A stretch of DNA of 64,000 nt from Candidatus Brocadia sp. (GTDB taxonomy: Bacteria > Planctomycetota > Brocadiia > Brocadiales > Brocadiaceae). The stretch is from NCBI GenBank assembly GCA_013360945.1, contig JABWAQ010000022.1, forward strand, positions 1 to 64,000, given 5' to 3'. Positions within the stretch are counted from its first letter, which is position 1. Every line of letters starts with the position of its first letter. This document shows, one piece after another, positions 1 through 64,000 of the stretch. Under the pieces are notes generated by a model. The model saw only the letters and a list, made by a program, of their open reading frames with translations. It was not told the DNA's origin and made no database searches. The translations under genes and the position numbers were made by a program.

Positions 1-153
1 AACTGGGTATATCGTATAAAATTGTAGCGGCAAGGCGTGCCTTGCCATATGGAGTAGGGTGGGCATCGTCCACCAAAAAATAGGCAACGTGAACGAGATG
101 TTTGGTGGGCGATGCCCACCCTACCAGATTTACAAAAAATCGGGAATGCACCC
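1..153. repeat. MITE-like dispersed repeat, copy 1
   Basis: This block recurs almost unchanged at 25635-25805. It holds a perfect palindrome at 29-46 (GGCAAGGC, loop GT, GCCTTGCC). A long inverted repeat pairs 55-74 with 104-123 across a loop of about 29 bases. No reading frame is convincing. The second copy has two short insertions. The shape fits a non-autonomous palindromic element; no transposase is adjacent. The left edge may lie outside the window. The rest of the gap to 412 holds only a degenerate GC-rich hairpin near 325-345 and the hairpin at 374-402. Confidence 0.8.
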
Positions 154-373
154 TTTTGTTATTCACCTCCTTTCCTGTAAAATATGATCATATCGGCCTC
201 ATCCTGCTAGATAAATCCCCGGCCTTACCTTTGGAGAGGTTTTTTATCAAACAGGGCAAATTCCCTCCTTGCAGGGGAGAAACATGAAAACCTTTTATCA
301 ATACCTTCCCTCAGTCCCCTCCTTCTGAAGGAGGGGATCGGGGGTGATTGTAAATTCAAATGTAACAAGTCTT

Positions 374-402
374 CCCTGTCAGGGTTTAAAACCCTGACAG
401 GG
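374..402. repeat. CCCTGTCAGGG hairpin, copy 1
   Basis: Two 11-base arms (CCCTGTCAGGG and CCCTGACAGGG) enclose a seven-base T/A-rich loop. The same hairpin occurs at 8809-8837 and 60840-60868. Here it lies directly downstream of the superoxide dismutase gene read on the minus strand, so it may end that transcript, although no U-tract follows on that strand. Confidence 0.75.
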
Positions 403-412
403 TTATTCTATC

Positions 413-1102
413 TTACTTCAGCCTCGCCTCTACTGCTGACCAGTCAATATTCTTAAAGAAAGCCTCGATGTAGTCTGCCCTTTTGAGACCATAATCATGC
501 ATAAAAGCATGCTCAAAGACATCCATGATCAAGAGGGGATTACACCCTGCCGGATGAGAGACATCATGCTCGTTTATCCAAAAGTTGATGAGCCTCCCAT
601 TCGTGTTGTCCTGATAAAGGACGGTCCAACCGATTCCCCGCATGGTTCCCACTGCCTTGAAGTCCTTCTCCCATATCTCATAACTGCCAAAATCCACTGC
701 CATCTTTTTGGCAAGGGCGCCCTCTTTGTTGATGCCGCCTTTTTTCCCAAGATTCTCAAAATAATATTCGTGGAGCCTCATCCCATTGAATTCCCATCCA
801 AGCCTCCGCTTCAATTCTGCAAATTCCGGAGTTGCCGTCTTTCCATCCTTCAACATCTGACCGAGAATGTCGAGTACTTTGTTTGTGTTTGTCACGTACC
901 CCTGATAGAGGGTAAAGTGATTTTTTAAAAGTGTTTCGCTGAATCCCTCCATCCCGATGAGTTTTGAATAATCCTTTGCTGTGTATGACATGTCTTTTTC
1001 CTCCTTTTCTAGTATTGATGCGTTTAAAGGGTTAGTAATACCGAATAATACTGCGGCCCCTCCCAGGCCTGTTATTGTTAAAAATTCCCGTCTGTCAAGC
1101 AT
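413..1102 (-). CDS. sodB: Fe/Mn superoxide dismutase with Tat-type signal peptide
   Basis: The enzyme dismutates superoxide to oxygen and hydrogen peroxide. The 229-residue protein has the four metal ligands of the Fe/Mn family: H62 (in KNHFTLYQGY), H111 (in MRLHEYYF), D194 and H198 (in DVFEHAFMHDYG). Residues 1-30 begin DRREFLTITG followed by a hydrophobic stretch, a twin-arginine signal, so export as a folded protein is likely; a cytoplasmic form could only start at the internal Met38. An AAGGAG site lies 7 bases before the chosen ATG and supports the signal-bearing form. Iron or manganese cannot be decided by eye. Peroxidase and rubrerythrin genes follow on the same strand. Confidence 0.93.
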   Translation of the reverse strand: MLDRREFLTITGLGGAAVLFGITNPLNASILEKEEKDMSYTAKDYSKLIGMEGFSETLLKNHFTLYQGYVTNTNKVLDILGQMLKDGKTATPEFAELKRRLGWEFNGMRLHEYYFENLGKKGGINKEGALAKKMAVDFGSYEIWEKDFKAVGTMRGIGWTVLYQDNTNGRLINFWINEHDVSHPAGCNPLLIMDVFEHAFMHDYGLKRADYIEAFFKNIDWSAVEARLK

Positions 1103-1391
1103 AACAATCTCCTTATGATATTTTCCTGTAATACTTCTTTTTTAGCAAGTTTTTTCATGAAAAACCGCTAGATCCAAAGCACGAAATTCGAAACTCGAAA
1201 CCCGAAACAATCTCAAAATTACAAATTCAAATATTCCAAACCTCGTTTTAAATTTCTGTCATGTGATAATGGAATTTATTCCGGATTTCGATATTTGAAT
1301 TTCGAATTTATCAAAAAACAAACGACAGTATTCGTCGTTCAGTGTCTGGTGACTCTTCATGGTTGTGGCCAATCCTCGTTATGATTTACTA

Positions 1392-2807
1392 CTATAATGC
1401 CCTCAGAAAGGCCACCAGATCCTCTTTCTCCTGTTTTGTGAGCTTGACTTCAAGGATCAGGTTAAAGAACTCAACTGTGTCTTCCAGGGTCAGTAACCTT
1501 CCATCGTGTAAGTATGGCGGTGAATCCTTGATACCGCGGAGCGGGAAGGTCTTGATGGGACCGTCCGCGCTGGCCATGAGTCCATTGATTATGCGCGGTT
1601 TATAAAAACGCTCTACCTTCAGGTTGTGCATGAGGTTATCTGTATAATAGGGCGGCTGATGGCATATGGAACATCTGGCTTTAGCGAAGAACAGGTCTTG
1701 TCCCCGAATTTCAGCTTCTGTGGCCTTGTTTTTATCCAACATGCCAAAAATGTTCAGCTTTGGTGCCGGTGGGAAATCCAGTAGCCCCTGAACCTCAGCC
1801 ATAAAGTGCACCTGGCTTCCCCGTTCGAGGATGTTAACGCCTTTTTTTGTGGCAATAACCGGGTCACCATCAAAATAAGCCCCACGTTGCTCGAACTCCG
1901 TAAAGTCCTCAATGCTTTTCAATGCCCGTTGTGAGCCGAACAATCTCTGGATATTTACCCCGCGCAGGGAGGGGGTATCGAGGCGATGACGAAATTCCTG
2001 TGGTCGAATATCGCCAACCAGATGGGTGGCAGCATTGGTGTGTCCGTTTGCGTGGCAATCAAAGCAAGCAACCCCAAGACCCGGCTGTTCCGAACGACGG
2101 TCTTCTGTCGGATTGAATTGCTGCTGCGGAAAAGGAGTTACCAGCAGCCTTAAGCCTTCAAGCTGTTTGGGATTCAGTATCCCGTTAAAAAGCTCATAAT
2201 AGTTTGCAATGGTTACCAGATTGCCCTTAGAGACATCACCCAGGTCAGGCCGTGTGGTCAAATAGATTGCCGGCGGGAACTCTGGTAAAAAGTGGTCAGG
2301 CAAGTCATAATCGAGGTCGAAACGGACGAGGTCGCGTTTTTCGTGTTTCCTGATCTCGTCGATGTGGAATTTTGGAAAGAGCATACCGCCTTCTGCATGG
2401 TTTGGGTGTGGAAGCGGCATAAATCCGCCAGGGAAAAGGCCCTTTTCGCGGATATCTTCCGGCGTCATAGCCGCCAGATTCTCCCAGGTTACGTCTTTAG
2501 GGAGCTTAACCCGTACACCTTCCTGGATGGGTTTTCCCCGGGACATGGTTACGGTTTTAACGGGCCTCTTGCTTAGGTCATAACGTTCATTGAGTAAATC
2601 CTTGTGGCGTTTCATGACCTCGGATTTCGCAGATCTCATTCTGGTCATTGTCTCATCAAAGGGCTCGGTTATGGTCACGGGTGCATAACTGGTTCTCACC
2701 GATTTCTTTCCCTCTTGTTTTTCCTGAGCATAACTTATACTTGCAACAAGCGCAGGGACAAACATTGCCGTCAGTACTCTTCTGTATTTTAGTGCTCCTT
2801 GCCGCAT
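1392..2807 (-). CDS. Di-heme cytochrome c peroxidase / MauG-family protein
   Basis: This secreted protein belongs to the bacterial di-heme peroxidase (CcpA/MauG) superfamily, which reduces hydrogen peroxide or oxidises a partner protein in the periplasm. Two heme c sites are visible, CFDCH and CSICH, about 130 residues apart, and the SPPYLHDGR segment near the C-terminus matches the conserved distal region of the family. I place the start at the ATG ending at 2807, because a very strong GAGGAGGAGGAAC ribosome site precedes it. A start 16 codons upstream (2855) is open but would put Arg-rich residues before the signal peptide. From 2807 the protein is 471 residues with a signal ending near ISYAQ. 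It differs clearly from the second peroxidase at 5000-6052. The electron donor is unknown. Confidence 0.85.
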   Translation of the reverse strand: MRQGALKYRRVLTAMFVPALVASISYAQEKQEGKKSVRTSYAPVTITEPFDETMTRMRSAKSEVMKRHKDLLNERYDLSKRPVKTVTMSRGKPIQEGVRVKLPKDVTWENLAAMTPEDIREKGLFPGGFMPLPHPNHAEGGMLFPKFHIDEIRKHEKRDLVRFDLDYDLPDHFLPEFPPAIYLTTRPDLGDVSKGNLVTIANYYELFNGILNPKQLEGLRLLVTPFPQQQFNPTEDRRSEQPGLGVACFDCHANGHTNAATHLVGDIRPQEFRHRLDTPSLRGVNIQRLFGSQRALKSIEDFTEFEQRGAYFDGDPVIATKKGVNILERGSQVHFMAEVQGLLDFPPAPKLNIFGMLDKNKATEAEIRGQDLFFAKARCSICHQPPYYTDNLMHNLKVERFYKPRIINGLMASADGPIKTFPLRGIKDSPPYLHDGRLLTLEDTVEFFNLILEVKLTKQEKEDLVAFLRAL

Positions 2808-3033
2808 GTTCCTCCTCCTCCTCTCTTCATTTAGATGGTTCTTGTTTTTTAACACCGGGACATAAAGTCACAAAGAAAAAATTTAGTGCCTTAATGACTT
2901 CATGACTAACTTGAAAATTTGCAATGATTAGAAATCATGAAACTTAGCAATATAATCTCTCAATTTCTTGCCTCACCACCTTTCTGTTTGTTAGAGGAAC
3001 CATGTTTTTTGGGTGCACTTCGTTTCGCCTGGC

Positions 3034-3537
3034 CTACTTAGCGGTGTGCCTTAATACTTCCAGTTGTTCCGCAAGTAACCTTAAGTGGTTTTTCTCTTCG
3101 TTTGTCAGATGCTCAAAGGCCTTTTTGCCTGCCTCGTATTTCGTGTTTTTTGACGCCTCACTATAATAAAGAATTGAGTCCTTCTCGGCCTGAATGCCGA
3201 TTTTCAATGCATCGATATCAGACTTTATTTCTGTCGCAAGCCTTCGGGCTTCACCTTTTTGAGTAAAGACACCCGTATCAACCAGATATTTTAAATACAG
3301 GTCCACAGTGTAATCCTCACACCCCGCTAAAGAACTTGACGGAGAGGTTGTTTCGAGATATGCCTTTTGAAAAAGAGCCAAATGTTCCTTTTCGGCCAAA
3401 GCAAGTTTTGAAAATATTTTCCTTATCTTATCGTCTTTTGCGCTTTTCATGAGGATAGAATAAAACTCCATGCCCTCTTCCTCAATATTTATCGCAATCT
3501 TCAGTGCCTCTGCGTCATTAAAAATTTCAAATTTCAT
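3034..3537 (-). CDS. Rubrerythrin-type di-iron protein without rubredoxin domain
   Basis: This is a ferritin-like four-helix protein of 167 residues. Di-iron ligands in the rubrerythrin pattern are visible: E20 in an IEEEG run, E49xxH52 (AEKEH), E118 and E148xxH151 (NEEKNH). Such proteins reduce hydrogen peroxide in the cytoplasm of anaerobes. The C-terminal rubredoxin-like Cys4 domain of classical rubrerythrin is absent, so it would need an external electron donor. An AGGAG site precedes the ATG. It lies between two peroxidase genes and downstream of glutamate dehydrogenase on the same strand. The fold call is firm; the peroxidase role is taken from the family. Confidence 0.85.
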   Translation of the reverse strand: MKFEIFNDAEALKIAINIEEEGMEFYSILMKSAKDDKIRKIFSKLALAEKEHLALFQKAYLETTSPSSSLAGCEDYTVDLYLKYLVDTGVFTQKGEARRLATEIKSDIDALKIGIQAEKDSILYYSEASKNTKYEAGKKAFEHLTNEEKNHLRLLAEQLEVLRHTAK

Positions 3538-3612
3538 ACGGTATTATTCTCCTGTTCCCGAGTGAGACGGAATATGTAGCGCAACAGTTGTGTTGCTGTC
3601 CTGCGGTATTTT

Positions 3613-4866
3613 TCACGGATACAAACCTCGTACCTGGATTGCGTCTGCGACCCTTTTCACAGCAATGTTCATGGCCGCAGCGCGCATATTTGATTTCTTT
3701 TCCTGAGCAAGGGTATATACTTCCCGGTACGTGCGATCCAGGATATCCTTTAGTTTTGTATTTACCTCATGTTCGCACCAGAAATAACACTGCACGTCCT
3801 GTACCCACTCGAAATAGGAAACAATCACGCCGCCCGCATTGGCCAAAATATCAGGAACAACAGGTATTTTACGTTTAGTCAATATATGATCCGCCTCTAT
3901 TGTTGTAGGTCCATTGGCGCCCTCAACAATCATCTTTGCTTTTATTTTGTCCGCATTCTCCTTTGTAATCTGGTTGCCCATTGCCGCAGGCACCAGCACG
4001 TCGCAAGGCAGCTCAAATAGGGATGCGTTTGTTATGCTTTCTCCATGCGGAAAATGTTCGAAAGAACCATTTTCTTTATAATGTTTTATGAGGATATCGT
4101 GACGGAGACCCTTTGGATTATAGACACCGCCTTTCGAGCTGCTCACGGCAATGATCTTACAGCCCATTTCACTGAGGAATTTGCCGACGGCAGACCCCAC
4201 ATTTCCATACCCCTGAATTGCCACCTTCAGGCCTTTTAGGTTCATTTTCGTATTTTTAACAGCATTGGCAATGGTGAAGGTAATGCCAAGTCCGGTCGCA
4301 TCGGTTCTTCCCAGAGAGCCGCCGATATTCAGGGGTTTGCCTGTCACAATCCCCGGCGTGCAATATCCGTTGTTTATGCTGTAGGTATCCATCATCCATG
4401 CCATGATTTGTTCATTGGTATTGACGTCCGGGGCGGGGATATCCTTTTCAACGCCAATAATGGGCATGATGGCATACGTATAGCGGCGTGTGAGCCTTTC
4501 CAATTCATCTTTTGAAAAGGTTTTGGGATTACAAATAATACCGCCCTTAGCGCCGCCAAATGGCACTCCTGCCAGGGAACACTTCCATGTCATCTCCATT
4601 GCCAGCGCCATTAAATCATCAAGGGTAAGTTCGGGATGGTATCGAACCCCGCCCTTATAAGGACCTCGCGACGCATTGTGCTGTACCCGAAATCCGTTGA
4701 AAACCCTCATAAAACCATCGTCCATCCGTACAGGAAGGGAAACAGTCAATATACGATCAAAATTTCTCAGCATCTGATGGATGTCATCCGGAAGCATCAT
4801 CATCTTCGATACGGTATCGAGCTGTATGAGCGCCGTTTGCCACGAGCTATTTATCGTTGCCTTCAT
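3613..4866 (-). CDS. gdhA: Glutamate dehydrogenase (hexameric type)
   Basis: This enzyme interconverts 2-oxoglutarate plus ammonium and glutamate, linking ammonium to amino-acid synthesis. Visible features are the substrate-binding region with PFGGAKGG (active-site lysine), the PAPDVNT segment with the catalytic aspartate, and the nucleotide-binding loop GYGNVGS of the C-terminal Rossmann domain. At about 417 residues it has the usual length of the short hexameric class. Two in-frame ATGs sit six bases apart; I chose the second (4866) because AGGAG is 9 bases from it but only 3 from the first (4872). Coenzyme preference cannot be read safely. In an ammonium-oxidising organism it would be the non-ATP route of assimilation. 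Confidence 0.95.
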   Translation of the reverse strand: MKATINSSWQTALIQLDTVSKMMMLPDDIHQMLRNFDRILTVSLPVRMDDGFMRVFNGFRVQHNASRGPYKGGVRYHPELTLDDLMALAMEMTWKCSLAGVPFGGAKGGIICNPKTFSKDELERLTRRYTYAIMPIIGVEKDIPAPDVNTNEQIMAWMMDTYSINNGYCTPGIVTGKPLNIGGSLGRTDATGLGITFTIANAVKNTKMNLKGLKVAIQGYGNVGSAVGKFLSEMGCKIIAVSSSKGGVYNPKGLRHDILIKHYKENGSFEHFPHGESITNASLFELPCDVLVPAAMGNQITKENADKIKAKMIVEGANGPTTIEADHILTKRKIPVVPDILANAGGVIVSYFEWVQDVQCYFWCEHEVNTKLKDILDRTYREVYTLAQEKKSNMRAAAMNIAVKRVADAIQVRGLYP

Positions 4867-4999
4867 TTGCATTCACTCCTGCTTTCTGTAATTGAACGAG
4901 CAATTTCGTGGCAGGGACATGGCGCACCGTATCCCTGCGGCCTTGTCCTTGTCAGTAAGATGGCGGATATGCTCTGATCAGAAAACCCTGACCGAAATA

Positions 5000-6052
5000 T
5001 TAGAAACCCTTTGGCAAATTAGGATATATAAGGGGTACGGCATCGTACTTGATCTGAACCAGCTCTCCGGTCAAAGCCTTCATAAATTCTATAAGGTCAT
5101 TGACTTCCTGCCCGGTCAAATTCAGGGCATGGATGTCAGGACTCTTGTTTTCGCTTCTTCCTCCACCCCCATTGTAAAACTGAACAACCTCAAACAACGT
5201 GGGGAAGAATCCGTTGTGCATGTATGGGCCTGTATCAGTAATATTTCTCAGGGTAGGCGTCTTAAATGCCCCCTTGTCAGCGTCATTCTTTGTGACGTTG
5301 TACCTCCCTAAATCTTCCTTCAGTGGGCCATCAGCAGGTACGCCGATGTTGTGAAACTTATTATCAGTAAAGTTGGGTCCGTTATGACACTTGATACACT
5401 CAGCTTTATCAAGGAACAAATCCATGCCTCGCTTTGCTGATTCACTCATGGCATGCTTGTCACCCTGCATGTATCGATCAAAAGGAGAGTTTGCAAATAC
5501 AATCGTGCGTTCAAATGCAGCAATAGCCCTGGCTATACCGTCGGCGGTTACACCCGTCCCAAAGACTTCTTTAAACGCCTTGACATAATCGGGAATTCCG
5601 CTCAACTTTCTTACAACATTGTCCAGTGCCTCGTGCATCTCATTCGGATTCTGTATGGGGCCTAGCGCCTGTTCTTCCAGAGTGGCAGCGCGGCCATCCC
5701 AGAACTGGAATTCATTATAGGCGCTATTAATTATGGTGGGTGAGTTTCTCCCGCCCTCTTTGGCGGCTGGCCCACCCAGCATCCTGGGTAATCCATCGGC
5801 AAACCCCAGTGCCGGGTTGTGACACGTCGCGCAACTAATCCAGTTATTTCCCGAAAGGCGGGGATCGAAATAGAGTTTTTTGCCTAGTTCAATCTTTGCT
5901 TCGGTTTGTGGATTATCCGCAGGGATTGTCACCGGTGGAAGTGGCCCGATGGGGGGAAATAACGGGAAGTCACTCCCGTGAAGTCCTTGTATAGCTAAAA
6001 ACAAAACGATCGCGCATCCAAAAACAGGTTGTATAACTTTTACCATCTTCAT
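5000..6052 (-). CDS. Di-heme cytochrome c peroxidase
   Basis: This 350-residue periplasmic CcpA-type peroxidase reduces hydrogen peroxide with electrons from small cytochromes or cupredoxins. It has a signal peptide (residues 1-26), an N-terminal low-potential heme site C74ATCH78, the tryptophan-bearing FQFWDGRA segment, a second site C219IKCH223 followed by GPNFTDNKFHN, and GPYMHNG near residue 278 where the distal ligand is expected. The length is typical. An AAAGGAG site lies upstream of the ATG. It is more canonical than the larger homologue at 1392-2807. Two small cytochromes c encoded at 8914-9670 are possible donors. Confidence 0.92.
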   Translation of the reverse strand: MKMVKVIQPVFGCAIVLFLAIQGLHGSDFPLFPPIGPLPPVTIPADNPQTEAKIELGKKLYFDPRLSGNNWISCATCHNPALGFADGLPRMLGGPAAKEGGRNSPTIINSAYNEFQFWDGRAATLEEQALGPIQNPNEMHEALDNVVRKLSGIPDYVKAFKEVFGTGVTADGIARAIAAFERTIVFANSPFDRYMQGDKHAMSESAKRGMDLFLDKAECIKCHNGPNFTDNKFHNIGVPADGPLKEDLGRYNVTKNDADKGAFKTPTLRNITDTGPYMHNGFFPTLFEVVQFYNGGGGRSENKSPDIHALNLTGQEVNDLIEFMKALTGELVQIKYDAVPLIYPNLPKGF

Positions 6053-6277
6053 GTCAGCAAATCTCCTTTAAATTATAAGGTAAAGCGGGTTTTTATTCCC
6101 GGCGGCTTCAATATCCGGCTGTGTCTGGCTATTTTACGGCTACGTGAGCGCCCGACCCAGAAAGCGCCAGGTCATTGATTTTCCAGGTCTTTTACCAGCG
6201 CCCGTAACAAGATCAACTTTATTGCGAAGACTGAATAAATCAACGCACATAACACCCTCCCTTTTTCAAAATGATCC

Positions 6278-7024
6278 TCATTCCCACGTCTGCAACCATT
6301 CATCTATTTTTCCATCTGCCTTCCCGCCATCGCAGATCCCCTGATTTTTAACGAAATATCCCGCCGGTAAAATCCTTGAATCGTCCGGAATTTCCGGATC
6401 CTTTGCACAGGTAGACGGCGCGTAATTTTTCCAAAAAGCGTCAGCTTTGACATAAGGAAAGACGCTTTCCATGGAAGGGCAGAGAAAATATTTTCGATGG
6501 GCAACCTTTTGATCAATATTATTATCCATCCAAACTAACCTTTTGTTTTCAGTGAGGGCAGGCTCGGGGTTTTTCATGGAGGTGAATATGTCTAATCCTG
6601 CATACAAAGGAATCTGGAGATACGTGGCGATGATAATAATCATGCCAAAAATCGGCAAGCTATTATAAAATTTTCTATAAAACCTGACGATGAATATTTT
6701 AGCAAGTATCATCGGGAAAATAGTAATTCCGATATAGGAGTGAATCGTAGCCTTTGGCGGCAGCATAGAAAATCCCATGAGTTTTTGAAACATTATGGAA
6801 CAAATAAATAAATAGAAGGCGAAAAAAATATAGCCGCATATGCGATGCGCATCTCTGAAAAACTTCTGATGTTTGGGAGGGTTGACCTTACCAAGCACGG
6901 TGAGAATAAGGATTGCGGCAATTATACCGACAATGAGCAGGCCAAAAGCTAATACAGAATTTATATATGATTTTTCAGGAAAAAATTTCAGACAATCAAT
7001 AAATTTTTTAAAAATTATTTCCAT
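6278..7024 (-). CDS. Four-helix membrane protein, possible b-type heme protein
   Basis: I do not recognise the family with certainty. The first 155 or so residues form about four hydrophobic helices, with histidines at helix ends (DAHRICGY, TIHSYIG) in a pattern seen in small b-type cytochromes. The last 90 residues are hydrophilic and contain a few cysteines but no CxxCH. The start is placed at the ATG at 7024 behind AAAGGG; a TTG six bases upstream is also open. It begins 13 bases after the stop of the flavoprotein fragment at 7038-7580, so the two are probably co-transcribed. A membrane electron-transfer role is inference from context. Confidence 0.6.
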   Translation of the reverse strand: MEIIFKKFIDCLKFFPEKSYINSVLAFGLLIVGIIAAILILTVLGKVNPPKHQKFFRDAHRICGYIFFAFYLFICSIMFQKLMGFSMLPPKATIHSYIGITIFPMILAKIFIVRFYRKFYNSLPIFGMIIIIATYLQIPLYAGLDIFTSMKNPEPALTENKRLVWMDNNIDQKVAHRKYFLCPSMESVFPYVKADAFWKNYAPSTCAKDPEIPDDSRILPAGYFVKNQGICDGGKADGKIDEWLQTWE

Positions 7025-7037
7025 AATCAAAACCCTT

Positions 7038-7580
7038 TCATTTCAATAGGTTTTTAATGTCAAAATCAGATTCCAATATTTTTTCTTTATAGCTACTCAC
7101 GTCTGCCTTCTTTTCCATAAGTTTTCCTATCTCATACGCATTCTTTATATCGCCCAGGAAAATCGCCCCTGTGATTCTTCCATCTTCGATAGTTTGTAAG
7201 GTAAAAATATCTCTCGTGGTATTGATTCCATCAATAGACGGTACGAAGCCCGTACTGCCCGTAGCGAGTAACAACTTGCTATAGCTAAAATGAGACCCAT
7301 CGGTAAGGACGATTGTTTGATTTTTTTGATCAATACTCTTTACTATACAATTGAGATACAACTGAATCTTGTTTTTATAATACCATTCTGTTTTATATAC
7401 AAAAATTTGCTCAGCAGTAACCTCTTTGGCCAAAAGATCAGGAATTCTGGGCCTGAAATAGAGAGGATAATGGTCCTGGGTAAAAATCATAATTTCAGCC
7501 GAAGGATCGATTTTGCGAATATTCCTTGCCGCTTCAGTTCCAGCCACTCCGTTACCAAGGATAATATACGCCATACTCAA
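7038..7580 (-). CDS. Shortened FAD-dependent oxidoreductase lacking the NAD domain
   Basis: The N-terminus (ILGNGVAGTEAARNI, then YFRPRIPDLL and LLLATGSTGFVP) is the FAD-binding half of a NirB/NADH-oxidase-like pyridine nucleotide-disulfide oxidoreductase. After about residue 135 it jumps to GAIFLGD followed by EIGKLMEKK, which in full-length relatives comes near the C-terminus. The NAD-binding domain and second FAD segment, roughly 170-200 residues, are therefore missing, giving a 180-residue product without a frameshift. It may be a pseudogene by in-frame deletion, or a stable FAD protein serving the adjacent membrane protein. A good open frame and tight spacing to 6278-7024 leave function possible. 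Confidence 0.7.
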   Translation of the reverse strand: MSMAYIILGNGVAGTEAARNIRKIDPSAEIMIFTQDHYPLYFRPRIPDLLAKEVTAEQIFVYKTEWYYKNKIQLYLNCIVKSIDQKNQTIVLTDGSHFSYSKLLLATGSTGFVPSIDGINTTRDIFTLQTIEDGRITGAIFLGDIKNAYEIGKLMEKKADVSSYKEKILESDFDIKNLLK

Positions 7581-7633
7581 AATAGCATCCTCCTGTAATA
7601 TATAGCAAAGTTTTCAAAGCAAACGTACTAACT

Positions 7634-8719
7634 TTATCGCCCAAAACTAATTCCTATCGCTTCTGCCGCTTTTACCAACCCTTCTTCGGTTGGTACCTTT
7701 TTTTGACCCTTAGCAACATCGCCCAAGGAAACAGCTTCGATCTTTTGCCCCCTCAGACATACCATTTCCCCAAACCGTTTCCTGGCAGTCAAGTCCACCG
7801 CAGCCACTCCAAATTGAGTTGACAGGATACGATCAAAGGCGCATGGGGACCCGCCTCTTTGCAGGTGTCCCAGGACCGTGACTCGCACCTCCATCCCGGA
7901 GCACTTGATGTTGGCCCCAACCTTATTCCCAATCCCACCAAGACGTTCAGCACTGCCGCCCGTCTCCGCTGTGTGAAGTATTGAAACATCCCCCCCGATG
8001 GGTTTTGCTCCTTCAGACACTACCACAATGCTGGATCTGCTGCCGCTACTTTTGCGATCGTCAATCTTCTTGCACACCTTTTCCATATCAAAGGGGATTT
8101 CGGGAATAAGTATCACATCTGCACCGCCTCCGACCCCCGTTTTTAAGGCTATCCAACCCACATAACGGCCCATTACTTCAACTACCATAACCCTATGATG
8201 ACTTTCCGCCGTGGTGTGTAAACGATCCAGCGCTTCTGTAGCCGTTTGTACCGCAGTATTAAATCCAAAGGTGACATCCGTTGCCAGGATATCATTGTCA
8301 ATCGTCTTGGGTACACCGACAATCGGGCAGCCCATCTTGAATAATTCATAAGCGATGTTGAGAGAACCGTCGCCGCCGATGACAATCAGGGCATCCAAAC
8401 CAAGCGATTGAATGTTTTTTATCACCTCATGAGAGACATCTCTCACCTCAGAATTTCCGTTTATGGTAACTTTGTATTCAAAAGGATTCGATCGGTTCGT
8501 TGTACCCAGGATCGTTCCACCGATGGAGAGTATTCCGCGAATGTCCTGCAGCGTTAAGACACGCGTTTTATTAGGCAACACGAGACCGTCAAAGCCATCC
8601 TCAATCCCAATCACTTCACAGGCATATTTTACAGAGGCAGATTTTACTACGGCACGAATAACGGCATTCAGCCCCGGACAATCACCCCCGCCCGTTAATA
8701 CTCCGATTCTTTTTGTCAC
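7634..8719 (-). CDS. pfkA: 6-phosphofructokinase, mixed ATP/PPi-type signature
   Basis: This enzyme phosphorylates fructose 6-phosphate to the 1,6-bisphosphate in glycolysis; PPi-type members work reversibly. The start is the GTG at 8719, giving VTKRIGVLTGGGDCPG, because AAAGGGA lies 8 bases upstream; the longer frame to 8794 adds residues unlike the family. Phosphate-donor motifs are mixed: GGDGS has glycine at the position equivalent to E. coli 104, as in ATP enzymes, while PKTIDND has lysine at 124, usual in PPi enzymes. This pairing is known in group III PFKs, so the donor cannot be fixed from sequence. Product length is 361 residues. Confidence 0.92.
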   Translation of the reverse strand: MTKRIGVLTGGGDCPGLNAVIRAVVKSASVKYACEVIGIEDGFDGLVLPNKTRVLTLQDIRGILSIGGTILGTTNRSNPFEYKVTINGNSEVRDVSHEVIKNIQSLGLDALIVIGGDGSLNIAYELFKMGCPIVGVPKTIDNDILATDVTFGFNTAVQTATEALDRLHTTAESHHRVMVVEVMGRYVGWIALKTGVGGGADVILIPEIPFDMEKVCKKIDDRKSSGSRSSIVVVSEGAKPIGGDVSILHTAETGGSAERLGGIGNKVGANIKCSGMEVRVTVLGHLQRGGSPCAFDRILSTQFGVAAVDLTARKRFGEMVCLRGQKIEAVSLGDVAKGQKKVPTEEGLVKAAEAIGISFGR

Positions 8720-8808
8720 GTATTGGTTCCCTTTCGTGTTGTATGCGCCATCCCCTACCCGAACAAGTCGGAAAAGACTAAATCCGAAGCACAAAATTTA
8801 TGAGTCAA

Positions 8809-8837
8809 CCCTGTCAGTGTTTAAAACCCTGACAGGG
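8809..8837. repeat. CCCTGTCAG hairpin, copy 2
   Basis: This is a second copy of the hairpin at 374-402, with one mismatch in the left arm (CCCTGTCAGTG). It lies between the 3' end of the cytochrome gene (8914-9315) and the 5' end of the phosphofructokinase gene, both minus strand, where it could act as a transcription boundary. A degenerate CAGTT...GGTGGGTGAACTG element follows at about 8851-8892. Confidence 0.7.
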
Positions 8838-8913
8838 CTATCCAGATAATATTCAGTTCCTGTTCAGTGTGGAACAAAAGGTGGGTGAACTGTTACCAAA
8901 AATCAATGTGATT

Positions 8914-9315
8914 CTACGACCTCTTTTCAGGGGCAAGTTTTCGGACGTATCTGGCAAGGGCTTGTATCTCTTCCGGTTGTAATTTATCGCTCCACCGGGG
9001 CATCTTGTTCTTGCCGTTAATAACGGAATTCAGTATTTCTTCGTCCGTTTTCGCCGCCTGCCAATTAGCATCCGCAAAATTGGGGGCCTTCAGCTCATGC
9101 CCTCTTTTGGTGCCTTTGCCATCGGCGCCATGACAGGTGGCGCAGTGGTACTCGAATAGACTTTTCGCATCAACTTCTTCGCCTTCCTGTCCATAAACTG
9201 TTGAGAAACCGAAACACAAACAGAAGCAACTCAAAAAAGATAATGCATAACCTGTGGACTTTTTCCAATTGTCCCTGATCAAAAAACTTCTCCACAAAAG
9301 ATAAGGGTGTCTCAT
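8914..9315 (-). CDS. Small monoheme cytochrome c (class I)
   Basis: The 133-residue exported protein has an N-terminal hydrophobic signal ending near VYGQ, one heme c site C58ATCH62 followed by GADGKG, and a downstream KMPRW segment supplying the likely axial methionine. The rest is one compact cytochrome c domain. It would carry single electrons in the periplasm or anammoxosome. It begins 10 bases downstream of a homologous cytochrome gene (9326-9670), so the pair is probably a tandem duplication in one transcript. Partners are unknown; the nearby di-heme peroxidase is a candidate. Confidence 0.88.
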   Translation of the reverse strand: MRHPYLLWRSFLIRDNWKKSTGYALSFLSCFCLCFGFSTVYGQEGEEVDAKSLFEYHCATCHGADGKGTKRGHELKAPNFADANWQAAKTDEEILNSVINGKNKMPRWSDKLQPEEIQALARYVRKLAPEKRS

Positions 9316-9325
9316 GAAGGTGGAT

Positions 9326-9670
9326 TTATTTTTTCCTAAAACTCCTGATAACAGGTACCAATGCCTTAATCTCCTCTGTGGTCAGTTTTTCCTTAAATGG
9401 CATCATCTTCTCCGGCGTTCCATTGGTAATTTGATCGATAATCCGTTCATCGGTTGTCTTTGCCTGCCAAGACGGATCAGCAAACTCACGCGCACCTAAA
9501 CCCAGCCCAAGGTCTGTAGGATGGCCATCCTCACCATGACAGGTTTTGCAATGGTTCATATACAATTTGTTTGCATCGATTTCAGCCATTGAAACAGGGA
9601 TTCCGGAAAAATAAGCAGTTGCACCGGCAACGACTGCAAATGTTGCCGCAAAGAGCCCTTTATTAAACAT
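9326..9670 (-). CDS. Small monoheme cytochrome c (class I), tandem paralogue
   Basis: This is a 114-residue secreted cytochrome with a signal peptide up to about residue 28, heme site C41KTCH45 and a methionine-bearing EKMMPF segment. AAAGGAG precedes the ATG. It resembles the downstream cytochrome at 8914-9315 in domain size and in the heme and methionine regions (CxTCHGxDG; KMP), which supports duplication. Upstream lies a 105-base gap with a hairpin, so this gene probably starts a two-gene transcript separate from the stress operon. Confidence 0.88.
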   Translation of the reverse strand: MFNKGLFAATFAVVAGATAYFSGIPVSMAEIDANKLYMNHCKTCHGEDGHPTDLGLGLGAREFADPSWQAKTTDERIIDQITNGTPEKMMPFKEKLTTEEIKALVPVIRSFRKK

Positions 9671-9754
9671 ATCTTTTCTCCTTTAAATTTAATACCATGC
9701 ATTGACAATTTTTTCAAATTTACGCCGGTTGTGATAGAAGCGTTTTTGATCCAA

Positions 9755-9776
9755 TTCGCCCTTTTAAACGGGCGAA
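9755..9776. terminator. Hairpin downstream of the stress operon
   Basis: TTCGCCC and GGGCGAA (7 bp) enclose an eight-base loop in the gap between the last gene of the hsp20-sor operon and the cytochrome pair. No clear U-tract follows on the minus strand, so it may be a weak or factor-dependent terminator or only a palindrome. Confidence 0.45.
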
Positions 9777-9786
9777 ATCAAGCGTC

Positions 9787-9981
9787 TTATTCTTCATAGG
9801 TGACAACACGGATAATACCCATCGTATCACCATTGGTGTTCGTAGTAGTGTCACAAACAGAAACCACCCTTTTGACAGTGTTCTGCTGTAAAAAATCATT
9901 CACTACTTTATCCAATTCTATGAGCTCGTTATGGACATGGAATATCCGTAATGATGAAGTAAAGGTTTTTACTTTTATCAT
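9787..9981 (-). CDS. Small hypothetical protein (64 aa)
   Basis: I do not recognise this protein. It is soluble, with alternating beta-like segments (IKVKTFTSSLRIFHVHNE, then KRVVSVCDTTT and MGIIRVVTYEE) that suggest a small alpha/beta fold. An AGGGGGG stretch lies 6 bases before the ATG. It is the last gene of a tightly spaced operon with superoxide reductase, ferredoxin and two Hsp20 proteins (27-base gap), so a link to stress response is inferred from position only. Confidence 0.65.
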   Translation of the reverse strand: MIKVKTFTSSLRIFHVHNELIELDKVVNDFLQQNTVKRVVSVCDTTTNTNGDTMGIIRVVTYEE

Positions 9982-10008
9982 AATAACCCCCCTGAACTTT
10001 TTAAAAAA

Positions 10009-10374
10009 TTATTTCGTAACATGCACTTCTTTTGTTCCCTCCCAGATACCATGGAGGTTGCAACGACAAAATGCCCGAAGCGTTCTCACCCCTTCGTGGT
10101 GCAAAACAACGTTCAGTGTTACTTCCGGTTTGCTAAGCTCCGCAGTAAAATCCACACGTGAAATATAGATGTGCCCGCTATAAAGGTCTATAAACTGAAT
10201 GAAATGCCCGTTCTCCATTCCATGAAGTGTCTCTCCCACCTTTATATTTACTGAGAAGGGCTGCCCCATCTTTACATTTCCCGCCACAGTAATCACCGGT
10301 ACGTGTTTCTTTGCCGTATCCGCGGGACCTGTGGCCAGGGTATTGACCTGACAAAACAAAGTCGATTCTGCCAT
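10009..10374 (-). CDS. sor: Superoxide reductase (neelaredoxin-type)
   Basis: This enzyme reduces superoxide to hydrogen peroxide at a mononuclear Fe(His4Cys) centre without making oxygen. The 121-residue protein shows the ligands H24 (KKHVPVI), H51 and H57 (LHGMENGHF), and C105 with H108 in the CNLHGIWEG motif. No N-terminal desulforedoxin Cys4 domain is present, so it is the one-iron class. The usual glutamate two residues before the first histidine (EKH) is replaced by lysine (K22), a variation that removes the sixth ligand of the resting enzyme. GGAGG precedes the ATG. The ferredoxin gene just upstream in the operon is a possible electron donor. Confidence 0.9.
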   Translation of the reverse strand: MAESTLFCQVNTLATGPADTAKKHVPVITVAGNVKMGQPFSVNIKVGETLHGMENGHFIQFIDLYSGHIYISRVDFTAELSKPEVTLNVVLHHEGVRTLRAFCRCNLHGIWEGTKEVHVTK

Positions 10375-10410
10375 CTTATTTACCTCCGCAATTTAAAACG
10401 TTTATAAAAA

Positions 10411-10647
10411 TTACATACAACCCTTATGTAATTGTGCAGATACAATATTGATTGCCTTTACAGGGCATACCGGGATGCATCGCTCACACTGGTCACACCG
10501 GTGCTGCACGATTTCTGCCTTTTCATCTTTCATGATAATAGCTTCCACGGGGCAAACATGCAGGCATTCTTCGCAGCCGACGCATTCTGTTTTATTCACG
10601 ACAATTCCCATTTGTGTGCCTCTCCGCGGCAGGAATATCAGATCCAT
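10411..10647 (-). CDS. 2[4Fe-4S] ferredoxin
   Basis: This 78-residue protein has two CxxCxxCxxxCP motifs, C22/C25/C28/C32 and C51/C54/C57/C61, the classic bacterial 2[4Fe-4S] ferredoxin. The ATG at 10647 has a strong AGGAGG 4 bases upstream; an internal ATG at 10611 (MGIVVNKTEC) matches the usual ferredoxin length better and also has a purine-rich upstream stretch, so the start is uncertain. It sits between the Hsp20 genes and superoxide reductase with gaps of 23 and 36 bases. Supplying electrons to superoxide reductase is a reasonable inference. Confidence 0.9.
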   Translation of the reverse strand: MDLIFLPRRGTQMGIVVNKTECVGCEECLHVCPVEAIIMKDEKAEIVQHRCDQCERCIPVCPVKAINIVSAQLHKGCM

Positions 10648-10670
10648 GATGCCTCCTGCAAAGTGTGAAG

Positions 10671-11075
10671 TTATTCAACCTTGACTTCGATCTTTCTTGG
10701 TTTTACATGTTCTGCCTTAGGCAAAACGAGAGTCAAAACGCCATCTGACATCTTTGCCTCAATTTTGTCCCTGTTAATGGCGTCTGAGACAACAAAGTGC
10801 CTGTGATAATGTCCGATATTATATTCATTGTAGATTACCTTCTCATCGGTATACGTCTCTTGAGAAACCTCACCGTTGATCACTAATTCATTATCCTTCA
10901 TATCAATAGTGATATTCTCAGTGCCAACCCCTGGCATATCGATCAAAATGGTGAAGTTGTCCGTGGTTTCATAAATATCAGACAGAGGAAAGTACCACTC
11001 CCCCTTTCCCGTCACGACACATTTGTCAGGGGTGATCTTCTTTTTTTCTACGGCTGGATGTTCTTTTGTTTCCAT
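10671..11075 (-). CDS. Hsp20/alpha-crystallin small heat-shock protein
   Basis: This 134-residue protein contains one alpha-crystallin domain (about residues 27-120) with the typical MPGV segment and the GVLTLVLPK signature, ending in a short IEVKVE tail that can act as the C-terminal I/V-x-I/V anchor. Small heat-shock proteins bind unfolding proteins without ATP and assemble into large oligomers. GAGGAG lies upstream of the ATG. It is 19 bases downstream of a second hsp20 gene; the two products are divergent and may form mixed oligomers. Confidence 0.9.
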   Translation of the reverse strand: METKEHPAVEKKKITPDKCVVTGKGEWYFPLSDIYETTDNFTILIDMPGVGTENITIDMKDNELVINGEVSQETYTDEKVIYNEYNIGHYHRHFVVSDAINRDKIEAKMSDGVLTLVLPKAEHVKPRKIEVKVE

Positions 11076-11094
11076 GTAAAGTTCTCCTCTTTCG

Positions 11095-11556
11095 TTACGC
11101 CTTTTTAATCATAACTTGCCTTGGTTTCGTCTCGGCTGCCTTAGGTAGTTTCACCATTAACACACCATTTTTATAAGAGGCCGTTACTTTTTCCGCATCG
11201 ACCTTCTCAGGCAACATAATAGAACGTGCAAACGTTCCGTAGTTCCTTTCCCTTCGTAAATAGGTTGCCTTCACCGTGGCAATGATCGGTTTCCTCTCGC
11301 CTTTCAGAGAGAGTACATCGTTCACAACCTGTACATCCAGGTTGCTGATATTAATTCCGGGAAGTTCTGCGCGGACAAAAACACTATCCTCATTGACAGA
11401 TACGATAATCGGTGGAAATTCCACACTCACATAGCCTTCCATTTGAGGATTGGAGCTTAAAATATCCAATAAATCGCTCATCTCTCGCTGGATATGGGTA
11501 AGGCTGTGTAAAGGGCTCGTACTATCCCATTTTATAAGATTCATAAAAACATTCAC
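11095..11556 (-). CDS. Hsp20/alpha-crystallin small heat-shock protein
   Basis: This 153-residue Hsp20 has an N-terminal arm of about 45 residues, an alpha-crystallin domain with AELPGI and NGVLMVKLPKA, and a C-terminal RQVMIKKA tail. It is the first gene of the five-gene stress operon. AGGAGG lies 3 bases before the first ATG and 11 before the second (four codons in), so either may be used. Upstream at 11633-11670 there is an inverted repeat, but no CIRCE element was found. Confidence 0.9.
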   Translation of the reverse strand: MNVFMNLIKWDSTSPLHSLTHIQREMSDLLDILSSNPQMEGYVSVEFPPIIVSVNEDSVFVRAELPGINISNLDVQVVNDVLSLKGERKPIIATVKATYLRRERNYGTFARSIMLPEKVDAEKVTASYKNGVLMVKLPKAAETKPRQVMIKKA

Positions 11557-11903
11557 CTCCTCACTCTAAAATACGTGTTAACAAAAATTGTAACAATAAC
11601 AACAAAAATAAAGCTTCCGAACGTTTGCATTTATCCAGGATTTTAGACATGTCGTTCTATACTCCTGGATTAATTTCCGTTTCTTTTTTTTCACAAAAAC
11701 CTCCTGATTATCATGAGAACAGGAATCATTTCTCTTGTAATGACAGCAGTTTATAAATAGTAATGTATCAATTGATTTCCGTAAAGAATCAAAAATAATT
11801 TTTTATAATTTAACAATACGTGGACAATGGGCAAGAAAGATGCCAATGAGGTGTTTTTCTATCGGGAAAGAAATGGGTGGACGAATGAATTCATATCGAA
11901 CAA
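11557..11903. other. Gap upstream of the stress operon, with an inverted repeat
   Basis: This 347-base AT-rich gap lies between the start of the hsp20 operon and the 3' end of dprA. ATCCAGGA (11633-11640) and TCCTGGAT (11663-11670) form a perfect 8-bp inverted repeat with a 22-base spacer, about 80 bases upstream of the first hsp20 start. It may be an operator or an mRNA hairpin. No convincing sigma-32 or CIRCE site was seen, and nothing else stands out. Confidence 0.5.
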
Positions 11904-13004
11904 CTATGCCTTGACGAACCTTTTGCCTGAAAGCTGTTTTACCAACTTCTTTATTTCAAGAATAAGCAACGTGCTTGAGACAACAGAGGTAGGAAGTTTT
12001 GCGATGCGTATAATTTCGTCTATGTCTCTTGGGCTGCTGGACAGGAGTGAGAATATTTTCTTTTCCTGGGAATTAAGCACCAGGCTCCTAGGATCATTGG
12101 TTACCGGTGCTTCGGTGTCGTTCAAGGTTTCAGCAATTGGCCCTAACTCTTGAATGATGTCATTAATATCCTCAACAAGTTTGGCGCCTTCCTTGATCAG
12201 TTTGTGAGTACCCCGGCTGTAAATGCTGTCAATATTACCGGGAATGGCGAAGACCTCTTTTCCCTGTTCGAGCGCCCACTGTGCCGTTATCAAAGAACCA
12301 CTTTTCAATGATGATTCAACAACAAGCACGCCCAGCGACAAGCCGCTGATCAGTCTGTTTCTTGGCGGGAAATTACGAAAATCCGGGGGGGTATTCATGG
12401 GAAATTCAGATATGATAGCGCCGTGTTGAGCGATTTGTTCCGCCAGTTCAATATTTTCCCTGGGGTAAATGACTCCCAGTCCGCAGCCGAGCACTGCAAT
12501 GGTGCGTCCATTGGAGCTGATAGCGCCACGATGAGCGGCAGCGTCTATTCCGCGTGCCATGCCACTTACAATGCAAAGCCCCTTCTGTGCAAGTTGACGG
12601 CTAAAACGCTCTGCCTGCGCGAGGCCATAATAGGTGCAGCGGCGTGCGCCTACAATAGCAAGGGCAAGGATGTCGGTTTCGACTATGTTACCCTTGACAT
12701 AAAGGACGAGCGGCGGGTCGTAAATATTTTTGAGATGTTTCGGATACTGCTCGCTTGTGTAAGGCAGGATTTGAACCTTCTTCTCTTTGGCCAGATTAAT
12801 TTCACATTCAATGTTGATATTTTTGGATTCATCGGCAATTGCATGGGCGAGCTTCGGACCGATGCCTGGCACTGCTTCCAGTTCCGACCGGGTAGCATCA
12901 AGAATTGCCTCCGAAGAACCGAACCTTTCCAGGAGTGTTTTATACGTCCTTATTCCAACCCCCTTCGTCATATTCAGGCGTAAGAGGGCCTCAAATTCTG
13001 TCAA
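11904..13004 (-). CDS. dprA: DNA-processing protein DprA
   Basis: DprA binds incoming single-stranded DNA and loads RecA during natural transformation. The 366-residue protein has an N-terminal helix-hairpin-helix/SAM-like region (residues about 1-75), the Rossmann-like core with VGARRCTYYGL, SGMARGIDAAAHRGA, SEFPMNTPP, NRLISGLS and AIPGN, and a C-terminal winged-helix segment. The start is a TTG at 13004 with AAGGA seven bases upstream; the only nearby ATG is out of frame. No other competence gene is in the window. aroB lies 95 bases upstream on the same strand. Confidence 0.95.
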   Translation of the reverse strand: MTEFEALLRLNMTKGVGIRTYKTLLERFGSSEAILDATRSELEAVPGIGPKLAHAIADESKNINIECEINLAKEKKVQILPYTSEQYPKHLKNIYDPPLVLYVKGNIVETDILALAIVGARRCTYYGLAQAERFSRQLAQKGLCIVSGMARGIDAAAHRGAISSNGRTIAVLGCGLGVIYPRENIELAEQIAQHGAIISEFPMNTPPDFRNFPPRNRLISGLSLGVLVVESSLKSGSLITAQWALEQGKEVFAIPGNIDSIYSRGTHKLIKEGAKLVEDINDIIQELGPIAETLNDTEAPVTNDPRSLVLNSQEKKIFSLLSSSPRDIDEIIRIAKLPTSVVSSTLLILEIKKLVKQLSGKRFVKA

Positions 13005-13099
13005 TGCGATTTCCTTTCATTCCATAAGACACAGATTTTTACAGAGGTACGCAGATAACTATTTTCTAAAAGTACCACAAACTTTGAAATGCCTTTTTG

Positions 13100-14179
13100 T
13101 TAAATCGGCTTGCTTAATACCCGATATAAAATTTCTTCAGTCACCTGATCGGATATTATAACCCCGCCAATTTTTATGGGTAAGATAAAACGGAGCCTTC
13201 CTCTGACCACTTTTTTATCTGTGTATAACGTCTTTACAATATCATCGGGGTTTAATCCTGTATGAAGCGGCAACCCCAGCCTTTTGATTAACGAACGTTG
13301 CCGTTCTAACACCGAAGTATCGGTTAATCCCATATCAATGGCAATTTCCGTGGCATACAGCATACCGATGGCTACTGCCTCTCCATGCCGGTATTTTTTG
13401 TACCCGGTGAGGGTCTCGATAGCATGGCCTATGGTATGTCCGTAGTTTAATATTGCCCGCAGGTGTGTTTCTTTTTCATCCTCTTCCACAACGTTTGCCT
13501 TGATCTGACACGATGTGGCGATGATTTTCAGAAGGGCATGATCATTCAATTGTAATATATCATAGAGAGAATTTTCTATAAATTCAAATAATTCAGCATC
13601 ACGGATGACTCCGTATTTGATAACTTCCACAAGCCCCGCAACAAGTTCTGCTGCTGGTAGCGTTGTGAGTGTGCCGGTATCGATAAAAACTGCCTTTGGT
13701 TGATAAAAACTCCCGATCATATTTTTCCCCTTTGGGTGGTTTACTGCCACCTTGCCCCCGATACTGCTGTCCACTTGCGCCAGGAGTGAAGTAGGCACCT
13801 GAATAAAGGGGATGCCTCTCATAAAGGTTGCAGCCACAAAACCACTGATGTCACCCACCACGCCACCGCCTAAGGCAACAATAAGGGAGTTCCTGTCCAG
13901 CTTGTGGTCAAAGCATGCATCGTAAATCGTCAATGCTGTTTCCAGGTTCTTCTGATCTTCCCCGGGCTGTAAAGAGACAACTCTGACATCAAACTTGTTC
14001 CGGGAAAGACTTTTGGACACAATTTCGCCATAAACCTTTTCAACGTTTTTGTCGGTTATCAAAAGCGTTTTGCAAGGCATTTCCTCTTCAACCAGGATAT
14101 CCCCGATTCTTTCGAGAAGCATCTTGTCGATATGGATATTGTAACTATTTGCAGACAGATGAACCCGTATCGTTTTCAT
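13100..14179 (-). CDS. aroB: 3-dehydroquinate synthase
   Basis: This is the second enzyme of the shikimate pathway, converting DAHP to 3-dehydroquinate with NAD and a divalent metal. The 359-residue protein shows the glycine-rich NAD region GGGVVGDISGF, the substrate-binding PTSLLAQVDSSIGGK stretch, a KNMIG segment and the metal ligand motif HTIGHAIE. The length is normal. AAAGGTG precedes the ATG. It lies upstream of dprA on the same strand but with a 95-base gap, so co-transcription is possible but not required. Confidence 0.96.
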   Translation of the reverse strand: MKTIRVHLSANSYNIHIDKMLLERIGDILVEEEMPCKTLLITDKNVEKVYGEIVSKSLSRNKFDVRVVSLQPGEDQKNLETALTIYDACFDHKLDRNSLIVALGGGVVGDISGFVAATFMRGIPFIQVPTSLLAQVDSSIGGKVAVNHPKGKNMIGSFYQPKAVFIDTGTLTTLPAAELVAGLVEVIKYGVIRDAELFEFIENSLYDILQLNDHALLKIIATSCQIKANVVEEDEKETHLRAILNYGHTIGHAIETLTGYKKYRHGEAVAIGMLYATEIAIDMGLTDTSVLERQRSLIKRLGLPLHTGLNPDDIVKTLYTDKKVVRGRLRFILPIKIGGVIISDQVTEEILYRVLSKPI

Positions 14180-14809
14180 TTAAAAACACCTTTACCACAG
14201 AGGTTACAGAAAATCTAAAGGGAAAAAAATCTTGTTTGAGCAAATCCGGTTTTATATTAGCCCCGTTAACGATTGGATTACTCAATAATAAGAATTTACC
14301 ACAGTATCAAATTCATTCATCTTTTTCAAGGTAGTTTAGTGAAAGTGACATGCATGATATTTTTTATTTTTTTCATGTCATGGGAAAGTTCAACTGCGTG
14401 CAGGACGTGATAGGTATGGATCTTGTGCTCTGTAGGTCTGAAATATCTTCGTAAGAAGATAGCTTCTCAAGCTGTGATTAGTGACGAATTGCTCGAAGAG
14501 TATCATGCAGATATGTCTTTGTGAAAATGGAGATCAAACGGCATTGAATGTTGCCGATGGGCAACGAAGGCGGGCGTTTAACATCAAGTATTTATTCTGA
14601 TAGCCAGATTCGGAAATTAAATGTATAGGAATTTCAAACTTCTCTGCGACTGCCTTACACACCCCCAACCTCCTCTCAAGAGGGGACTAAAGAAGTCCCT
14701 TCCTGGGAGGGGATTCAGGGGTGGGTTTAGCCTTATAATAAAAAGTCGACAAAGGCCTAATTAAATTTGTATTTTTGTAGACCAGACTCCGCCGGTCTTT
14801 ATCTCTTAT
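14180..14809. other. Long gap with a GC-rich repeat and a possible gene remnant
   Basis: No full gene was found in 630 bases. A 37-codon plus-strand stretch at 14414-14524 (ending EEYHADMSL before a stop) reads like protein but has no start codon, so it may be an eroded remnant. At 14660-14728 lies a GC-rich palindromic repeat (two facing CCTC/GAGG blocks, then GGATTCAGGGGTGGG). Its right half recurs at 41021-41053. The remainder is AT-rich and unremarkable. Confidence 0.5.
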
Positions 14810-15259
14810 TCACTTTCCATGGATAACATTTGCAAGTATTTGCACGACACCGTCTTCCTTTACCGTAGCTGACAACTTCAACTCTGATTTAAAAATCAGG
14901 GGGGATGAAAATCCGATGGTAAACGTTTTAGGGTCTCCCGTAGGCTGTAATAAAACCAGCCCATATGGATTATCCTGGGTGAGCCCGATGTTTTTTAAAG
15001 CAGCTATGGATATACTAACAACATTTCTTCCGTCAATATCGAGATTAACAAATGTGAGATCAGTGGCTCCTCCTTGTTTTGTTATTTCTGCCGAAACAAA
15101 TTTACCACGCCCCTTAAGAAACACGAGATTGTAATCTCCTTGTGGAGCCGGTGCTATTAATCCTTGCGTTCTCTGAGGCTCTTTCACATCCGCATAAGCA
15201 TCAACCACCATTATCAACATTGCCAATACTATAAATATTTTTAAAGATAGCGTTTTCAT
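14810..15259 (-). CDS. Secreted protein of unknown function (149 aa)
   Basis: The protein has a clear signal peptide (residues 1-23, ending DAYAD) and a mature part of about 125 residues rich in beta-strand patterns, with no cysteine and no recognised motif. AAGGAGG precedes the ATG. It lies 213 bases downstream of another secreted-protein gene on the same strand, which is itself behind a riboswitch-like leader. It may share that transcript or be separate. No function can be given. Confidence 0.7.
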   Translation of the reverse strand: MKTLSLKIFIVLAMLIMVVDAYADVKEPQRTQGLIAPAPQGDYNLVFLKGRGKFVSAEITKQGGATDLTFVNLDIDGRNVVSISIAALKNIGLTQDNPYGLVLLQPTGDPKTFTIGFSSPLIFKSELKLSATVKEDGVVQILANVIHGK

Positions 15260-15472
15260 TGGTAAATACCTCCTTTTCTTCTGACAAAGTACCAGACTCC
15301 GGGCTGGCCTAACATTGGAATTGTCTTATGAAAATATTGTTTTTTACGCCTTTCGTGCCGATAACAGTTCCCCCTTTCTTCTGTATATTTCTGATAAGAC
15401 TATATTCCGCCTTCCGCGGATTTCTAACCTGTTTTTCTTCACTGCCAAAGTCAGTTCCATCCCTTCTCACCT

Positions 15473-16450
15473 TCATTTCTTCACACAAACATTATCAATC
15501 CAGAACTCCTGGCCACCAATTCTGAGATTTTTTACTGCCCCAGTCAGGGTTACTATACCTTTCTTGCTGCCTTGAGCCGTTACCGTATTGACAGCAATAC
15601 TCACCCCACCAATCGGATTAGGAACTGATGAAAGCTCCCCGGCGAATACTGGGCTTCCGTTAACCGAAATGTTTTCATGGCCGCCAAGATCGAGGAATTC
15701 TAACTGCACCTCAGAAGGCTGAAAATTGAGCTGGCTGAAGTCAAATTCTAAATTGATATTGTTTGTGCGGATGCTCTGACCGCTGCCAAAGGGAACGGGT
15801 GCCGTTTCAACGCGCGCGACTTTGAACGTTCCTCCTCCGCCGGCGAAGTCGAAATTGTAGACAGAGACAGGGATTCCATGTGCCGTAAAGACTACATCAC
15901 CACTGCTATTCCCGGCTGGTACCCCATACTGAGTGCCGGCAACGAGCGGTGATTCAAAGTCCACGCAAACCGTTGATGGATGCTCAAGGGTCCGGGGAGA
16001 TATGCGTTCAATATGAAGTGTTTCAACTTGGTTTGTTTTACCGGCTGCGGTATACACGGCAACTACGTCCAGCTCTGCATCACTTTCAATAACCACGAAT
16101 CCCTTGACGAAACCGGCAGCGGTCCTGGTATGTTCAAAGATATCTCTATTGTCGATTTCCAGCGCTTCATCAGGACCAAGTTTGGCATCAAAGAATTTAG
16201 AGACCGGCCCTGGTTTTTCCATAGGCATGGCAATGGCGAACTTTTTCTGGAATTTGACTTCGGTGTTGTTCGGATTGTGCACGTTAATGGCAGTAAAATA
16301 CATCCCTTTGGCAACAACTTCACCGGTTGATTTTCCACAGATGAATTTTACTGCGTACTGAAATGTTTGGGGTTTTTGGGCGAGGGTCACGTTCGAGGTC
16401 AAAATCAGACACGCAAGAAACAATGAACTAATGACTATACTTTTCTTCAT
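15473..16450 (-). CDS. Secreted protein of unknown function behind a riboswitch-like leader
   Basis: This 325-residue protein has a signal peptide (about residues 1-24, ending TLAQ). Its first domain contains ICGKS, TAINVHNPN and VVAVYTAAG, a pattern I recall from uncharacterised secreted proteins of several environmental bacteria. The second half (about 160-325) is Gly/Val/Asn-rich and beta-like, with a single cysteine near the C-terminus. GGGAGG lies before the ATG. About 50 bases upstream are an intrinsic terminator and then a GEMM-like aptamer, so expression is probably controlled by premature termination. An extracellular or surface role would fit c-di-GMP control, but this is inference. 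Confidence 0.75.
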   Translation of the reverse strand: MKKSIVISSLFLACLILTSNVTLAQKPQTFQYAVKFICGKSTGEVVAKGMYFTAINVHNPNNTEVKFQKKFAIAMPMEKPGPVSKFFDAKLGPDEALEIDNRDIFEHTRTAAGFVKGFVVIESDAELDVVAVYTAAGKTNQVETLHIERISPRTLEHPSTVCVDFESPLVAGTQYGVPAGNSSGDVVFTAHGIPVSVYNFDFAGGGGTFKVARVETAPVPFGSGQSIRTNNINLEFDFSQLNFQPSEVQLEFLDLGGHENISVNGSPVFAGELSSVPNPIGGVSIAVNTVTAQGSKKGIVTLTGAVKNLRIGGQEFWIDNVCVKK

Positions 16451-16500
16451 GGGTCACCTCCCTGTTTTTGTTGAGAATGGTGTATTCTAATAAAGACCTT

Positions 16501-16560
16501 AAAAACAAAAAAGCCTTACTACAAAGATATTCACTGGCAAACATCTTCGGCAGTAAGGCT
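16501..16560 (-). terminator. Intrinsic terminator of the riboswitch leader
   Basis: Read on the minus strand, AGCCTTACT (from 16560) pairs perfectly with AGTAAGGCT (to 16512) through an inner stem with AAGAT/ATCTT pairing, followed at once by TTTTTTGTTTTT. It lies between the aptamer and the start at 16450, inside the leader of one gene, as expected for a transcription-attenuating switch. Confidence 0.85.
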
Positions 16561-16570
16561 GTCTTTTTTT

Positions 16571-16660
16571 CGTCAGCGTCTCTCAACTACTTCCTTGTAG
16601 GCTTCAAGACCCTTTACTTTGCGTCCCCTGATCGCTCAGGGTTTGCCTTTATCGGTATGT
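16571..16660 (-). promoter_or_regulatory. GEMM / c-di-GMP-I-like riboswitch aptamer (variant)
   Basis: On the minus strand the RNA carries GGCAAACC (16647-16640), a hairpin CCCUGA-GCGA-UCAGGG with a GNRA loop (16641-16626), then GACGCAAAG (16625-16617) and GGGUCU, in the order and spacing of the GEMM-I aptamer. The 3' half (UUGAGAGACGCUGACG) only loosely follows the usual AGCCGGGUUGCC segment, so this is a divergent member or an altered-specificity relative. An intrinsic terminator follows. c-di-GMP-I switches often control secreted and surface proteins, matching the downstream gene. Confidence 0.72.
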
Positions 16661-16677
16661 TTTTTATTTCATCGGTC

Positions 16678-16707
16678 TTTTTAGCACGGATAATATCTTG
16701 ATGTCAA
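16678..16707 (-). promoter_or_regulatory. Predicted sigma-70-type promoter for the riboswitch leader
   Basis: On the minus strand TTGACA (16707-16702) is followed after 18 bases by TAAAAA (16683-16678). Transcription would start near 16670, just upstream of the aptamer. The -35 is perfect and the -10 is weak. Confidence 0.45.
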
Positions 16708-17222
16708 GCAAAAAATAAAACCGTATGAAGGCACGGTAACAGGAACTTATAAAATAACCTGCATTTATTTAAAAAATCTTGCCCGTCTAAATCCCGCATT
16801 TTTCTGGCGTTCTGTTGTTAAAGTTATTGTGAAAATAAGACATATCTTTTTTGATTATTCATATTAAACTTTATGCGGTTTCATCAATTTCTCTCTTTTA
16901 CCATATATCTGATATTCAATAATCCTATCCATAACTTTCACCCTTAAATCTAAATTGATAGAATTTTGGTCTAAAATTCTTGACAAAAACATCCTGCAAT
17001 TTAATCTTGCTGTTTGTTTACATTTTTCTAAATGCCACTTTTGATTATGGCTAGGACATATTTACACGATATTTTTTAAAATAGTTACTTTGGTATAATA
17101 ATTGACTCTTAACTTTAAATAAAAATTTTTTGTAAAAATTAATCTTAGTTTTCATTAATCCTTTTAGCTTCTTCAATGAAAAGCGTGACATTATTTATTA
17201 GGGACATTTCTTTGGTATAAAA
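16708..17222. other. AT-rich gap between divergent units
   Basis: This very AT-rich stretch separates the riboswitch promoter (minus strand) from the nqrB-like gene (plus strand). A TTGACA at 16980-16985 has only a weak -10 partner near 17002-17008. The decamer TTTGGTATAA occurs near 17090 and again just before the nqrB start. No gene, and no nqrA remnant, was found here. Confidence 0.5.
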
Positions 17223-18269
17223 ATGCTTTCTTCCCCCCAATTTTTAAGACAAAATATAATGCTGCGTGTGCTGTATTCGCTCATGCCGGTCGCGGCTGTT
17301 GCAATCTATTTTTTTGGCTGGTATGTTGTAAGTATTATAACGGTTTCCATGCTATTTGCCTTTCTGACGGAATGGTTCATGGCTTCCTTGCGAAAGGGCA
17401 AGGTAAGTTATGCATGTTTTGTTACAGCTGGGATATATGCCCTTTCCCTGCCACCGACCACACCATTATGGATCGTTGCCGTTGGCGTTATTATCGCTAT
17501 CTTATTTGCGAAAGAGATGTTTGGCGGATTTGGAAAGAATGTATTCAATCCTGCTATCGTTGGACGCGCCTTTGTTTTCGTGTGCTTTCCCATTGAAATA
17601 ACAGGCCACTTTATACCGGTATTCACCGGTTTTCCCGGCGGATTCGGTCATTGGAGTATGACCGCTTTGGAACAAACCCCCCGATTTATTACTGATGCGG
17701 GACTGAAAGCGGTTGATGCGATAACCTCTGCAACCCCCATGTGGGCCAGCAAAAATTATGGTTTTACCAGTTCAATTCTTTCCTTGTTTCTTGGCAATAT
17801 AGGAACTACGTTTGAATATGAAGGACAGAAAATGGTTTTGGGCGCGGGTTCAATCGGTGAAGTTTCCACGTTGGTTATCATGCTCTCGGGCGCTTACTTA
17901 TTGTGGACAAAAACAGCAAACTGGCGTTTAACTGCCGGGACTTTGCTGGGGGCATTTTCCTCTTCTCTCATTTTTAGGTATGTCTTTGATATCCAGTCTG
18001 TACCTTCCCCGCTTTTTACTTTATCTTCCGGTGCGCTCTTCTATGTTGCGGTGTTTATGGTTACTGACCCGGTCAGCGCGCCAAAAGTTACCCTGTCACA
18101 ATGGATTTATGGGTTCTTTATTGGCATTATGATTGTCGTTTTCCGCTTCAAAAGCATTTTTGCCGGAGGTGCAGCGTTTTCTCTTTTGCTCGGCAACATA
18201 CTCGCTCCATCTCTTGATCTGTGGATTAATCGTATTAAAGACCGCCGGAAAGGGGCCCCGCAGGCATGA
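17223..18269 (+). CDS. nqrB: NqrB/RnfD-family subunit of an ion-translocating oxidoreductase
   Basis: This integral membrane protein of 348 residues has about nine to ten hydrophobic helices. The FMN attachment motif DAITSATP (residues 165-172) places a covalent flavin on T171, as in NqrB and RnfD. It is shorter than typical NqrB (about 410) and close to RnfD in length. No clear ribosome site precedes the ATG. The gene order that follows (C, D, E, F) is that of nqr, but nqrA is not upstream. The complex couples electron transfer from NADH to movement of Na+ or H+ across the membrane. Confidence 0.85.
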   Translation: MLSSPQFLRQNIMLRVLYSLMPVAAVAIYFFGWYVVSIITVSMLFAFLTEWFMASLRKGKVSYACFVTAGIYALSLPPTTPLWIVAVGVIIAILFAKEMFGGFGKNVFNPAIVGRAFVFVCFPIEITGHFIPVFTGFPGGFGHWSMTALEQTPRFITDAGLKAVDAITSATPMWASKNYGFTSSILSLFLGNIGTTFEYEGQKMVLGAGSIGEVSTLVIMLSGAYLLWTKTANWRLTAGTLLGAFSSSLIFRYVFDIQSVPSPLFTLSSGALFYVAVFMVTDPVSAPKVTLSQWIYGFFIGIMIVVFRFKSIFAGGAAFSLLLGNILAPSLDLWINRIKDRRKGAPQA

Positions 18270-18937
18270 AGAAAACCTCTCCCTTATATGTTATCGGTTT
18301 TATGATGATTATTTCGCTGGTGTTTGGCACTGCAATCTCTTCGGTGCATTATGCAACACTGGATATACTCAAAAAAAATGAAAGGCTGTTGAAGAACAGG
18401 GTCATATGCCGTGCATTTAATCTCAAAGTTTCCGGAGAGACGGCTGATGATTATCAAAAGACGATTGATGAAAATATTACCTTTGATCAGATAACGTATA
18501 AGGGGCGAACATGGGATGTATACAGGCAAAAAGATACCGGCAATATCGGATTCGTTTTTAGCGGTACAGGATTCTGGGATCGTATTACGGGCATTATGGT
18601 GCTTTCACCGGATTTCTCGAAGGTTGTCAATATCCAAATTCTCGATCAAAAGGAGACACCCGGTTTGGGTGCACGTATTAAAGACCCCTGGTTTACCAAT
18701 CAATTTAAAGGCGTGACCATCGAGTGGTCCAAACCGGTTGATAAACGCATTATTGTTGGAGCATCACCAGATCCCAATGCAAAAAACCGGGTTGATGCCA
18801 TTACCGGCGCCACACAGACATCGCTGGCTCTTATGAGATTTTTGAACAGCGAACTCGAATTGTTCAGAAAAGCAATAAAAGAGACAAAGGAATCAAAAGG
18901 AAAAACGACGCTTGAAATGCCATTCACAATAGAATAA
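18266..18937 (+). CDS. nqrC: NqrC/RnfG-family FMN subunit
   Basis: This 223-residue protein has one N-terminal membrane helix (about residues 8-28) and an extracytoplasmic FMN-binding domain ending in DAITGATQTS, where T183 is the expected covalent FMN site. In NQR and RNF this subunit passes electrons between flavins on the outer side of the membrane. The start overlaps the nqrB stop by four bases (ATGA), so translation is coupled. A 109-base gap follows before nqrD. Confidence 0.88.
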   Translation: MKKTSPLYVIGFMMIISLVFGTAISSVHYATLDILKKNERLLKNRVICRAFNLKVSGETADDYQKTIDENITFDQITYKGRTWDVYRQKDTGNIGFVFSGTGFWDRITGIMVLSPDFSKVVNIQILDQKETPGLGARIKDPWFTNQFKGVTIEWSKPVDKRIIVGASPDPNAKNRVDAITGATQTSLALMRFLNSELELFRKAIKETKESKGKTTLEMPFTIE

Positions 18938-19046
18938 CAGAGAATTGTCAGGCGGGCATGCCGGTCTTGAGAAACCGGGCGGTTAAAATTTTGTAAATTC
19001 TTATTTTTAATCTAAACAAGAGATACAAATCTTACAGGACAATATT

Positions 19047-19670
19047 ATGGCGCTTACAACAAAACAGGTATTTCTTAACGGTATCTGGCTGGAAAACCCG
19101 ATTTACCGGCAGGTGTTAGGGATATGTTCTACCCTTGCCGTCACCAATCTTCTGGCAAATACGCTTTTTATGTGCTTTGGGTTAACCTTTTCCACAGCCC
19201 TTTCCAGCCTCACCATCTCGGCGCTCCGTAATTATATTCCCAAGCGGATCCGTATGATAGTGCAGGTGCTTATTATCGCCGTTTATGTGATGATTGTAGA
19301 TATCATTATCAATGCACTCGCCCCTGACATCCACAGTTTCATCGGCCCTTATGTTGGTCTGATTATCACCAATTGCATCATCATGGGGCGGGCGGAGGCT
19401 TTTGCCAGCCAGAACAAACCCATGCTTTCATTCCTGGACGGTATTGCGTCAGGGGCCGGATATTCCCTTGTGCTTATGATTATTGCTTCAATACGTGAGC
19501 CGCTCGGTTTTGGAACTCTTCTGGGTATACCATTGCCCGGACGTGATGTCTGGTGGCACTCATGGATTATTATGGTCACACCGCCAGGGGCATTTTTTAT
19601 GCTGGGTATCTTTACCTGGTTTGCCCGCAGGTGGCTTGTTAAAGAAGTAAAAAAGGAAGAAAAACATTAA
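19047..19670 (+). CDS. nqrD: NqrD/RnfE-family membrane subunit
   Basis: This 207-residue protein has about six transmembrane helices. NqrD and NqrE (RnfE and RnfA) are inverted-topology homologues that bind a shared intramembrane iron-sulfur centre. Conserved cysteines appear in the first third (TLFMCFGL) and in the ITNCIIMGRAEAFA segment, which is diagnostic of the family. AGGA lies upstream of the ATG. The stop is 12 bases before nqrE. Confidence 0.92.
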   Translation: MALTTKQVFLNGIWLENPIYRQVLGICSTLAVTNLLANTLFMCFGLTFSTALSSLTISALRNYIPKRIRMIVQVLIIAVYVMIVDIIINALAPDIHSFIGPYVGLIITNCIIMGRAEAFASQNKPMLSFLDGIASGAGYSLVLMIIASIREPLGFGTLLGIPLPGRDVWWHSWIIMVTPPGAFFMLGIFTWFARRWLVKEVKKEEKH

Positions 19671-19682
19671 GGGGATATACAC

Positions 19683-20291
19683 ATGGATCAACTACAGAAC
19701 ATGAATTTTTTTGTATCACTCGTGCTCATTTTCATTTCTTCCGCTTTCACCGATAACATCCTGTTAGCCCGGTTTCTGGGGATGTGTTCGTGTATTGGTA
19801 TCTCAAAAAGGATCGATGCCAGCATTGGACTTGGCAGCGCGGTAACATTTGTCACCGCGTGTACAACCGCTCTTAATTACCTGGTTTATAAATATGTGCT
19901 TGTCCCACTCGGGATAGAGTATCTGAAATTGATCACGTTCATTGTCATTATTGCTGCCTTTGTACAATTTTTAGAGATGCTAATCGAACGTATTTCTGAA
20001 AAGTTATACTATGCATTAGGTATTTTCTTGCCGCTTATTACGGTAAATTGTGCAATCCTCGGTATTGCACTTTTTATGCTGAATAAACCTTATTCATTCT
20101 GGCAGACCTTTGCCTTCGGCGCCGGCGGCGGGTTTGGCTGGTTTCTGGCAATTACGCTGATCGCTGGTATCCGGGAAAACATTGACGAACGCTCTCTTCC
20201 CAAAGGTTTGGAGGGACCCGCAATAACCCTTATTATTATTGGCATAATTTCTCTCGCCTTCGTGGGATTTTCAGCGATGATAAAGATATGA
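19683..20291 (+). CDS. nqrE: NqrE/RnfA-family membrane subunit
   Basis: This 202-residue protein has about six transmembrane helices and belongs to the same family as the preceding gene. The family segments FLGMCSC and LITVNCAILG, each with a cysteine, supply the expected ligands of the intramembrane Fe-S centre together with NqrD. GAGGDNI-type sequences typical of the pair are seen as AFGAGGGFGW. AGGGG lies upstream of the ATG. Confidence 0.92.
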   Translation: MDQLQNMNFFVSLVLIFISSAFTDNILLARFLGMCSCIGISKRIDASIGLGSAVTFVTACTTALNYLVYKYVLVPLGIEYLKLITFIVIIAAFVQFLEMLIERISEKLYYALGIFLPLITVNCAILGIALFMLNKPYSFWQTFAFGAGGGFGWFLAITLIAGIRENIDERSLPKGLEGPAITLIIIGIISLAFVGFSAMIKI

Positions 20292-20377
20292 AACCATGGT
20301 TTTTGAAACACGTTCCGATTGTTAAAACAATGTTTAGTATTCAAATTTATTTACGCTTCATTACATACGAATAAGTT

Positions 20378-21496
20378 ATGATATCAGGCAGCATTCTTGT
20401 ATCTGTTGGAATTTCGGCCGGGTTTCTCCTGGCCTTAGGACTGATCTTATCGGCTTTGCTCATTATTGCCGAGAAGAAGATCATGAACTATGGCACGTGC
20501 TGCATCGATATTAACGAGGGCGAACGCAAATTGGAAGTGCCGGGTGGCGGGACTTTATTGTCGGCGCTTGGAGAGAATAATATTTTTATTCCCTCAGCCT
20601 GTGGCGGGCGCGGTACCTGCGCTTATTGCAAGGTACAGGTAACGGAAGGGGCGGGTATGGTAGGGCCGGTCGAGGAACCTCATCTCGACTCCGAAGAACG
20701 CAAAAATCAGGTTCGCCTTTCTTGCCAGGTCAAGGTACGCAAGGACGTCAAAATTCACGTGCCGAAAGAGTTGCTATCGGTCAGGAAATATAAAGGAAAA
20801 CTTCTCAGCAAGAAGCCGTTGACTTATGATATTGTGGAACTGCGCATAGAACTCCTTGAGTTGCAGACCATAGATTTTGTCGCAGGAAAGTACGTTCAGC
20901 TTGAATCCGAAGAGTATAATGGCAACGACCGGGTTATGCGCGCCTATTCCATATCTTCACCTCCATCTGACAAAGGTCATATAGAACTTATTATCCGTAA
21001 AGTGCCCAGTGGTATTTGCACCACATGGATATTTGAACATCTCAGGGAAGGACAGGAAGTCGTATTAAGCGGGCCGTATGGTAAGTTTCATCTTTCGGAT
21101 ACCGACGCTGAGATTATCTTTATTGCCGGTGGAAGCGGCATGGCGCCCATCTGGGGCATGTTAAGGGATATGAAGGAAAAGGGAAAGATGCGCAAAGCAA
21201 CCTACTTTTTCGGCGCTCTCACACAAAAGGACTTGTTTTTTGTTGATGAACTCGCCAAACTTCAGGAAGAAGTCCCCTCGTTTAAATTTGTTCCGGCGCT
21301 CTCCAACGAACCGGCCGGATCGGACTGGAAAGGTGAGCGCGGTCTGATAACCGATGTTGTAGCGCGCTACATGCCTGATTGTTCAAAAAACGAGGGCTAT
21401 CTTTGCGGTTCGCCGGGCATGATCAATGCCTGTATTAAGGTGCTGACAAAGGCCGGCATGACGGAAGATCACATTTTTTACGATAAATTTGCCTGA
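20378..21496 (+). CDS. nqrF: NqrF-type NADH dehydrogenase subunit (2Fe-2S, FAD)
   Basis: This 372-residue protein starts with one membrane helix (about 8-31). A plant-type ferredoxin domain follows with C75, C81, C84 and C116 (CGGRGTCAYC plus LSC) binding a 2Fe-2S cluster. Next comes a ferredoxin-reductase module with the FAD motif RAYSISSPP (188-196) and the NAD-binding GGSGMAP segment. This is the NADH-oxidising entry of NQR and shows the complex is NQR-like rather than RNF-like, since RnfB and RnfC are absent. Typical NqrF is about 405 residues; the difference is small. Confidence 0.93.
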   Translation: MISGSILVSVGISAGFLLALGLILSALLIIAEKKIMNYGTCCIDINEGERKLEVPGGGTLLSALGENNIFIPSACGGRGTCAYCKVQVTEGAGMVGPVEEPHLDSEERKNQVRLSCQVKVRKDVKIHVPKELLSVRKYKGKLLSKKPLTYDIVELRIELLELQTIDFVAGKYVQLESEEYNGNDRVMRAYSISSPPSDKGHIELIIRKVPSGICTTWIFEHLREGQEVVLSGPYGKFHLSDTDAEIIFIAGGSGMAPIWGMLRDMKEKGKMRKATYFFGALTQKDLFFVDELAKLQEEVPSFKFVPALSNEPAGSDWKGERGLITDVVARYMPDCSKNEGYLCGSPGMINACIKVLTKAGMTEDHIFYDKFA

Positions 21497-21514
21497 TTTC
21501 ACGGGGTTTTATTT

Positions 21515-21982
21515 ATGAAATTATCTCCGCAAGATCTAAATTTGATTCACAATCTGAGACCATCTAAATTTTCTAAAGATGGTTTTTTGGGAAGCGACAC
21601 CCGATTTCTTGAGGAAATCATTGCCGATGATTTACGTACACTTAAAAAAGCGGGCGTGTCAAAAGAATCCTTGTTACAGGCATTGAAAGATGCTTATCAA
21701 AAAGCAAAAGAAGCCTTTGGTGCGGAAATAGAGATAAAAAAGAATGTAAAGGCTATGTTTCATGAGTCAATGGGGCGCATACCTTCACCATTTTGCAAGG
21801 ATGGTCTTTTTGAAAAAGGTGAAGCGGTCATTACCGATCATACCAACAATCTTTCACTTATTATTACTACTCTGGCAATAAACCTTATCGAAAAGCATGA
21901 TTTTTTTCAGGGCAGAGGATGCAGGTTTAGAATAGATCCTGCGGACGCTATACAAATCTTTAAACTTTTACCTGGGAAATAA
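21515..21982 (+). CDS. Hypothetical protein following nqrF (155 aa)
   Basis: I do not recognise the family. The protein is soluble and mostly helical (residues 1-75 rich in Lys, Leu and Glu), then contains a segment with FHESMGRIPSPFCKDG and a C-terminal part without motifs. It starts 18 bases after nqrF on the same strand and ends just before a convergent operon, so it is probably the last gene of the nqr transcript. A role in assembly or regulation of that complex is only a guess from position. Confidence 0.65.
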   Translation: MKLSPQDLNLIHNLRPSKFSKDGFLGSDTRFLEEIIADDLRTLKKAGVSKESLLQALKDAYQKAKEAFGAEIEIKKNVKAMFHESMGRIPSPFCKDGLFEKGEAVITDHTNNLSLIITTLAINLIEKHDFFQGRGCRFRIDPADAIQIFKLLPGK

Positions 21983-21986
21983 ATAA

Positions 21987-22487
21987 TTATGCGTGTTTTT
22001 CACGGTCTTTTGCACATTCAGTAACCGTGCCCTTGATGAGGCCGATGGTGTGGGGGATAACAGGGAGGACGACGGCGAGGTTTTCTGCAACACCTTTTGG
22101 ACTACCAGGAAGGTTGATAATGAGGGTTTGCTTGTAAATCCCAGCGATAGCTCTTGATCCCATTGCCCTGGGGGTATGCTTGAGTCCTTCCATCCGCATG
22201 GCCTCTCCGAAGCCAGGCAATTCCTTTTCTATGACTGCCCGTGTTGCCTCAGGGGTAACGTCTCTTGGTCCCACACCCGTCCCGCCGGTGGTGACAATGA
22301 GATCGGCCTTTTCGGCGAATTCGAAGAGTTTTTTGGTAATAAGGTCCTTTTCATCAGGGATGACTTCATAGACAGTGATGATGGCGTCAATCTCCCTGAG
22401 CATATTGCGGATGACCTCGCCGCTCTTATCCTCTCGTTCTCCCCTTGATCCCTTATCGCTTAGCGTTAAGATCGCCGCTCGTATCAT
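21987..22487 (-). CDS. mogA: MogA/MoaB-type molybdopterin adenylyltransferase
   Basis: This enzyme adenylylates molybdopterin before molybdenum insertion. The 166-residue protein has the MoCF-binding fold with TTGGTGVGPRDVTPEAT and LPGSPKG, both hallmarks of MogA/MoaB. The start overlaps the end of the upstream MOSC gene by four bases (ATGA), so the two are translationally coupled. Molybdenum or tungsten cofactor enzymes served by this pair are not in the window. Confidence 0.92.
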   Translation of the reverse strand: MIRAAILTLSDKGSRGEREDKSGEVIRNMLREIDAIITVYEVIPDEKDLITKKLFEFAEKADLIVTTGGTGVGPRDVTPEATRAVIEKELPGFGEAMRMEGLKHTPRAMGSRAIAGIYKQTLIINLPGSPKGVAENLAVVLPVIPHTIGLIKGTVTECAKDREKHA

Positions 22488-22945
22488 ACCTTCACTTCTA
22501 CTTCTGCACCCTTTTCAAGGATCGTAATTTCATCCCCTGTTTTAATGGTGCCGCCGGTAAGAATTTCGGCAAAGATACCTTCCCTGGGCATAATGCAGTC
22601 GCCGGCCTTATAATAAATGGCGCAACGGTCGTGGCAGAGTTTGCCGATTTGGGTTACCCGAATAATGACGCCATCGCCAATTTTTAAAACGGTTCCGACA
22701 GGAAGGGATTTGAGTTCAATGCCTTCCGTTACAATATTTTCGCCAAAATCCCCATCTTTGATAGGTAGTCCCTTATTCCGCATAATGTCTGCACTTTCTC
22801 TTGCCAGTAAACTGACCTGACGATGCCATTTTCCCGCATGGGCATCCCCTTCCAGGCCAAAATGCTCAATCAACTTGCACGTGCCGACATCCCGTTTTTG
22901 AGTCCCCTTCTTTTTACTTATGCAGACGGCAACAATCTTTCCCAT
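22484..22945 (-). CDS. MOSC-domain protein
   Basis: This 153-residue single-domain MOSC protein shows GLEGDAHAGKWHRQVSLL, GDFGENI and the conserved cysteine region GKLCHDRCAIYY. MOSC domains bind or sulfurate molybdenum cofactor; stand-alone members often sit beside MogA/MoaB, as here. It is the first gene of a two-gene operon with mogA. Which molybdoenzyme it serves cannot be seen. Confidence 0.88.
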   Translation of the reverse strand: MGKIVAVCISKKKGTQKRDVGTCKLIEHFGLEGDAHAGKWHRQVSLLARESADIMRNKGLPIKDGDFGENIVTEGIELKSLPVGTVLKIGDGVIIRVTQIGKLCHDRCAIYYKAGDCIMPREGIFAEILTGGTIKTGDEITILEKGAEVEVKV

Positions 22946-22983
22946 AATACCCGCGAATGCCCAAAAATTTCACACAGATGATC

Positions 22984-23055
22984 GCTCCCCTGGAAAGGGG
23001 GAATTAAGGGGTGTATAAGAGGCATGTTTACACACCTCGCTTTTTCCAGGGGAGC
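22984..23055. repeat. Inverted repeat upstream of the MOSC gene
   Basis: GCTCCCCTGGAAA (22984-22996) pairs with TTTCCAGGGGAGC (23043-23055), 13 bases, perfect. Inside, an AGGGGTGTA/TACACACCT pairing extends the palindrome. It belongs to the GC-rich dispersed hairpins of this genome. Confidence 0.65.
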
Positions 23056-23210
23056 TATAAAAGCTGATGCGAAAGCAGCAGACTTTAAACTCAAGTTTAG
23101 CATGGCTTCTTTATGGTGTCAAGGTCTGAAAGTCGTTCATTTTTTATATGTTTTCTTTGTTATCAGGAACTCAGCGTTAACAACATGGATCTCTGTTTTT
23201 CATCTAAAAC

Positions 23211-23245
23211 TTGACTCCTTTTCAAATAATTTGTTATGCTATAAT
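23211..23245 (+). promoter_or_regulatory. Predicted promoter of the ETF gene
   Basis: TTGACT (23211-23216) is followed after 18 bases by TATGCT (23235-23240), overlapping a TATAAT (23240-23245). It is about 170 bases upstream of the fused ETF start; the rest of the 23056-23411 gap is AT-rich without other features. Confidence 0.4.
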
Positions 23246-23411
23246 AGTTTTTGAAAAATTCCAACATTATAGGGGGTATTGCAATAAGCCCTGCGTCGGA
23301 CCACAAAAAAACATCATTATCGAGAGTTTTTCAAAATACCAAATTGTTACGTATTTTTACTTAATAAGGATTGTATGGGGTTTTTTTTGTTTCTACTATT
23401 TTTAATGCTTT

Positions 23412-25496
23412 ATGAGTAATTACATTGTTCTTGTCAAGCAGGTGCCCGACGTCACTCAAATTACCGGCAATGCCTTTGATCCTGAGACGGGCACCCTCAA
23501 ACGCGGCGCTTTGCCCAGTGTTATCAACAAACTTGATACAGATGCCCTTGCTTTTGCCAGCAAGATGAGACAAGCTTCGCATGGAAAGATCGTTTGCCTC
23601 ACCATGGGTCCCCCCATGGCCAAAGATGTCCTGGCATATTCGTTGAGCAGATGTGCCGACATTGCCCTGCTTCTTACTGATAGGGCGCTGGGAGGGGCAG
23701 ATACCCCGGCGACTGCCAATCCGCTTGCCTATGCCATAAGGCGGATAGTGAGGGATATGTTCAACGGTAGTGATGATTATGTAGTTGTAGCAGGTATGCA
23801 ATCGGTTGATGGTGATACTGCCCAGGTTCCGCCTCAGGTAGCTGAGGAATTACAGATACCCTGTATCGCATATGCCACGGATGTCGAATTTGTTGATGAT
23901 AAGTTCCGGATTAAGAAAATTGTCTCTGGCGGTAATCAGTGGATAATTCCGAAAGCGCTTCCATGCGTGGTAACGGTTGCAAATTATGAATATCCGTTGT
24001 TTGCATCATTTCATCGGTCGCGATGGGCAAACAAATTTACCGTTGTCAATTGGTCTGCAGAAGATATAAAACCTACTTTATTCGGCGCCAATGGCTCAAA
24101 GACACGCGTAATAAGGGTCTTCCCACCGCCAAAGAGTTCAAGGAAAAACAAACAGGTTTCTAATATCGGTGAATTTGTTACTGAATTGGTGATGGACTAT
24201 AAAAAAGGCGGATTCCATAGCGCTTCTGAAACGGAAGGGGCAGATTATGCACTTCCGTCAGGAAGGGCGGGTGATCCATTTAACCGCGATTATGAATTTA
24301 CCGATAAGGAAGCGGCGTTATTTAAAAAGGTAGCACAAGCGTTTTCCAGGCTGGCAATAACCGATGTAAATCAGCTTCATGAGCCGCTGGTTGATAGGGT
24401 TCAAGAGCTTCTTGGCGAGAAAACGCCCAAACGAATGATCCTGGAAATGTTTGAAGGATACAAGATAACACAACCGGCTTACACGGGAGATGTCTGGGTA
24501 ATTGCAGAACATGATGGTGAAAAGACGATCGATGTCACGTCAGAACTCCTTGGTAAAGCCAGTAGCCTTGCAAAATCGTTAAACGTAAAGGTTGGCGCTG
24601 TGATTGCTGGCCAAAAATGCAGGCATATGGCGAACGGACTTATTGCCGCTGGCGCCGATGATGTTCATATATTAGAAGATGAACTTTTGAAGGAGTTCAG
24701 GCCTGTGCCATATAGAAAAGTCATTGCCGAGGTGATAAAAAGACACGATCCACAGATTGTTTTATTTGGCGCTACCCCCCTGGGGAGAGTCCTGGCGCCC
24801 ATGGTGGCTTATCGCCTTGGCTGCGGGCTGACAGCTGATTGTACCGGATTGAACATCAGGGATAATACAAGGCGGGGTGCTATCGCAATATTGCTGCAGA
24901 CCCGTCCGGCGTTGGGCGGTAACGTCATGGCTACCATATGCACGATAAATTCACAAATACAAATGGCAACTGCCAGGCCAGGTGTTATGAAAAGATTGAA
25001 ACCCGATCCCTCAAGAAGAGGGAATATTATAGAGCACAGGATTGACCTTTCAGAGTTGGATATTGATTTTGACATCATTCGTACAGAATTGAGTGGTGGA
25101 AGCGCACAACTTACAACTGCCGACGTAGTAGTATCGGGGGGTAAGGGTTTGAGAAATAGAGATACTTATAATAAACTCGTAAATGATTTGTCCTTAGCGC
25201 TGCAGGAAAAACTTCATTGCCAGGTTGAGCGTGGGGCATCCAGGGCGGCCGTGGAGCATGGATTTACTGACCGTATCCATCAGGTCGGACAAACGGGAAC
25301 CGCCGTTAGTTCCAAACTGTACATCGCTCTTGGAATTTCCGGCGCCATCCAGCATTTAATTGGTATTGAAAATACCGGAATAATTGTGGCTGTCAATTCT
25401 GATCCACAGGCGCCCATATTCAAGCACTCAGATTACTGCATCACTGGAAATGCAGAGGAGATAGTGCCACAAATTATTGATGCATTAAGACGTTAA
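23412..25496 (+). CDS. Fused electron-transfer flavoprotein (EtfB-EtfA)
   Basis: The 694-residue protein joins both ETF subunits in one chain. Residues about 1-260 are EtfB (VKQVPD, GGADTPATANPLAYAI, DGDTAQVPPQVAEE). About 110 residues of charged linker follow. Residues about 375-694 are EtfA, ending in the FAD signature YIALGISGAIQHLIG with AVNSDPQAPIF. ETF carries electrons from dehydrogenases to ETF-quinone oxidoreductase, encoded next at 25861. The beta part keeps a nucleotide-binding DGDTAQV motif; whether this binds AMP or a second FAD (bifurcating type) cannot be decided by eye. No ribosome site is evident before the ATG. Confidence 0.92.
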   Translation: MSNYIVLVKQVPDVTQITGNAFDPETGTLKRGALPSVINKLDTDALAFASKMRQASHGKIVCLTMGPPMAKDVLAYSLSRCADIALLLTDRALGGADTPATANPLAYAIRRIVRDMFNGSDDYVVVAGMQSVDGDTAQVPPQVAEELQIPCIAYATDVEFVDDKFRIKKIVSGGNQWIIPKALPCVVTVANYEYPLFASFHRSRWANKFTVVNWSAEDIKPTLFGANGSKTRVIRVFPPPKSSRKNKQVSNIGEFVTELVMDYKKGGFHSASETEGADYALPSGRAGDPFNRDYEFTDKEAALFKKVAQAFSRLAITDVNQLHEPLVDRVQELLGEKTPKRMILEMFEGYKITQPAYTGDVWVIAEHDGEKTIDVTSELLGKASSLAKSLNVKVGAVIAGQKCRHMANGLIAAGADDVHILEDELLKEFRPVPYRKVIAEVIKRHDPQIVLFGATPLGRVLAPMVAYRLGCGLTADCTGLNIRDNTRRGAIAILLQTRPALGGNVMATICTINSQIQMATARPGVMKRLKPDPSRRGNIIEHRIDLSELDIDFDIIRTELSGGSAQLTTADVVVSGGKGLRNRDTYNKLVNDLSLALQEKLHCQVERGASRAAVEHGFTDRIHQVGQTGTAVSSKLYIALGISGAIQHLIGIENTGIIVAVNSDPQAPIFKHSDYCITGNAEEIVPQIIDALRR

Positions 25497-25499
25497 CAA

Positions 25500-25860
25500 T
25501 GTTCTTAGTAGTTCAGCCCCCTCTCCTAATCCCTCCCATCCGGAAGGAAAGAGCATTTCATCTTCGCCGGCGGGGAAGGGTGAGTGTGGGAGGGTGTATT
25601 TCCAATTTTTTGTAAAAAAATGAACGAACGGCATAACTGGGTATATCGTATAAAATTGTAGCGGCAAGGCGTGCCTTGCCATATGGAGTAGGGTGGGCAT
25701 GGGTGGGCATCGCCCACAAAAAACAGGCAACGTGAACGAGATGTTTGGTGGGCGATGCCCACCCTACCAGGTTAACCAGATTTACAAAAAATCGGGAATG
25801 CACCCGTGTTGGACGCTAAACGGTTATCAAACTTCAATCTTTGATTAGCGGTTATTCATT
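25500..25860. repeat. Gap holding a second MITE-like copy and a GC-rich repeat
   Basis: This gap separates the ETF and ETF-QO genes. Bases 25635-25805 repeat 1-153 almost exactly, with a duplicated GGGTGGGCAT and an added GGTTAACCA-like insertion. Bases about 25505-25600 are a degenerate copy of the C-rich/G-rich repeat seen at 28137-28230. No gene was found. The element lies between two genes that would be expected to share an operon. Confidence 0.8.
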
Positions 25861-27555
25861 ATGGTAATTCAAGAAAAAGATCATACACATGTTTCAATCC
25901 TGGTTGTTGGCGCAGGACCCGGAGGCCTGGCGGCCGCAATTGCTGCCAAAAGCGCAAATAAAGATGCTGACGTCGTGGTCCTGGAAAAAGCAGAGGCATT
26001 GGGCAATCATAACCTGTCCGGTGCAGTTCTGGAGATGACATCGTTAAAGCGTTTGCTTGATGAAGCCAGCTCTGATTGGCAATGCAAAGAGGGGGCTTCT
26101 CATATATTGGGAAGAGAGGTAAAAGATGATGACATGTGTTTTCTCTTAGGAAAAAAGTTTGCCATTAACATTACACCGTTGATCAAATTGGGTAAAACGT
26201 TGGGATTGCCGTTCGGTGAAATGGATAATAGCGGTAATTACATCGTTTCAATATGCAAGTTGACAAAGTTCCTTGGTGAAGTTGCCCTTTCACTGGGTAT
26301 CGAGGTTTATACCGGTTTTGGTGTGAAGGAGATTTTATATGATCAGACAAAGAAAGAAGCTTGCGGAGTTAAACTCGTCGATCAGGGTCTTGATAAAAAG
26401 GGACGTCCGCAACCCAATTACCTGAAAGGAGAAACGATTACTGCAGACATTATCATCCTTGCCGAAGGGACGGATGGTCTTGTTACCGAGGATTTTGTTA
26501 CAAAGACCGGTCTAAAACGCCGGGTCAATCAGGTATTTTCAGTTGGCGTCAAAGAGGTTATCCGGGTTAGTAAAGAGTGCTATGAATCATTCGGTAATAA
26601 CCGGGCGATTCATACGCTCGGTTATCCATTGTGGTTTCCCATATTTGGCCCGGGAATCTTTGGAGGTGGGTTTGCGTATAGCTACGGCGATAACCAGATT
26701 GCCGTTGGCATCATTGCGGGCGCTGATTGGAAGTATTGTAATTTTAACCCACAGAAGGCCCTGGAAGATTTCAAACATCATGCGTTTATACAACCGTTCA
26801 TTGAAGGCGGCGAAATAATCGAAGCAGGCGCAAAGATGATTCCTGAAGGTGGCTATTATGCAGTACCCCGTTATATGCAATCAGGCGCCAATGGTAAGAC
26901 AACGAGCACCGTCGGTTACAAGAATGTGATAATAGTCGGTGACAGCGCTGGTTTTGTAAATATGCACAAGATCAAGGGTCTTCACAATGCCATTGAATCC
27001 GGATCGCTCGCTGGCAAGGCATCGATCCAGTGTCTTAAGGATCCTGACAACGCTGCTGAAGTCTATACTTCTCTGTTAGAACACAATTCCGTTCTGGGTG
27101 AGATGAAGCCGGCCAGAAATTTTCGTGCAATAATTGCAAAATTCGGATCGACATTGGGTTTCACACTCTCGATTATCGGCAAGTGCTTGCCAAAATTTTC
27201 ACTTGAGAAAGACTACGAGGCGATGACTTCCGCCAGGTTTAAATATGATCTCCCAGTCAAGTTTGACAAAGCGACTTTTGTCGCACTGGCAGGAACAAAA
27301 CACCGGGAGGACCAACCTTCACATCTCAGTATTTTAGACCAAAATTTTTGCATGAATAAATGCGACCCTCTTTTTGACCGGGCATGCATTACATTTTGTC
27401 CCGCCGGTGTCTATGAGCAGGTAGGGAATAATACCCTTCCGGCAAATCCCTCCAATTGCATCCACTGTAAGACCTGCCAGAGAAAGTGTCCGTTTGACAA
27501 TATCAGATGGACTGTGCCGGAAGGTGGTGGAGGCCCCCGATACAAACAGATGTAG
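25861..27555 (+). CDS. Electron-transfer flavoprotein:quinone oxidoreductase
   Basis: This 564-residue enzyme passes electrons from reduced ETF to membrane quinone. It begins with an FAD-binding ILVVGAGPGGLAAAIAA motif, has the family segments NHNLSGAVLE and VIIVGDSAGFVN, and ends with a 4Fe-4S domain (CIHCKTCQRKCPF) like FixX, with another cysteine-containing stretch FCPAGVYE before it. FixC and FixX are thus one chain, as in the mitochondrial-type enzyme. Its partner ETF lies immediately upstream, beyond a repeat. No clear ribosome site precedes the ATG. Confidence 0.94.
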   Translation: MVIQEKDHTHVSILVVGAGPGGLAAAIAAKSANKDADVVVLEKAEALGNHNLSGAVLEMTSLKRLLDEASSDWQCKEGASHILGREVKDDDMCFLLGKKFAINITPLIKLGKTLGLPFGEMDNSGNYIVSICKLTKFLGEVALSLGIEVYTGFGVKEILYDQTKKEACGVKLVDQGLDKKGRPQPNYLKGETITADIIILAEGTDGLVTEDFVTKTGLKRRVNQVFSVGVKEVIRVSKECYESFGNNRAIHTLGYPLWFPIFGPGIFGGGFAYSYGDNQIAVGIIAGADWKYCNFNPQKALEDFKHHAFIQPFIEGGEIIEAGAKMIPEGGYYAVPRYMQSGANGKTTSTVGYKNVIIVGDSAGFVNMHKIKGLHNAIESGSLAGKASIQCLKDPDNAAEVYTSLLEHNSVLGEMKPARNFRAIIAKFGSTLGFTLSIIGKCLPKFSLEKDYEAMTSARFKYDLPVKFDKATFVALAGTKHREDQPSHLSILDQNFCMNKCDPLFDRACITFCPAGVYEQVGNNTLPANPSNCIHCKTCQRKCPFDNIRWTVPEGGGGPRYKQM

Positions 27556-27574
27556 TCCATTTGTCAGGCATGCG

Positions 27575-28117
27575 CTATGATTTTGATTTTCCGGAAGCCG
27601 CCCTTTCAATTGTTGCGGTAAGGTAATTCGCGGCTTCAACGGCATCGCACCAGCTTTCCAGTTTCACCCACTTGCCCGGCTCAAGATCCTTGTAATGCGT
27701 AAAGAAGTGGACAATCTGGTCGAGGAGTATTGCCGGGAGTTGCCGATACGAGGATATATCTTTGTAAAAGGGGTGGAGTTTGTCGACTGGAACGGCAAGC
27801 ACCTTTTCGTCCTTACCTTCTTCATCACGCATGACCAGCATACCGATGGGCCGGCACCGTATTACGGAACCGGGAATCACCCGAACGGGTGAAATCACCA
27901 GAACGTCTACCGGGTCGCCGTCATCCGCTAAGGTGTGAGGGATAAAACCGTAATTACATGGATAAAACATTGCGGTGTGCAGAAAGCGGTCTACAAAGAT
28001 AGCCCCTGAATCCGGATCGACTTCATACTTCACGGGTTCGCTTCCGAGCGGAATCTCGATAACGACATTAATGTCCCAGGGCGGACTAAACCCGGTCGGA
28101 ATTTTGTCAATATTCAT
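27575..28117 (-). CDS. ppa: Inorganic pyrophosphatase, family I
   Basis: This enzyme hydrolyses pyrophosphate in the cytoplasm. The 180-residue protein has the family I features [22 protein letters not shown] and the metal-binding signature [17 protein letters not shown] precedes the ATG. It is convergent with the ETF-QO gene, 19 bases apart. If the phosphofructokinase at 7634 uses pyrophosphate, this enzyme would compete for it. Confidence 0.95.
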
Positions 28118-28136
28118 AATGCACCTTTTATTGTAT

Positions 28137-28230
28137 CAGTTCACCCCCCTCCCCTATCCCCTCCCACCGGGGGCGGGGAAAAACACTTCCTCCCCCTCGA
28201 TGGGGGAGGTCAGGTGGGGGTGCTGAACTG
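28137..28230. repeat. CAGTTCA-bounded GC-rich repeat, copy A
   Basis: CAGTTCA at the left end and TGAACTG at the right end bound a 94-base element made of C-rich then G-rich blocks with an inner CCTCCCCCTCGATGGGGGAGG palindrome-like stretch. A shorter 54-base version occurs at 35559-35612. It lies upstream of ppa. Confidence 0.75.
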
Positions 28231-28344
28231 TTACCTTTTATTTTATCGTAAAAACTAAAAGAAAGTTGTCATCGCAAGGGTGTTGTACACAAGAGGCTCA
28301 CAATTTGTGATTAATAAACTTGATACATAGTCACCATAATCTGA

Positions 28345-28512
28345 CGGGTGGCACGGACAAGCTATGCTTGTCCGTGTTTTTATAATACTGCTTAATGCTT
28401 TGTGCTTGCAGTGGTCAGACTTGTATTGTCTATCTAAATTTCAAAATGGATAATTCGTAAACAATGTCGTGCAAGCTCGACACGGACAAACAGAGTTTGT
28501 CCGTGCCACCCT
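28345..28512. repeat. Inverted pair of REP-like hairpins
   Basis: The left unit is GGGTGGCACGGACAAGC with a perfect 11-bp hairpin at 28352-28376 (loop TAT). The right unit has an 11-bp hairpin at 28481-28505 (loop AGA) and ends GTCCGTGCCACCC, the left end inverted. The left hairpin is followed by TTTTTAT and would act as a plus-strand terminator. A third, degraded copy is at 37672-37695. The rest of the gap 28118-28595 holds nothing else. Confidence 0.75.
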
Positions 28513-28595
28513 GTTATCAAGGTATTCCTGAACCTGCCGGAAACAGGTTTAAGCCATTTGATATTGCAAGGGGTTTCGTTGTTACTTCGTAACAT

Positions 28596-29990
28596 TTACC
28601 ATCCGAACAGCTTTCCGACATCCTCAGCCGTTTCGCGTTTTCGGGCAACGGTGATGACACCGTTTTGCGCTATGATCTTGGCTGGAGAGGAGAGAAGGCA
28701 GTGGTGTGAGGCCAGGGAATCCTGATAAGCGCCCGTATCAAAAAATGCAATGTAGAGCGGTTTGCCATTTTGCTCTAAATCCTCCAGTCTGGGCAATGAA
28801 ATGTAATTGCCGTGCCCCGCATACTTGTCGTCCGAGTCGCATGACGATCCGGCGAGCCAGACGCGTGATAAACGCTCAGCAGTGAGATAATTAACCGGCA
28901 CGACATGCCACTTTTGATGAATTGCCCACGTATCGGGAAGGTCATTTATAAAGCTCCCATCAATAACATACCACCATGAAGCCACAGATTTTGGTATGGG
29001 TTTCTGGGCAATAATCCGGAAGATAGAAATCTGCGCCGGTGCGACAATATGCCTTCCCCACTCTACAATAACATGCGGATGGGGAATTTCATGCCGGTCT
29101 GAGAGATCCTTCAAAATTTTAAGGATCCGCTTAACGACGCTATCGGTAGAATATATCTTGCGCTTAATATAGGGAACTGCAAAACCGCCGCCGAGGTTAA
29201 TGGTGTCAAGCGTGGGGCTCATGGCTTTAAGCTTGATATAAACCTCCATCACTTTTCTTAAAGGAGCAATCATGTCTTCAAGTTTCGTGATCTGCGATCC
29301 AATGTGATAATGGAGTATTTTCAGATTGCGGATACGACCAAGCTCCAGCAGTTCCCGTCTCGTGAAACCGAATCGATCGATACGCTTGTCCCAATGTGAT
29401 TGTACTTTGATCTCCGGGTCAATACGGATGCCAAGTTCCCCCTTATATTCACTCAGATAGTTAAGCTCGTACCGGTCTTCAATTATCGGAACAATATCAA
29501 GCCCCTTCTGTTTCAGCTCATAAATCAAACCAAGATACTTGTTGGTTTTGGGGCCGTTGCAGATCACCTTGATCTGCCGGGAGAACTGCTCCTGCTCCCA
29601 CATGCGTTTGACCAGCCATAGTTCATTAACTGACCCCACCTCGATGTGCGCTCCTTCAGAAACAATGGGTAACACAAACTCCTTGTTCTGATTAACTTTC
29701 ATAGGATAGTGGAAGTAGAATTTTCCGCGGTACTTGTTAAGGCGGCTGTAATATTTGAAGATATCAATAAGTTTGTTCAAACGTTCTTCGATCACAAAAG
29801 GAAAAACGACTTCAAGTGGCGTGCCAAAGCGCTTCACAAGGTCATTGATGTTATACTGGTAATTTCCCTCACGTACGATGAGTTCAGCATTCGGAGAGAC
29901 GTCAAAGTGCTTCGTTGCAACCTCTTCGATACCCAATTTCCACTTTAGTCGTAAGTTACGCCTCTTGGTTTTTGTTTTTACTTTTGCCAT
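28596..29990 (-). CDS. SpeA-like PLP-dependent arginine/amino-acid decarboxylase (short form)
   Basis: This is a fold-III PLP decarboxylase of 464 residues. FHYPMKVNQN carries the PLP lysine (K98) in the context typical of biosynthetic arginine decarboxylase SpeA. HYHIGSQ, LGGGFAVPY and the active-site GSSCDSDD follow in the usual order. SpeA proteins are normally about 630 residues with extra inserted domains; this one lacks roughly 170 residues, so another substrate (for example carboxynorspermidine or lysine) is possible. Agmatine formation for polyamines is the simplest guess. No strong ribosome site precedes the ATG; the first 18 residues are very basic. Confidence 0.75.
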   Translation of the reverse strand: MAKVKTKTKRRNLRLKWKLGIEEVATKHFDVSPNAELIVREGNYQYNINDLVKRFGTPLEVVFPFVIEERLNKLIDIFKYYSRLNKYRGKFYFHYPMKVNQNKEFVLPIVSEGAHIEVGSVNELWLVKRMWEQEQFSRQIKVICNGPKTNKYLGLIYELKQKGLDIVPIIEDRYELNYLSEYKGELGIRIDPEIKVQSHWDKRIDRFGFTRRELLELGRIRNLKILHYHIGSQITKLEDMIAPLRKVMEVYIKLKAMSPTLDTINLGGGFAVPYIKRKIYSTDSVVKRILKILKDLSDRHEIPHPHVIVEWGRHIVAPAQISIFRIIAQKPIPKSVASWWYVIDGSFINDLPDTWAIHQKWHVVPVNYLTAERLSRVWLAGSSCDSDDKYAGHGNYISLPRLEDLEQNGKPLYIAFFDTGAYQDSLASHHCLLSSPAKIIAQNGVITVARKRETAEDVGKLFGW

Positions 29991-30656
29991 GTATGTTAAA
30001 AGAGAGGTGTGTATTTTGGTGAATGATCTTTCCTTTATGCATGACGAGATTAAACCGCGCCCGAGTCAAAGAAGGTAGGCAAAATAGACACATGAGAAAA
30101 AAAATCGGCCTCATTAATTTAACGAAGTAAAGTCGTTTTGTCGTATCGTCAATACAGGACGTGTCCGGGCGCTTAAAGCCGATGCTTCGAAAAAAATCAC
30201 TTTCAAAATGAATGCAAAATTATAAGAATTTTTTCTATGGAAATTTTTTAAAAAAATAACACAAAATCTTAGCAAATGCAAATATATTTTTACATCCTTA
30301 CATGAAAAATAATTTTTCTTGTATAGTTTCATTTTTCATAAATTCTATTGCATTCCATTTTGAAATTTGATTCACTTAAAAGCTAATTCTATTTAATATG
30401 TTTCGCATTTTTTTGTTTACGGAAAGAGCCGTACCGGATGGGTGGGAAAATCGTAAAAACCAGAAATATCACACAAGCCGCACGCGGTGATAAAGACGGC
30501 CAGTGGACAACGGTAGTTACTGCATCTGTATTTATTTTATGACCGTGTTTTATCTGACCGGTAAAAGCCGTTTAAATGGTTTAAACCGATTAGTAGATGC
30601 CTTCCTCATATTTTCAACATGATAAGTCTCCGTTGGTTTTTTGATTTCATCGGCAT
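29991..30656. other. Long gap between divergent genes, with one possible small ORF
   Basis: This 666-base gap lies between the decarboxylase (minus) and argJ (plus). Bases 30200-30420 are extremely AT-rich, as expected for a promoter region, but no single promoter stands out. A 34-codon frame at 30438-30542 (MGGKIVKTRNI...) has plausible composition but no clear ribosome site. Nothing else was recognised. Confidence 0.45.
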
Positions 30657-31907
30657 GTGCATGTTTGGCCTGACAAGACAAGGATACCTTCTAACGTGGA
30701 AGTGATAACGACAGGATGCATCACTGCTCCCAGGGGATTTAAGGCGGGGGCTACCTATTGTGGCATAAAAACCGCAAAAGACAGTCTCGATTTGGGAATC
30801 GTCTTTTCAGAATATCCCGCAACAGGCGCTGCCTTGTTTACCACCAATCAAATCTATGCCGCCCCGGTGAAGCTCAGCAGGGAAATCGTTCAAAAGGGAC
30901 GCGTGCGGGCATTTATTATCAACAGCGGCAACGCCAATGCCTGTACAGGCGAACAGGGTTACAAAGATGCCGAAGAGATGGTGCGGATTACGGCAAAATG
31001 CCTGAATATTCCTGATGATGAAATCCTGGTTGCATCCACAGGAATCATTGGGAGACCGCTCCCTATGGGTAAGATCGCCGCGGGCATTAAGACCGCGGTA
31101 ACATCTCTGGGAAACACCCCGGCACATGGCAATGCCATGGCACGTGCAATCATGACGACGGATACGAAACAAAAGGACATTGCTGTCAGGTTAAAAATAA
31201 ACAATAAGGATGTGACGATAGGCGGGATTACAAAAGGAGCGGGGATGATTGCCCCAAACCTCGCAACCATGCTCTGTTTTCTTACAACGGACGTCTCCAT
31301 GCCTGCGTCACTCCTTGGCGAATGCCTTCGAAACTCCGCAGAAACCTCTTTTAACCGCATCACTATTGACGGTCATATGAGCACCAACGATACCATAGCC
31401 ATTATGGCAAATGGCGCCTCCGGGGTAAATATCCCTTTGGAAAATAATGACCTGCAGGCCTTCCGGCAAGGATTGGATTACGTGACTAACTATCTGGCAA
31501 AGGCTATTGTGATGGATGGTGAAGGCGCCACAAAATTTATACAGATCGATGTGGTTGGCGCAAGGTCACGTCACGATGCAACAAGGATTGCCAGGTCAAT
31601 CGCAGACTCGCCCCTGGTGAAGACGGCGCTTAATGGAGAAGACCCCAACTGGGGACGCATCGTCTCTGCCGCCGGTTATGCAGGTGTGGAACTGGACGAA
31701 TCAAAGACCACTCTCTACATGAACGACATCCTGATCTTTGCCAAAGGCATGCCAACGCAGTGCGACCTCAATACGCTCAGCACCTCTATGAAAGGCAGGG
31801 ATATCAATATCCGACTGGAACTTGGGCTGGGGGAGTATAAGGACACCGTCTGGACGTGCGACCTCTCCCATGAATATGTGACGATCAATGCCGAGTACCA
31901 TACGTAA
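30657..31907 (+). CDS. argJ: Bifunctional ornithine acetyltransferase / N-acetylglutamate synthase
   Basis: ArgJ transfers the acetyl group from N-acetylornithine to glutamate in arginine synthesis. The 416-residue precursor contains the self-cleavage site in KGAGMIAPNLATMLCF, where the chain splits before the threonine of ATM to give alpha and beta subunits, and the conserved INSGNANACTG, STGIIG and EDPNWGRI motifs. The start is uncertain: GTG at 30657 gives 13 residues more than a second GTG at about 30696 that has AAGGA upstream. Arginine could feed the nearby SpeA-like enzyme. Confidence 0.94.
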   Translation: MHVWPDKTRIPSNVEVITTGCITAPRGFKAGATYCGIKTAKDSLDLGIVFSEYPATGAALFTTNQIYAAPVKLSREIVQKGRVRAFIINSGNANACTGEQGYKDAEEMVRITAKCLNIPDDEILVASTGIIGRPLPMGKIAAGIKTAVTSLGNTPAHGNAMARAIMTTDTKQKDIAVRLKINNKDVTIGGITKGAGMIAPNLATMLCFLTTDVSMPASLLGECLRNSAETSFNRITIDGHMSTNDTIAIMANGASGVNIPLENNDLQAFRQGLDYVTNYLAKAIVMDGEGATKFIQIDVVGARSRHDATRIARSIADSPLVKTALNGEDPNWGRIVSAAGYAGVELDESKTTLYMNDILIFAKGMPTQCDLNTLSTSMKGRDINIRLELGLGEYKDTVWTCDLSHEYVTINAEYHT

Positions 31908-31982
31908 ATTTTTTAGCACTTGCCCGATTGACACAGTTTGGTACACATCTCTCGGCCAGTGTCATAAATTTTTGCTGCTTTT

Positions 31983-32031
31983 GTAGTGCGATTTTTAAAT
32001 CGCAGTACAGGCGAGATAAATCTCGCGCTAC
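31983..32031. repeat. Double-hairpin REP-like element beside the transposase
   Basis: Two small hairpins sit side by side: GCGATTT-TT-AAATCGC (31988-32003) and GCGAGAT-AA-ATCTCGC (32011-32026), enclosed by GTAG (31983) and CTAC (32028-32031). A hairpin of the same design lies inside the adjacent transposase gene at 32314-32331. Confidence 0.75.
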
Positions 32032-32062
32032 AGTTCCCTCTGTAACGCAACTTTCAAGTCGC

Positions 32063-32449
32063 TTACGCCATGTTTACACAATAACTCCATTTCCAATCTT
32101 CGGCTTTTGCTACAAAACCTGCTTTAACCGGATTGTTTATAACATACCGAACAACACGTTCTAATTCCTTTCCATCGCGGACAACGTGATCATAGCTTTC
32201 GTGTTGCCAGAATGTACCCGTACGGTGAAGAATTTTATTTGCCTCTCGCGCAGTCGATCCTTTTATTAACCGAAGAATATCAGTCACTCGATACCGTGCA
32301 GTTGTGCTCGTAGTACGAGCTTTAGCTCGTATAGATGAGATATAATCATGCCTGACAGTAAATACAAGGTGCACATGATTAAGCATGATACAGTATGCAA
32401 GCAAATCATATTCTTTTTTATAAGGGGGAATTATAACCCACTGCGTCAA
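32063..32449 (-). pseudogene. REP-associated tyrosine transposase (Y1, IS200-like), 5'-truncated
   Basis: The frame carries the HUH motif in AYCIMLNHVHLVF and the family C-terminus FWQHESYDHVVRD ... RYVINNPVKAGFV, diagnostic of RAYT single-copy transposases, which act on REP hairpins. About 40 N-terminal residues of the family are missing; the frame opens with a TTG and an in-frame stop lies eight codons upstream. A palindrome (TACGAGCT-TT-AGCTCGTA, 32314-32331) inside the gene encodes residues out of place in the family, so a repeat seems to have inserted in frame. It is probably inactive. Confidence 0.75.
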
Positions 32450-32760
32450 GACGGAAAATGTGGGTAAAGATCAGCATTTGTAAGAGGAATTTGGCTGCAG
32501 CAGTACAGTTCTGTGTTTATCAAATTCCCTGTAAGATTTAGAACGATCCTCTATAAAAGGTATGCTATAATGTTATGGCAATGAGAGTTAAGTGTATACC
32601 CTACACAATTACTCAGGTTTTGTTATTGCCTCATATGGGATATTAATTTAAGATTATTTTTAATAAAAAAAAGACTTACGTACATTCATAAGATACACAA
32701 ATGCTTTTTTAATTCTCAATACTGAGGAAGTTTTAAAGGCCTTTTCTGGACAGGTAAAAA
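32450..32760. other. Gap without recognised features
   Basis: These 311 bases between the transposase remnant and the CDGSH gene are AT-rich. No continuation of the transposase N-terminus could be found in any frame, and no promoter is convincing. Confidence 0.4.
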
Positions 32761-33003
32761 ATGAATATGAAGAAACAAATGCCGATGACTATTGAGTTAG
32801 AGCCAGGTACGTATCAGTGGTGTGCGTGTGGGAATACGAAAAACGAACCGTTTTGTGATGGCTCACACAAAGGAACTGATAAAGCGCCACATATGTTTAA
32901 AATCATACTGAAAAGAAAATATCTCATTTGCAACTGCTATCTGACAAAAAATCCGCCATTTTGCGATGGTATATGCCGCCGTGTCAAGATTGATGAAGTA
33001 TGA
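32761..33003 (+). CDS. Double CDGSH iron-sulfur protein with altered second site
   Basis: This 80-residue protein has two CDGSH (mitoNEET-like) modules. The first is complete: C21, C23, C32 and H36 in CACGNTKNEPFCDGSH, ligating a 2Fe-2S cluster. The second has C57, C59 and C68 in CNCYLTKNPPFCDGIC, but the ligand histidine is replaced by C72. If folded, the second cluster would be all-cysteine. CDGSH proteins are small redox or cluster-transfer proteins in the cytoplasm. It stands alone between a repeat region and a convergent nrdJ. Confidence 0.88.
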   Translation: MNMKKQMPMTIELEPGTYQWCACGNTKNEPFCDGSHKGTDKAPHMFKIILKRKYLICNCYLTKNPPFCDGICRRVKIDEV

Positions 33004-33024
33004 AATGGTAATTCACAGGGTAAG

Positions 33025-33105
33025 GTAACTATTCGGCGTACTTTCGCTCATGATCACTACGAGTGAACAAAATGTTGATTCTGTCAGTATTCGCTGAATA
33101 GTTAC
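33025..33105. repeat. Inverted repeat between convergent genes
   Basis: GTAACTATTCGGCG (33025-33038) pairs with CGCTGAATAGTTAC (33092-33105) with one mismatch. A smaller TTCGCTC/GAGTGAA pairing lies inside. It sits between the ends of the CDGSH and nrdJ genes and could act as a two-way transcription boundary, although no U-tract is seen. Confidence 0.6.
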
Positions 33106-33121
33106 TTCAAAAAGCTTAATA

Positions 33122-35437
33122 TTACTTGTGAAGGCCGAAAAAAATGCCTCCCGGAAGTGAACCTTCCTCCGGATCGATCTCACAGATGCCGCCAAGGCAG
33201 GCAGATTCCTGTGCGCCTGCTGTGGAATCTTCCCTTTCGTATATCACAATATGAGAAAAATCAATACCGGGAAGATTTTTGGTCCGCAGGATGTATTCAT
33301 CTGCGGTGATTTCTTCAAAAGGTGCAAGCTGATACACCGTTTTTGACTTCGGCAAGAATGATAACCCACCGAGCATGTCCCAATTTTTGTAAAGCCAATG
33401 TGCCGTCTCAATCCATTCATCTTCCGCCACGGATACCGTGACAGAAGGATTATGTTCGGTGTAGTTCTCCTTGACCATTTTCCAGTATTCGAGCTGGCTC
33501 ATAGCATTGAGGTCTTCTCTCGTGATGCTTCCTTCGGGGGATTTTACCGGAAATTCCAATACATACGTGGTGGCCGTTGCCACGTCTTGTCCAACCTCCG
33601 GATAGTATGGGAATTTTTGTTCTTTTAGCATGGTGAACAACGGATCCTTTGCGGAGATACGGATTCTGCGGGTATAATATCCGGCAAACCTGGGGTGCAT
33701 GCCCGAAGCAGCGTCAACAAGCTGAGAAACGGTTCCCGAAGGTTTCACACAGGTTGCTGCGGCAGATTCGCTGATACCGAACCGCCTGGCATAGATATGG
33801 TTAATTTCCAGGGCATGGTCTCTGAGTTTTGCCAACATCTGCGGATCGCGTACTGCGGGGGAATCCCATTGCCCGGTAAGAGAGACCCCCAGAAGCCGTT
33901 CCTCTTCACAGTTCTTCTTCCACTCCGGTGAAAGATAGGGAAAGTCCGTTAACATGGCTTGGTAGGTAGCGAGGATTGAAGCGATCCTGATTTTTTTCAG
34001 TAAGTCTGTTTCCGTATCGTCCGGACGGGCAACGACCTCGCTCAGATTGCAAAACTGCTTTGAACGCAGGACAATCTCTCCGCAGGGATTGATACCGCTG
34101 GTCATCCAGTGCGGCTCGAATTTCTTCCAGCGACGGTCAGGGATTTGTTTCGGCAGGCTGCCACGGTTAAACAATCCGCGTTCGCCGGTCCCCGCCATTG
34201 CCAGGGCGAGCCACTCCTTCAGGAAATCGGTGGCCTTCGGTTTTGCAATATAAACGGCGGAATTATTCGCCATCATCCGCTGCGGTTCATTGATATAGAA
34301 ATAGCCGCTCTTGGCCTGGCGCATGTCATCGTCATCAAAATCAGACAATGAAATCAAGGCAGCCCGGCGTACTCCTCCCATTTCTACCATCTCACCGATT
34401 TTGCAGATAATATCATGCACGTCGATGTTGCGCAAACGTTTACCCTGTGCGCCGAGGATTTTTGTGCGCGCATAATTCAGTAAGGATTGCAGTGGCCCAG
34501 GACCAGAGCTGCGTCCGCCCATAGTATGCAAACGGGACCCTGCAGGCCTGACCTGAGAGTAGTCAAACGGTATATCCTTCCCTTCATACCAGGCGCAGAG
34601 TCCGGCCTTGAGTGCATTTGCCCAGCCTTCCTTACTATCTCCAACTCTGTGCACGGGGAGTAATTCGCCCGTTTGCCTTCGAATGATTGGCAGTTGTTGA
34701 ATATTTTGGCTCTCCACGGAGAAACCTACTCCAGCGCCGGACATCAAAAGGAACATGATTTCTGACAGATCTTCGAGGCGGGAAGGGGCAATGTACGAGC
34801 AATTGTATGCCGCAACATTGTTCGCCCGGGCCGCCTTGCCGGCAGACCACAGGAGCCGCATCGAAGGCATCACGTGTTGATTCAGGATCGCTTGTTCGAT
34901 CTCTTCATACTCCTGCGGGCTTAAGCGGTTGCCTAAAATTTCCTGCATGAAACGCATGTACCGGCCGACTGTTTCAATCCATGTCTCGCGCCTTCCTTCT
35001 TCCTCGATCCAGCGGGAATACGTCCGGTAATAGATAAACTCTGCAAGGACGTTGGAAAAATACTTTTTGCTTTCTGTCACAAGTTGTCTGACACGGTCAG
35101 GAACGGCCAGGGTTTTTTTGCGGATTTCCGCCCGCTCTTGCCGGTACAGAATGTACGCCTTTGCCGTCTTGGGGAATTCAAGCAGGATCAATGTCTCTTC
35201 AACAAGGTCCTGAATTTCTTCAACGTGTGGAATATGAGCTGCCGGATAGTGCTTGTTGAGTCCTGCCACAACCTCATCCGAGACTCGTACGGAGTCATTC
35301 CCCGGATCACCTTCTTTGCTTGCCTGCATAGCCCGGCAGACTGCGTTCGTAATATGTGCTTGGTCGAAAGGTACGACCCTTCCGTCCCGTTTTTTAACAT
35401 GAGTAAATTTGTTCTGTATCGTAGTATGATTTTTCAT
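33122..35437 (-). CDS. nrdJ: Adenosylcobalamin-dependent ribonucleoside-triphosphate reductase (class II)
   Basis: This enzyme makes deoxyribonucleotides without oxygen, using B12 to form a thiyl radical. The 771-residue protein has an N-terminal ATP-cone (about residues 10-100) giving allosteric control. The catalytic core carries C213 (AYNCSY), N450PCGE454 with the radical C452, and C463. A C-terminal redox pair sits in CLGGIC (747-752). The layout resembles the monomeric RTPR type, with an added ATP-cone. The upstream region was checked for a cobalamin riboswitch and none was seen. No clear ribosome site precedes the ATG. Confidence 0.93.
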   Translation of the reverse strand: MKNHTTIQNKFTHVKKRDGRVVPFDQAHITNAVCRAMQASKEGDPGNDSVRVSDEVVAGLNKHYPAAHIPHVEEIQDLVEETLILLEFPKTAKAYILYRQERAEIRKKTLAVPDRVRQLVTESKKYFSNVLAEFIYYRTYSRWIEEEGRRETWIETVGRYMRFMQEILGNRLSPQEYEEIEQAILNQHVMPSMRLLWSAGKAARANNVAAYNCSYIAPSRLEDLSEIMFLLMSGAGVGFSVESQNIQQLPIIRRQTGELLPVHRVGDSKEGWANALKAGLCAWYEGKDIPFDYSQVRPAGSRLHTMGGRSSGPGPLQSLLNYARTKILGAQGKRLRNIDVHDIICKIGEMVEMGGVRRAALISLSDFDDDDMRQAKSGYFYINEPQRMMANNSAVYIAKPKATDFLKEWLALAMAGTGERGLFNRGSLPKQIPDRRWKKFEPHWMTSGINPCGEIVLRSKQFCNLSEVVARPDDTETDLLKKIRIASILATYQAMLTDFPYLSPEWKKNCEEERLLGVSLTGQWDSPAVRDPQMLAKLRDHALEINHIYARRFGISESAAATCVKPSGTVSQLVDAASGMHPRFAGYYTRRIRISAKDPLFTMLKEQKFPYYPEVGQDVATATTYVLEFPVKSPEGSITREDLNAMSQLEYWKMVKENYTEHNPSVTVSVAEDEWIETAHWLYKNWDMLGGLSFLPKSKTVYQLAPFEEITADEYILRTKNLPGIDFSHIVIYEREDSTAGAQESACLGGICEIDPEEGSLPGGIFFGLHK

Positions 35438-35558
35438 AAAGGAAAAGAGAAGATGTAGAACTTAAATTTTGCGATGGCGTCTATTTTTGTCAGAGTATCT
35501 TCTGGCAAAACAGCATGTATTCTCACCATATTACACCTCCGTATTACACACTTTGTAT

Positions 35559-35612
35559 CAGTTCACCTCCCTCCCCCCTCGATGGGGGAGGTCAGGTGGG
35601 GGTTCTGAACTG
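35559..35612. repeat. CAGTTCA-bounded GC-rich repeat, copy B
   Basis: This 54-base version of the element at 28137-28230 has the same CAGTTCA and TGAACTG ends and the same CCCCTCGATGGGGGAGGTCA core. It lies between nrdJ (5' end) and the 3' end of the GTPase-partner gene. Confidence 0.75.
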
Positions 35613-35639
35613 TTACCACACTTTTTTGTGTATCATACA

Positions 35640-36560
35640 CTAATCTTTTCGCATACCTGAATCTCTTAAACGTTTCAGCTTTTTACCTATATGAAGCAAG
35701 GATTTAAACCGGGGCAAAAATTGACTGAGGATGTGGGAGGCAACATTTCCCTTGAATGTTTTGGCCTGGCTTATGTCCCCTTTCTTCCGTGAATCAAAAC
35801 GATCCACGGGATCTTCCGAAATCTTCCCGAAAGTCCTTTCCCTGTCACTGACAACAAGTGAAGTGAGGCGTTCCGGCCCTGCAGCGCCCACAGCATTTTT
35901 TCTCTTTGAATGGACTCCTGCAGCAGCTATAACGCGGAAGTCAAAGTTTTTGGCCATTTCCCGTGTGGCGCCAAAGGCAAAATCAATGCACGTGTGGTTT
36001 GATGCAGTTATGAGACGGGACATTTCATTCAAACCAATTCTATCAAAGGGAAGGTATGCCGGCTCATGTAGTGACAATTTCTCAGTGATGGAATCCGGCG
36101 TTTCCGTTAATTTTGTAATCGATTCATCCTGCCGGTCAAGTTTGAGAAAATAATCTTCCGATGCACGGCGAACCACCTCATCCGCGCCAGAAAAGTCTAT
36201 TTTCCCCCACACATTTAAGAAATCCTTACTATCATAGTTAGCCAACATCCGGGGAAGGATAAACCAAAAACGCCTCCTGTGTTCACGCGGAACACCGATT
36301 CCCTGCAAAGAGTAAATATCACGACCTTCCTTGTCTTTGTGTTTTGATAAACCACAACTGACGAGAAATGTCATCTCCGGATAGTTTAAGCAGTAAAGAG
36401 GCGAAACGGATGACTTGCTAAAAGCGCCTTTGTCTTTATCATATAAATTGTAAAGTTTATTTAATGCCTTAAGGCTTTCCGGTGAAACTTTGGAAGGAAT
36501 GATCATCCACCGGTAATCTTTGGATAAGGAACGGGAATACAAGAGTTCCTGGTATATCAT
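35640..36560 (-). CDS. Hypothetical protein paired with a GTPase
   Basis: I do not recognise this 306-residue protein with confidence. It is soluble, starts YQELLYSRSL and has a central region with FFILPR-like aromatic segments (RRRFWFILPRMLANYD) and a basic C-terminal tail (KKLKRLRDSGMRKD). Its start overlaps the end of the upstream GTPase gene by four bases (ATGA), so the two are made together in fixed ratio. The opening resembles what I recall of GTPase-associated N-terminal domains (GAP1-N type) in bacterial NTPase conflict systems, but this is a weak resemblance needing a profile search. Confidence 0.6.
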   Translation of the reverse strand: MIYQELLYSRSLSKDYRWMIIPSKVSPESLKALNKLYNLYDKDKGAFSKSSVSPLYCLNYPEMTFLVSCGLSKHKDKEGRDIYSLQGIGVPREHRRRFWFILPRMLANYDSKDFLNVWGKIDFSGADEVVRRASEDYFLKLDRQDESITKLTETPDSITEKLSLHEPAYLPFDRIGLNEMSRLITASNHTCIDFAFGATREMAKNFDFRVIAAAGVHSKRKNAVGAAGPERLTSLVVSDRERTFGKISEDPVDRFDSRKKGDISQAKTFKGNVASHILSQFLPRFKSLLHIGKKLKRLRDSGMRKD

Positions 36561-37630
36561 GCGATCCGCTTTACCCTTTCCAGCGCCTTCGTCAGGAGCG
36601 GCTCTATGTGTGGTTCAAACCGGCTTAAAACCTCGCAGTCTTTATTTTTTTCTTCCAGGACAGCCCTGGCAATGCTTTCGGCGTCAGGCTTACGCGTAAT
36701 CAGTGACCAAATTTTATTTACCAGTCCGGCCTTCTTTAGCGCTTCAGAAAGTTCTTTCTCGCGCTGTTTTATACTCTTGTGGGCCTCCGCCTTCATTTGT
36801 TTTAATGTCTGCCCTAAACAATAAAACAAGACGTGTTCTGCGTTCAGAGGAGATGGAAACCCCACAATTTTATCTTCAGATTTAAAAGGATATATCATGT
36901 CCCCTGTCGGGATAACAGTCCTCCTGGCATTCCCCTCGCCTACTGCAGAGACGGGCACAATACCGCCTTCCCAGGTTGGATTTTGTTTGCATAAAGAGAC
37001 CATCTGATTGAATACTTCCATGCCGCGCTCTATTAATGGTGCATAATTATTCTCTTTCCACTTAGAATCAACCGTATCTGCCTTGGTAAGCATTATTACA
37101 AATGTCAGGTTTCTCTGAGGATAAACCCTGCTATAAGTTGTAAATATCTCATGGATCCTGCGTGCCCCAGACCGGTGCCTTGCTTCTTTAATATTTGAGT
37201 AGTACGTTAATACGAAGGCATCGGCAACGAGGATAACGGCGTTACTCAACTCAATATGAGACGCCAGTTCAGTAATTTCCGGTTTTATCGTATCTGGTAT
37301 ATCATGCGTATCAGCGGCATCTGTTATATCTGTGAGAATGCCTCCCCGATAATCGATCCAATCAAAATACGTTACCGGATGAGAATTGTAGTAAACAGTA
37401 AAAGGCCACACCGTTGTCTGTTGTGTGCCGTCAGGCCATGTAAATTTATCAGTAAGTGAAAACCGGCTGAAATCGCCAATACTCAGTATGTCCTTATCAA
37501 AATGGTTTACTGAACGAGGGGCAATGCAGAAACCCGCGTCATTTTCACCTGCGTCCCCCAATGTCTCATAAAGCGAAGACATATATGTCGTTTTGCCCGA
37601 TCCAGATATACCTACCATCGTTACTTTCAT
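36557..37630 (-). CDS. P-loop GTPase of uncertain family
   Basis: Numbered from the open GTG at 37642, the 361-residue frame shows G1 GISGSGKTT (11-19), G3 DYRG (97-100), G4 TKAD (186-189) and G5 SAV (232-234), so it is a GTPase rather than an ATPase. After about residue 275 a Lys/Glu-rich helical region follows. No membrane segment is seen. I prefer the ATG at 37630 (MKVTMVG) because GAGAGGTGG lies 8 bases before it. A coupled partner gene follows, and a two-helix membrane protein gene lies upstream. The DO-GTPase/TRAFAC-like groups of conflict systems are candidates, as are polar-growth or motility GTPases. Confidence 0.75.
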   Translation of the reverse strand: MKVTMVGISGSGKTTYMSSLYETLGDAGENDAGFCIAPRSVNHFDKDILSIGDFSRFSLTDKFTWPDGTQQTTVWPFTVYYNSHPVTYFDWIDYRGGILTDITDAADTHDIPDTIKPEITELASHIELSNAVILVADAFVLTYYSNIKEARHRSGARRIHEIFTTYSRVYPQRNLTFVIMLTKADTVDSKWKENNYAPLIERGMEVFNQMVSLCKQNPTWEGGIVPVSAVGEGNARRTVIPTGDMIYPFKSEDKIVGFPSPLNAEHVLFYCLGQTLKQMKAEAHKSIKQREKELSEALKKAGLVNKIWSLITRKPDAESIARAVLEEKNKDCEVLSRFEPHIEPLLTKALERVKRIA

Positions 37631-37671
37631 TTTTTCATCCACCTCTCATAAATTATTTGACACAAATTAAA

Positions 37672-37695
37672 CACGGACGAACAAGTTTGTCCATG
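37672..37695. repeat. REP-like hairpin, degraded third copy
   Basis: CACGGACGAAC and GTTTGTCCATG pair with two mismatches, followed by TCACCC. It matches the hairpins at 28352 and 28481 and lies just upstream of the GTPase start, between it and the small membrane-protein gene. Confidence 0.6.
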
Positions 37696-37762
37696 TCACC
37701 CGAAAATACGCTTAAACAAAATGAAAATTCCTATATGATTCAATTATTTAATAATTCATTTC

Positions 37763-38056
37763 TCAAAGAGAATCTCCTTGTGCTGATGCCTTATTTTTCC
37801 GCCTTATTATTTCAATGGCGATACCAATAGGCCCACCCACAAACGACAGCATGAGCGCCAATTTTGAAAAACCCGTAAGAATCCAAATCAGCGCAAAAAG
37901 GGCAAGTCCTGATATTGCGCCTAAGATAAAAGGATATATGAACTGCAATGGTGCCAGTTGGATTCGGCCCGATGCCTTTTGCTCAAGGGGTTTCGGTGCA
38001 TCTGAAGTTAAGACCCTCCTGCTCAGTTCCCTTTGTCTTTCGATGTTGTCTGACAT
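37763..38056 (-). CDS. Small two-helix membrane protein (97 aa)
   Basis: The protein has about 35 hydrophilic N-terminal residues, then two hydrophobic segments (about 38-61 and 67-85) forming a helical hairpin, and a short basic tail. No motif is recognised. It lies 120 bases upstream of the GTPase on the same strand, with a degraded REP hairpin between. It may be a membrane anchor for the GTPase pair or an unrelated gene. Confidence 0.6.
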   Translation of the reverse strand: MSDNIERQRELSRRVLTSDAPKPLEQKASGRIQLAPLQFIYPFILGAISGLALFALIWILTGFSKLALMLSFVGGPIGIAIEIIRRKNKASAQGDSL

Positions 38057-38480
38057 TCGATATTGCCCTCAATTTATAGTATTATTGAGTAAAATCTTCC
38101 TTACTAAATCAAATAAAGAAAGATATATGCTTGTAAGGAACGCTGGTAAAAGACGACAAAAGCTCATGGTGTTGATAATCTTTTCCGGCTCGTTCCGGTT
38201 AGGAGTTTATTACACAAAAATCATATCTTTATAATATTACTGAATCAAATACTTTTTTAGCAACACTTTTGTATTTTTATTAGTGAAAGCAGGGGATTTT
38301 ACAGAATAATACTATGATAGCAGAGAAATTGAAAATTGTAGAAATTGACAAATAAAGGATGAAAGTTTTACCAAAGGTATGTTATCATAAACGTTTTATG
38401 AATAGTTACGCTGAATCAGTATGTACGGAAGAGTAACGACTCGTGATTAAGGCAGATACCTGCGGGAAAGATAACAGACA
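38057..38480. other. Divergent intergenic region
   Basis: This 424-base AT-rich gap separates the minus-strand GTPase module from the plus-strand secreted-protein gene. It should hold both promoters, but no clear -35/-10 pair or operator could be picked out. Confidence 0.4.
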
Positions 38481-39260
38481 ATGAAAAGTTTTATCGGAAC
38501 AGCCATCATCTCAATCATACTGTTCGCCTTACATGGCAACGTGTTTTCGGGAGAAAATCAAATTACTGAATTCCATGAACCATTCGGTATAGATTTGGAC
38601 AACAGTCAAAAGATGCTGGGCAACGAAGATGTTCAGAAGGCAAATTTCCTCGTCGATTTTTCAGATTATTCAGGAGGTTCCGTCGATGAATGGTTAAAAT
38701 CGAAAGGTTTTCATTTCTATCAAGGGGCCAAGAACCGTAAGTTAATTGAATTATCTGTCCATGAAGGCGCTCTGATTGTAAAAGCCCAGGAGCCTGTCAG
38801 AGGTTTTATTTTCAACGATTCGGTCAATCTTAAGGAATTTTCTAAAGTGAGGATTGAATGGGGAATCAATCGATATCCAAAAGACGCTTCTTATGAGAGG
38901 AAAAAGAACAACGAAGCCCTGAGCGTTTATGTATTCTTTGGCTATAGTAAATTGTCCAGTGGATCTTTTATTATGCCGGGTTGCCGCTATTTCATAAGCC
39001 TCTTCCTCAGTAAAGATGACGAAATAAACAAACCATACTTAGGACGGTATTATCATAAAGGGGGACGTTTTGTTTGTCTGGGAAACCCGAAACCCAATGA
39101 AACGGCAATTTCAGAATTTGATCTGGTTCGTGCGTTTCGGGCATATTTCAATGATGAAGTTCCGGTGATATCCGGCATCAGTCTTGGAATTGACACCTCC
39201 TCATCCGGAGATGGAGGAAAGGCAGCGGCTTTTATTAAGCGTATTGAATTTCTTAATTGA
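38481..39260 (+). CDS. Secreted protein resembling DUF3047
   Basis: This 259-residue protein has a signal peptide (about residues 1-23) and a single domain with VRIEWGINRYP, LSVYVFFGYS and the closing ISGISLGIDTSSSGDGGKAAAFIKRIEFL pattern that recalls DUF3047 proteins, a carbohydrate-binding-like jellyroll of unknown role. No catalytic residues are evident. It is a single gene, divergent from the GTPase module. The family call is by eye and moderate. Confidence 0.6.
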   Translation: MKSFIGTAIISIILFALHGNVFSGENQITEFHEPFGIDLDNSQKMLGNEDVQKANFLVDFSDYSGGSVDEWLKSKGFHFYQGAKNRKLIELSVHEGALIVKAQEPVRGFIFNDSVNLKEFSKVRIEWGINRYPKDASYERKKNNEALSVYVFFGYSKLSSGSFIMPGCRYFISLFLSKDDEINKPYLGRYYHKGGRFVCLGNPKPNETAISEFDLVRAFRAYFNDEVPVISGISLGIDTSSSGDGGKAAAFIKRIEFLN

Positions 39261-39443
39261 TAGCCTGAAGAAGGACTACGCCAGGGAACTATGAGTGGGC
39301 AAAAGGATTGTTTGTCTTGATCTGCATGGGCCGTGATAACTATAAGGGAAAATGAAAGAGACGCAAAGGGTAAAACAAAAGCATGTAACAATGTAGTTTT
39401 TTAAAAAATTTCTATAACGGCAGCGGTATACCATCGCTATGCG

Positions 39444-39466
39444 GGGGCAGGTTTTAAACCTGCCCC
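39444..39466. terminator. Hairpin at the 3' end of miaB
   Basis: GGGGCAGGTTT and AAACCTGCCCC form an 11-bp hairpin with a single unpaired T, touching the miaB stop codon. No U-tract follows on the minus strand. It looks like a dispersed palindrome placed where it could end or protect the miaB mRNA. Confidence 0.5.
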
Positions 39467-40815
39467 TACGTTGGCGCACCATATAAGGTAAGGTCTGTTA
39501 CTTCATGTATCTGGACATTCACGAGTTTCCCCACAAAGTCTTTCATCCCATTGAAAACGACAATGTGGTTTTGCCTTGTCCTGCCTGATAATTTATCAGG
39601 GTCTGATTTACTGACGCCTTCAACAAGCACCTGCACCTTCCTGCCGATTAGTTTCTTATTCTCTTCCAGGCTGATACCTTTTTGCAATTCCAGCAACCTG
39701 ATATTTCTTGCCTTTTTCACCTCGCCGGCCACATCATCTTCCAGATCGGCTGCCTTTGTGCCTGTACGGGGTGAATATTTGAATATAAAACAGTTCTGGA
39801 AACGGATGTCTTCCATCAACCGCACCGTTTCCTGAAAATCCTCTTCCGTTTCCTCCGGAAAGCCCACAATAAAATCGCTGGCCACCGTTATATGAGGCAT
39901 TAATTCCCTTGCATAAGAGATCAGGTCGCGGTAATAGCCTGCCGTATAACCGCGCCGCATCTTTTTGAGAACTTGGTCAGAACCGGATTGTGCAGGCATA
40001 TGTAAGTGCTCACAGACCTTTTCCAAACGGCTCATGGTGCGAATGAGGCCGCGGGACATGTCGGCAGGATGAGAGGTCACAAATCGTATTCTTTCGAGTC
40101 CGTCTAGTCCGTTCAGTTCAGAAAGCAGGTCTCCCAGGGTGACGTTTCCCCTTAAACCTTTCCCGTAGGAATTTATATTTTGGCCGAGGAGCGTAATTTC
40201 TTTGCAACCGTTTGACACGAGGGCTTGCACCTCTTCCTTTGTATCAGCGATTGTCCTGCTAATCTCCCGGCCGCGTACATGAGGCACAATACAATAGGAA
40301 CAAAAATTATCACAGCCCCGCATCACCGTGACGAATGCCTGATAAAAATTCGGCCGGAAGGTCACTGCCCTCTTTACATTAACGATTTGGTCTTCATCTA
40401 TGGCAAGGACGTGTGAGCCATGATTTCTGATATTCAAAAGCAGTTCCGGCAATCGGGAAAACATGCGTGTCCCGCAGACCAGGTCCACATGGGGCATACG
40501 CTTAAATATCGCCTCGCCGTCTTTTTGCGCCATGCATCCGAGCACGCCCACAATGACTTCGGGGTTTTTTTTCTTCAGTGTTTTTAATGCACCGAGATGG
40601 GAATACACCTTGTCTTCGGCATGCTGGCGCACGCTGCACGTATTGAACAAGACGACATCGGCCTCGTCAACTTTGTTAACGACCCTGTAGCCTTCTTCCT
40701 GCAATAACCCTAATGAAAGCTCGGCATCGAGTTTATTCATCTGACAGCCGAAGGTCTCAAAAAAAACGGCCTTGTATTGTCGGTCTTTCTCAGTAAAATT
40801 AACAGAATTAATCAT
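39466..40815 (-). CDS. miaB: tRNA-2-methylthio-N6-dimethylallyladenosine synthase
   Basis: MiaB adds a methylthio group to isopentenyl-A37 of tRNAs. The 449-residue protein has the N-terminal MTTase domain with cluster cysteines C24 (ETFGCQMN), C60 and C94, the radical-SAM CxxxCxxC at C168/C172/C175 (GCDNFCSYC), and a C-terminal TRAM domain (about 380-445). ETFGCQMN identifies MiaB rather than RimO or MtaB. The prenyltransferase miaA is not in the window. Confidence 0.95.
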   Translation of the reverse strand: MINSVNFTEKDRQYKAVFFETFGCQMNKLDAELSLGLLQEEGYRVVNKVDEADVVLFNTCSVRQHAEDKVYSHLGALKTLKKKNPEVIVGVLGCMAQKDGEAIFKRMPHVDLVCGTRMFSRLPELLLNIRNHGSHVLAIDEDQIVNVKRAVTFRPNFYQAFVTVMRGCDNFCSYCIVPHVRGREISRTIADTKEEVQALVSNGCKEITLLGQNINSYGKGLRGNVTLGDLLSELNGLDGLERIRFVTSHPADMSRGLIRTMSRLEKVCEHLHMPAQSGSDQVLKKMRRGYTAGYYRDLISYARELMPHITVASDFIVGFPEETEEDFQETVRLMEDIRFQNCFIFKYSPRTGTKAADLEDDVAGEVKKARNIRLLELQKGISLEENKKLIGRKVQVLVEGVSKSDPDKLSGRTRQNHIVVFNGMKDFVGKLVNVQIHEVTDLTLYGAPT

Positions 40816-41148
40816 GGCAACGGTCTATACAAACGGTAAATGCATTTTCATATTTGAGTTCAGTTTTAAAGGCAAACACAAATCCTGTAAGCGGCAAGCT
40901 ATCAGTTGTCAGCAATCAGCGTGTGTCTGACTGCACAAGGCTGGCAGCCAGGCGCTTAACGTTGTAATTGTAACGAACCTGGGAATGTAATCCAAGTATT
41001 TTTTGGGGTGAATAAAAAAAGTCCCCTCTTGGGAGGGGATTCAGGGGTGGGTAAAAATAGCGGAAAATGCGAATTTATTAGAGTAAACATTCATGAGCCG
41101 AAGGCTCACAAAAGAGCATGAAAATATGCATTTTCGTGCCGATACGAT
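40816..41148. other. Gap with a GC-rich repeat and two hairpins before the response regulator
   Basis: A GTCCCCTCTTGGGAGGGGAT hairpin repeat lies at 41021-41053 (also near 14690). TGAGCC-GAA-GGCTCA forms a hairpin at 41094-41108. GCATGAAAAT-ATGC-ATTTTCGTGC forms another at 41116-41139, ending nine bases before the response-regulator ATG, where a ribosome site would be expected but none is seen. Confidence 0.55.
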
Positions 41149-41826
41149 ATGAGAATACTGGTCGTAGAGGATGAGAAAAAATTAGCCGCTTATATCAAAA
41201 AGGGGCTTGAAGAAAACCACTTTGCCGCTGACGTGAGTAATGATGGAGAAGATGGCCTCTTTATGCTCAACACCAATGAGTATGACCTTGTTATCCTGGA
41301 CATTTTGCTTCCCGGGAAAAATGGCCTTGAGATAGTGCGCGAGGCTAGAAAAAACGGCAAGAAAATGCCGGTCATTCTCTTAACTGCAAAGGACGCTGTT
41401 GAGGACAAGGCACGCGGATTAGATTTAGGAGCGGATGATTACCTGGTAAAACCCTTTTCCTTTATAGAACTGATGGCACGAATCCGCGCATTGCTCAGAA
41501 GGGGAAAAGTCAATTACCAAATCCAGTTAACGGTCGCAGATCTTATGTTGGATATGGCAGCTCACCGCCTTTACCGAAATGGACAACCCATAGACCTCAC
41601 CAATAAAGAATTTGCCCTGCTGGAATTTTTCATGAGAAATCTCAATACCGTATTAACCCGCACCCAGATTGCTGAACATGTATGGGATTATAATTTTGAT
41701 AGCCTTACCAACGTAATTGACGTCTTTGTAAATCGCTTAAGAAATAAAATAGATAAGGACCGTGTCCATAAACTGATTCACACGATTAAAGGTGTCGGGT
41801 ACATCATGAAAGATGAAAAACCATGA
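41149..41826 (+). CDS. OmpR-family response regulator
   Basis: This 225-residue regulator has a receiver domain (about 1-115) with the acidic pocket VVEDE, phosphorylation site D51 (VILDILLPG), T/A and LVKPF switch residues, and a C-terminal winged-helix DNA-binding domain (about 130-222). It is closest in layout to the CusR/PmrA/QseB type. The histidine kinase gene overlaps by four bases (ATGA). The pair heads a long plus-strand run of envelope genes that includes the arn operon, so control of envelope modification is a plausible inference. Confidence 0.93.
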   Translation: MRILVVEDEKKLAAYIKKGLEENHFAADVSNDGEDGLFMLNTNEYDLVILDILLPGKNGLEIVREARKNGKKMPVILLTAKDAVEDKARGLDLGADDYLVKPFSFIELMARIRALLRRGKVNYQIQLTVADLMLDMAAHRLYRNGQPIDLTNKEFALLEFFMRNLNTVLTRTQIAEHVWDYNFDSLTNVIDVFVNRLRNKIDKDRVHKLIHTIKGVGYIMKDEKP

Positions 41827-43211
41827 ATTCATGGACAATTCGCACAAAACTCACCTTCTGGTATACCAGCATTTTCGGATCAACGCTTGCCATCTTTGGT
41901 TTATTAACATACCTCGCATTCTCTTATGCAAGCAACAAACGCATAGATGTTGGGCTGAAAGAAGAGGCCGAAGGTATCGCTCATTACCCACAAACCAGCA
42001 CGAATTCTTTCAAGGAATACATAAAGCACATCTCAAATGAAAGCGATGAAGAATGGGCACTGGAAAAGTATGTAGCGATACTTGATTCTGCAGGAAACCT
42101 TCAATTCCGATCAGGAAATCTAACCGATGCCCACCTGCTGCTCCAGAGCCATCAGGTCAGGGAAATCTTTTCAGGAATGACCTACTACAAGACTGTAAAG
42201 AACTCAAAGGGGCGTCTTTTGCGTATCATTACGATACCCATGGAGGACAAACAGAGATTAATTCAGATTGGGATTGTTATTAACAAAGATAGTGCGCTCA
42301 ATATTTTTCTGTTCACCCTCGCAGCTTTGGGACTCCTTGCGATTGCAAGCAGTTGGTTTGGTGGCCGCTTTATGGCTAAAAAGGCCCTAACGCCCATAGA
42401 TCGCATGATAAAAGAACTTCAGAAAATTGAAACCGAACAGTTGGAAAAAAGACTAACATTTCATTCTGCAAAAGATGAAATCAACGCACTTTCAGAGGTT
42501 ATTAACGAAATGTTGTCTCGTTTAGAAAATTCCTTTAACCAGACACGCCGGTTCACAGCGGATGCATCCCATGAATTGCGCACCCCCATCGCTATTATGA
42601 AGGCTGGGATAGAAGTTGCTTTGTCTAAAGAAAGGGATCTTCGCGGCTATCAGCAAGTGCTTGCCAATACCCTTGAGGATCTCAGGCGTCTTTCAAAAAT
42701 TATAGAAAACCTGTTTATCCTCGCAAAGGCCGATGCAGGGCGATATGAATTACATATGGAACGGATGAATCTTTGTCCTGTTGTTACGGAAATTGCTGAA
42801 CAATTAAAGCTTATCGCTGAGCCGAAAAATATCTTTGTATCAACAGAAAAGATGGAGGATGCATTCATCGATGGGGACGAGTTGCTTATCCGGATGTTGC
42901 TCTTAAATCTGGTAGATAATGCCGTGAAATATACCCCTCTCAATGGGACCATTACGCTGTCACTTGGCAAAGACAATGGCTGTGCAAAAATCATCATTAC
43001 AGATAATGGCATTGGTATCTCTCAGGAAGATATTTCGCATATATTCGACCGGTTTTACCGGGCAAACAAGGCGCGCACCGCAGACCATACCGGTGGCGGA
43101 CTTGGCCTAAGCATCTGCCAATGGATCGTCAAATCTCATGATGGCACAATAACGGTAAAAAGTGAACCGTGTAAGGGAAGCGCCTTTACGGTTGCACTGC
43201 CCACCTGCTAG
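41823..43211 (+). CDS. Membrane sensor histidine kinase
   Basis: This 462-residue kinase has two membrane helices (about 13-33 and 160-180) enclosing a sensor region of about 125 residues, a HAMP linker (about 181-235), HisKA with phospho-acceptor H250 (DASHELRTP), and an HATPase domain with LNLVDNAVKYTP, DNGIGIS and GGGLGLSIC. The sensor part carries ExxE patterns (E47xxE50 and E73xxE76) reminiscent of the metal-sensing motif of PmrB; this is suggestive only. It is translated together with the response regulator. Confidence 0.93.
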   Translation: MNSWTIRTKLTFWYTSIFGSTLAIFGLLTYLAFSYASNKRIDVGLKEEAEGIAHYPQTSTNSFKEYIKHISNESDEEWALEKYVAILDSAGNLQFRSGNLTDAHLLLQSHQVREIFSGMTYYKTVKNSKGRLLRIITIPMEDKQRLIQIGIVINKDSALNIFLFTLAALGLLAIASSWFGGRFMAKKALTPIDRMIKELQKIETEQLEKRLTFHSAKDEINALSEVINEMLSRLENSFNQTRRFTADASHELRTPIAIMKAGIEVALSKERDLRGYQQVLANTLEDLRRLSKIIENLFILAKADAGRYELHMERMNLCPVVTEIAEQLKLIAEPKNIFVSTEKMEDAFIDGDELLIRMLLLNLVDNAVKYTPLNGTITLSLGKDNGCAKIIITDNGIGISQEDISHIFDRFYRANKARTADHTGGGLGLSICQWIVKSHDGTITVKSEPCKGSAFTVALPTC

Positions 43212-43465
43212 CTTCTCCAGTCATGCCCATTTTTTCGTTAAGAAGTGTCCCTTGTATTTTTGCGCATGCCGGAGAAATAAAAGCCCACAAAGCAGAACCT
43301 TCGAACAAAACTACTAAGATTACAAAAAATTAATTTTGTGTTAATCCTCCGTTCATATGCCGCAGGGTATAATGTGACATGTATCAAAAAAGCAAGGCAG
43401 ATGGATAAGGATATGGTCAGATAGTGCAAACAGGTAAAATACTTTTTGTAATAATTACAATTATT

Positions 43466-43570
43466 CTACTGTAAATATTACAAATCTTTACAGTAGTACT
43501 CAGTTTTACAGCACAAGAAACGAAAACTCATGTAATCCCAATACGGTTACTTTCAATATACTTACAGTAC
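43466..43570. promoter_or_regulatory. Cluster of TTACAG sites, including a perfect inverted repeat
   Basis: CTACTGTAAA (43466-43475) and TTTACAGTAG (43487-43496) form a perfect 10-bp inverted repeat with 11-base spacing. Two more direct copies follow, TTTACAGCAC (43505-43514) and CTTACAGTAC (43561-43570). They lie between the two-component genes and the LAB_N gene and look like operator sites. The remainder of 43212-43688 has no other feature. Confidence 0.5.
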
Positions 43571-43688
43571 TTACCTGCCGTAAATTCTCTTTTCAAACCT
43601 GCCTGGTACTCTTGTTGCAAATGTAATGTTGGATCTTATTTCCAACAAGGGAAGATGTGGAAAAACTCAGTTAAAAAGGAGCTTATGT

Positions 43689-44054
43689 ATGCATTGTAAT
43701 GTTGCACTTGCCGTTGCGTGGTTTGCCCAGGAGCATCGTCTGTTCGGATTAAATTGGAGTTACCTCACCATTCTTGGATTCATTGGTAACGCGATATTTT
43801 CCACCCGGTTTTTAATCCAATGGATAATCTCGGAAAAAACAGGAAAAAGCGTGATTCCCAATTCATTTTGGTATTGGAGCATCGCGGGAAGCGCAATCAT
43901 GTGTATCTATTGGATCATGGAACGCAGCCCGGTTGGAATACTGGCCTATCTGCCAAACTCATTCATTTATATGCGTAATTTACATTTAATCAGGAAACAC
44001 ACACTTGCAGCGCCTGCATCAACATCAATGCAAACCCCCTGTAAACAAATTTGA
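43689..44054 (+). CDS. LAB_N-domain membrane protein (LpxB N-terminal-like)
   Basis: The 121-residue product has about three hydrophobic helices and the LAB_N pattern: GFIGNAIFSTRFLIQWIISE, KSVIPNSFWYWS and YLPNSFIYMRNL. This domain occurs alone or fused to lipid A synthesis enzymes and is often found beside membrane glycosyltransferases. The start is the ATG at 43689 because AAGGAG lies 7 bases upstream; the longer frame from 43626 has none. Its position at the head of a run of GT39 enzymes suggests a part in building or moving lipid-linked sugars. Confidence 0.8.
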   Translation: MHCNVALAVAWFAQEHRLFGLNWSYLTILGFIGNAIFSTRFLIQWIISEKTGKSVIPNSFWYWSIAGSAIMCIYWIMERSPVGILAYLPNSFIYMRNLHLIRKHTLAAPASTSMQTPCKQI

Positions 44055-44070
44055 AGTAAGGTTTGCACCT

Positions 44071-44796
44071 ATGTCAAAAGACGAACTATTCAAAAGTAAC
44101 ATGACAACTATAGCGGACTTTAATTTTGGAGAGAAAGTCGCTTCAGTATTTGACGACATGCTGGACAGGTCTGTTCCGTTTTATCGGGAAATCCAAAGAA
44201 TGATCATGGAAATGGCAGCCGATTTTGCCGTTGAAGGAACGAATATTTACGATCTTGGATGTTCCACCGGCACCACCATTCTCAATTTAGGTCAGAATAT
44301 CCCCGGTAAGGTAAAATTCATTGGCGTTGATTACTCGCAGGACATGCTTGCCAGGTGTAAACAGAAACTCGCTGAGTGTTATTTCGCCAGGGAGCATGAA
44401 CTGATCTGTGCCGATTTGAATCAAGGTGTAAACATCGGGAATGCCTCGGTCGTGGTCATGGTTCTTACGCTTCAATTCATCAGACCGTTAAACCGGGACA
44501 AATTGATTCGCAGCATCCTGAGCGGGTTGAATGAAAACGGATGTCTGATCCTTGTGGAAAAAGTCTTGGGGGAAGACTCCGTTTTTAACCGGCTCTTCAT
44601 AAAGTACTATTACGACTTCAAGAAGCGTAATGGATACAGCGAATTAGAAATCGCACAAAAACGTGAGGCGCTCGAGAACATATTGATCCCTTACAAGCTC
44701 TCAGAGGACAGGGAACTCCTGCTGAAGGAAGGATTCCGGTATTGTGATGTATTTTTCAAGTGGTATAACTTTTTTGGAATGGTCGCGGTAAAATGA
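44071..44796 (+). CDS. cmoA: CmoA-like carboxy-SAM synthase / class I methyltransferase
   Basis: This 241-residue protein resembles CmoA, which makes carboxy-S-adenosylmethionine from SAM and prephenate for wobble-uridine modification of tRNA. Matching segments are ASVFDDMLDRSVPFYREI, YDLGCSTGTT, IGVDYSQDML and LILVEK. The start at 44071 (MSKDELF) fits the family length. No cmoB is nearby. The next gene overlaps by four bases (ATGA), which links it to an envelope-type methyltransferase and leaves room for a different methyl-transfer role. Confidence 0.82.
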   Translation: MSKDELFKSNMTTIADFNFGEKVASVFDDMLDRSVPFYREIQRMIMEMAADFAVEGTNIYDLGCSTGTTILNLGQNIPGKVKFIGVDYSQDMLARCKQKLAECYFAREHELICADLNQGVNIGNASVVVMVLTLQFIRPLNRDKLIRSILSGLNENGCLILVEKVLGEDSVFNRLFIKYYYDFKKRNGYSELEIAQKREALENILIPYKLSEDRELLLKEGFRYCDVFFKWYNFFGMVAVK

Positions 44797-45515
44797 TGGT
44801 CAAAACAGGCGCCTTCTTTTTTCGATACCGGAATGTCCTTTTTCCCTTGGTCTTTGCCTTGCTTTTTTTTGAGGGGACGTGGCCGGTATGTGACAGTAAC
44901 CTTACAGAGAGATGGGAAGTTGTCATCGGAATTATCATAGCGCTGAGCGGTCAGATATTGCGGGCGCTTACTATTGGACTTGTCTATATCAAACGCGGTG
45001 GTAAAAAAAAGCAGGTGTATGCGAAAAATCTGGTTCAGGATGGGATTTTCAGCCATTGCAGAAACCCCCTCTACTTAGGAAATATCTTGATCCTTCTTGG
45101 GGTTGGGATCGCAGGAAATTCTCTCCCCTTTGTTATGTTTGGGCTCCCGTTTCTTCTCTTTGCCTATGCAACGATCATCTGCGCAGAGGAGGACTACCTG
45201 GAAAAAAAGTTTGGTCAGGAGTTCAAAGACTATTGCAAACGGGTCAACCGCATCATTCCTGACTTTTCAGGAATAGGGAATACCATTAAAGATATGGAAT
45301 TTAACTGGAAGCGATTGATTGTAAAAGAATATGCCACACCCTTTGCATGGATCATGGGGCTATCACTTTTGATCATGAAGGATATATACTTAGACCACGG
45401 CTATGAGGCCGGCAAATATACCTTATGGCCATTGTCAATTTTGATTATAATTGTTACCGGCGCATTTTTCACTGCCTGGTATCTGAAAAAAAATAAGTTC
45501 CTGCGAGTGAGATGA
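44793..45515 (+). CDS. Isoprenylcysteine carboxyl methyltransferase-like membrane protein
   Basis: This 240-residue protein has about six hydrophobic segments and the ICMT/phospholipid methyltransferase signature RNPLYLGN followed by AEEDYLEKKFGQEFKDY. Bacterial members methylate lipids or other membrane substrates with SAM; the true substrate is unknown, since bacteria lack prenylated CaaX proteins. The start overlaps the CmoA-like gene, so the pair is co-translated. The C-terminal 60 residues add two further hydrophobic helices. Confidence 0.82.
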   Translation: MMVKTGAFFFRYRNVLFPLVFALLFFEGTWPVCDSNLTERWEVVIGIIIALSGQILRALTIGLVYIKRGGKKKQVYAKNLVQDGIFSHCRNPLYLGNILILLGVGIAGNSLPFVMFGLPFLLFAYATIICAEEDYLEKKFGQEFKDYCKRVNRIIPDFSGIGNTIKDMEFNWKRLIVKEYATPFAWIMGLSLLIMKDIYLDHGYEAGKYTLWPLSILIIIVTGAFFTAWYLKKNKFLRVR

Positions 45516-45603
45516 GGATTCAAAATCACACCGGTTCCGCATCATTTCCGAAGTGTTGTCATCTGAACTGCGCCTCTTTATTTTGTTTATAATCATGTAA
45601 AAA

Positions 45604-47241
45604 ATGGAAGCACAACCGAAACATCATTCTGAAAAAAGAATAACAAAGAAGGACATTCCTTATCTCTCAGGCTTAATCTCACTCGGTCTTGTTCTATTCC
45701 TGTTTTATACATGGGAGATACCGCTTATTGATCCCGATGAACCTCGTTACGCCTCTACAGCAAGCGATATGGCGCTTAACAACGATTGGATCGTGCCACA
45801 CTTTAATGGCGCTCCGCGCATTAATAAACCTCCCCTCTTCTATTGGGCCATTGCCATATCCTATAAAATTTTCGGGATAAACGAATTCAGTGCGCGACTA
45901 CCCTCAGTCCTGGCAGCCATAGGCACGGTGTTGATCACCTATTTATGGGGGAAAAGGATTGAAGACCGCAATAATGGATTTTGGGCCGGTGTGATGCTGA
46001 TGGCAAGCCCACTATTCTTTTTCATTTCCCGATTATGCATTACCGATATGCTACTTACCTTTTTTGTCTGCGCCAGCCTTTACCTTTTCTTCATCGAATA
46101 TACTGAAGCTCATAAAAACAATCTCAGGAGGGTATTCCTTTACTTTCTCCTGAGTATGGTTTTTCTGGTAAAAGGACCGGTAGGTATTTTGTTGTTTATC
46201 CTGATCGTCATGGGGTTCCTCGTATGGATATGCGACTTTCAATATATCAGAAGGCTTTGGTATCTGCCAGGATTCCTGCTTTTCCTGAGTATCATTTGTG
46301 CGTGGAGTATTCCCTTCTGGCTATCCCTGGGAACAAAACAAATCTTTACATTACTTTCGCAAGAGATGTCAGGCAGATTTGTCAGCGGCTATGCCCACCC
46401 GCAACCTTTTTATTATTATTTGCCGGTATTTTTCATGGGATTTTTCCCCTGGTCGTTATTTGCATTTCTTCCTTTTCTGCATGTCCTGAAGCAAAGGAAA
46501 AGTATGCCGGAAAAAGAAAAAAGACAGGTGTATTTTTTCTGTTCCTGGGTCATACTTATCTTAATATTTTTTTCCCTGTCTCACTCGAAATTGATGACCT
46601 ATATCCTTCCGATATCCCCTTCCATTGCATTACTGACCAAGTCACTTTCCCGATGTGAGGCGGAAGGCGCTTTGGGGAACAGGCGCTTATGGATATTGAG
46701 GCTTGCGCTATTTGTATCCGCAACGATTCCCCTGGCGCTGATTTTTGTAATGCTAAAATGGGCTCCAACGGTGCGTGGTTTATCCACAATTCATACGGTC
46801 ATTCCCATTATTATTCTTCTCGTTGGGGCAGCGGTATCACTCTATACCTTCTTCATGAGCAGGCGTTTTCTCCGGGTAATAAAGGTCTTTTGTTTCACCA
46901 ATTGTTTAGCTCTTGGCATCACCATGGCTTATTCAGTGAAATACCTGGAAGTCTTTCGGTCAACAAAGGATATTGTGGAACACTGTCTTTCCGACAAGAA
47001 GCATTATGTGCTTTACAGTTATGGAAGAACTGAGCCGAGTCTTGTCTTTTACAGTAGGAAAAATGTACTGGAAATAGAGGCGGATACCAAATTTAAAAAA
47101 CTTGTTTCTGATAAAGAATGTTCTCTTTATGTCGTAATGAGTATGCATGATTATCAGAAAAAGCAGGAATGGATTCAAAAAAATAAGTTACATGCCGTGT
47201 GTCAGAATAATACGCATGTTATCTTAGAAAAAGACTGGTAA
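45604..47241 (+). CDS. GT39-family membrane glycosyltransferase (ArnT/PMT_2-like)
   Basis: This 545-residue protein has about eleven to twelve transmembrane helices and the GT-C loop motif DPDEPRYA (residues 43-50) with the catalytic acidic pair, then NDWIVPHFNG and KPPLFYWA as in ArnT. Such enzymes move a sugar from a polyprenyl-phosphate to lipid A or another acceptor on the outer face of the inner membrane. Its DNA has the lower GC of the flanking genome (one 60-base line counted by eye: 37%), unlike the adjacent arn block. It is a good candidate for the L-Ara4N transferase. Confidence 0.82.
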   Translation: MEAQPKHHSEKRITKKDIPYLSGLISLGLVLFLFYTWEIPLIDPDEPRYASTASDMALNNDWIVPHFNGAPRINKPPLFYWAIAISYKIFGINEFSARLPSVLAAIGTVLITYLWGKRIEDRNNGFWAGVMLMASPLFFFISRLCITDMLLTFFVCASLYLFFIEYTEAHKNNLRRVFLYFLLSMVFLVKGPVGILLFILIVMGFLVWICDFQYIRRLWYLPGFLLFLSIICAWSIPFWLSLGTKQIFTLLSQEMSGRFVSGYAHPQPFYYYLPVFFMGFFPWSLFAFLPFLHVLKQRKSMPEKEKRQVYFFCSWVILILIFFSLSHSKLMTYILPISPSIALLTKSLSRCEAEGALGNRRLWILRLALFVSATIPLALIFVMLKWAPTVRGLSTIHTVIPIIILLVGAAVSLYTFFMSRRFLRVIKVFCFTNCLALGITMAYSVKYLEVFRSTKDIVEHCLSDKKHYVLYSYGRTEPSLVFYSRKNVLEIEADTKFKKLVSDKECSLYVVMSMHDYQKKQEWIQKNKLHAVCQNNTHVILEKDW

Positions 47242-47414
47242 TTTCACTCATTTTCGTTTAAAATGACCGTTTAAAAAAATGATCATATAAAATGCATTTT
47301 CCTATTATCTCCTATGATCCATCGCAGTTAATAGCCATGTTGGTTTCGATCAGAATTCCTCCGGCAAAAATCCAGGACGAAGGCCATTTGAGTATAGTTT
47401 ATTGAGTTCCAGAT

Positions 47415-49190
47415 ATGAATAGAGAACAGAACAAATTTGCTGAAAGATACGAGCGGTCTGATATAGCAATACTCGTCATGGGCTGCGTGCTCGTATTCTT
47501 TGCCCTCGGCGACCGCGCGCTTTGGGGTGCGGAGGGACGGTGGGCCACGATAACCAGAGAAATGATGCTCACCGGCGACTATTTTCATCCGACCATAAAC
47601 GGCGAGCCGTATTTCGACAAACCGCTGCTCACGTACTGGCTCATTGCCGCGTTAGCCTTCATTTCCGGCGCGTTGAACGAGCTTATTGTCCGCCTGCCGA
47701 GCGCGATTGCCGGCGTAGCGGCGGTGTGGGCGACACTCAGGCTTGGCCGGCAGTTGTGGTCGCCTGCGGTAGGCCGCATTGCCGCAATGCTGCTGCTGAC
47801 AAGCTACGGCCTCATATCCCAGTCGCGTATGGCTGCCGCCGACACGGAGAATCTCGCAACCGTGATGCTGGCGATACTCTGGTACTGGCTGAGGCGCGAC
47901 AAAAATAACTTCATCACGTTCATGGTGCTCTATCTTATCGTCTTCATCGGTTCGCTCTGCAAAGGCCCGGTGGCGGCGGTTGTAACTGCCATAGGCATCT
48001 TGCCCGACGCCATAGGCGGCAAGAGATGGAAGGCATTCTTCCGCCCCTCGTCGCTCTTTGCTCTTGCCATAGGCATTGCAATTTACTTTGCGCCCTTCAT
48101 CTGGTCGTCAGGGACTACCCCGGCGTCTTACACTTCCAGCGGCCTTGCCCTTGTTTGGCAGGAGAACGTCCAGCGATTCTTCTCGCCCTTCGACCACAAG
48201 GAGCCTTTCTACACGTATATTTATTCGGCGCCTATGCTTATCCTGCCGTGGGCGCCGCTCTTCATCGCAGCCATCATCGCCGGAGTGAAGTATTTCGCAA
48301 GACTGGACAAGAATACACACTGGCTGATCAAGGTCATGGTTCTGATATTCGTTTTCTTCACCCTTTCCGGTTCCCGGCGCAGCTACTACATCCTGCCTAT
48401 CATCCCTTTCTGCGCACTTCTGACCGCCGTCATCCTGACGCGGATGAAGGAATTTCTTCCTTCCTGCATTATTCCTGCGGGGTTCACTATCCAGAAGTGG
48501 GTCATCTTCGGCGCGGCAGTCCTTGAGCTGTTAGTATTCCTGGCGCTTCTTATAGTCCCACCCAGGAGCGCAGGGGTTTCGCTTGTTGGTATTAGCCTTG
48601 CCGGTATACTCGTAGCCCTGGCCGCAATAGCGGCTGCAATAGTTACATCAATGGCCGCTCACCGCCTGGCTGTGCAGCCGGAAGAGAAGGCATTCCTCCC
48701 CCTGGCGGCAGTGGCGTTTATTTTGATGGGCGGATTCTTCTGTGTACAGCAAAACGCTTTTGAGGAATGCAGATCTGAACATCAGTTTATCAACGGGATT
48801 CAAAATGCTACGGCATGGATACCGCCTGACCGCGTAGGTCTCATGTATAAAGGGGCGGTCGATGCAAAAATGGTATTCTATCTGGATAAAGGATTACCCG
48901 TGACACTTTTTAGATACAAAGACCGGTACGCGGACAAAAATGACCCTGATAAAAAAGCTATTATGTCATTCCTGCAAAGCGATCAGCTTGGGGTGTTTAT
49001 TGCTCAGATGAGATATGTGGCGGCCTTTCCCGCCGAATTATCAAGTCTTTTGCCTGCCACGCCGACGTTCGAGGAAAAGCCCGTGCCGTTTGAATCGAAG
49101 CAGTCGCGGGAGGAAAGATGGGGGGTATGGCTCCTGAATAATCAGAATACAACGCCAGGTATCGGAGGTAAGACGACCAATGAGAAGTAA
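47415..49190 (+). CDS. GT39-like membrane glycosyltransferase, first gene of the arn block
   Basis: This 591-residue protein has about twelve membrane helices and the PMT_2 pattern (REMMLTGDYFHPTINGEPYF, KPLLTYWL). The catalytic loop reads GAEGRW, so the first acidic residue of the usual PDEPRY is alanine (A39) while E40 remains. Its stop overlaps the arnB start by 11 bases, so it is coupled to the arn operon and sits where arnT might be expected. Most of the gene is GC-rich, but about 48750-49000 drops to the host-like level, which suggests a mosaic. Whether it transfers L-Ara4N is uncertain. Confidence 0.78.
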   Translation: MNREQNKFAERYERSDIAILVMGCVLVFFALGDRALWGAEGRWATITREMMLTGDYFHPTINGEPYFDKPLLTYWLIAALAFISGALNELIVRLPSAIAGVAAVWATLRLGRQLWSPAVGRIAAMLLLTSYGLISQSRMAAADTENLATVMLAILWYWLRRDKNNFITFMVLYLIVFIGSLCKGPVAAVVTAIGILPDAIGGKRWKAFFRPSSLFALAIGIAIYFAPFIWSSGTTPASYTSSGLALVWQENVQRFFSPFDHKEPFYTYIYSAPMLILPWAPLFIAAIIAGVKYFARLDKNTHWLIKVMVLIFVFFTLSGSRRSYYILPIIPFCALLTAVILTRMKEFLPSCIIPAGFTIQKWVIFGAAVLELLVFLALLIVPPRSAGVSLVGISLAGILVALAAIAAAIVTSMAAHRLAVQPEEKAFLPLAAVAFILMGGFFCVQQNAFEECRSEHQFINGIQNATAWIPPDRVGLMYKGAVDAKMVFYLDKGLPVTLFRYKDRYADKNDPDKKAIMSFLQSDQLGVFIAQMRYVAAFPAELSSLLPATPTFEEKPVPFESKQSREERWGVWLLNNQNTTPGIGGKTTNEK

Positions 49191-50331
49191 GTTTCTACCG
49201 TTTTCAGCGCCGACTATTACCGAAGACGACATCGCCGCGGTAGCAGATGTCCTTCGTTCCGGCTGGATAACCACAGGCCAGAAGTCGGCCGATTTTGAAA
49301 AGAAGTTCGCGGAGTACATCGGCTGTCCTGCCGCAGTCGCGCTTACATCGGCGACAGCTGGCATGCATGTGGCTTTTAAGGCCCTCGGCATCGGACCGGG
49401 AGACGAGGTTATTACGCCCTCAATAACGTGGGTGTCGACAGTGAATCTTGCAGTGCTTGCGGGGGCCAGACCAGTCTTTGTTGACGTGGACCGTGACACC
49501 CTGATGGCTTCCGCCGCATCCATCGCGGCAGTTATGACCCCGAAGACAAAAGTAATAATTCCCGTTCATTTCGCCGGCTCTGCTGTCGATATGGACCCCA
49601 TAATGGAACTGGCGAAGAAGCACGGTGTGGCTGTCATCGAAGATGCGGCACATGCAGCCGGCACACGATACAAGGGCAGCCATGTCGGCAAGACAGGCAC
49701 ATCGATATTCTCTTTCCATCCGATAAAAAATATGACTACCGGCGAGGGCGGGATGTTCTGCTCTGACGATGCCGCGCTGGTTGAACGCATCCGGCGGCTG
49801 AAGTTCCACGGCCTCGGCGTCGACGCGTTTGACAGGCAGATGCAGGGACGCTCCCCGCAGGCGGAGGTGTTGGAGCCGGGCTATAAGTACAACATGACAG
49901 ACATCTCGGCTGTGCTGGGACTGAGACAGCTTGCCCGGCTGGAAGAGTTCAATACCAGACGTACTGACCTGGCGATGCTGTATCGCAGGCGTCTGACAGA
50001 GATAGACGAATTGATTCCTCTTGCGGATGCGAAATACCCCGTCAGGCACGCATGGCACCTCTTTATCGTGCGCCTCGATACGGACAAGGCAGGCATGAGT
50101 CGCGATAGTTTTATGATGGAACTGAAGGCGCGCAATATCGGTACGGGTCTTCATTTCCGCGCCGTGCACCTGCAGAAGTATTACATCGAGAAGATGGGAA
50201 TGCGACGCGGCATGCTCCCCAATACCGAATGGAATTCCGACCGTATCTGCTCGCTGCCCCTTTTCCCCAATATGACCGGGCAGGATGTTGACGATGTGGT
50301 TGACGCAATCAAGGAAGTTCTCAAGAAATGA
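49180..50331 (+). CDS. arnB: UDP-4-amino-4-deoxy-L-arabinose aminotransferase
   Basis: ArnB transaminates UDP-Ara4O to UDP-L-Ara4N using PLP. The 383-residue protein belongs to the DegT/DnrJ/EryC1 family. SGWITTG, TSATAGMHVAF, the PLP aspartate in VIEDAAHA, and the lysine K183 in FSFHPIKNMT match ArnB closely over the whole length, including the LKFHGLGVDAFDRQ and PNTEWNSDRICSLPLFP segments. It overlaps the upstream glycosyltransferase gene, and arnC follows after 25 bases. The DNA is GC-rich. Confidence 0.95.
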   Translation: MRSKFLPFSAPTITEDDIAAVADVLRSGWITTGQKSADFEKKFAEYIGCPAAVALTSATAGMHVAFKALGIGPGDEVITPSITWVSTVNLAVLAGARPVFVDVDRDTLMASAASIAAVMTPKTKVIIPVHFAGSAVDMDPIMELAKKHGVAVIEDAAHAAGTRYKGSHVGKTGTSIFSFHPIKNMTTGEGGMFCSDDAALVERIRRLKFHGLGVDAFDRQMQGRSPQAEVLEPGYKYNMTDISAVLGLRQLARLEEFNTRRTDLAMLYRRRLTEIDELIPLADAKYPVRHAWHLFIVRLDTDKAGMSRDSFMMELKARNIGTGLHFRAVHLQKYYIEKMGMRRGMLPNTEWNSDRICSLPLFPNMTGQDVDDVVDAIKEVLKK

Positions 50332-50356
50332 TGCAAGCTATTAAAGAAAGACAGAC

Positions 50357-51343
50357 GTGGATTCGTTAGTTTCTGTCGTTATCCCGGTGTATAACGAGGA
50401 ACACAACCTCGAAGAGCTGATCAGGCGGTGTCTTGATGCCTGCTCGCAGATGAAAAGGCCATTCGAGGTCATACTTGTGGACGACGGTAGCCGGGACAAA
50501 TCTGCCTCGATGATCGCGGAGGCAGGCGCCAGACACGGCGGCAAGATCGTTGGCGTGCTCCTCAACAGAAACTACGGCCAGCATTCAGCCGTCATGGCAG
50601 GTTTCTCCGAGTCACGGGGCGAGATCGTAGTAACGCTCGATGCCGATCTGCAGAACCCGCCGGAGGAGATTCCGCGGCTCGTCGCTAAAATGGAGGGAGG
50701 CTACGACGTTGTCGCCAGCCAGCGGGAGAACCGTCACGACCCGCTTTTCCGCAAGCTCGCATCGAAGATCATCAACAGGGCGGCTCAGAAGTCGACCGGC
50801 GTAAAGATGACCGATTACGGCTGCATGCTCCGCGCATATCGCCGCCATATCGTTGATGCTATGCTCCAGTGCCATGAGCGAAGCACGTTCATCCCCATCC
50901 TGGCCAACAGTTTCGCCCGCATGACGACGGAAATACTCGTCGGGCACTCCGAACGCATGAAGGGCAAGTCGAAATACAGCCTGTGGAAACTCATCAATCT
51001 GCAGTTTGACCTGTTGACGAGCATGACGACCTTCCCTCTCCGGATGCTCAGCATAATGGGCGTGGCAGTTGCCGCCCTTGGCATAGGTTTCGGTTTGTTG
51101 CTGCTGATACTGCGTTTGGTGTATGGGACTGAATGGGCCGCGCAGGGCGTCTTCACGTTGTTCTCAATTCTCTTCATCTTCATCGGCGCACAGTTCATAG
51201 GAATGGGGCTGCTGGGGGAGTATATCGGCCGCATCTACAGTGATGTCCGCGCCAGGCCGCGCTACTTTGTGCAGCAGGTCGTCGGCAGGGAAAAAGACAA
51301 GGATGCTCCGGAAGACAAGAAAGGTCCTGATGTGATACTATGA
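50357..51343 (+). CDS. arnC: Undecaprenyl-phosphate 4-deoxy-4-formamido-L-arabinose transferase
   Basis: ArnC moves formylated L-Ara4N from UDP to undecaprenyl phosphate on the inner face of the membrane. The 328-residue protein has a GT2 domain (about 1-230) with [21 protein letters not shown] and SKYSLWKLI, then two C-terminal helices (about 232-295). The start is a GTG at 50357. The stop overlaps the arnA start by four bases (ATGA). Confidence 0.94.
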
Positions 51344-53349
51344 AAGCAGTTGTTCTGGCATATCATAACATCGGCTGCACCGGCATCGAGGCACTGCTGA
51401 AGAACGGTGCCGAAATAGTCGCAGTCTTCACCCACAAGGATGATCCGTCTGAGAACGTCTGGTTCGGATCGGTGGCAGAGTTGGCTGCTTCGAAAAACAT
51501 CCCCGTCTTTGCCCCTGACGACATCAACCATCCCATCTGGGTGCACAGGATACGGCAGTTCAATCCCGATATCATTTTCTCGTTCTACTATCGCAACATG
51601 GTCAGGCCTGCCATTCTCGACATCCCCCCCATGGGCTGCCTGAACCTGCATGGCTCTCTCCTGCCGAAGTATCGTGGCCGCTGCCCTATTAACTGGGCGC
51701 TCATTCACGGCGAGAAAGAGACCGGCGTCACGCTTCATTACATGACCCCAAATCCCGATGACGGCGACATCGTCTGCCAGAAGAAATTCACCATCACAGA
51801 GAACGACACGGCAAAGAGCCTCTTCGAAAAGTCCGCCGGGGCATCGGCCGCTTTGCTCGATGAGATACTGCCCAGGTTAAAGAACGGCAATGCCCCCCGC
51901 CATCCGCAGGATCATTCGAAGGCGACCTATTTCAGCGGACGTCGCCCTGCCGACGGTGAGATAGTCTGGCAGAAGCCGGCACACGACATAAGGAATCTCA
52001 TCCGCGCTGTCACTCGCCCGTACCCCGGGGCGTTCAGCTACATCGGTGAGAACAAGTACTTTTTCTGGGCAGCCTCGGAGATAAAACAACGCCGCAGCAG
52101 CAACGTTGTTCCGGGAACCATACTCTCCTCCGATCCACTGGTGGTTGCCTGCGGCAAGGATGTCCTGCGTATCGATTACGGTCAGGCTGATAGCGGCATC
52201 TATATGAGCGGCGCCCAGATGTCCCGTGATTTTAATCTTGTTGAGGGCCTCAGGTTCGGTCCCAGCGCCAGCCGCCGTATCGGGATGATAACGAAAAAGA
52301 AGGTCCTCATCCTCGGCGTTAACGGCTTCATCGGCAACTTCCTCAGCGAACGGCTCCTGCAGGATGGCAGGTATGAGGTTTACGGTATGGATCTCTATTC
52401 CAATCACATTCAGAATCTTCTGAACAGGCCAGGCTTCCACTTCGAGGAAGGCGATATTTCCATCCACGGCGACTGGATAGAGTATCACGTCAAAAAGTGC
52501 GACATCGTGCTGCCTCTGGTGGCTATCGCTACGCCCATCGAATATACGCGCAACCCGCTACGGGTCTTCGAGCTTGACTTCGAACAGAATCTCCGCGTCG
52601 TCAGGTACTGCGTCAAGTACAAGAAGCGCATCGTCTTCCCCTCGACATCTGAGGTTTACGGCATGTGCGACGACCCGGATTTCGACGAAGACAATTCCCG
52701 GCTCATCCTCGGACCCATTCGCATGCAGCGATGGATATACTCGTGCTCCAAGCAGCTTCTGGATCGTGTCATCTGGGCCTACGGGACAAAAGAGGGCCTG
52801 AGGTTCACGCTCTTCCGCCCGTTCAACTGGATTGGGCCGAAGCTTGACAGCCTCAGGAGCGCCCGCATCGGCAGCTCACGAGCCATTACGCAGCTCATTC
52901 TCAACCTCCTGCAGGGCACGCCCATTCAGCTCATCGACGGCGGTCTCCAGAAACGCTGCTTTACGGACGTCTCAGACGGTATAGATGCCCTCTTCCGCAT
53001 TATAGAGAACAAGGACCACAACTGCGATGGGCGCATAATAAACATAGGTAACCCGGAGAATGAGGCGAGCATCAGGGTGCTTGCGGAAATGCTGCTTGAG
53101 AAATTCGAGAAGCACCCGCTGCGGGCCAAGTTCCCGCCGTTCGCCGGTTTTCGTATCATCGAAAGCGGCTCGTACTACGGAGACGGGTACCAGGATATGC
53201 AGCACCGCAAACCCAGCATCAGGAATGCCAGGAAGCTTCTCGGCTGGAACCCTGTCGTAATGCTTAATGACTCCGTTGGGAAGACGCTGGATTTCTTCAT
53301 CAGGGAATACGTTGAATCGGGTGAGATAGAGATGGACAATGGCGACTGA
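51340..53349 (+). CDS. arnA: Bifunctional UDP-glucuronate decarboxylase / UDP-L-Ara4N formyltransferase
   Basis: ArnA oxidatively decarboxylates UDP-glucuronate to UDP-Ara4O (C-terminal half) and formylates UDP-L-Ara4N (N-terminal half). The 669-residue protein has both: formyltransferase residues N102, H104 and D140 in NLHGSLLP and PNPDDGD, at the same numbering as the E. coli enzyme, and an SDR domain with [18 protein letters not shown], the YSCSK active-site pair and RKPSIRNA. It matches E. coli ArnA along its full length. The donor-making enzyme Ugd is not in the window. Confidence 0.96.
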
Positions 53350-53397
53350 GGTGGAGACCCGGATCGAGTGAAATGCCATGTTGCCCTGGAGATGGAT

Positions 53398-54306
53398 GTG
53401 ACGACAAAAATTGGCCTCAGAGTTGACGTTGACACGTTCCGGGGTACGCTTCTCGGCGTCCCGGCCCTCTGCGGACTCTTTGATGAGCACGCAGTCAGGG
53501 CATCGTTCTTCTTCTCTGTCGGCCCGGACAACATGGGTCGTCATCTCTGGAGGCTGCTCAGACCCGTATTTTTTTGGAAGATGCTGCGAACGAGGGCTGC
53601 GAGCCTTTATGGCTGGGATATCATCTTCAGGGGTATCTTCTGGCCAGGCCCTATCATCGGAAAGAGGCTGTCTCCCCAGATTCGCCTCGCCGCACGGGGC
53701 GGCCACGAAATAGGTCTGCACGCATGGGACCATCAGGCATGGCAGGCACACATCGATACCATGACTGAGGAGGATGTCCGTCTTGTCCTCCGGAAGGGAT
53801 TCGACATGCTTGCCAGCATAACAGGCGCTCCGCCGGTCTGCTCGGCCGTACCGGGGTGGAAATGCACGGATGGCGTCCTGCTGGCAAAGGCGGAATTCCC
53901 GTTTGTGTATAACAGCGACTGCCGGGGCAGCAGCATCTTCCGGCCTGTCGTGGGTGATAAAACTCTCTTGCAGCCGCAAATACCCGTCACGCTGCCAACC
54001 TATGACGAAACCATCGGCAGGAACGGCGTCACTCCGGCCAACTATAACGAGTTCATCTTTTCGCAGGTCAAGCCAGGCGGACTGAATGTCCTGACCATAC
54101 ATGCCGAGGCCGAAGGCATCGCCTGCGTCACGCTGTTCGCGGACTTTCTCAAGGCTGCTAAAAAACGGGACATATCGTTCGTTCCGCTTGGTGAGCTTCT
54201 CAGGGATGCGGGGCATATTGTTTCCGGAAGGATAACCAGGACTACCTTCCCTGGCCGCGAAGGTTGGGTCTCTTTCCAGGACGGTATCCGTAAAGAAACT
54301 TGCTAA
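53398..54306 (+). CDS. arnD: 4-deoxy-4-formamido-L-arabinose-phosphoundecaprenol deformylase
   Basis: ArnD removes the formyl group from undecaprenyl-phosphate-Ara4FN before export. The protein is a NodB-like polysaccharide deacetylase: GLRVDVDTFRG (metal-binding aspartates), SFFFSVGPDNMGRHLWRL, GHEIGLHAWDHQAWQ and TIHAEAEG all match ArnD. I place the start at the GTG at 53398, giving VTTKIGLRV like known ArnD, with GGAG six bases upstream; an ATG at 53392 and a GTG at 53368 are also open. It closes the arnBCAD set. arnE/arnF flippase genes are not present. Confidence 0.94.
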   Translation: MTTKIGLRVDVDTFRGTLLGVPALCGLFDEHAVRASFFFSVGPDNMGRHLWRLLRPVFFWKMLRTRAASLYGWDIIFRGIFWPGPIIGKRLSPQIRLAARGGHEIGLHAWDHQAWQAHIDTMTEEDVRLVLRKGFDMLASITGAPPVCSAVPGWKCTDGVLLAKAEFPFVYNSDCRGSSIFRPVVGDKTLLQPQIPVTLPTYDETIGRNGVTPANYNEFIFSQVKPGGLNVLTIHAEAEGIACVTLFADFLKAAKKRDISFVPLGELLRDAGHIVSGRITRTTFPGREGWVSFQDGIRKETC

Positions 54307-54400
54307 ACCAGGAAATATTTGCAACGACGAACAAAATATGCTAAAAATCTATTCCTGTCACGTCTATTCATGGAAAGAAACAAAACGGAGAAATGATGAG

Positions 54401-55669
54401 ATGGATCTGAAGGCAAAACAGCAAAATCGCACGTATAAATTTCTTATCATCATATTTGCAGTTATCATGCTGATGTTTTCTGTCTCATCTGTTTATAGTT
54501 ATTTCCGCGACAGCACCAAGGATTACGGCAAGCTTTATCAAACAGGGAGGACTGTGCTTTCCGGCGGCGATATTTATGTCACGGGAGATCAAACATTCCA
54601 GTTCATCTATCCGCCAACCGCTGCCATTTTTTATGCTCTTTTGAGTACCTTCGGGTTACTCCCCATGATTGTGATTCTGGTTTTCGCCAATTCAGCGGCA
54701 TGGATTGCAAGTGTTTTTTTATCCGTGTATCTGACTACGGGAAAGGTGTTGCGGCAACACCCACTCCTCTATCTCGTTCCAACCGCATGCTGCATACCCT
54801 ATGTTTGGGATATCTTTCAACTGGGACAGATCAATTTGCTTCTTTTCGTGTGTATGCTTGTGGCATTTGTCTGCCTTCAGCGGAAAAGAGAATGGTACGC
54901 CGGCGTCTTAATCGCATTGGCAGCATCTCTTAAGGCATTTCCGGTTCTTACCCTTGTCTATCTGCTTTATCGACGACGCTGGAAAGCGGTATTATCTACG
55001 GTTGTGTTGTTGTTCTTTTTTCTTGTGTTATTACCCATCCCGTTTCGTGGGGTACAACGGAATCTTCAGGATATTAAAACCTGGACTCAGGGCATGGTCT
55101 TTCATTACGATACCAATTCGATTGCCCAGCGTCCCAGCCGGGGATATAGCTTGAAGAACCAGTCTCTTGTAGCTGTTGCAAACAGACTGTTGCGTCCCGT
55201 AGATGCCTACAGGTCACACGAAAACCCAATTTATGTAAATTTTGCAGATATTGAATTTAAATACCTTAACGCGATTATCCTTGCTGCAGCCCTTGGTCTT
55301 TGCCTTTTCTATGTCACCTCAATGCCTCACTATACACAGAGAACCATGGGTTCCGATTCGATTGAATATGCCATGATGCTGATATTGATTCTGATCTTTA
55401 CGCCATTGTCATTTACATACTTTTATGTCTGGCTTTTGTATCCACTTATGGTTGCTGTAAATATCCTGCTGACCCGGCCATATCTTTTCCGGACGTGGAA
55501 AATGACGTTGGTCTGGTTTGTAATCTGTGTGCTTCTCCTCAGTTTTATGTTACCTGTACCCGGCTTCGATCAACTCGCAGCGAGGGGCAGTACCTTTTGG
55601 GCATGCGTGCTCTTACTGTTTGGACTTGGCTGGAAACAGAGGCAGTTAAAGGCGCCTATTGCACAATAG
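54401..55669 (+). CDS. GT87-like polyprenyl-phosphate mannosyltransferase-family protein
   Basis: This protein of about 422 residues has about ten hydrophobic helices and the DUF2029/GT87 pattern: a lumenal loop with YGKLYQTGRTVLSGGDIY, then FIYPPTAAIFYALLS and LAASLKAFPVL. Members transfer sugars from polyprenyl phosphate on the outer membrane face. I chose the ATG at 54401 with GGAG upstream; 21 more codons are open. Its GC content is that of the surrounding genome, marking the end of the GC-rich arn block. Confidence 0.78.
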   Translation: MDLKAKQQNRTYKFLIIIFAVIMLMFSVSSVYSYFRDSTKDYGKLYQTGRTVLSGGDIYVTGDQTFQFIYPPTAAIFYALLSTFGLLPMIVILVFANSAAWIASVFLSVYLTTGKVLRQHPLLYLVPTACCIPYVWDIFQLGQINLLLFVCMLVAFVCLQRKREWYAGVLIALAASLKAFPVLTLVYLLYRRRWKAVLSTVVLLFFFLVLLPIPFRGVQRNLQDIKTWTQGMVFHYDTNSIAQRPSRGYSLKNQSLVAVANRLLRPVDAYRSHENPIYVNFADIEFKYLNAIILAAALGLCLFYVTSMPHYTQRTMGSDSIEYAMMLILILIFTPLSFTYFYVWLLYPLMVAVNILLTRPYLFRTWKMTLVWFVICVLLLSFMLPVPGFDQLAARGSTFWACVLLLFGLGWKQRQLKAPIAQ

Positions 55670-55865
55670 AGATACCGTTTAAAAATCATTGCGGGTAACG
55701 GTTTGCTTTTAACAATATTTTTTGTATAATGCATCACCATGAAACCCTTATCCGGAGGTGAATGTTCCGTTGCCGAAGACCTGATTAATCAGATAGTATA
55801 ATCAACTTACCGATCCATAAATTTATGGAGCGGTGTCGCCTTAAAGTTGTGGTTGTTTTTAAAGA

Positions 55866-57491
55866 ATGAATTCATCAACCCCCGTAAATAATACCCGTAC
55901 CATAGCAATCTGTATCATACTGTTTACGGCGTTTCTTTTTCTGTTCAACACGGGAAAAAGAGATTTGTGGGCGCCTGATGAACCCCGTTATGCACAAGTT
56001 TCCAAAGAAATGAGGGACAGTGGTAATTTTATTGTCCCGCAGTTAAACAGCGCTCCGTACCCTGATAAACCACCGCTCCTATTTTGGCTCATCAATCTGT
56101 TTTCCATTCCTTTCGGAAAGATCACGGCATTATCTGCCCGCCTGCCTTCAGCCTTTGCAGGTATTGGTTGCTGCCTTGCTCTCTATTATCTTGGCAAAAG
56201 TCTCTATCGTAATACACGAATAGCCCTATTGTCTGCACTCATCCTTGCTACCAGTTCAAAGTTCCTGTGGATGGCGCATCGCGTGGCCTTTGACGTCCCC
56301 CTTACGTTTTTTGTGACCATGGCAATACTCTGCTTTTATAAAGGATATACAGGGCAAAAAGGCAAAGGATTGCGCTACACCTTGTTTTATTTATTCATGG
56401 CGCTGGGGGTGCTTACTAAGGGACCGGTAGGCTTTATCCTCCCCTTTGGCACCATAGTAACCTACCTCATCTTGAAAAGGGATATCAGGGTCTTAAAAGA
56501 AAGCCGCCCCTGGATAGGTGGGATACTATTTGCCTTCCTGGTATTCACCTGGCTCTATTTGGCGAGTATTTATGGCGGCAGAGAATACACTTATCAAATC
56601 CTTTTTAAACAGAACGTTGGAAGATTTGCCAGTTCTTTTGCCCATAAACGTCCATTTTATTATTATTTTATAAATTTCCCGGTCAATTTTCTGCCCTGGA
56701 GCATCTTTATCCCAAGTATAGTAATATATCTTTTTTCAAAGAAAAGACATGGGAAGATGCAAGGCATCTTGTTGCCACTTGTTTGGTTTGCAGTCGTTTT
56801 TATTTTCTTTTCTATTGTGTCGGGGAAAAGAGATATCTACGTTCTTCCTTTATACCCCACCGCAGCCCTGCTTACCGCCTGGTTTCTGAATGAATTTATT
56901 GAGCAATTTCGGGAAAAACCATTCAAAAAAACAGGGTATTATCCGTGTTATACGCTGTGTGGCATATCGCTGGTATCGGGAATCCTTTTGCCGGTAGCGG
57001 TATATAAGATTATCCCTCAGTATACGTCTCTAACAATTCCGTTTACCGCAATCCTTCTCACGGGTGGTATTATCATGGTGCGATTTATCAGGTACGCCAG
57101 GATAATTCCCTTCATCTTCACACTTATTTTTGTTATTTTTTCTGTTTTTACTATCAGCACCTTGAAGGCGATTCCGGCCCTGAATCAGCATAAATCTGCA
57201 AAAGAAATCTGCGACAAGGCCAACGCTATCATGAAACCTGGTGATAAACTGGCCATATACAATTTTTTTGGAGATCCTTACCTGTTTTATACAAACAGGA
57301 ATCGAATTGAGGTGATACGAGGGTTAAAAGACTTGAAACAATTTCTGGATTCAAGCGAACGTGTGTTTCTTTTTATACAGAAGAAGGATTTTAAAGAGGT
57401 TTCGAAATTTCCTGAAATACCCCTGTTCGTGCTGGAAAAAGATTCCGTAGGGCACAGGGATATCCTTTTTGTATCGAATAAGGATGTGTAA
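55866..57491 (+). CDS. GT39-family membrane glycosyltransferase (ArnT/PMT_2-like)
   Basis: This 541-residue protein has about twelve helices. The GT-C motif APDEPRYAQ (acidic pair D38/E39), RDSGNFIVPQLN and KPPLLFWLI are all typical of ArnT-like enzymes. It is a close relative of the protein at 45604-47241 and, like it, keeps the catalytic acidic pair that the copy at 47415 has lost. It ends the run of envelope glycosyltransferases. The acceptor and sugar are unknown; L-Ara4N transfer to lipid A is one option. Confidence 0.82.
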   Translation: MNSSTPVNNTRTIAICIILFTAFLFLFNTGKRDLWAPDEPRYAQVSKEMRDSGNFIVPQLNSAPYPDKPPLLFWLINLFSIPFGKITALSARLPSAFAGIGCCLALYYLGKSLYRNTRIALLSALILATSSKFLWMAHRVAFDVPLTFFVTMAILCFYKGYTGQKGKGLRYTLFYLFMALGVLTKGPVGFILPFGTIVTYLILKRDIRVLKESRPWIGGILFAFLVFTWLYLASIYGGREYTYQILFKQNVGRFASSFAHKRPFYYYFINFPVNFLPWSIFIPSIVIYLFSKKRHGKMQGILLPLVWFAVVFIFFSIVSGKRDIYVLPLYPTAALLTAWFLNEFIEQFREKPFKKTGYYPCYTLCGISLVSGILLPVAVYKIIPQYTSLTIPFTAILLTGGIIMVRFIRYARIIPFIFTLIFVIFSVFTISTLKAIPALNQHKSAKEICDKANAIMKPGDKLAIYNFFGDPYLFYTNRNRIEVIRGLKDLKQFLDSSERVFLFIQKKDFKEVSKFPEIPLFVLEKDSVGHRDILFVSNKDV

Positions 57492-57605
57492 TTATGTATT
57501 TCAAAGTCCTGGATTCCGGTTTCATGGGAAATTTGTTTTAAAATTGACATGGAAATGAAATATGAGTAGTATTGTCGTCTTTATAAAATTCTTGATTTTC
57601 CTGTT

Positions 57606-59282
57606 ATGAGCATTTCACGTATAGACACTGATATCTTAATTGTTGGTGGGGGAGCAGCAGGATGTTTTGCGGCCGTGGAGATTTGCAAGAAATCCCCCGG
57701 CTGCAGGGTGGTTATCATGGAAAAGGCACATATTGAGCGCAGTGGATCACTTGCCATGGGATTAAATGCCATCAATGCTTATTTGCATTCAGGTGAGACC
57801 CCGGAATCATATGTTGCGTATGTGGAGCGGCAGTTTGAAGGTATCATAAGAAAGGACCTTGTTTACAGCATTGTACAGGGATTAAATGAGGCGGTCCGGG
57901 ATGTGGAGACGATGGGGCTTCCCGTTGAAAAGAATGAGGATGGCACTTACAAGATGCGGGGGAAACGCAGTATCCGTATTTTTGGTGAACGGCTGAAACC
58001 CATCCTTGCAGAGGCCGTGCAAAAGACCTCCGCAGTGGTATTGAATCGTGTCGTGGCAACAAATTTTATTTATGATGGCAGCCGTGTCTGCGGGACGTTT
58101 GGATACGGTGTCAGGAACAGCGCCTTTTATGTAATCAGGGCAAAGGCCGTTATTGTTGCGACAGGAGGTGCTTCGGGCATCTATAAACCCAACAATACTG
58201 GTGAGGCACGGCATCTGATGTGGTATTGTCCATGGAATGCTGGAACAGGATATGCCATGGGAATTCGTATTGGGGCAGAGATGACGAGCTTCGAAAATCG
58301 GTTTATCGCATTGCGCGTAAAGGACGTGAATGCGCCAACAGGCACCATTGCCGTGGGGGCGCATTCGAAGCAGATTAATGCGCGTGGAGAAGATTATCTG
58401 GAACGCTATTATAAACATATGGGCGGAAACAAGTGTCTGACACACAACAGACTTTTAGCAACGCTGGAAGAAAAAAAGGCAGGGCGAGGGCCGTGCTACC
58501 TGGATACAACAACACTGAGCGAGGCGCCTGAGAGGAGATTAAAAGAAGATTTTTTGAATATGAATCCCCAGATTATCCTTCTGTGGGCAAGCAGAGGTAT
58601 GAACCTTCGCGAGAGGCCTGTAGAAATCCAGGGTACCGAGCCTTTTATTGTGGGTGGTCATTGTCAGGCGGGATATTGGATTGATAAAGAAAGACGGACA
58701 ACGATCCCCGGTCTCTACGCCGCCGGTGAGGTGGCAGGTGGCGCACCCAAGAAATACGTAAGTGGAAGTTGGGTAGAGGCACGCATAGCCGCGGCGACAG
58801 CCCTTGAGGATATAAAAAAAGTGGCACTGAAAGACGTGGGTGACGAGGCGGTTCGGGAGGAAAAAACCAGGGTTTTGGCGCCTTTAACGAGAAAGACGGG
58901 TATATCACCACTGGAGGCGCGGGAACGGCTTCAAAAGATTATGGATGAATATGCCGGGGGGATTTCCATGAATTACGCACTTCATGAGGAGAGACTGCTG
59001 GAGGCAAGACGACTGCTAAATGCCTTAAAAGGCCGCATGGAAGACATAGCCGCCGTAAATAATTATCATCTGGTTGAGGCGTTGGAATGCATCGATAGAA
59101 TCGATGTCGCAAGGGTGCTGGTAGAACATCTGATCTATCGCAAAGAGACGCGATGGTCAGGCTACCAGACCCGACTGGATTATCCGGAGAAGGATAACCG
59201 GCGATGGCTTACTTTTGTTAATTCTATCTATAATCCGAAAACGGACGAGATAAAAATGGTTGAAAGACCTTTGTGCGCATGA
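57606..59282 (+). CDS. aprA: Adenylylsulfate (APS) reductase, alpha subunit-like
   Basis: AprA interconverts APS and sulfite plus AMP at an FAD. The 558-residue flavoprotein belongs to the fumarate reductase/AprA family, with an FAD motif ILIVGGGAAGCFAA, a glycine-rich VIVATGGASGIYKP segment and GGHCQAGYWID near the active site. It is shorter than the AprA of classical sulfate reducers (about 650). The ferredoxin-like AprB gene overlaps its stop and sat follows, which strongly supports the assignment. Assimilatory sulfate reduction or sulfite oxidation are both possible; no dsr or qmo genes are in the window. Confidence 0.88.
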   Translation: MSISRIDTDILIVGGGAAGCFAAVEICKKSPGCRVVIMEKAHIERSGSLAMGLNAINAYLHSGETPESYVAYVERQFEGIIRKDLVYSIVQGLNEAVRDVETMGLPVEKNEDGTYKMRGKRSIRIFGERLKPILAEAVQKTSAVVLNRVVATNFIYDGSRVCGTFGYGVRNSAFYVIRAKAVIVATGGASGIYKPNNTGEARHLMWYCPWNAGTGYAMGIRIGAEMTSFENRFIALRVKDVNAPTGTIAVGAHSKQINARGEDYLERYYKHMGGNKCLTHNRLLATLEEKKAGRGPCYLDTTTLSEAPERRLKEDFLNMNPQIILLWASRGMNLRERPVEIQGTEPFIVGGHCQAGYWIDKERRTTIPGLYAAGEVAGGAPKKYVSGSWVEARIAAATALEDIKKVALKDVGDEAVREEKTRVLAPLTRKTGISPLEARERLQKIMDEYAGGISMNYALHEERLLEARRLLNALKGRMEDIAAVNNYHLVEALECIDRIDVARVLVEHLIYRKETRWSGYQTRLDYPEKDNRRWLTFVNSIYNPKTDEIKMVERPLCA

Positions 59283-59608
59283 GTATCTTTATTGATGAAA
59301 ATATTTGCAACGGCTGCAAAGGATTACCCGAGGCGCGATGTGAACGCATCTGTCCCGGCGACCTGTGCTATCGTAAAGAGAATACGAAGGCGGCAATTCG
59401 TGATCAGTCTGCTTGCTGGACATGTGCCTCCTGTGTGAAGGAATGTCCGGTGCAGGCGATTGAATTAAGACTGCCTTTTCAGGTATGCAGTAACGGTTCC
59501 TCTTTAAAAGCACGGCTGAGGCGTGACAAAACGTTTTGGACGGTCTGGGATGCCGATGGGCATCAGGAGGAATTCATTATTCAGGCAAGATGTTTGAAAG
59601 GAGATTAA
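59279..59608 (+). CDS. aprB: Adenylylsulfate reductase, beta subunit-like ferredoxin
   Basis: This small iron-sulfur subunit feeds electrons to AprA. Two cluster motifs are visible: C-x2-C-x8-C-x3-C in NGCKGLPEARCERICPGD, a spacing typical of AprB, and CWTCASCVKECP. The remaining C-terminal part is short, so the whole protein is about 109 residues against about 150 in sulfate reducers. The ATG at 59279 overlaps the aprA stop (ATGA); a GTG six bases upstream is open but less likely. sat begins six bases after its stop. Confidence 0.9.
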   Translation: MSIFIDENICNGCKGLPEARCERICPGDLCYRKENTKAAIRDQSACWTCASCVKECPVQAIELRLPFQVCSNGSSLKARLRRDKTFWTVWDADGHQEEFIIQARCLKGD

Positions 59609-59614
59609 AGAAAG

Positions 59615-60784
59615 ATGGTTAAAAATATTGCTCCGCATGGCGGTAAGCTTATTAAGAGAATCGTTTCCATGGAAGAACGGGAATTGTTGCTGGATAAAGC
59701 CGCTCATTACGATATGAAAAAAATCCAGCTTAATGCCCGCGAGATGTCGGATATTGATATGATTGCAGTGGGGGCGATGAGTCCCCTGGAAGGATTTATG
59801 TGCAAAGCGGATTACGATAATGTGGTGGACAATATGCGGTTATCGAATGGGTTGCCATGGTCAATTCCGATTGTTCTCGCAGCTACAAAGGAAGAGGTCG
59901 AAGGACTCAAGCCTGGCAAAGATGTTGCTCTTGTGGATCAAGCCAATGAAGTAATTGCCATTTTGCATCTGGAAGAAATCTTTCACCACGACAAACCAAA
60001 AGAATCTTTAGAAGTCTACGGCGTGGATGATATAAAACATCCCGGTGTGGATTATGTTTACAAAATGGGGGAATATCTTCTGGGTGGCAAGGTTAGTGTC
60101 GTCAATCGAACGAAGCCATCCGATTTTTTACCGTACCGGTTGGACCCGATTGAGACGAGGGAACTGTTTGTGAAAAAGGGCTGGAGGCGCGTGGTTGGAT
60201 TCCAGACCCGCAATCCCGTGCATCGCGCCCATGAATATATCCAGAAGTGCGCCCTGGAAATCGTGGACGCCATTCTTTTGCATCCCCTGGTGGGAGAAAC
60301 AAAAAGTGACGACGTGCCTGCAGGCGTAAGGATTAAAAGTTACGAAGTCCTTTTAGAGAAATATTATCCAAAGGACAGGGCGATGCTGGCCGTTTTCCCT
60401 GCAGCTATGCGGTATGCCGGGCCCAGAGAGGCTATCTTCCATGCTATCGTGAGGAAAAATTATGGCTGCACGCACTTTATTGTAGGCCGGGACCACGCGG
60501 GGGTTGGAAGTTATTACGGAACTTTTGATGCCCATTATATCTTCGACGAATTTGACCCGCATGAGATAGGAATAACACCATTATTTTTTGATCACACGTT
60601 TTACTGCAAAGCCTGTAATAGTATGGCATCTTACAAGACGTGTCCTCATGATTCGTCTCATCACGTTATTTTGAGCGGTACCGAAGTTCGCAGGATGCTG
60701 GGTGCAGGAGAAGCTCCGCCGCCTACATTCACAAGGGCTGAGGTTGCCAAAGTGCTGAGTGAATATTATCAGAAGTTAAAATAA
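59615..60784 (+). CDS. sat: Sulfate adenylyltransferase (ATP sulfurylase)
   Basis: Sat makes APS and pyrophosphate from ATP and sulfate, or the reverse. The 389-residue protein has the nucleotidyltransferase motifs [22 protein letters not shown] and a C-terminal RAEVAKVL segment, with zinc-type cysteines in [17 protein letters not shown]. The length is that of the monomeric-domain enzyme of prokaryotes. AAAGGAG overlaps the aprB stop. Its pyrophosphate product could be removed by the Ppa at 27575. Confidence 0.95.
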
Positions 60785-60839
60785 TCGCACCCGGATAGAC
60801 CTGAAAAGGCAAAGCCGCGAGCATAAAATCACGAGCCAG

Positions 60840-60879
60840 CCCTGTCAGGGTTTTAAACCCTGACAGGGTTATTTTTTTT
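60840..60879 (+). terminator. Terminator after sat, made from a CCCTGTCAGGG hairpin
   Basis: CCCTGTCAGGG (60840-60850) pairs perfectly with CCCTGACAGGG (60858-60868) and is followed by TTATTTTTTTT. It is a third copy of the repeat at 374 and 8809 and here has all features of an intrinsic terminator for the apr-sat operon. Confidence 0.85.
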
Positions 60880-60911
60880 CACAAGGAAGAAATTTGGTGG
60901 GGATTCTATGT

Positions 60912-63900
60912 TTATAATCCCTTTGCAACGGTAATGCCTCTCGTCGCAACGAATGATTTGACGGTAACAAGGTCGTTGTTGTCACGTGCAACTATCGTTA
61001 CAACATTAGGTCCTTCCTTTAAGGGAAGGTTTGTATTGATTTCAAATCGGGTCTGCTCTTTTGGGGTAGTAATCTTGTTGGACTTAAAAAAGACCTTATC
61101 GTTGTTAATCAGGACGTAGGCATGCTTGACACAGATATCATCTTCTATGACGACAGACAGCGGTAACAGATCATTTCCGAATAGTACATTCGATAAGGAT
61201 TTATTCAGGGCAATTGTCGGTGGTATCCGTTGCATGAAAGGTTCTATAGCACTCGGCCCGTTTCCTGCACCATTCAATTCGGTCACCTCTTTTGCAGACA
61301 CCCAGCCATACCGGTTATCCGGCAACGTTATGCGAAACCAGTCTGCATTTTTTGCATTGTATGCTAAAAAAGTCCCTACTTTCATTACTGACAACACCGG
61401 GGAAGCAAAAGACATCCCTCCATAAAGGGGCGTATGATTTCTCTCTGTCTTTAAAAGACCGGAGATCTGTATCATTTTAGACCTGGCTGCTACCATGGGG
61501 AGGGTGAGTTTATTGCTTATGAATGTCCCGAAAACCATGTCGGAGATGACCATGTCCATGCTGAACTTGTCTGCAGACATCGTTTCTTTTACAAAGAAGG
61601 ACAGTTTTGCCGTCTTCAGTTCTCCCTGCTCCAATGATCCTATTTCCGCCCGGCCATTTTTTATAAAAACCTCTTTGTCGCTCAAATCCTTCAGGGTAAT
61701 TACATTTTTTTCTGCAGCGCCTTCCCCAACATTTTTAACGGTCACGAGCAGGTCAATATCCTCTCCTGTCTGTATTAAGCCATCTCCATTGTTTTTGGAG
61801 GAATCCTTCACGGCGTCCAAAATCTGATATGAATAGGCAAAAAGAGGGCGCAGGAGCGCTTCTGTGACAATATTAAACCTGATGTCCTTAGGGTTACGGT
61901 TATTTAATTCCTCAAACTTAATGGTAATCTCGTCTTCTCTGTCAAGTGCATTTTTGGGAATTTCAATCGTTGTTGAATAGGCTTTCGTACTCCCTGGATT
62001 GACCTTCCCGAGGATAAACTCAAGCTTGTCGAAGAATCCATTCTTACTTGATGATATGCCCCGCAACTGGTACATCGGTGTTTCTCCAACGTTCGCTACC
62101 GTAATAGTAAGGGTAATCTTGCCGCCGGCCTTTACCCGTCCATTTGCAGGATTTGTAGAAAAAGAGACGTTTGTTTTTGCCGTTCCTGTGCTTGTGCCCG
62201 TTGACCAGTCAATGTCAGATTTTTGAAGCGCCTGGGCAATCTTCTTTTCCTCTGATCTGGTGGTTTCTTCTATGATCGGCAAAGAATTCTGTAAAAATGT
62301 TTCCCGTTGCCAGGCTGTTGCGTTCGTGAGTAATTTTTTGGCGAAAAGGACGTGGAAATCGGTATTAAAATCCGGCAGTTTGTATGGGTCCTCTGTTTCT
62401 GCTTCAGGGTCTTCAGTTTTGTCCTTCTCCTGGATCTCCAAATGATATTTAAGTGTGGCATAAGGAGTTTCATCTTTGCGGTGCTCATCGAGATGCTGTT
62501 TGAGGTCTTCTTCGCGAAGGGCAATAATACCACGAAAGAGATTGATATTATCTTTTGCAACCGTTACCGGAACGAGTTTGATATCGGGAGTGATGCCGAC
62601 CGATTGAATATCTGTAGACAAAGGGGTGAGGTATTTGGCAATGGTCAATTTTAATGCTGAGCCATCCATGAGTTCGATAAGCTGTTGTACAGAACCCTTG
62701 CCAAAGCTTCTGTCGCCCACAATTACAGCACGGTCATTTTCCTTGAGCGCTCCGGCAACAATTTCTGCTCCAGAGGCGCTTCCCGCATCGACAAGTACTA
62801 CAATAGGGTAAAGGGCTTCGTCCGTATCCGTTTTTCTTGCTTCCTGCACTTCTCTTGGATGGCCGCTTGGACCAACCGTAATGACGATGTTTCCTTGTTC
62901 GAGAAATTTATCGGCGACGTCTATGGCTTGATCCAATAGCCCACCCGAGTTGTTTCTCAAGTCAATAATGAGTCCCTTTAGTTTGTCATTGGATGTTTTC
63001 AGATGTTTTAGGTGTTCGATAAGACATTGAGAAGTATCATCCTGAAAGTTTCTTATCTTTATATAGCCAAAACCACCGTCCAGAGATGCGGATTCTACCG
63101 TGGGGATAACAATGATTTCCCGCTTGAGAGAAACCAGTTTAGGCTGGGCAACCTTTTCGGTTAAAACTGATAGTGTGACCGTGGTCCCAGGATCACCGCG
63201 TAATTTTCCGACAGATTCTGTAAGATTCATGTTAACCGTGGACTCCCCATCAATCTCAATAATCTTGTCCCCTGCCTTCATGTCAGCCCTTGCTGCCGGA
63301 GTGCCCTCAATCGGTGATATGACGGTAAGTATGCCTTCCCGCAAGCCGACTACCATGCCTAGTCCGCCGAACTTGCCTGTGGTGCCAATCTTAAATTCAT
63401 CAAACTCCTTCGGTGGCAGGATGATGGAGTGTGGATCGAGTTGCGTGAGCATGCCATTAATTGCCGTATATTCGATGTCACTGGCGGTAATCACTTCAGA
63501 TGGCTGACGGTGGGTGTTGATAAATATAAGGGCGTCATGGAGAATCTCAACCATGTCTTTGGAACGGTGAATTTTTGACAGGTCATAGGTCTTTGAAACA
63601 TCATCCACCGTCACCTTTTCGGTGTTGGAATTTTCTGAAAAGTCGGCCAGCACCTCGGGTATAATCCTTTCCTCCCATGTAAGAGCCTCTTTGAGCATTT
63701 CAACAGTTTTGATGCGTTCAGGATCCACATAGAGTCTATTGACATAAGAACTCACAATTCCTGGCAGGCGAAATTTGTAATTCGTATCTTCTTTTTCTGT
63801 CTTTTTTTCAAACCTGGGTTCCAAACCAAAGGTTTTATACGATAGTGTAAAAAGGCTGGAGACAGAAAATAAGGAAAGAAATATGATCAGCAAAAATTTA

Positions 63901-63920
63901 TGTGTAAATTTCAATTTCAT
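60912..63920 (-). CDS. S41-family C-terminal processing protease with long C-terminal extension
   Basis: This exported protease is 1002 residues; common CtpA enzymes are about 400-450. After a signal peptide or anchor (about 10-30) come a helical region, a PDZ domain (about 185-255) and the S41 core with the serine in AGSASGAE (S381/S383) and the lysine K408 in SFGKGSVQ. Residues about 585-800 look like two CARDB/APHP-type beta domains (ITVANVGETPMY; VTVKNVGEGAAEKN). About 813-885 resembles an SH3b domain (YGWVSAKEV). The last 100 residues are Ig-like. These extensions probably bind substrate or cell wall. AAAGGGATG precedes the ATG. Confidence 0.88.
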   Translation of the reverse strand: MKLKFTHKFLLIIFLSLFSVSSLFTLSYKTFGLEPRFEKKTEKEDTNYKFRLPGIVSSYVNRLYVDPERIKTVEMLKEALTWEERIIPEVLADFSENSNTEKVTVDDVSKTYDLSKIHRSKDMVEILHDALIFINTHRQPSEVITASDIEYTAINGMLTQLDPHSIILPPKEFDEFKIGTTGKFGGLGMVVGLREGILTVISPIEGTPAARADMKAGDKIIEIDGESTVNMNLTESVGKLRGDPGTTVTLSVLTEKVAQPKLVSLKREIIVIPTVESASLDGGFGYIKIRNFQDDTSQCLIEHLKHLKTSNDKLKGLIIDLRNNSGGLLDQAIDVADKFLEQGNIVITVGPSGHPREVQEARKTDTDEALYPIVVLVDAGSASGAEIVAGALKENDRAVIVGDRSFGKGSVQQLIELMDGSALKLTIAKYLTPLSTDIQSVGITPDIKLVPVTVAKDNINLFRGIIALREEDLKQHLDEHRKDETPYATLKYHLEIQEKDKTEDPEAETEDPYKLPDFNTDFHVLFAKKLLTNATAWQRETFLQNSLPIIEETTRSEEKKIAQALQKSDIDWSTGTSTGTAKTNVSFSTNPANGRVKAGGKITLTITVANVGETPMYQLRGISSSKNGFFDKLEFILGKVNPGSTKAYSTTIEIPKNALDREDEITIKFEELNNRNPKDIRFNIVTEALLRPLFAYSYQILDAVKDSSKNNGDGLIQTGEDIDLLVTVKNVGEGAAEKNVITLKDLSDKEVFIKNGRAEIGSLEQGELKTAKLSFFVKETMSADKFSMDMVISDMVFGTFISNKLTLPMVAARSKMIQISGLLKTERNHTPLYGGMSFASPVLSVMKVGTFLAYNAKNADWFRITLPDNRYGWVSAKEVTELNGAGNGPSAIEPFMQRIPPTIALNKSLSNVLFGNDLLPLSVVIEDDICVKHAYVLINNDKVFFKSNKITTPKEQTRFEINTNLPLKEGPNVVTIVARDNNDLVTVKSFVATRGITVAKGL

Positions 63921-64000
63921 GCGACATCCCTTTTAATGAAAAGTGTATTATTGTGATTATTTCCAGAAAAGCAAACGATCTTTTTTCTCAAACTGAACTA

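Follow-up and report, generated by a model that had tools for sequence, protein, structure and literature searches.

On balance, three adjacent genes of a Candidatus Brocadia-like genome probably encode a reduced, vertically inherited, membrane-linked switch composed of a GTPase and a longin-type regulator, which is a relative of the DO-GTPase/GAP1 systems without their effectors. The genes are located on the minus strand of a 64,000-nucleotide stretch of a contig (the window) and are transcribed in the order membrane protein with two predicted transmembrane helices (2-TM protein), GTPase, and partner protein (Table 1). The cassette is related to the DO-GTPase/GAP1 pair, which is predicted to act in conflict systems, but is stripped down, and it looks like a core component of the cell rather than an anti-phage system. 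The closest named loci are those of Brocadia, Jettenia, and Loosdrechtia, and the genus labels of the loci of other relatives are putative.

Organization of the cassette

All three minus-strand open reading frames of the original prediction are present. The GTPase gene had been assigned the start codon GTG 37642, which is not conserved. The proteins of the relatives begin with MKVTM or MKITM, and the true start is therefore most likely ATG 37630. The four-base overlap between the GTPase and partner genes was recovered as the start/stop sequence ATGA, an overlap that recurs at Brocadia, Jettenia, and Kuenenia-like loci. Between the 2-TM gene and the start of the GTPase gene, the minus strand showed no terminator-like site.

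Table 1. Positions of the cassette genes and of their features in the window.
Feature	Position	Strand	Remark
2-TM protein	37763..38056	-	97 residues; first gene of the cassette
Transmembrane hairpin of the 2-TM protein	37814..37930	-	residues 43–81; predicted by hydropathy scan
GTPase	36557..37630	-	357 residues; putative divergent DO-GTPase2-like protein; conserved start ATG 37630
G1 (P-loop)	37589..37612	-	GISGSGKT, residues 7–14
Candidate G2 (switch I)	37424..37426	-	Thr69 of WPxGT; invariant in 16 sequences
G3 (Walker B)	37340..37354	-	DYRGG, residues 93–97; Gly where DO-GTPases have Glu
G4	37076..37087	-	TKAD, residues 182–185
G5 region	36941..36955	-	PVSAV, residues 226–230
C-terminal helical extension of the GTPase	36581..36838	-	residues 265–350; AlphaFold2 model
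Start/stop overlap of partner and GTPase	36557..36560	-	ATGA
Partner protein	35640..36560	-	306 residues; no Pfam family
N-terminal domain of the partner	36231..36560	-	residues 1–110; longin/roadblock-like topology; putative distant GAP1-N relative
Partner signature	36507..36539	-	YSRSLSKDYRW, residues 8–18
Second conserved block of the partner	35916..36065	-	residues 166–215; FAFG motif
C-terminal helix of the partner	35655..35732	-	residues 277–302; basic, amphipathic

Motifs and sequence links of the GTPase

The G1, G3, G4, and G5 motifs (the last as SAV) are all intact, as the original prediction had listed them, and a candidate can now be added for the G2 motif, which that list did not contain. 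Thr69 is the best candidate, because it is invariant in the alignment of sequences from three sources: Brocadiales, cyanobacterial plasmids, and a gut contig. The helical tail that had been proposed for the protein is present in its AlphaFold2 model.

The GTPase from the window matches the DO-GTPase2 profile (PF19993) with a score of 22.9 bits, below the Pfam gathering cut-off of 27, and all 14 Brocadiales GTPases match the profile weakly, with the best E-value of 1.2e-6. The cut-off is passed by most of the GTPase relatives on three cyanobacterial plasmids and by several of those in other planctomycetes. In the small set searched, a profile of the Brocadiales GTPases finds those of the plasmids and of the gut contig, at 1e-15 to 1e-24. 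As judged from these sequence bridges, the GTPase is a divergent DO-GTPase2-like protein.

The Walker-B glutamate in the sequence DxxGE is characteristic of DO-GTPases (Kaur et al. 2020, PMC7159879). It is kept in the GTPase relatives from three planctomycete loci (L136, L138, and L140), whereas the residue following D-Y/F-R-G is glycine in all 14 Brocadiales GTPases and glycine, serine, or arginine after DYRG in the cyanobacterial relatives. The Pfam scan of the GTPase gave no Ras match, and the six proteins of the genome matched by the Ras/MglA profile (PF00071) do not include it. The fold search retrieved generic GTPases only, the PHROGs, NCBIfam, and PADLOC libraries returned P-loop noise, and phmmer searches of the PDB with the GTPase and the partner gave no useful match.

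Predicted fold of the partner protein

The partner belongs to no family in any of the libraries searched (Pfam, PHROGs, NCBIfam, and PADLOC). Its conservation, expressed as the mean majority fraction, is highest in the N-terminal domain (0.70), followed by the second conserved block (0.62). The tail is variable, yet ends in a basic amphipathic helix, which in the model is a possible membrane contact. Within the signature, Ser9, Arg10, Asp15, Tyr16, Arg17, and Trp18 are invariant in Brocadiales, and Arg10 is also kept in the distant partners from cyanobacteria and the gut contig.

The AlphaFold2 model of the partner, calculated from 15 sequences, is of modest quality, with a mean pLDDT of 62.6, and is reliable mainly for residues 30–110, most of which are between 74 and 90. 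Its topology, b-b-a-b-b-b-a, follows the order of a longin/roadblock domain. The sole significant Foldseek match of the model is TagF (PDB: 9t0n; E 5.4e-4, probability 1.0), with 14% identity, an rmsd of 7.1, and a TM-score of about 0.24. TagF is a type VI secretion protein, the N-terminal domain of which may likewise regulate a P-loop protein in the manner of a longin domain; unlike for TagF, no type VI secretion genes were recognized around the cassette. The second match is the PAS domain of SrrB (E 0.011), and chains of TRAPP, GATOR, Ragulator, roadblock proteins, and MglB are found lower in the list (E 0.04–0.3), where PAS domains outrank TRAPP and MglB. Since PAS, longin, and roadblock domains have a common general architecture, the longin/roadblock-like fold class indicated by the model can be assigned with moderate confidence.

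The partners were also compared using hhalign, the E-values of which are rough for such single comparisons of small alignments. The first 130 residues of the Brocadiales partners align with the partners from cyanobacterial plasmids (78%, E 1.8e-5), with the partner from gut contig MT836273 (83%, E 8e-6), and, at a moderate level, with a set of GAP1-N domains (62%, E 7.7e-5, about 120 colinear columns). Among 150 background proteins, no unrelated one scored above about 19, compared with 32–37 for these three links. The homology to DO-GTPase/GAP1 systems that had been suspected for the two genes is supported by the weak PF19993 matches of all 14 GTPases, by the relatives above the cut-off, and, less strongly for the partner, by the colinearity of its N-terminal domain with GAP1-N.

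Searches with single profiles gave no match to the partner. The GAP1-N2 profile (PF20013) matched none of the 15 partners up to an E-value of 5, and the Pfam profile of MglB/roadblock proteins matched none either, the likeness being in the topology of the model. No match to the M and C domains of GAP1 was found in the protein of about 300 residues, the model of which has low confidence beyond residue 216. Matches to PDB entries 2be4 and 6jlh (E 0.006–0.04) were discarded, as the profile search gave them no support. The BFVD fold search gave nothing significant, and tblastn searches for the partner in plasmids gave no match.

It could be argued that the partner does not regulate the GTPase but carries a PAS-like sensory domain and acts as an effector or adaptor, the signaling of which is gated by the GTPase. 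The SrrB match, the architecture shared by the three domain types, and the fast evolution of the partner are consistent with this arrangement. However, the helix after strand 5 is placed in the longin/roadblock fashion, TagF is the only significant structural match, and the profile link leads to GAP1-N, the genes of which pair with those of GTPases, so that we consider a PAS-type effector very unlikely.

The membrane protein

Two transmembrane helices (residues 43–61 and 63–81) are predicted by the hydropathy scan in the small protein encoded upstream of the GTPase, in agreement with its earlier description as a membrane protein. Its N-terminus contains a conserved ER(H/Q)(K/R)ELS-like motif. 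The gene precedes that of the GTPase in 12 of the 12 Brocadia, Jettenia, and g4 (sister-genus) loci examined, the flanking genes of which vary by genus; no 2-TM gene is adjacent to the pair in the Kuenenia-like and f5 loci. Unlike in Brocadiales, each of the three cyanobacterial plasmids encodes a 2-TM hairpin fused to the C-terminus of one partner paralogue, and the partners from planctomycete loci L136, L138, L140, and L143 carry a transmembrane segment. By analogy, this suggests that the separate 2-TM gene provides the same membrane function as the hairpin fused to the cyanobacterial partners, a link that rests on architecture because the sequence similarity between the two is not significant (best E 0.16).

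Relatives outside Brocadiales

Downstream of each of the GTPase relatives of moderate size that we examined is a partner, the N-terminal motif of which is similar. The GTPases encoded on the plasmids of Geminocystis (NZ_AP014816), Calothrix (NC_019728), and Anabaena (NC_019428) are 20–24% identical to that of the cassette over most of the length, and their neighboring partners share the YxR(T/S)...D(Y/F)R and D..(G)R motifs with the Brocadiales partners. In contrast to the Brocadiales cassette, each of these loci is plasmid-borne and encodes two partners together with two to three paralogous GTPases. The cluster on the Geminocystis plasmid (L090) is located near an anti-phage dCTP deaminase gene, and that of L092 near genes for CHAT, Hsp70, and dynamin proteins. 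It is possible that the paralogue clusters L090, L091, and L092 represent an undescribed conflict-type locus of cyanobacterial plasmids.

The same order, GTPase then partner, is found at planctomycete loci L139, L143, L138, L140, and L136. The partners of the first two contain a short motif resembling that of Brocadiales (WRSRSRDQDYQF and LCTRTASKDYFW), and those of the other three are GAP1-N-like. A gene for an RND efflux transporter is positioned upstream of the GTPase at L139 (identified by Pfam) and L096 (identified by eye), which could be a coincidence. The unannotated gut contig MT836273.1 (L093, 'Bacteriophage sp.') carries a GTPase–partner pair downstream of a gene for a 927-residue double AAA+ protein, and may be bacterial rather than phage. 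Among viral contigs, profile A1 found no locus and a wider profile found one weak locus (L094).

Inheritance and selection

A survey of gene neighborhoods had been proposed with the original prediction. In the survey, the GTPase and the partner co-occur strictly 1:1 in the same 21 of 62 Brocadiales genomes, which represent seven genera, and the 2-TM gene accompanies them as described above. At all Brocadiales loci examined, the partner gene immediately follows that of the GTPase, the cassette is present as one copy per genome, and the close form of the pair is confined to Brocadiales among 392 planctomycete genomes. At G007:C35 and G022:C1, the GTPase is split into two frames by either a sequencing error or decay. 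The distances of the GTPase and the partner correlate with r of 0.98 overall and 0.71 within the Brocadia–Jettenia group, as expected under joint vertical descent. Within several anammox genera, the cassette has been inherited vertically. Purifying selection acts on the cassette: the median dN/dS of the GTPase (0.048) is lower than those of the neighboring miaB (0.081), the partner (0.19), and the 2-TM protein (0.21), although the values are rough because dS is near saturation. The median dN values of the GTPase and miaB are alike (0.088 and 0.083); the constraint on the GTPase is no weaker than that on miaB. A literature search returned no description of the GTPase–partner pair in anammox bacteria.

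Many relatives that are positive for hydrazine synthase lack the pair, including G014, G019, G029, G030, and many f2 and f4 genomes. The pair is therefore not required for anammox, and a role in the anammox core was rejected; for the same reason it is not a general component of the anammoxosome. This bears on the possibility that the cassette is a polarity or trafficking module that marks a pole or an internal membrane such as the anammoxosome, analogous to the MglA/MglB switch of Myxococcus and Thermus (PMC11016934, PMC9481161). As in that switch, a small GTPase is paired with a regulator for which a roadblock/longin fold is predicted, and the basic amphipathic tail and the membrane protein would suit such a role. 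Unlike MglA and MglB, the cassette proteins match neither sequence family, the partner has an additional C-terminal half and tail, and the GTPase is larger and has a helical extension. The absence of a Pfam match for the partner, the exclusion of the GTPase from the Ras-profile matches of the genome, and the hydrazine-synthase-positive relatives without the pair make a polarity module unlikely, and of the earlier comparison with polarity modules an analogy is retained.

The gene neighborhoods argue against the other earlier suggestion, that of a conflict system. No conserved effector, no recurrent variable gene, and no further gene common to all was found near the cassette in 16 loci, the neighbors of which were scanned with Pfam in part; the same holds for a recurrent FNIII component. 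PADLOC gave no meaningful match. The cassette resembles the DO-GTPase2/GAP1-N2 systems (Kaur et al. 2020, PMC7159879; PF19993, PF20013) in that a TRAFAC-like GTPase is followed directly downstream by a partner with a GAP1-N-like N-terminal domain, in the transmembrane segments in or near the partner, and in the occurrence in Planctomycetota. It differs from them in the score of the GTPase below the family cut-off and the replacement of the Walker-B glutamate by glycine, in the size of the partner, which has no recognized M or C domain, in the separate gene for the transmembrane part, and in its single vertical copy, near which no recurrent FNIII component or effector was found.

A true anti-phage or kin-conflict system of the DO-GTPase/GAP1 type would have its effector elsewhere, or the 2-TM protein would itself be a pore-forming SLATT-like effector. 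GAP1 systems frequently contain SLATT effectors with two transmembrane helices (PMC7159879), and this parallel, together with the homology to DO-GTPase2 and GAP1-N, gives the conflict reading some weight, as do the plasmid-borne cyanobacterial relatives, one of them near the dCTP deaminase gene. Nevertheless, the single vertically inherited copy, the slow evolution of the GTPase, the lack of a recurrent variable component among the neighbors in 16 loci, the PADLOC result, and the Kuenenia-like members without a 2-TM gene make a conflict system distinctly unlikely. The most likely function of the cassette is a constitutive one at a membrane or in the envelope, rather than that of a conflict system with variable effectors.

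Proposed function of the switch

In our preferred reading, the products of the three genes would act together as a single GTPase switch at a membrane. Its GTPase would cycle between GTP and GDP states, and the partner, a putative minimal GAP1-N/longin-like regulator produced by translational coupling through the overlapping start, would bind the GTPase and control hydrolysis or exchange. The 2-TM protein would anchor the pair to the membrane, as the fused hairpin may do in the cyanobacterial partners. A role of the partner as a GAP is slightly preferred, because glycine replaces the catalytic Gln/Glu after DxxG in the GTPase and Arg10 of the partner is conserved in the three sources.

The longin/roadblock-like fold suggested for GAP1-N also suggests a mechanism for this domain; longin is nowhere mentioned in the text of Kaur et al. 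(PMC7159879). We tentatively raise the possibility that GAP1-N and the cassette partner are bacterial longin-type GTPase regulators and that the DO-GTPase/GAP1 systems and the cassette constitute one large bacterial family of GTPase/longin switches acting at membranes; its Brocadiales member would then be a core regulatory switch of anammox cells, tethered to the membrane, and not a conflict system. With one GTPase, one small partner, and one membrane protein, the cassette is a minimal form of the bacterial GTPase/GAP1 pair and is small enough to be reconstituted; a literature search found no biochemistry of such a pair. It is also a candidate GTPase switch in bacteria with an intracellular organelle.

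Neighbors of the cassette in the window

A gene for a B12-dependent ribonucleotide reductase (33122–35437, minus strand) is located downstream of the cassette, and is its neighbor in four Brocadia loci only. Farther along the window, there is a gene for a Y1/IS200-like (RAYT-like) transposase (32063–32449, minus strand). The near-palindromic sequence CCTCCCCCCTCGATGGGGGAGG is positioned just downstream of the partner gene (35570–35591) and occurs in a second copy at 28188–28209, where the expectation by chance is 0; the two copies are possible REP-like elements.
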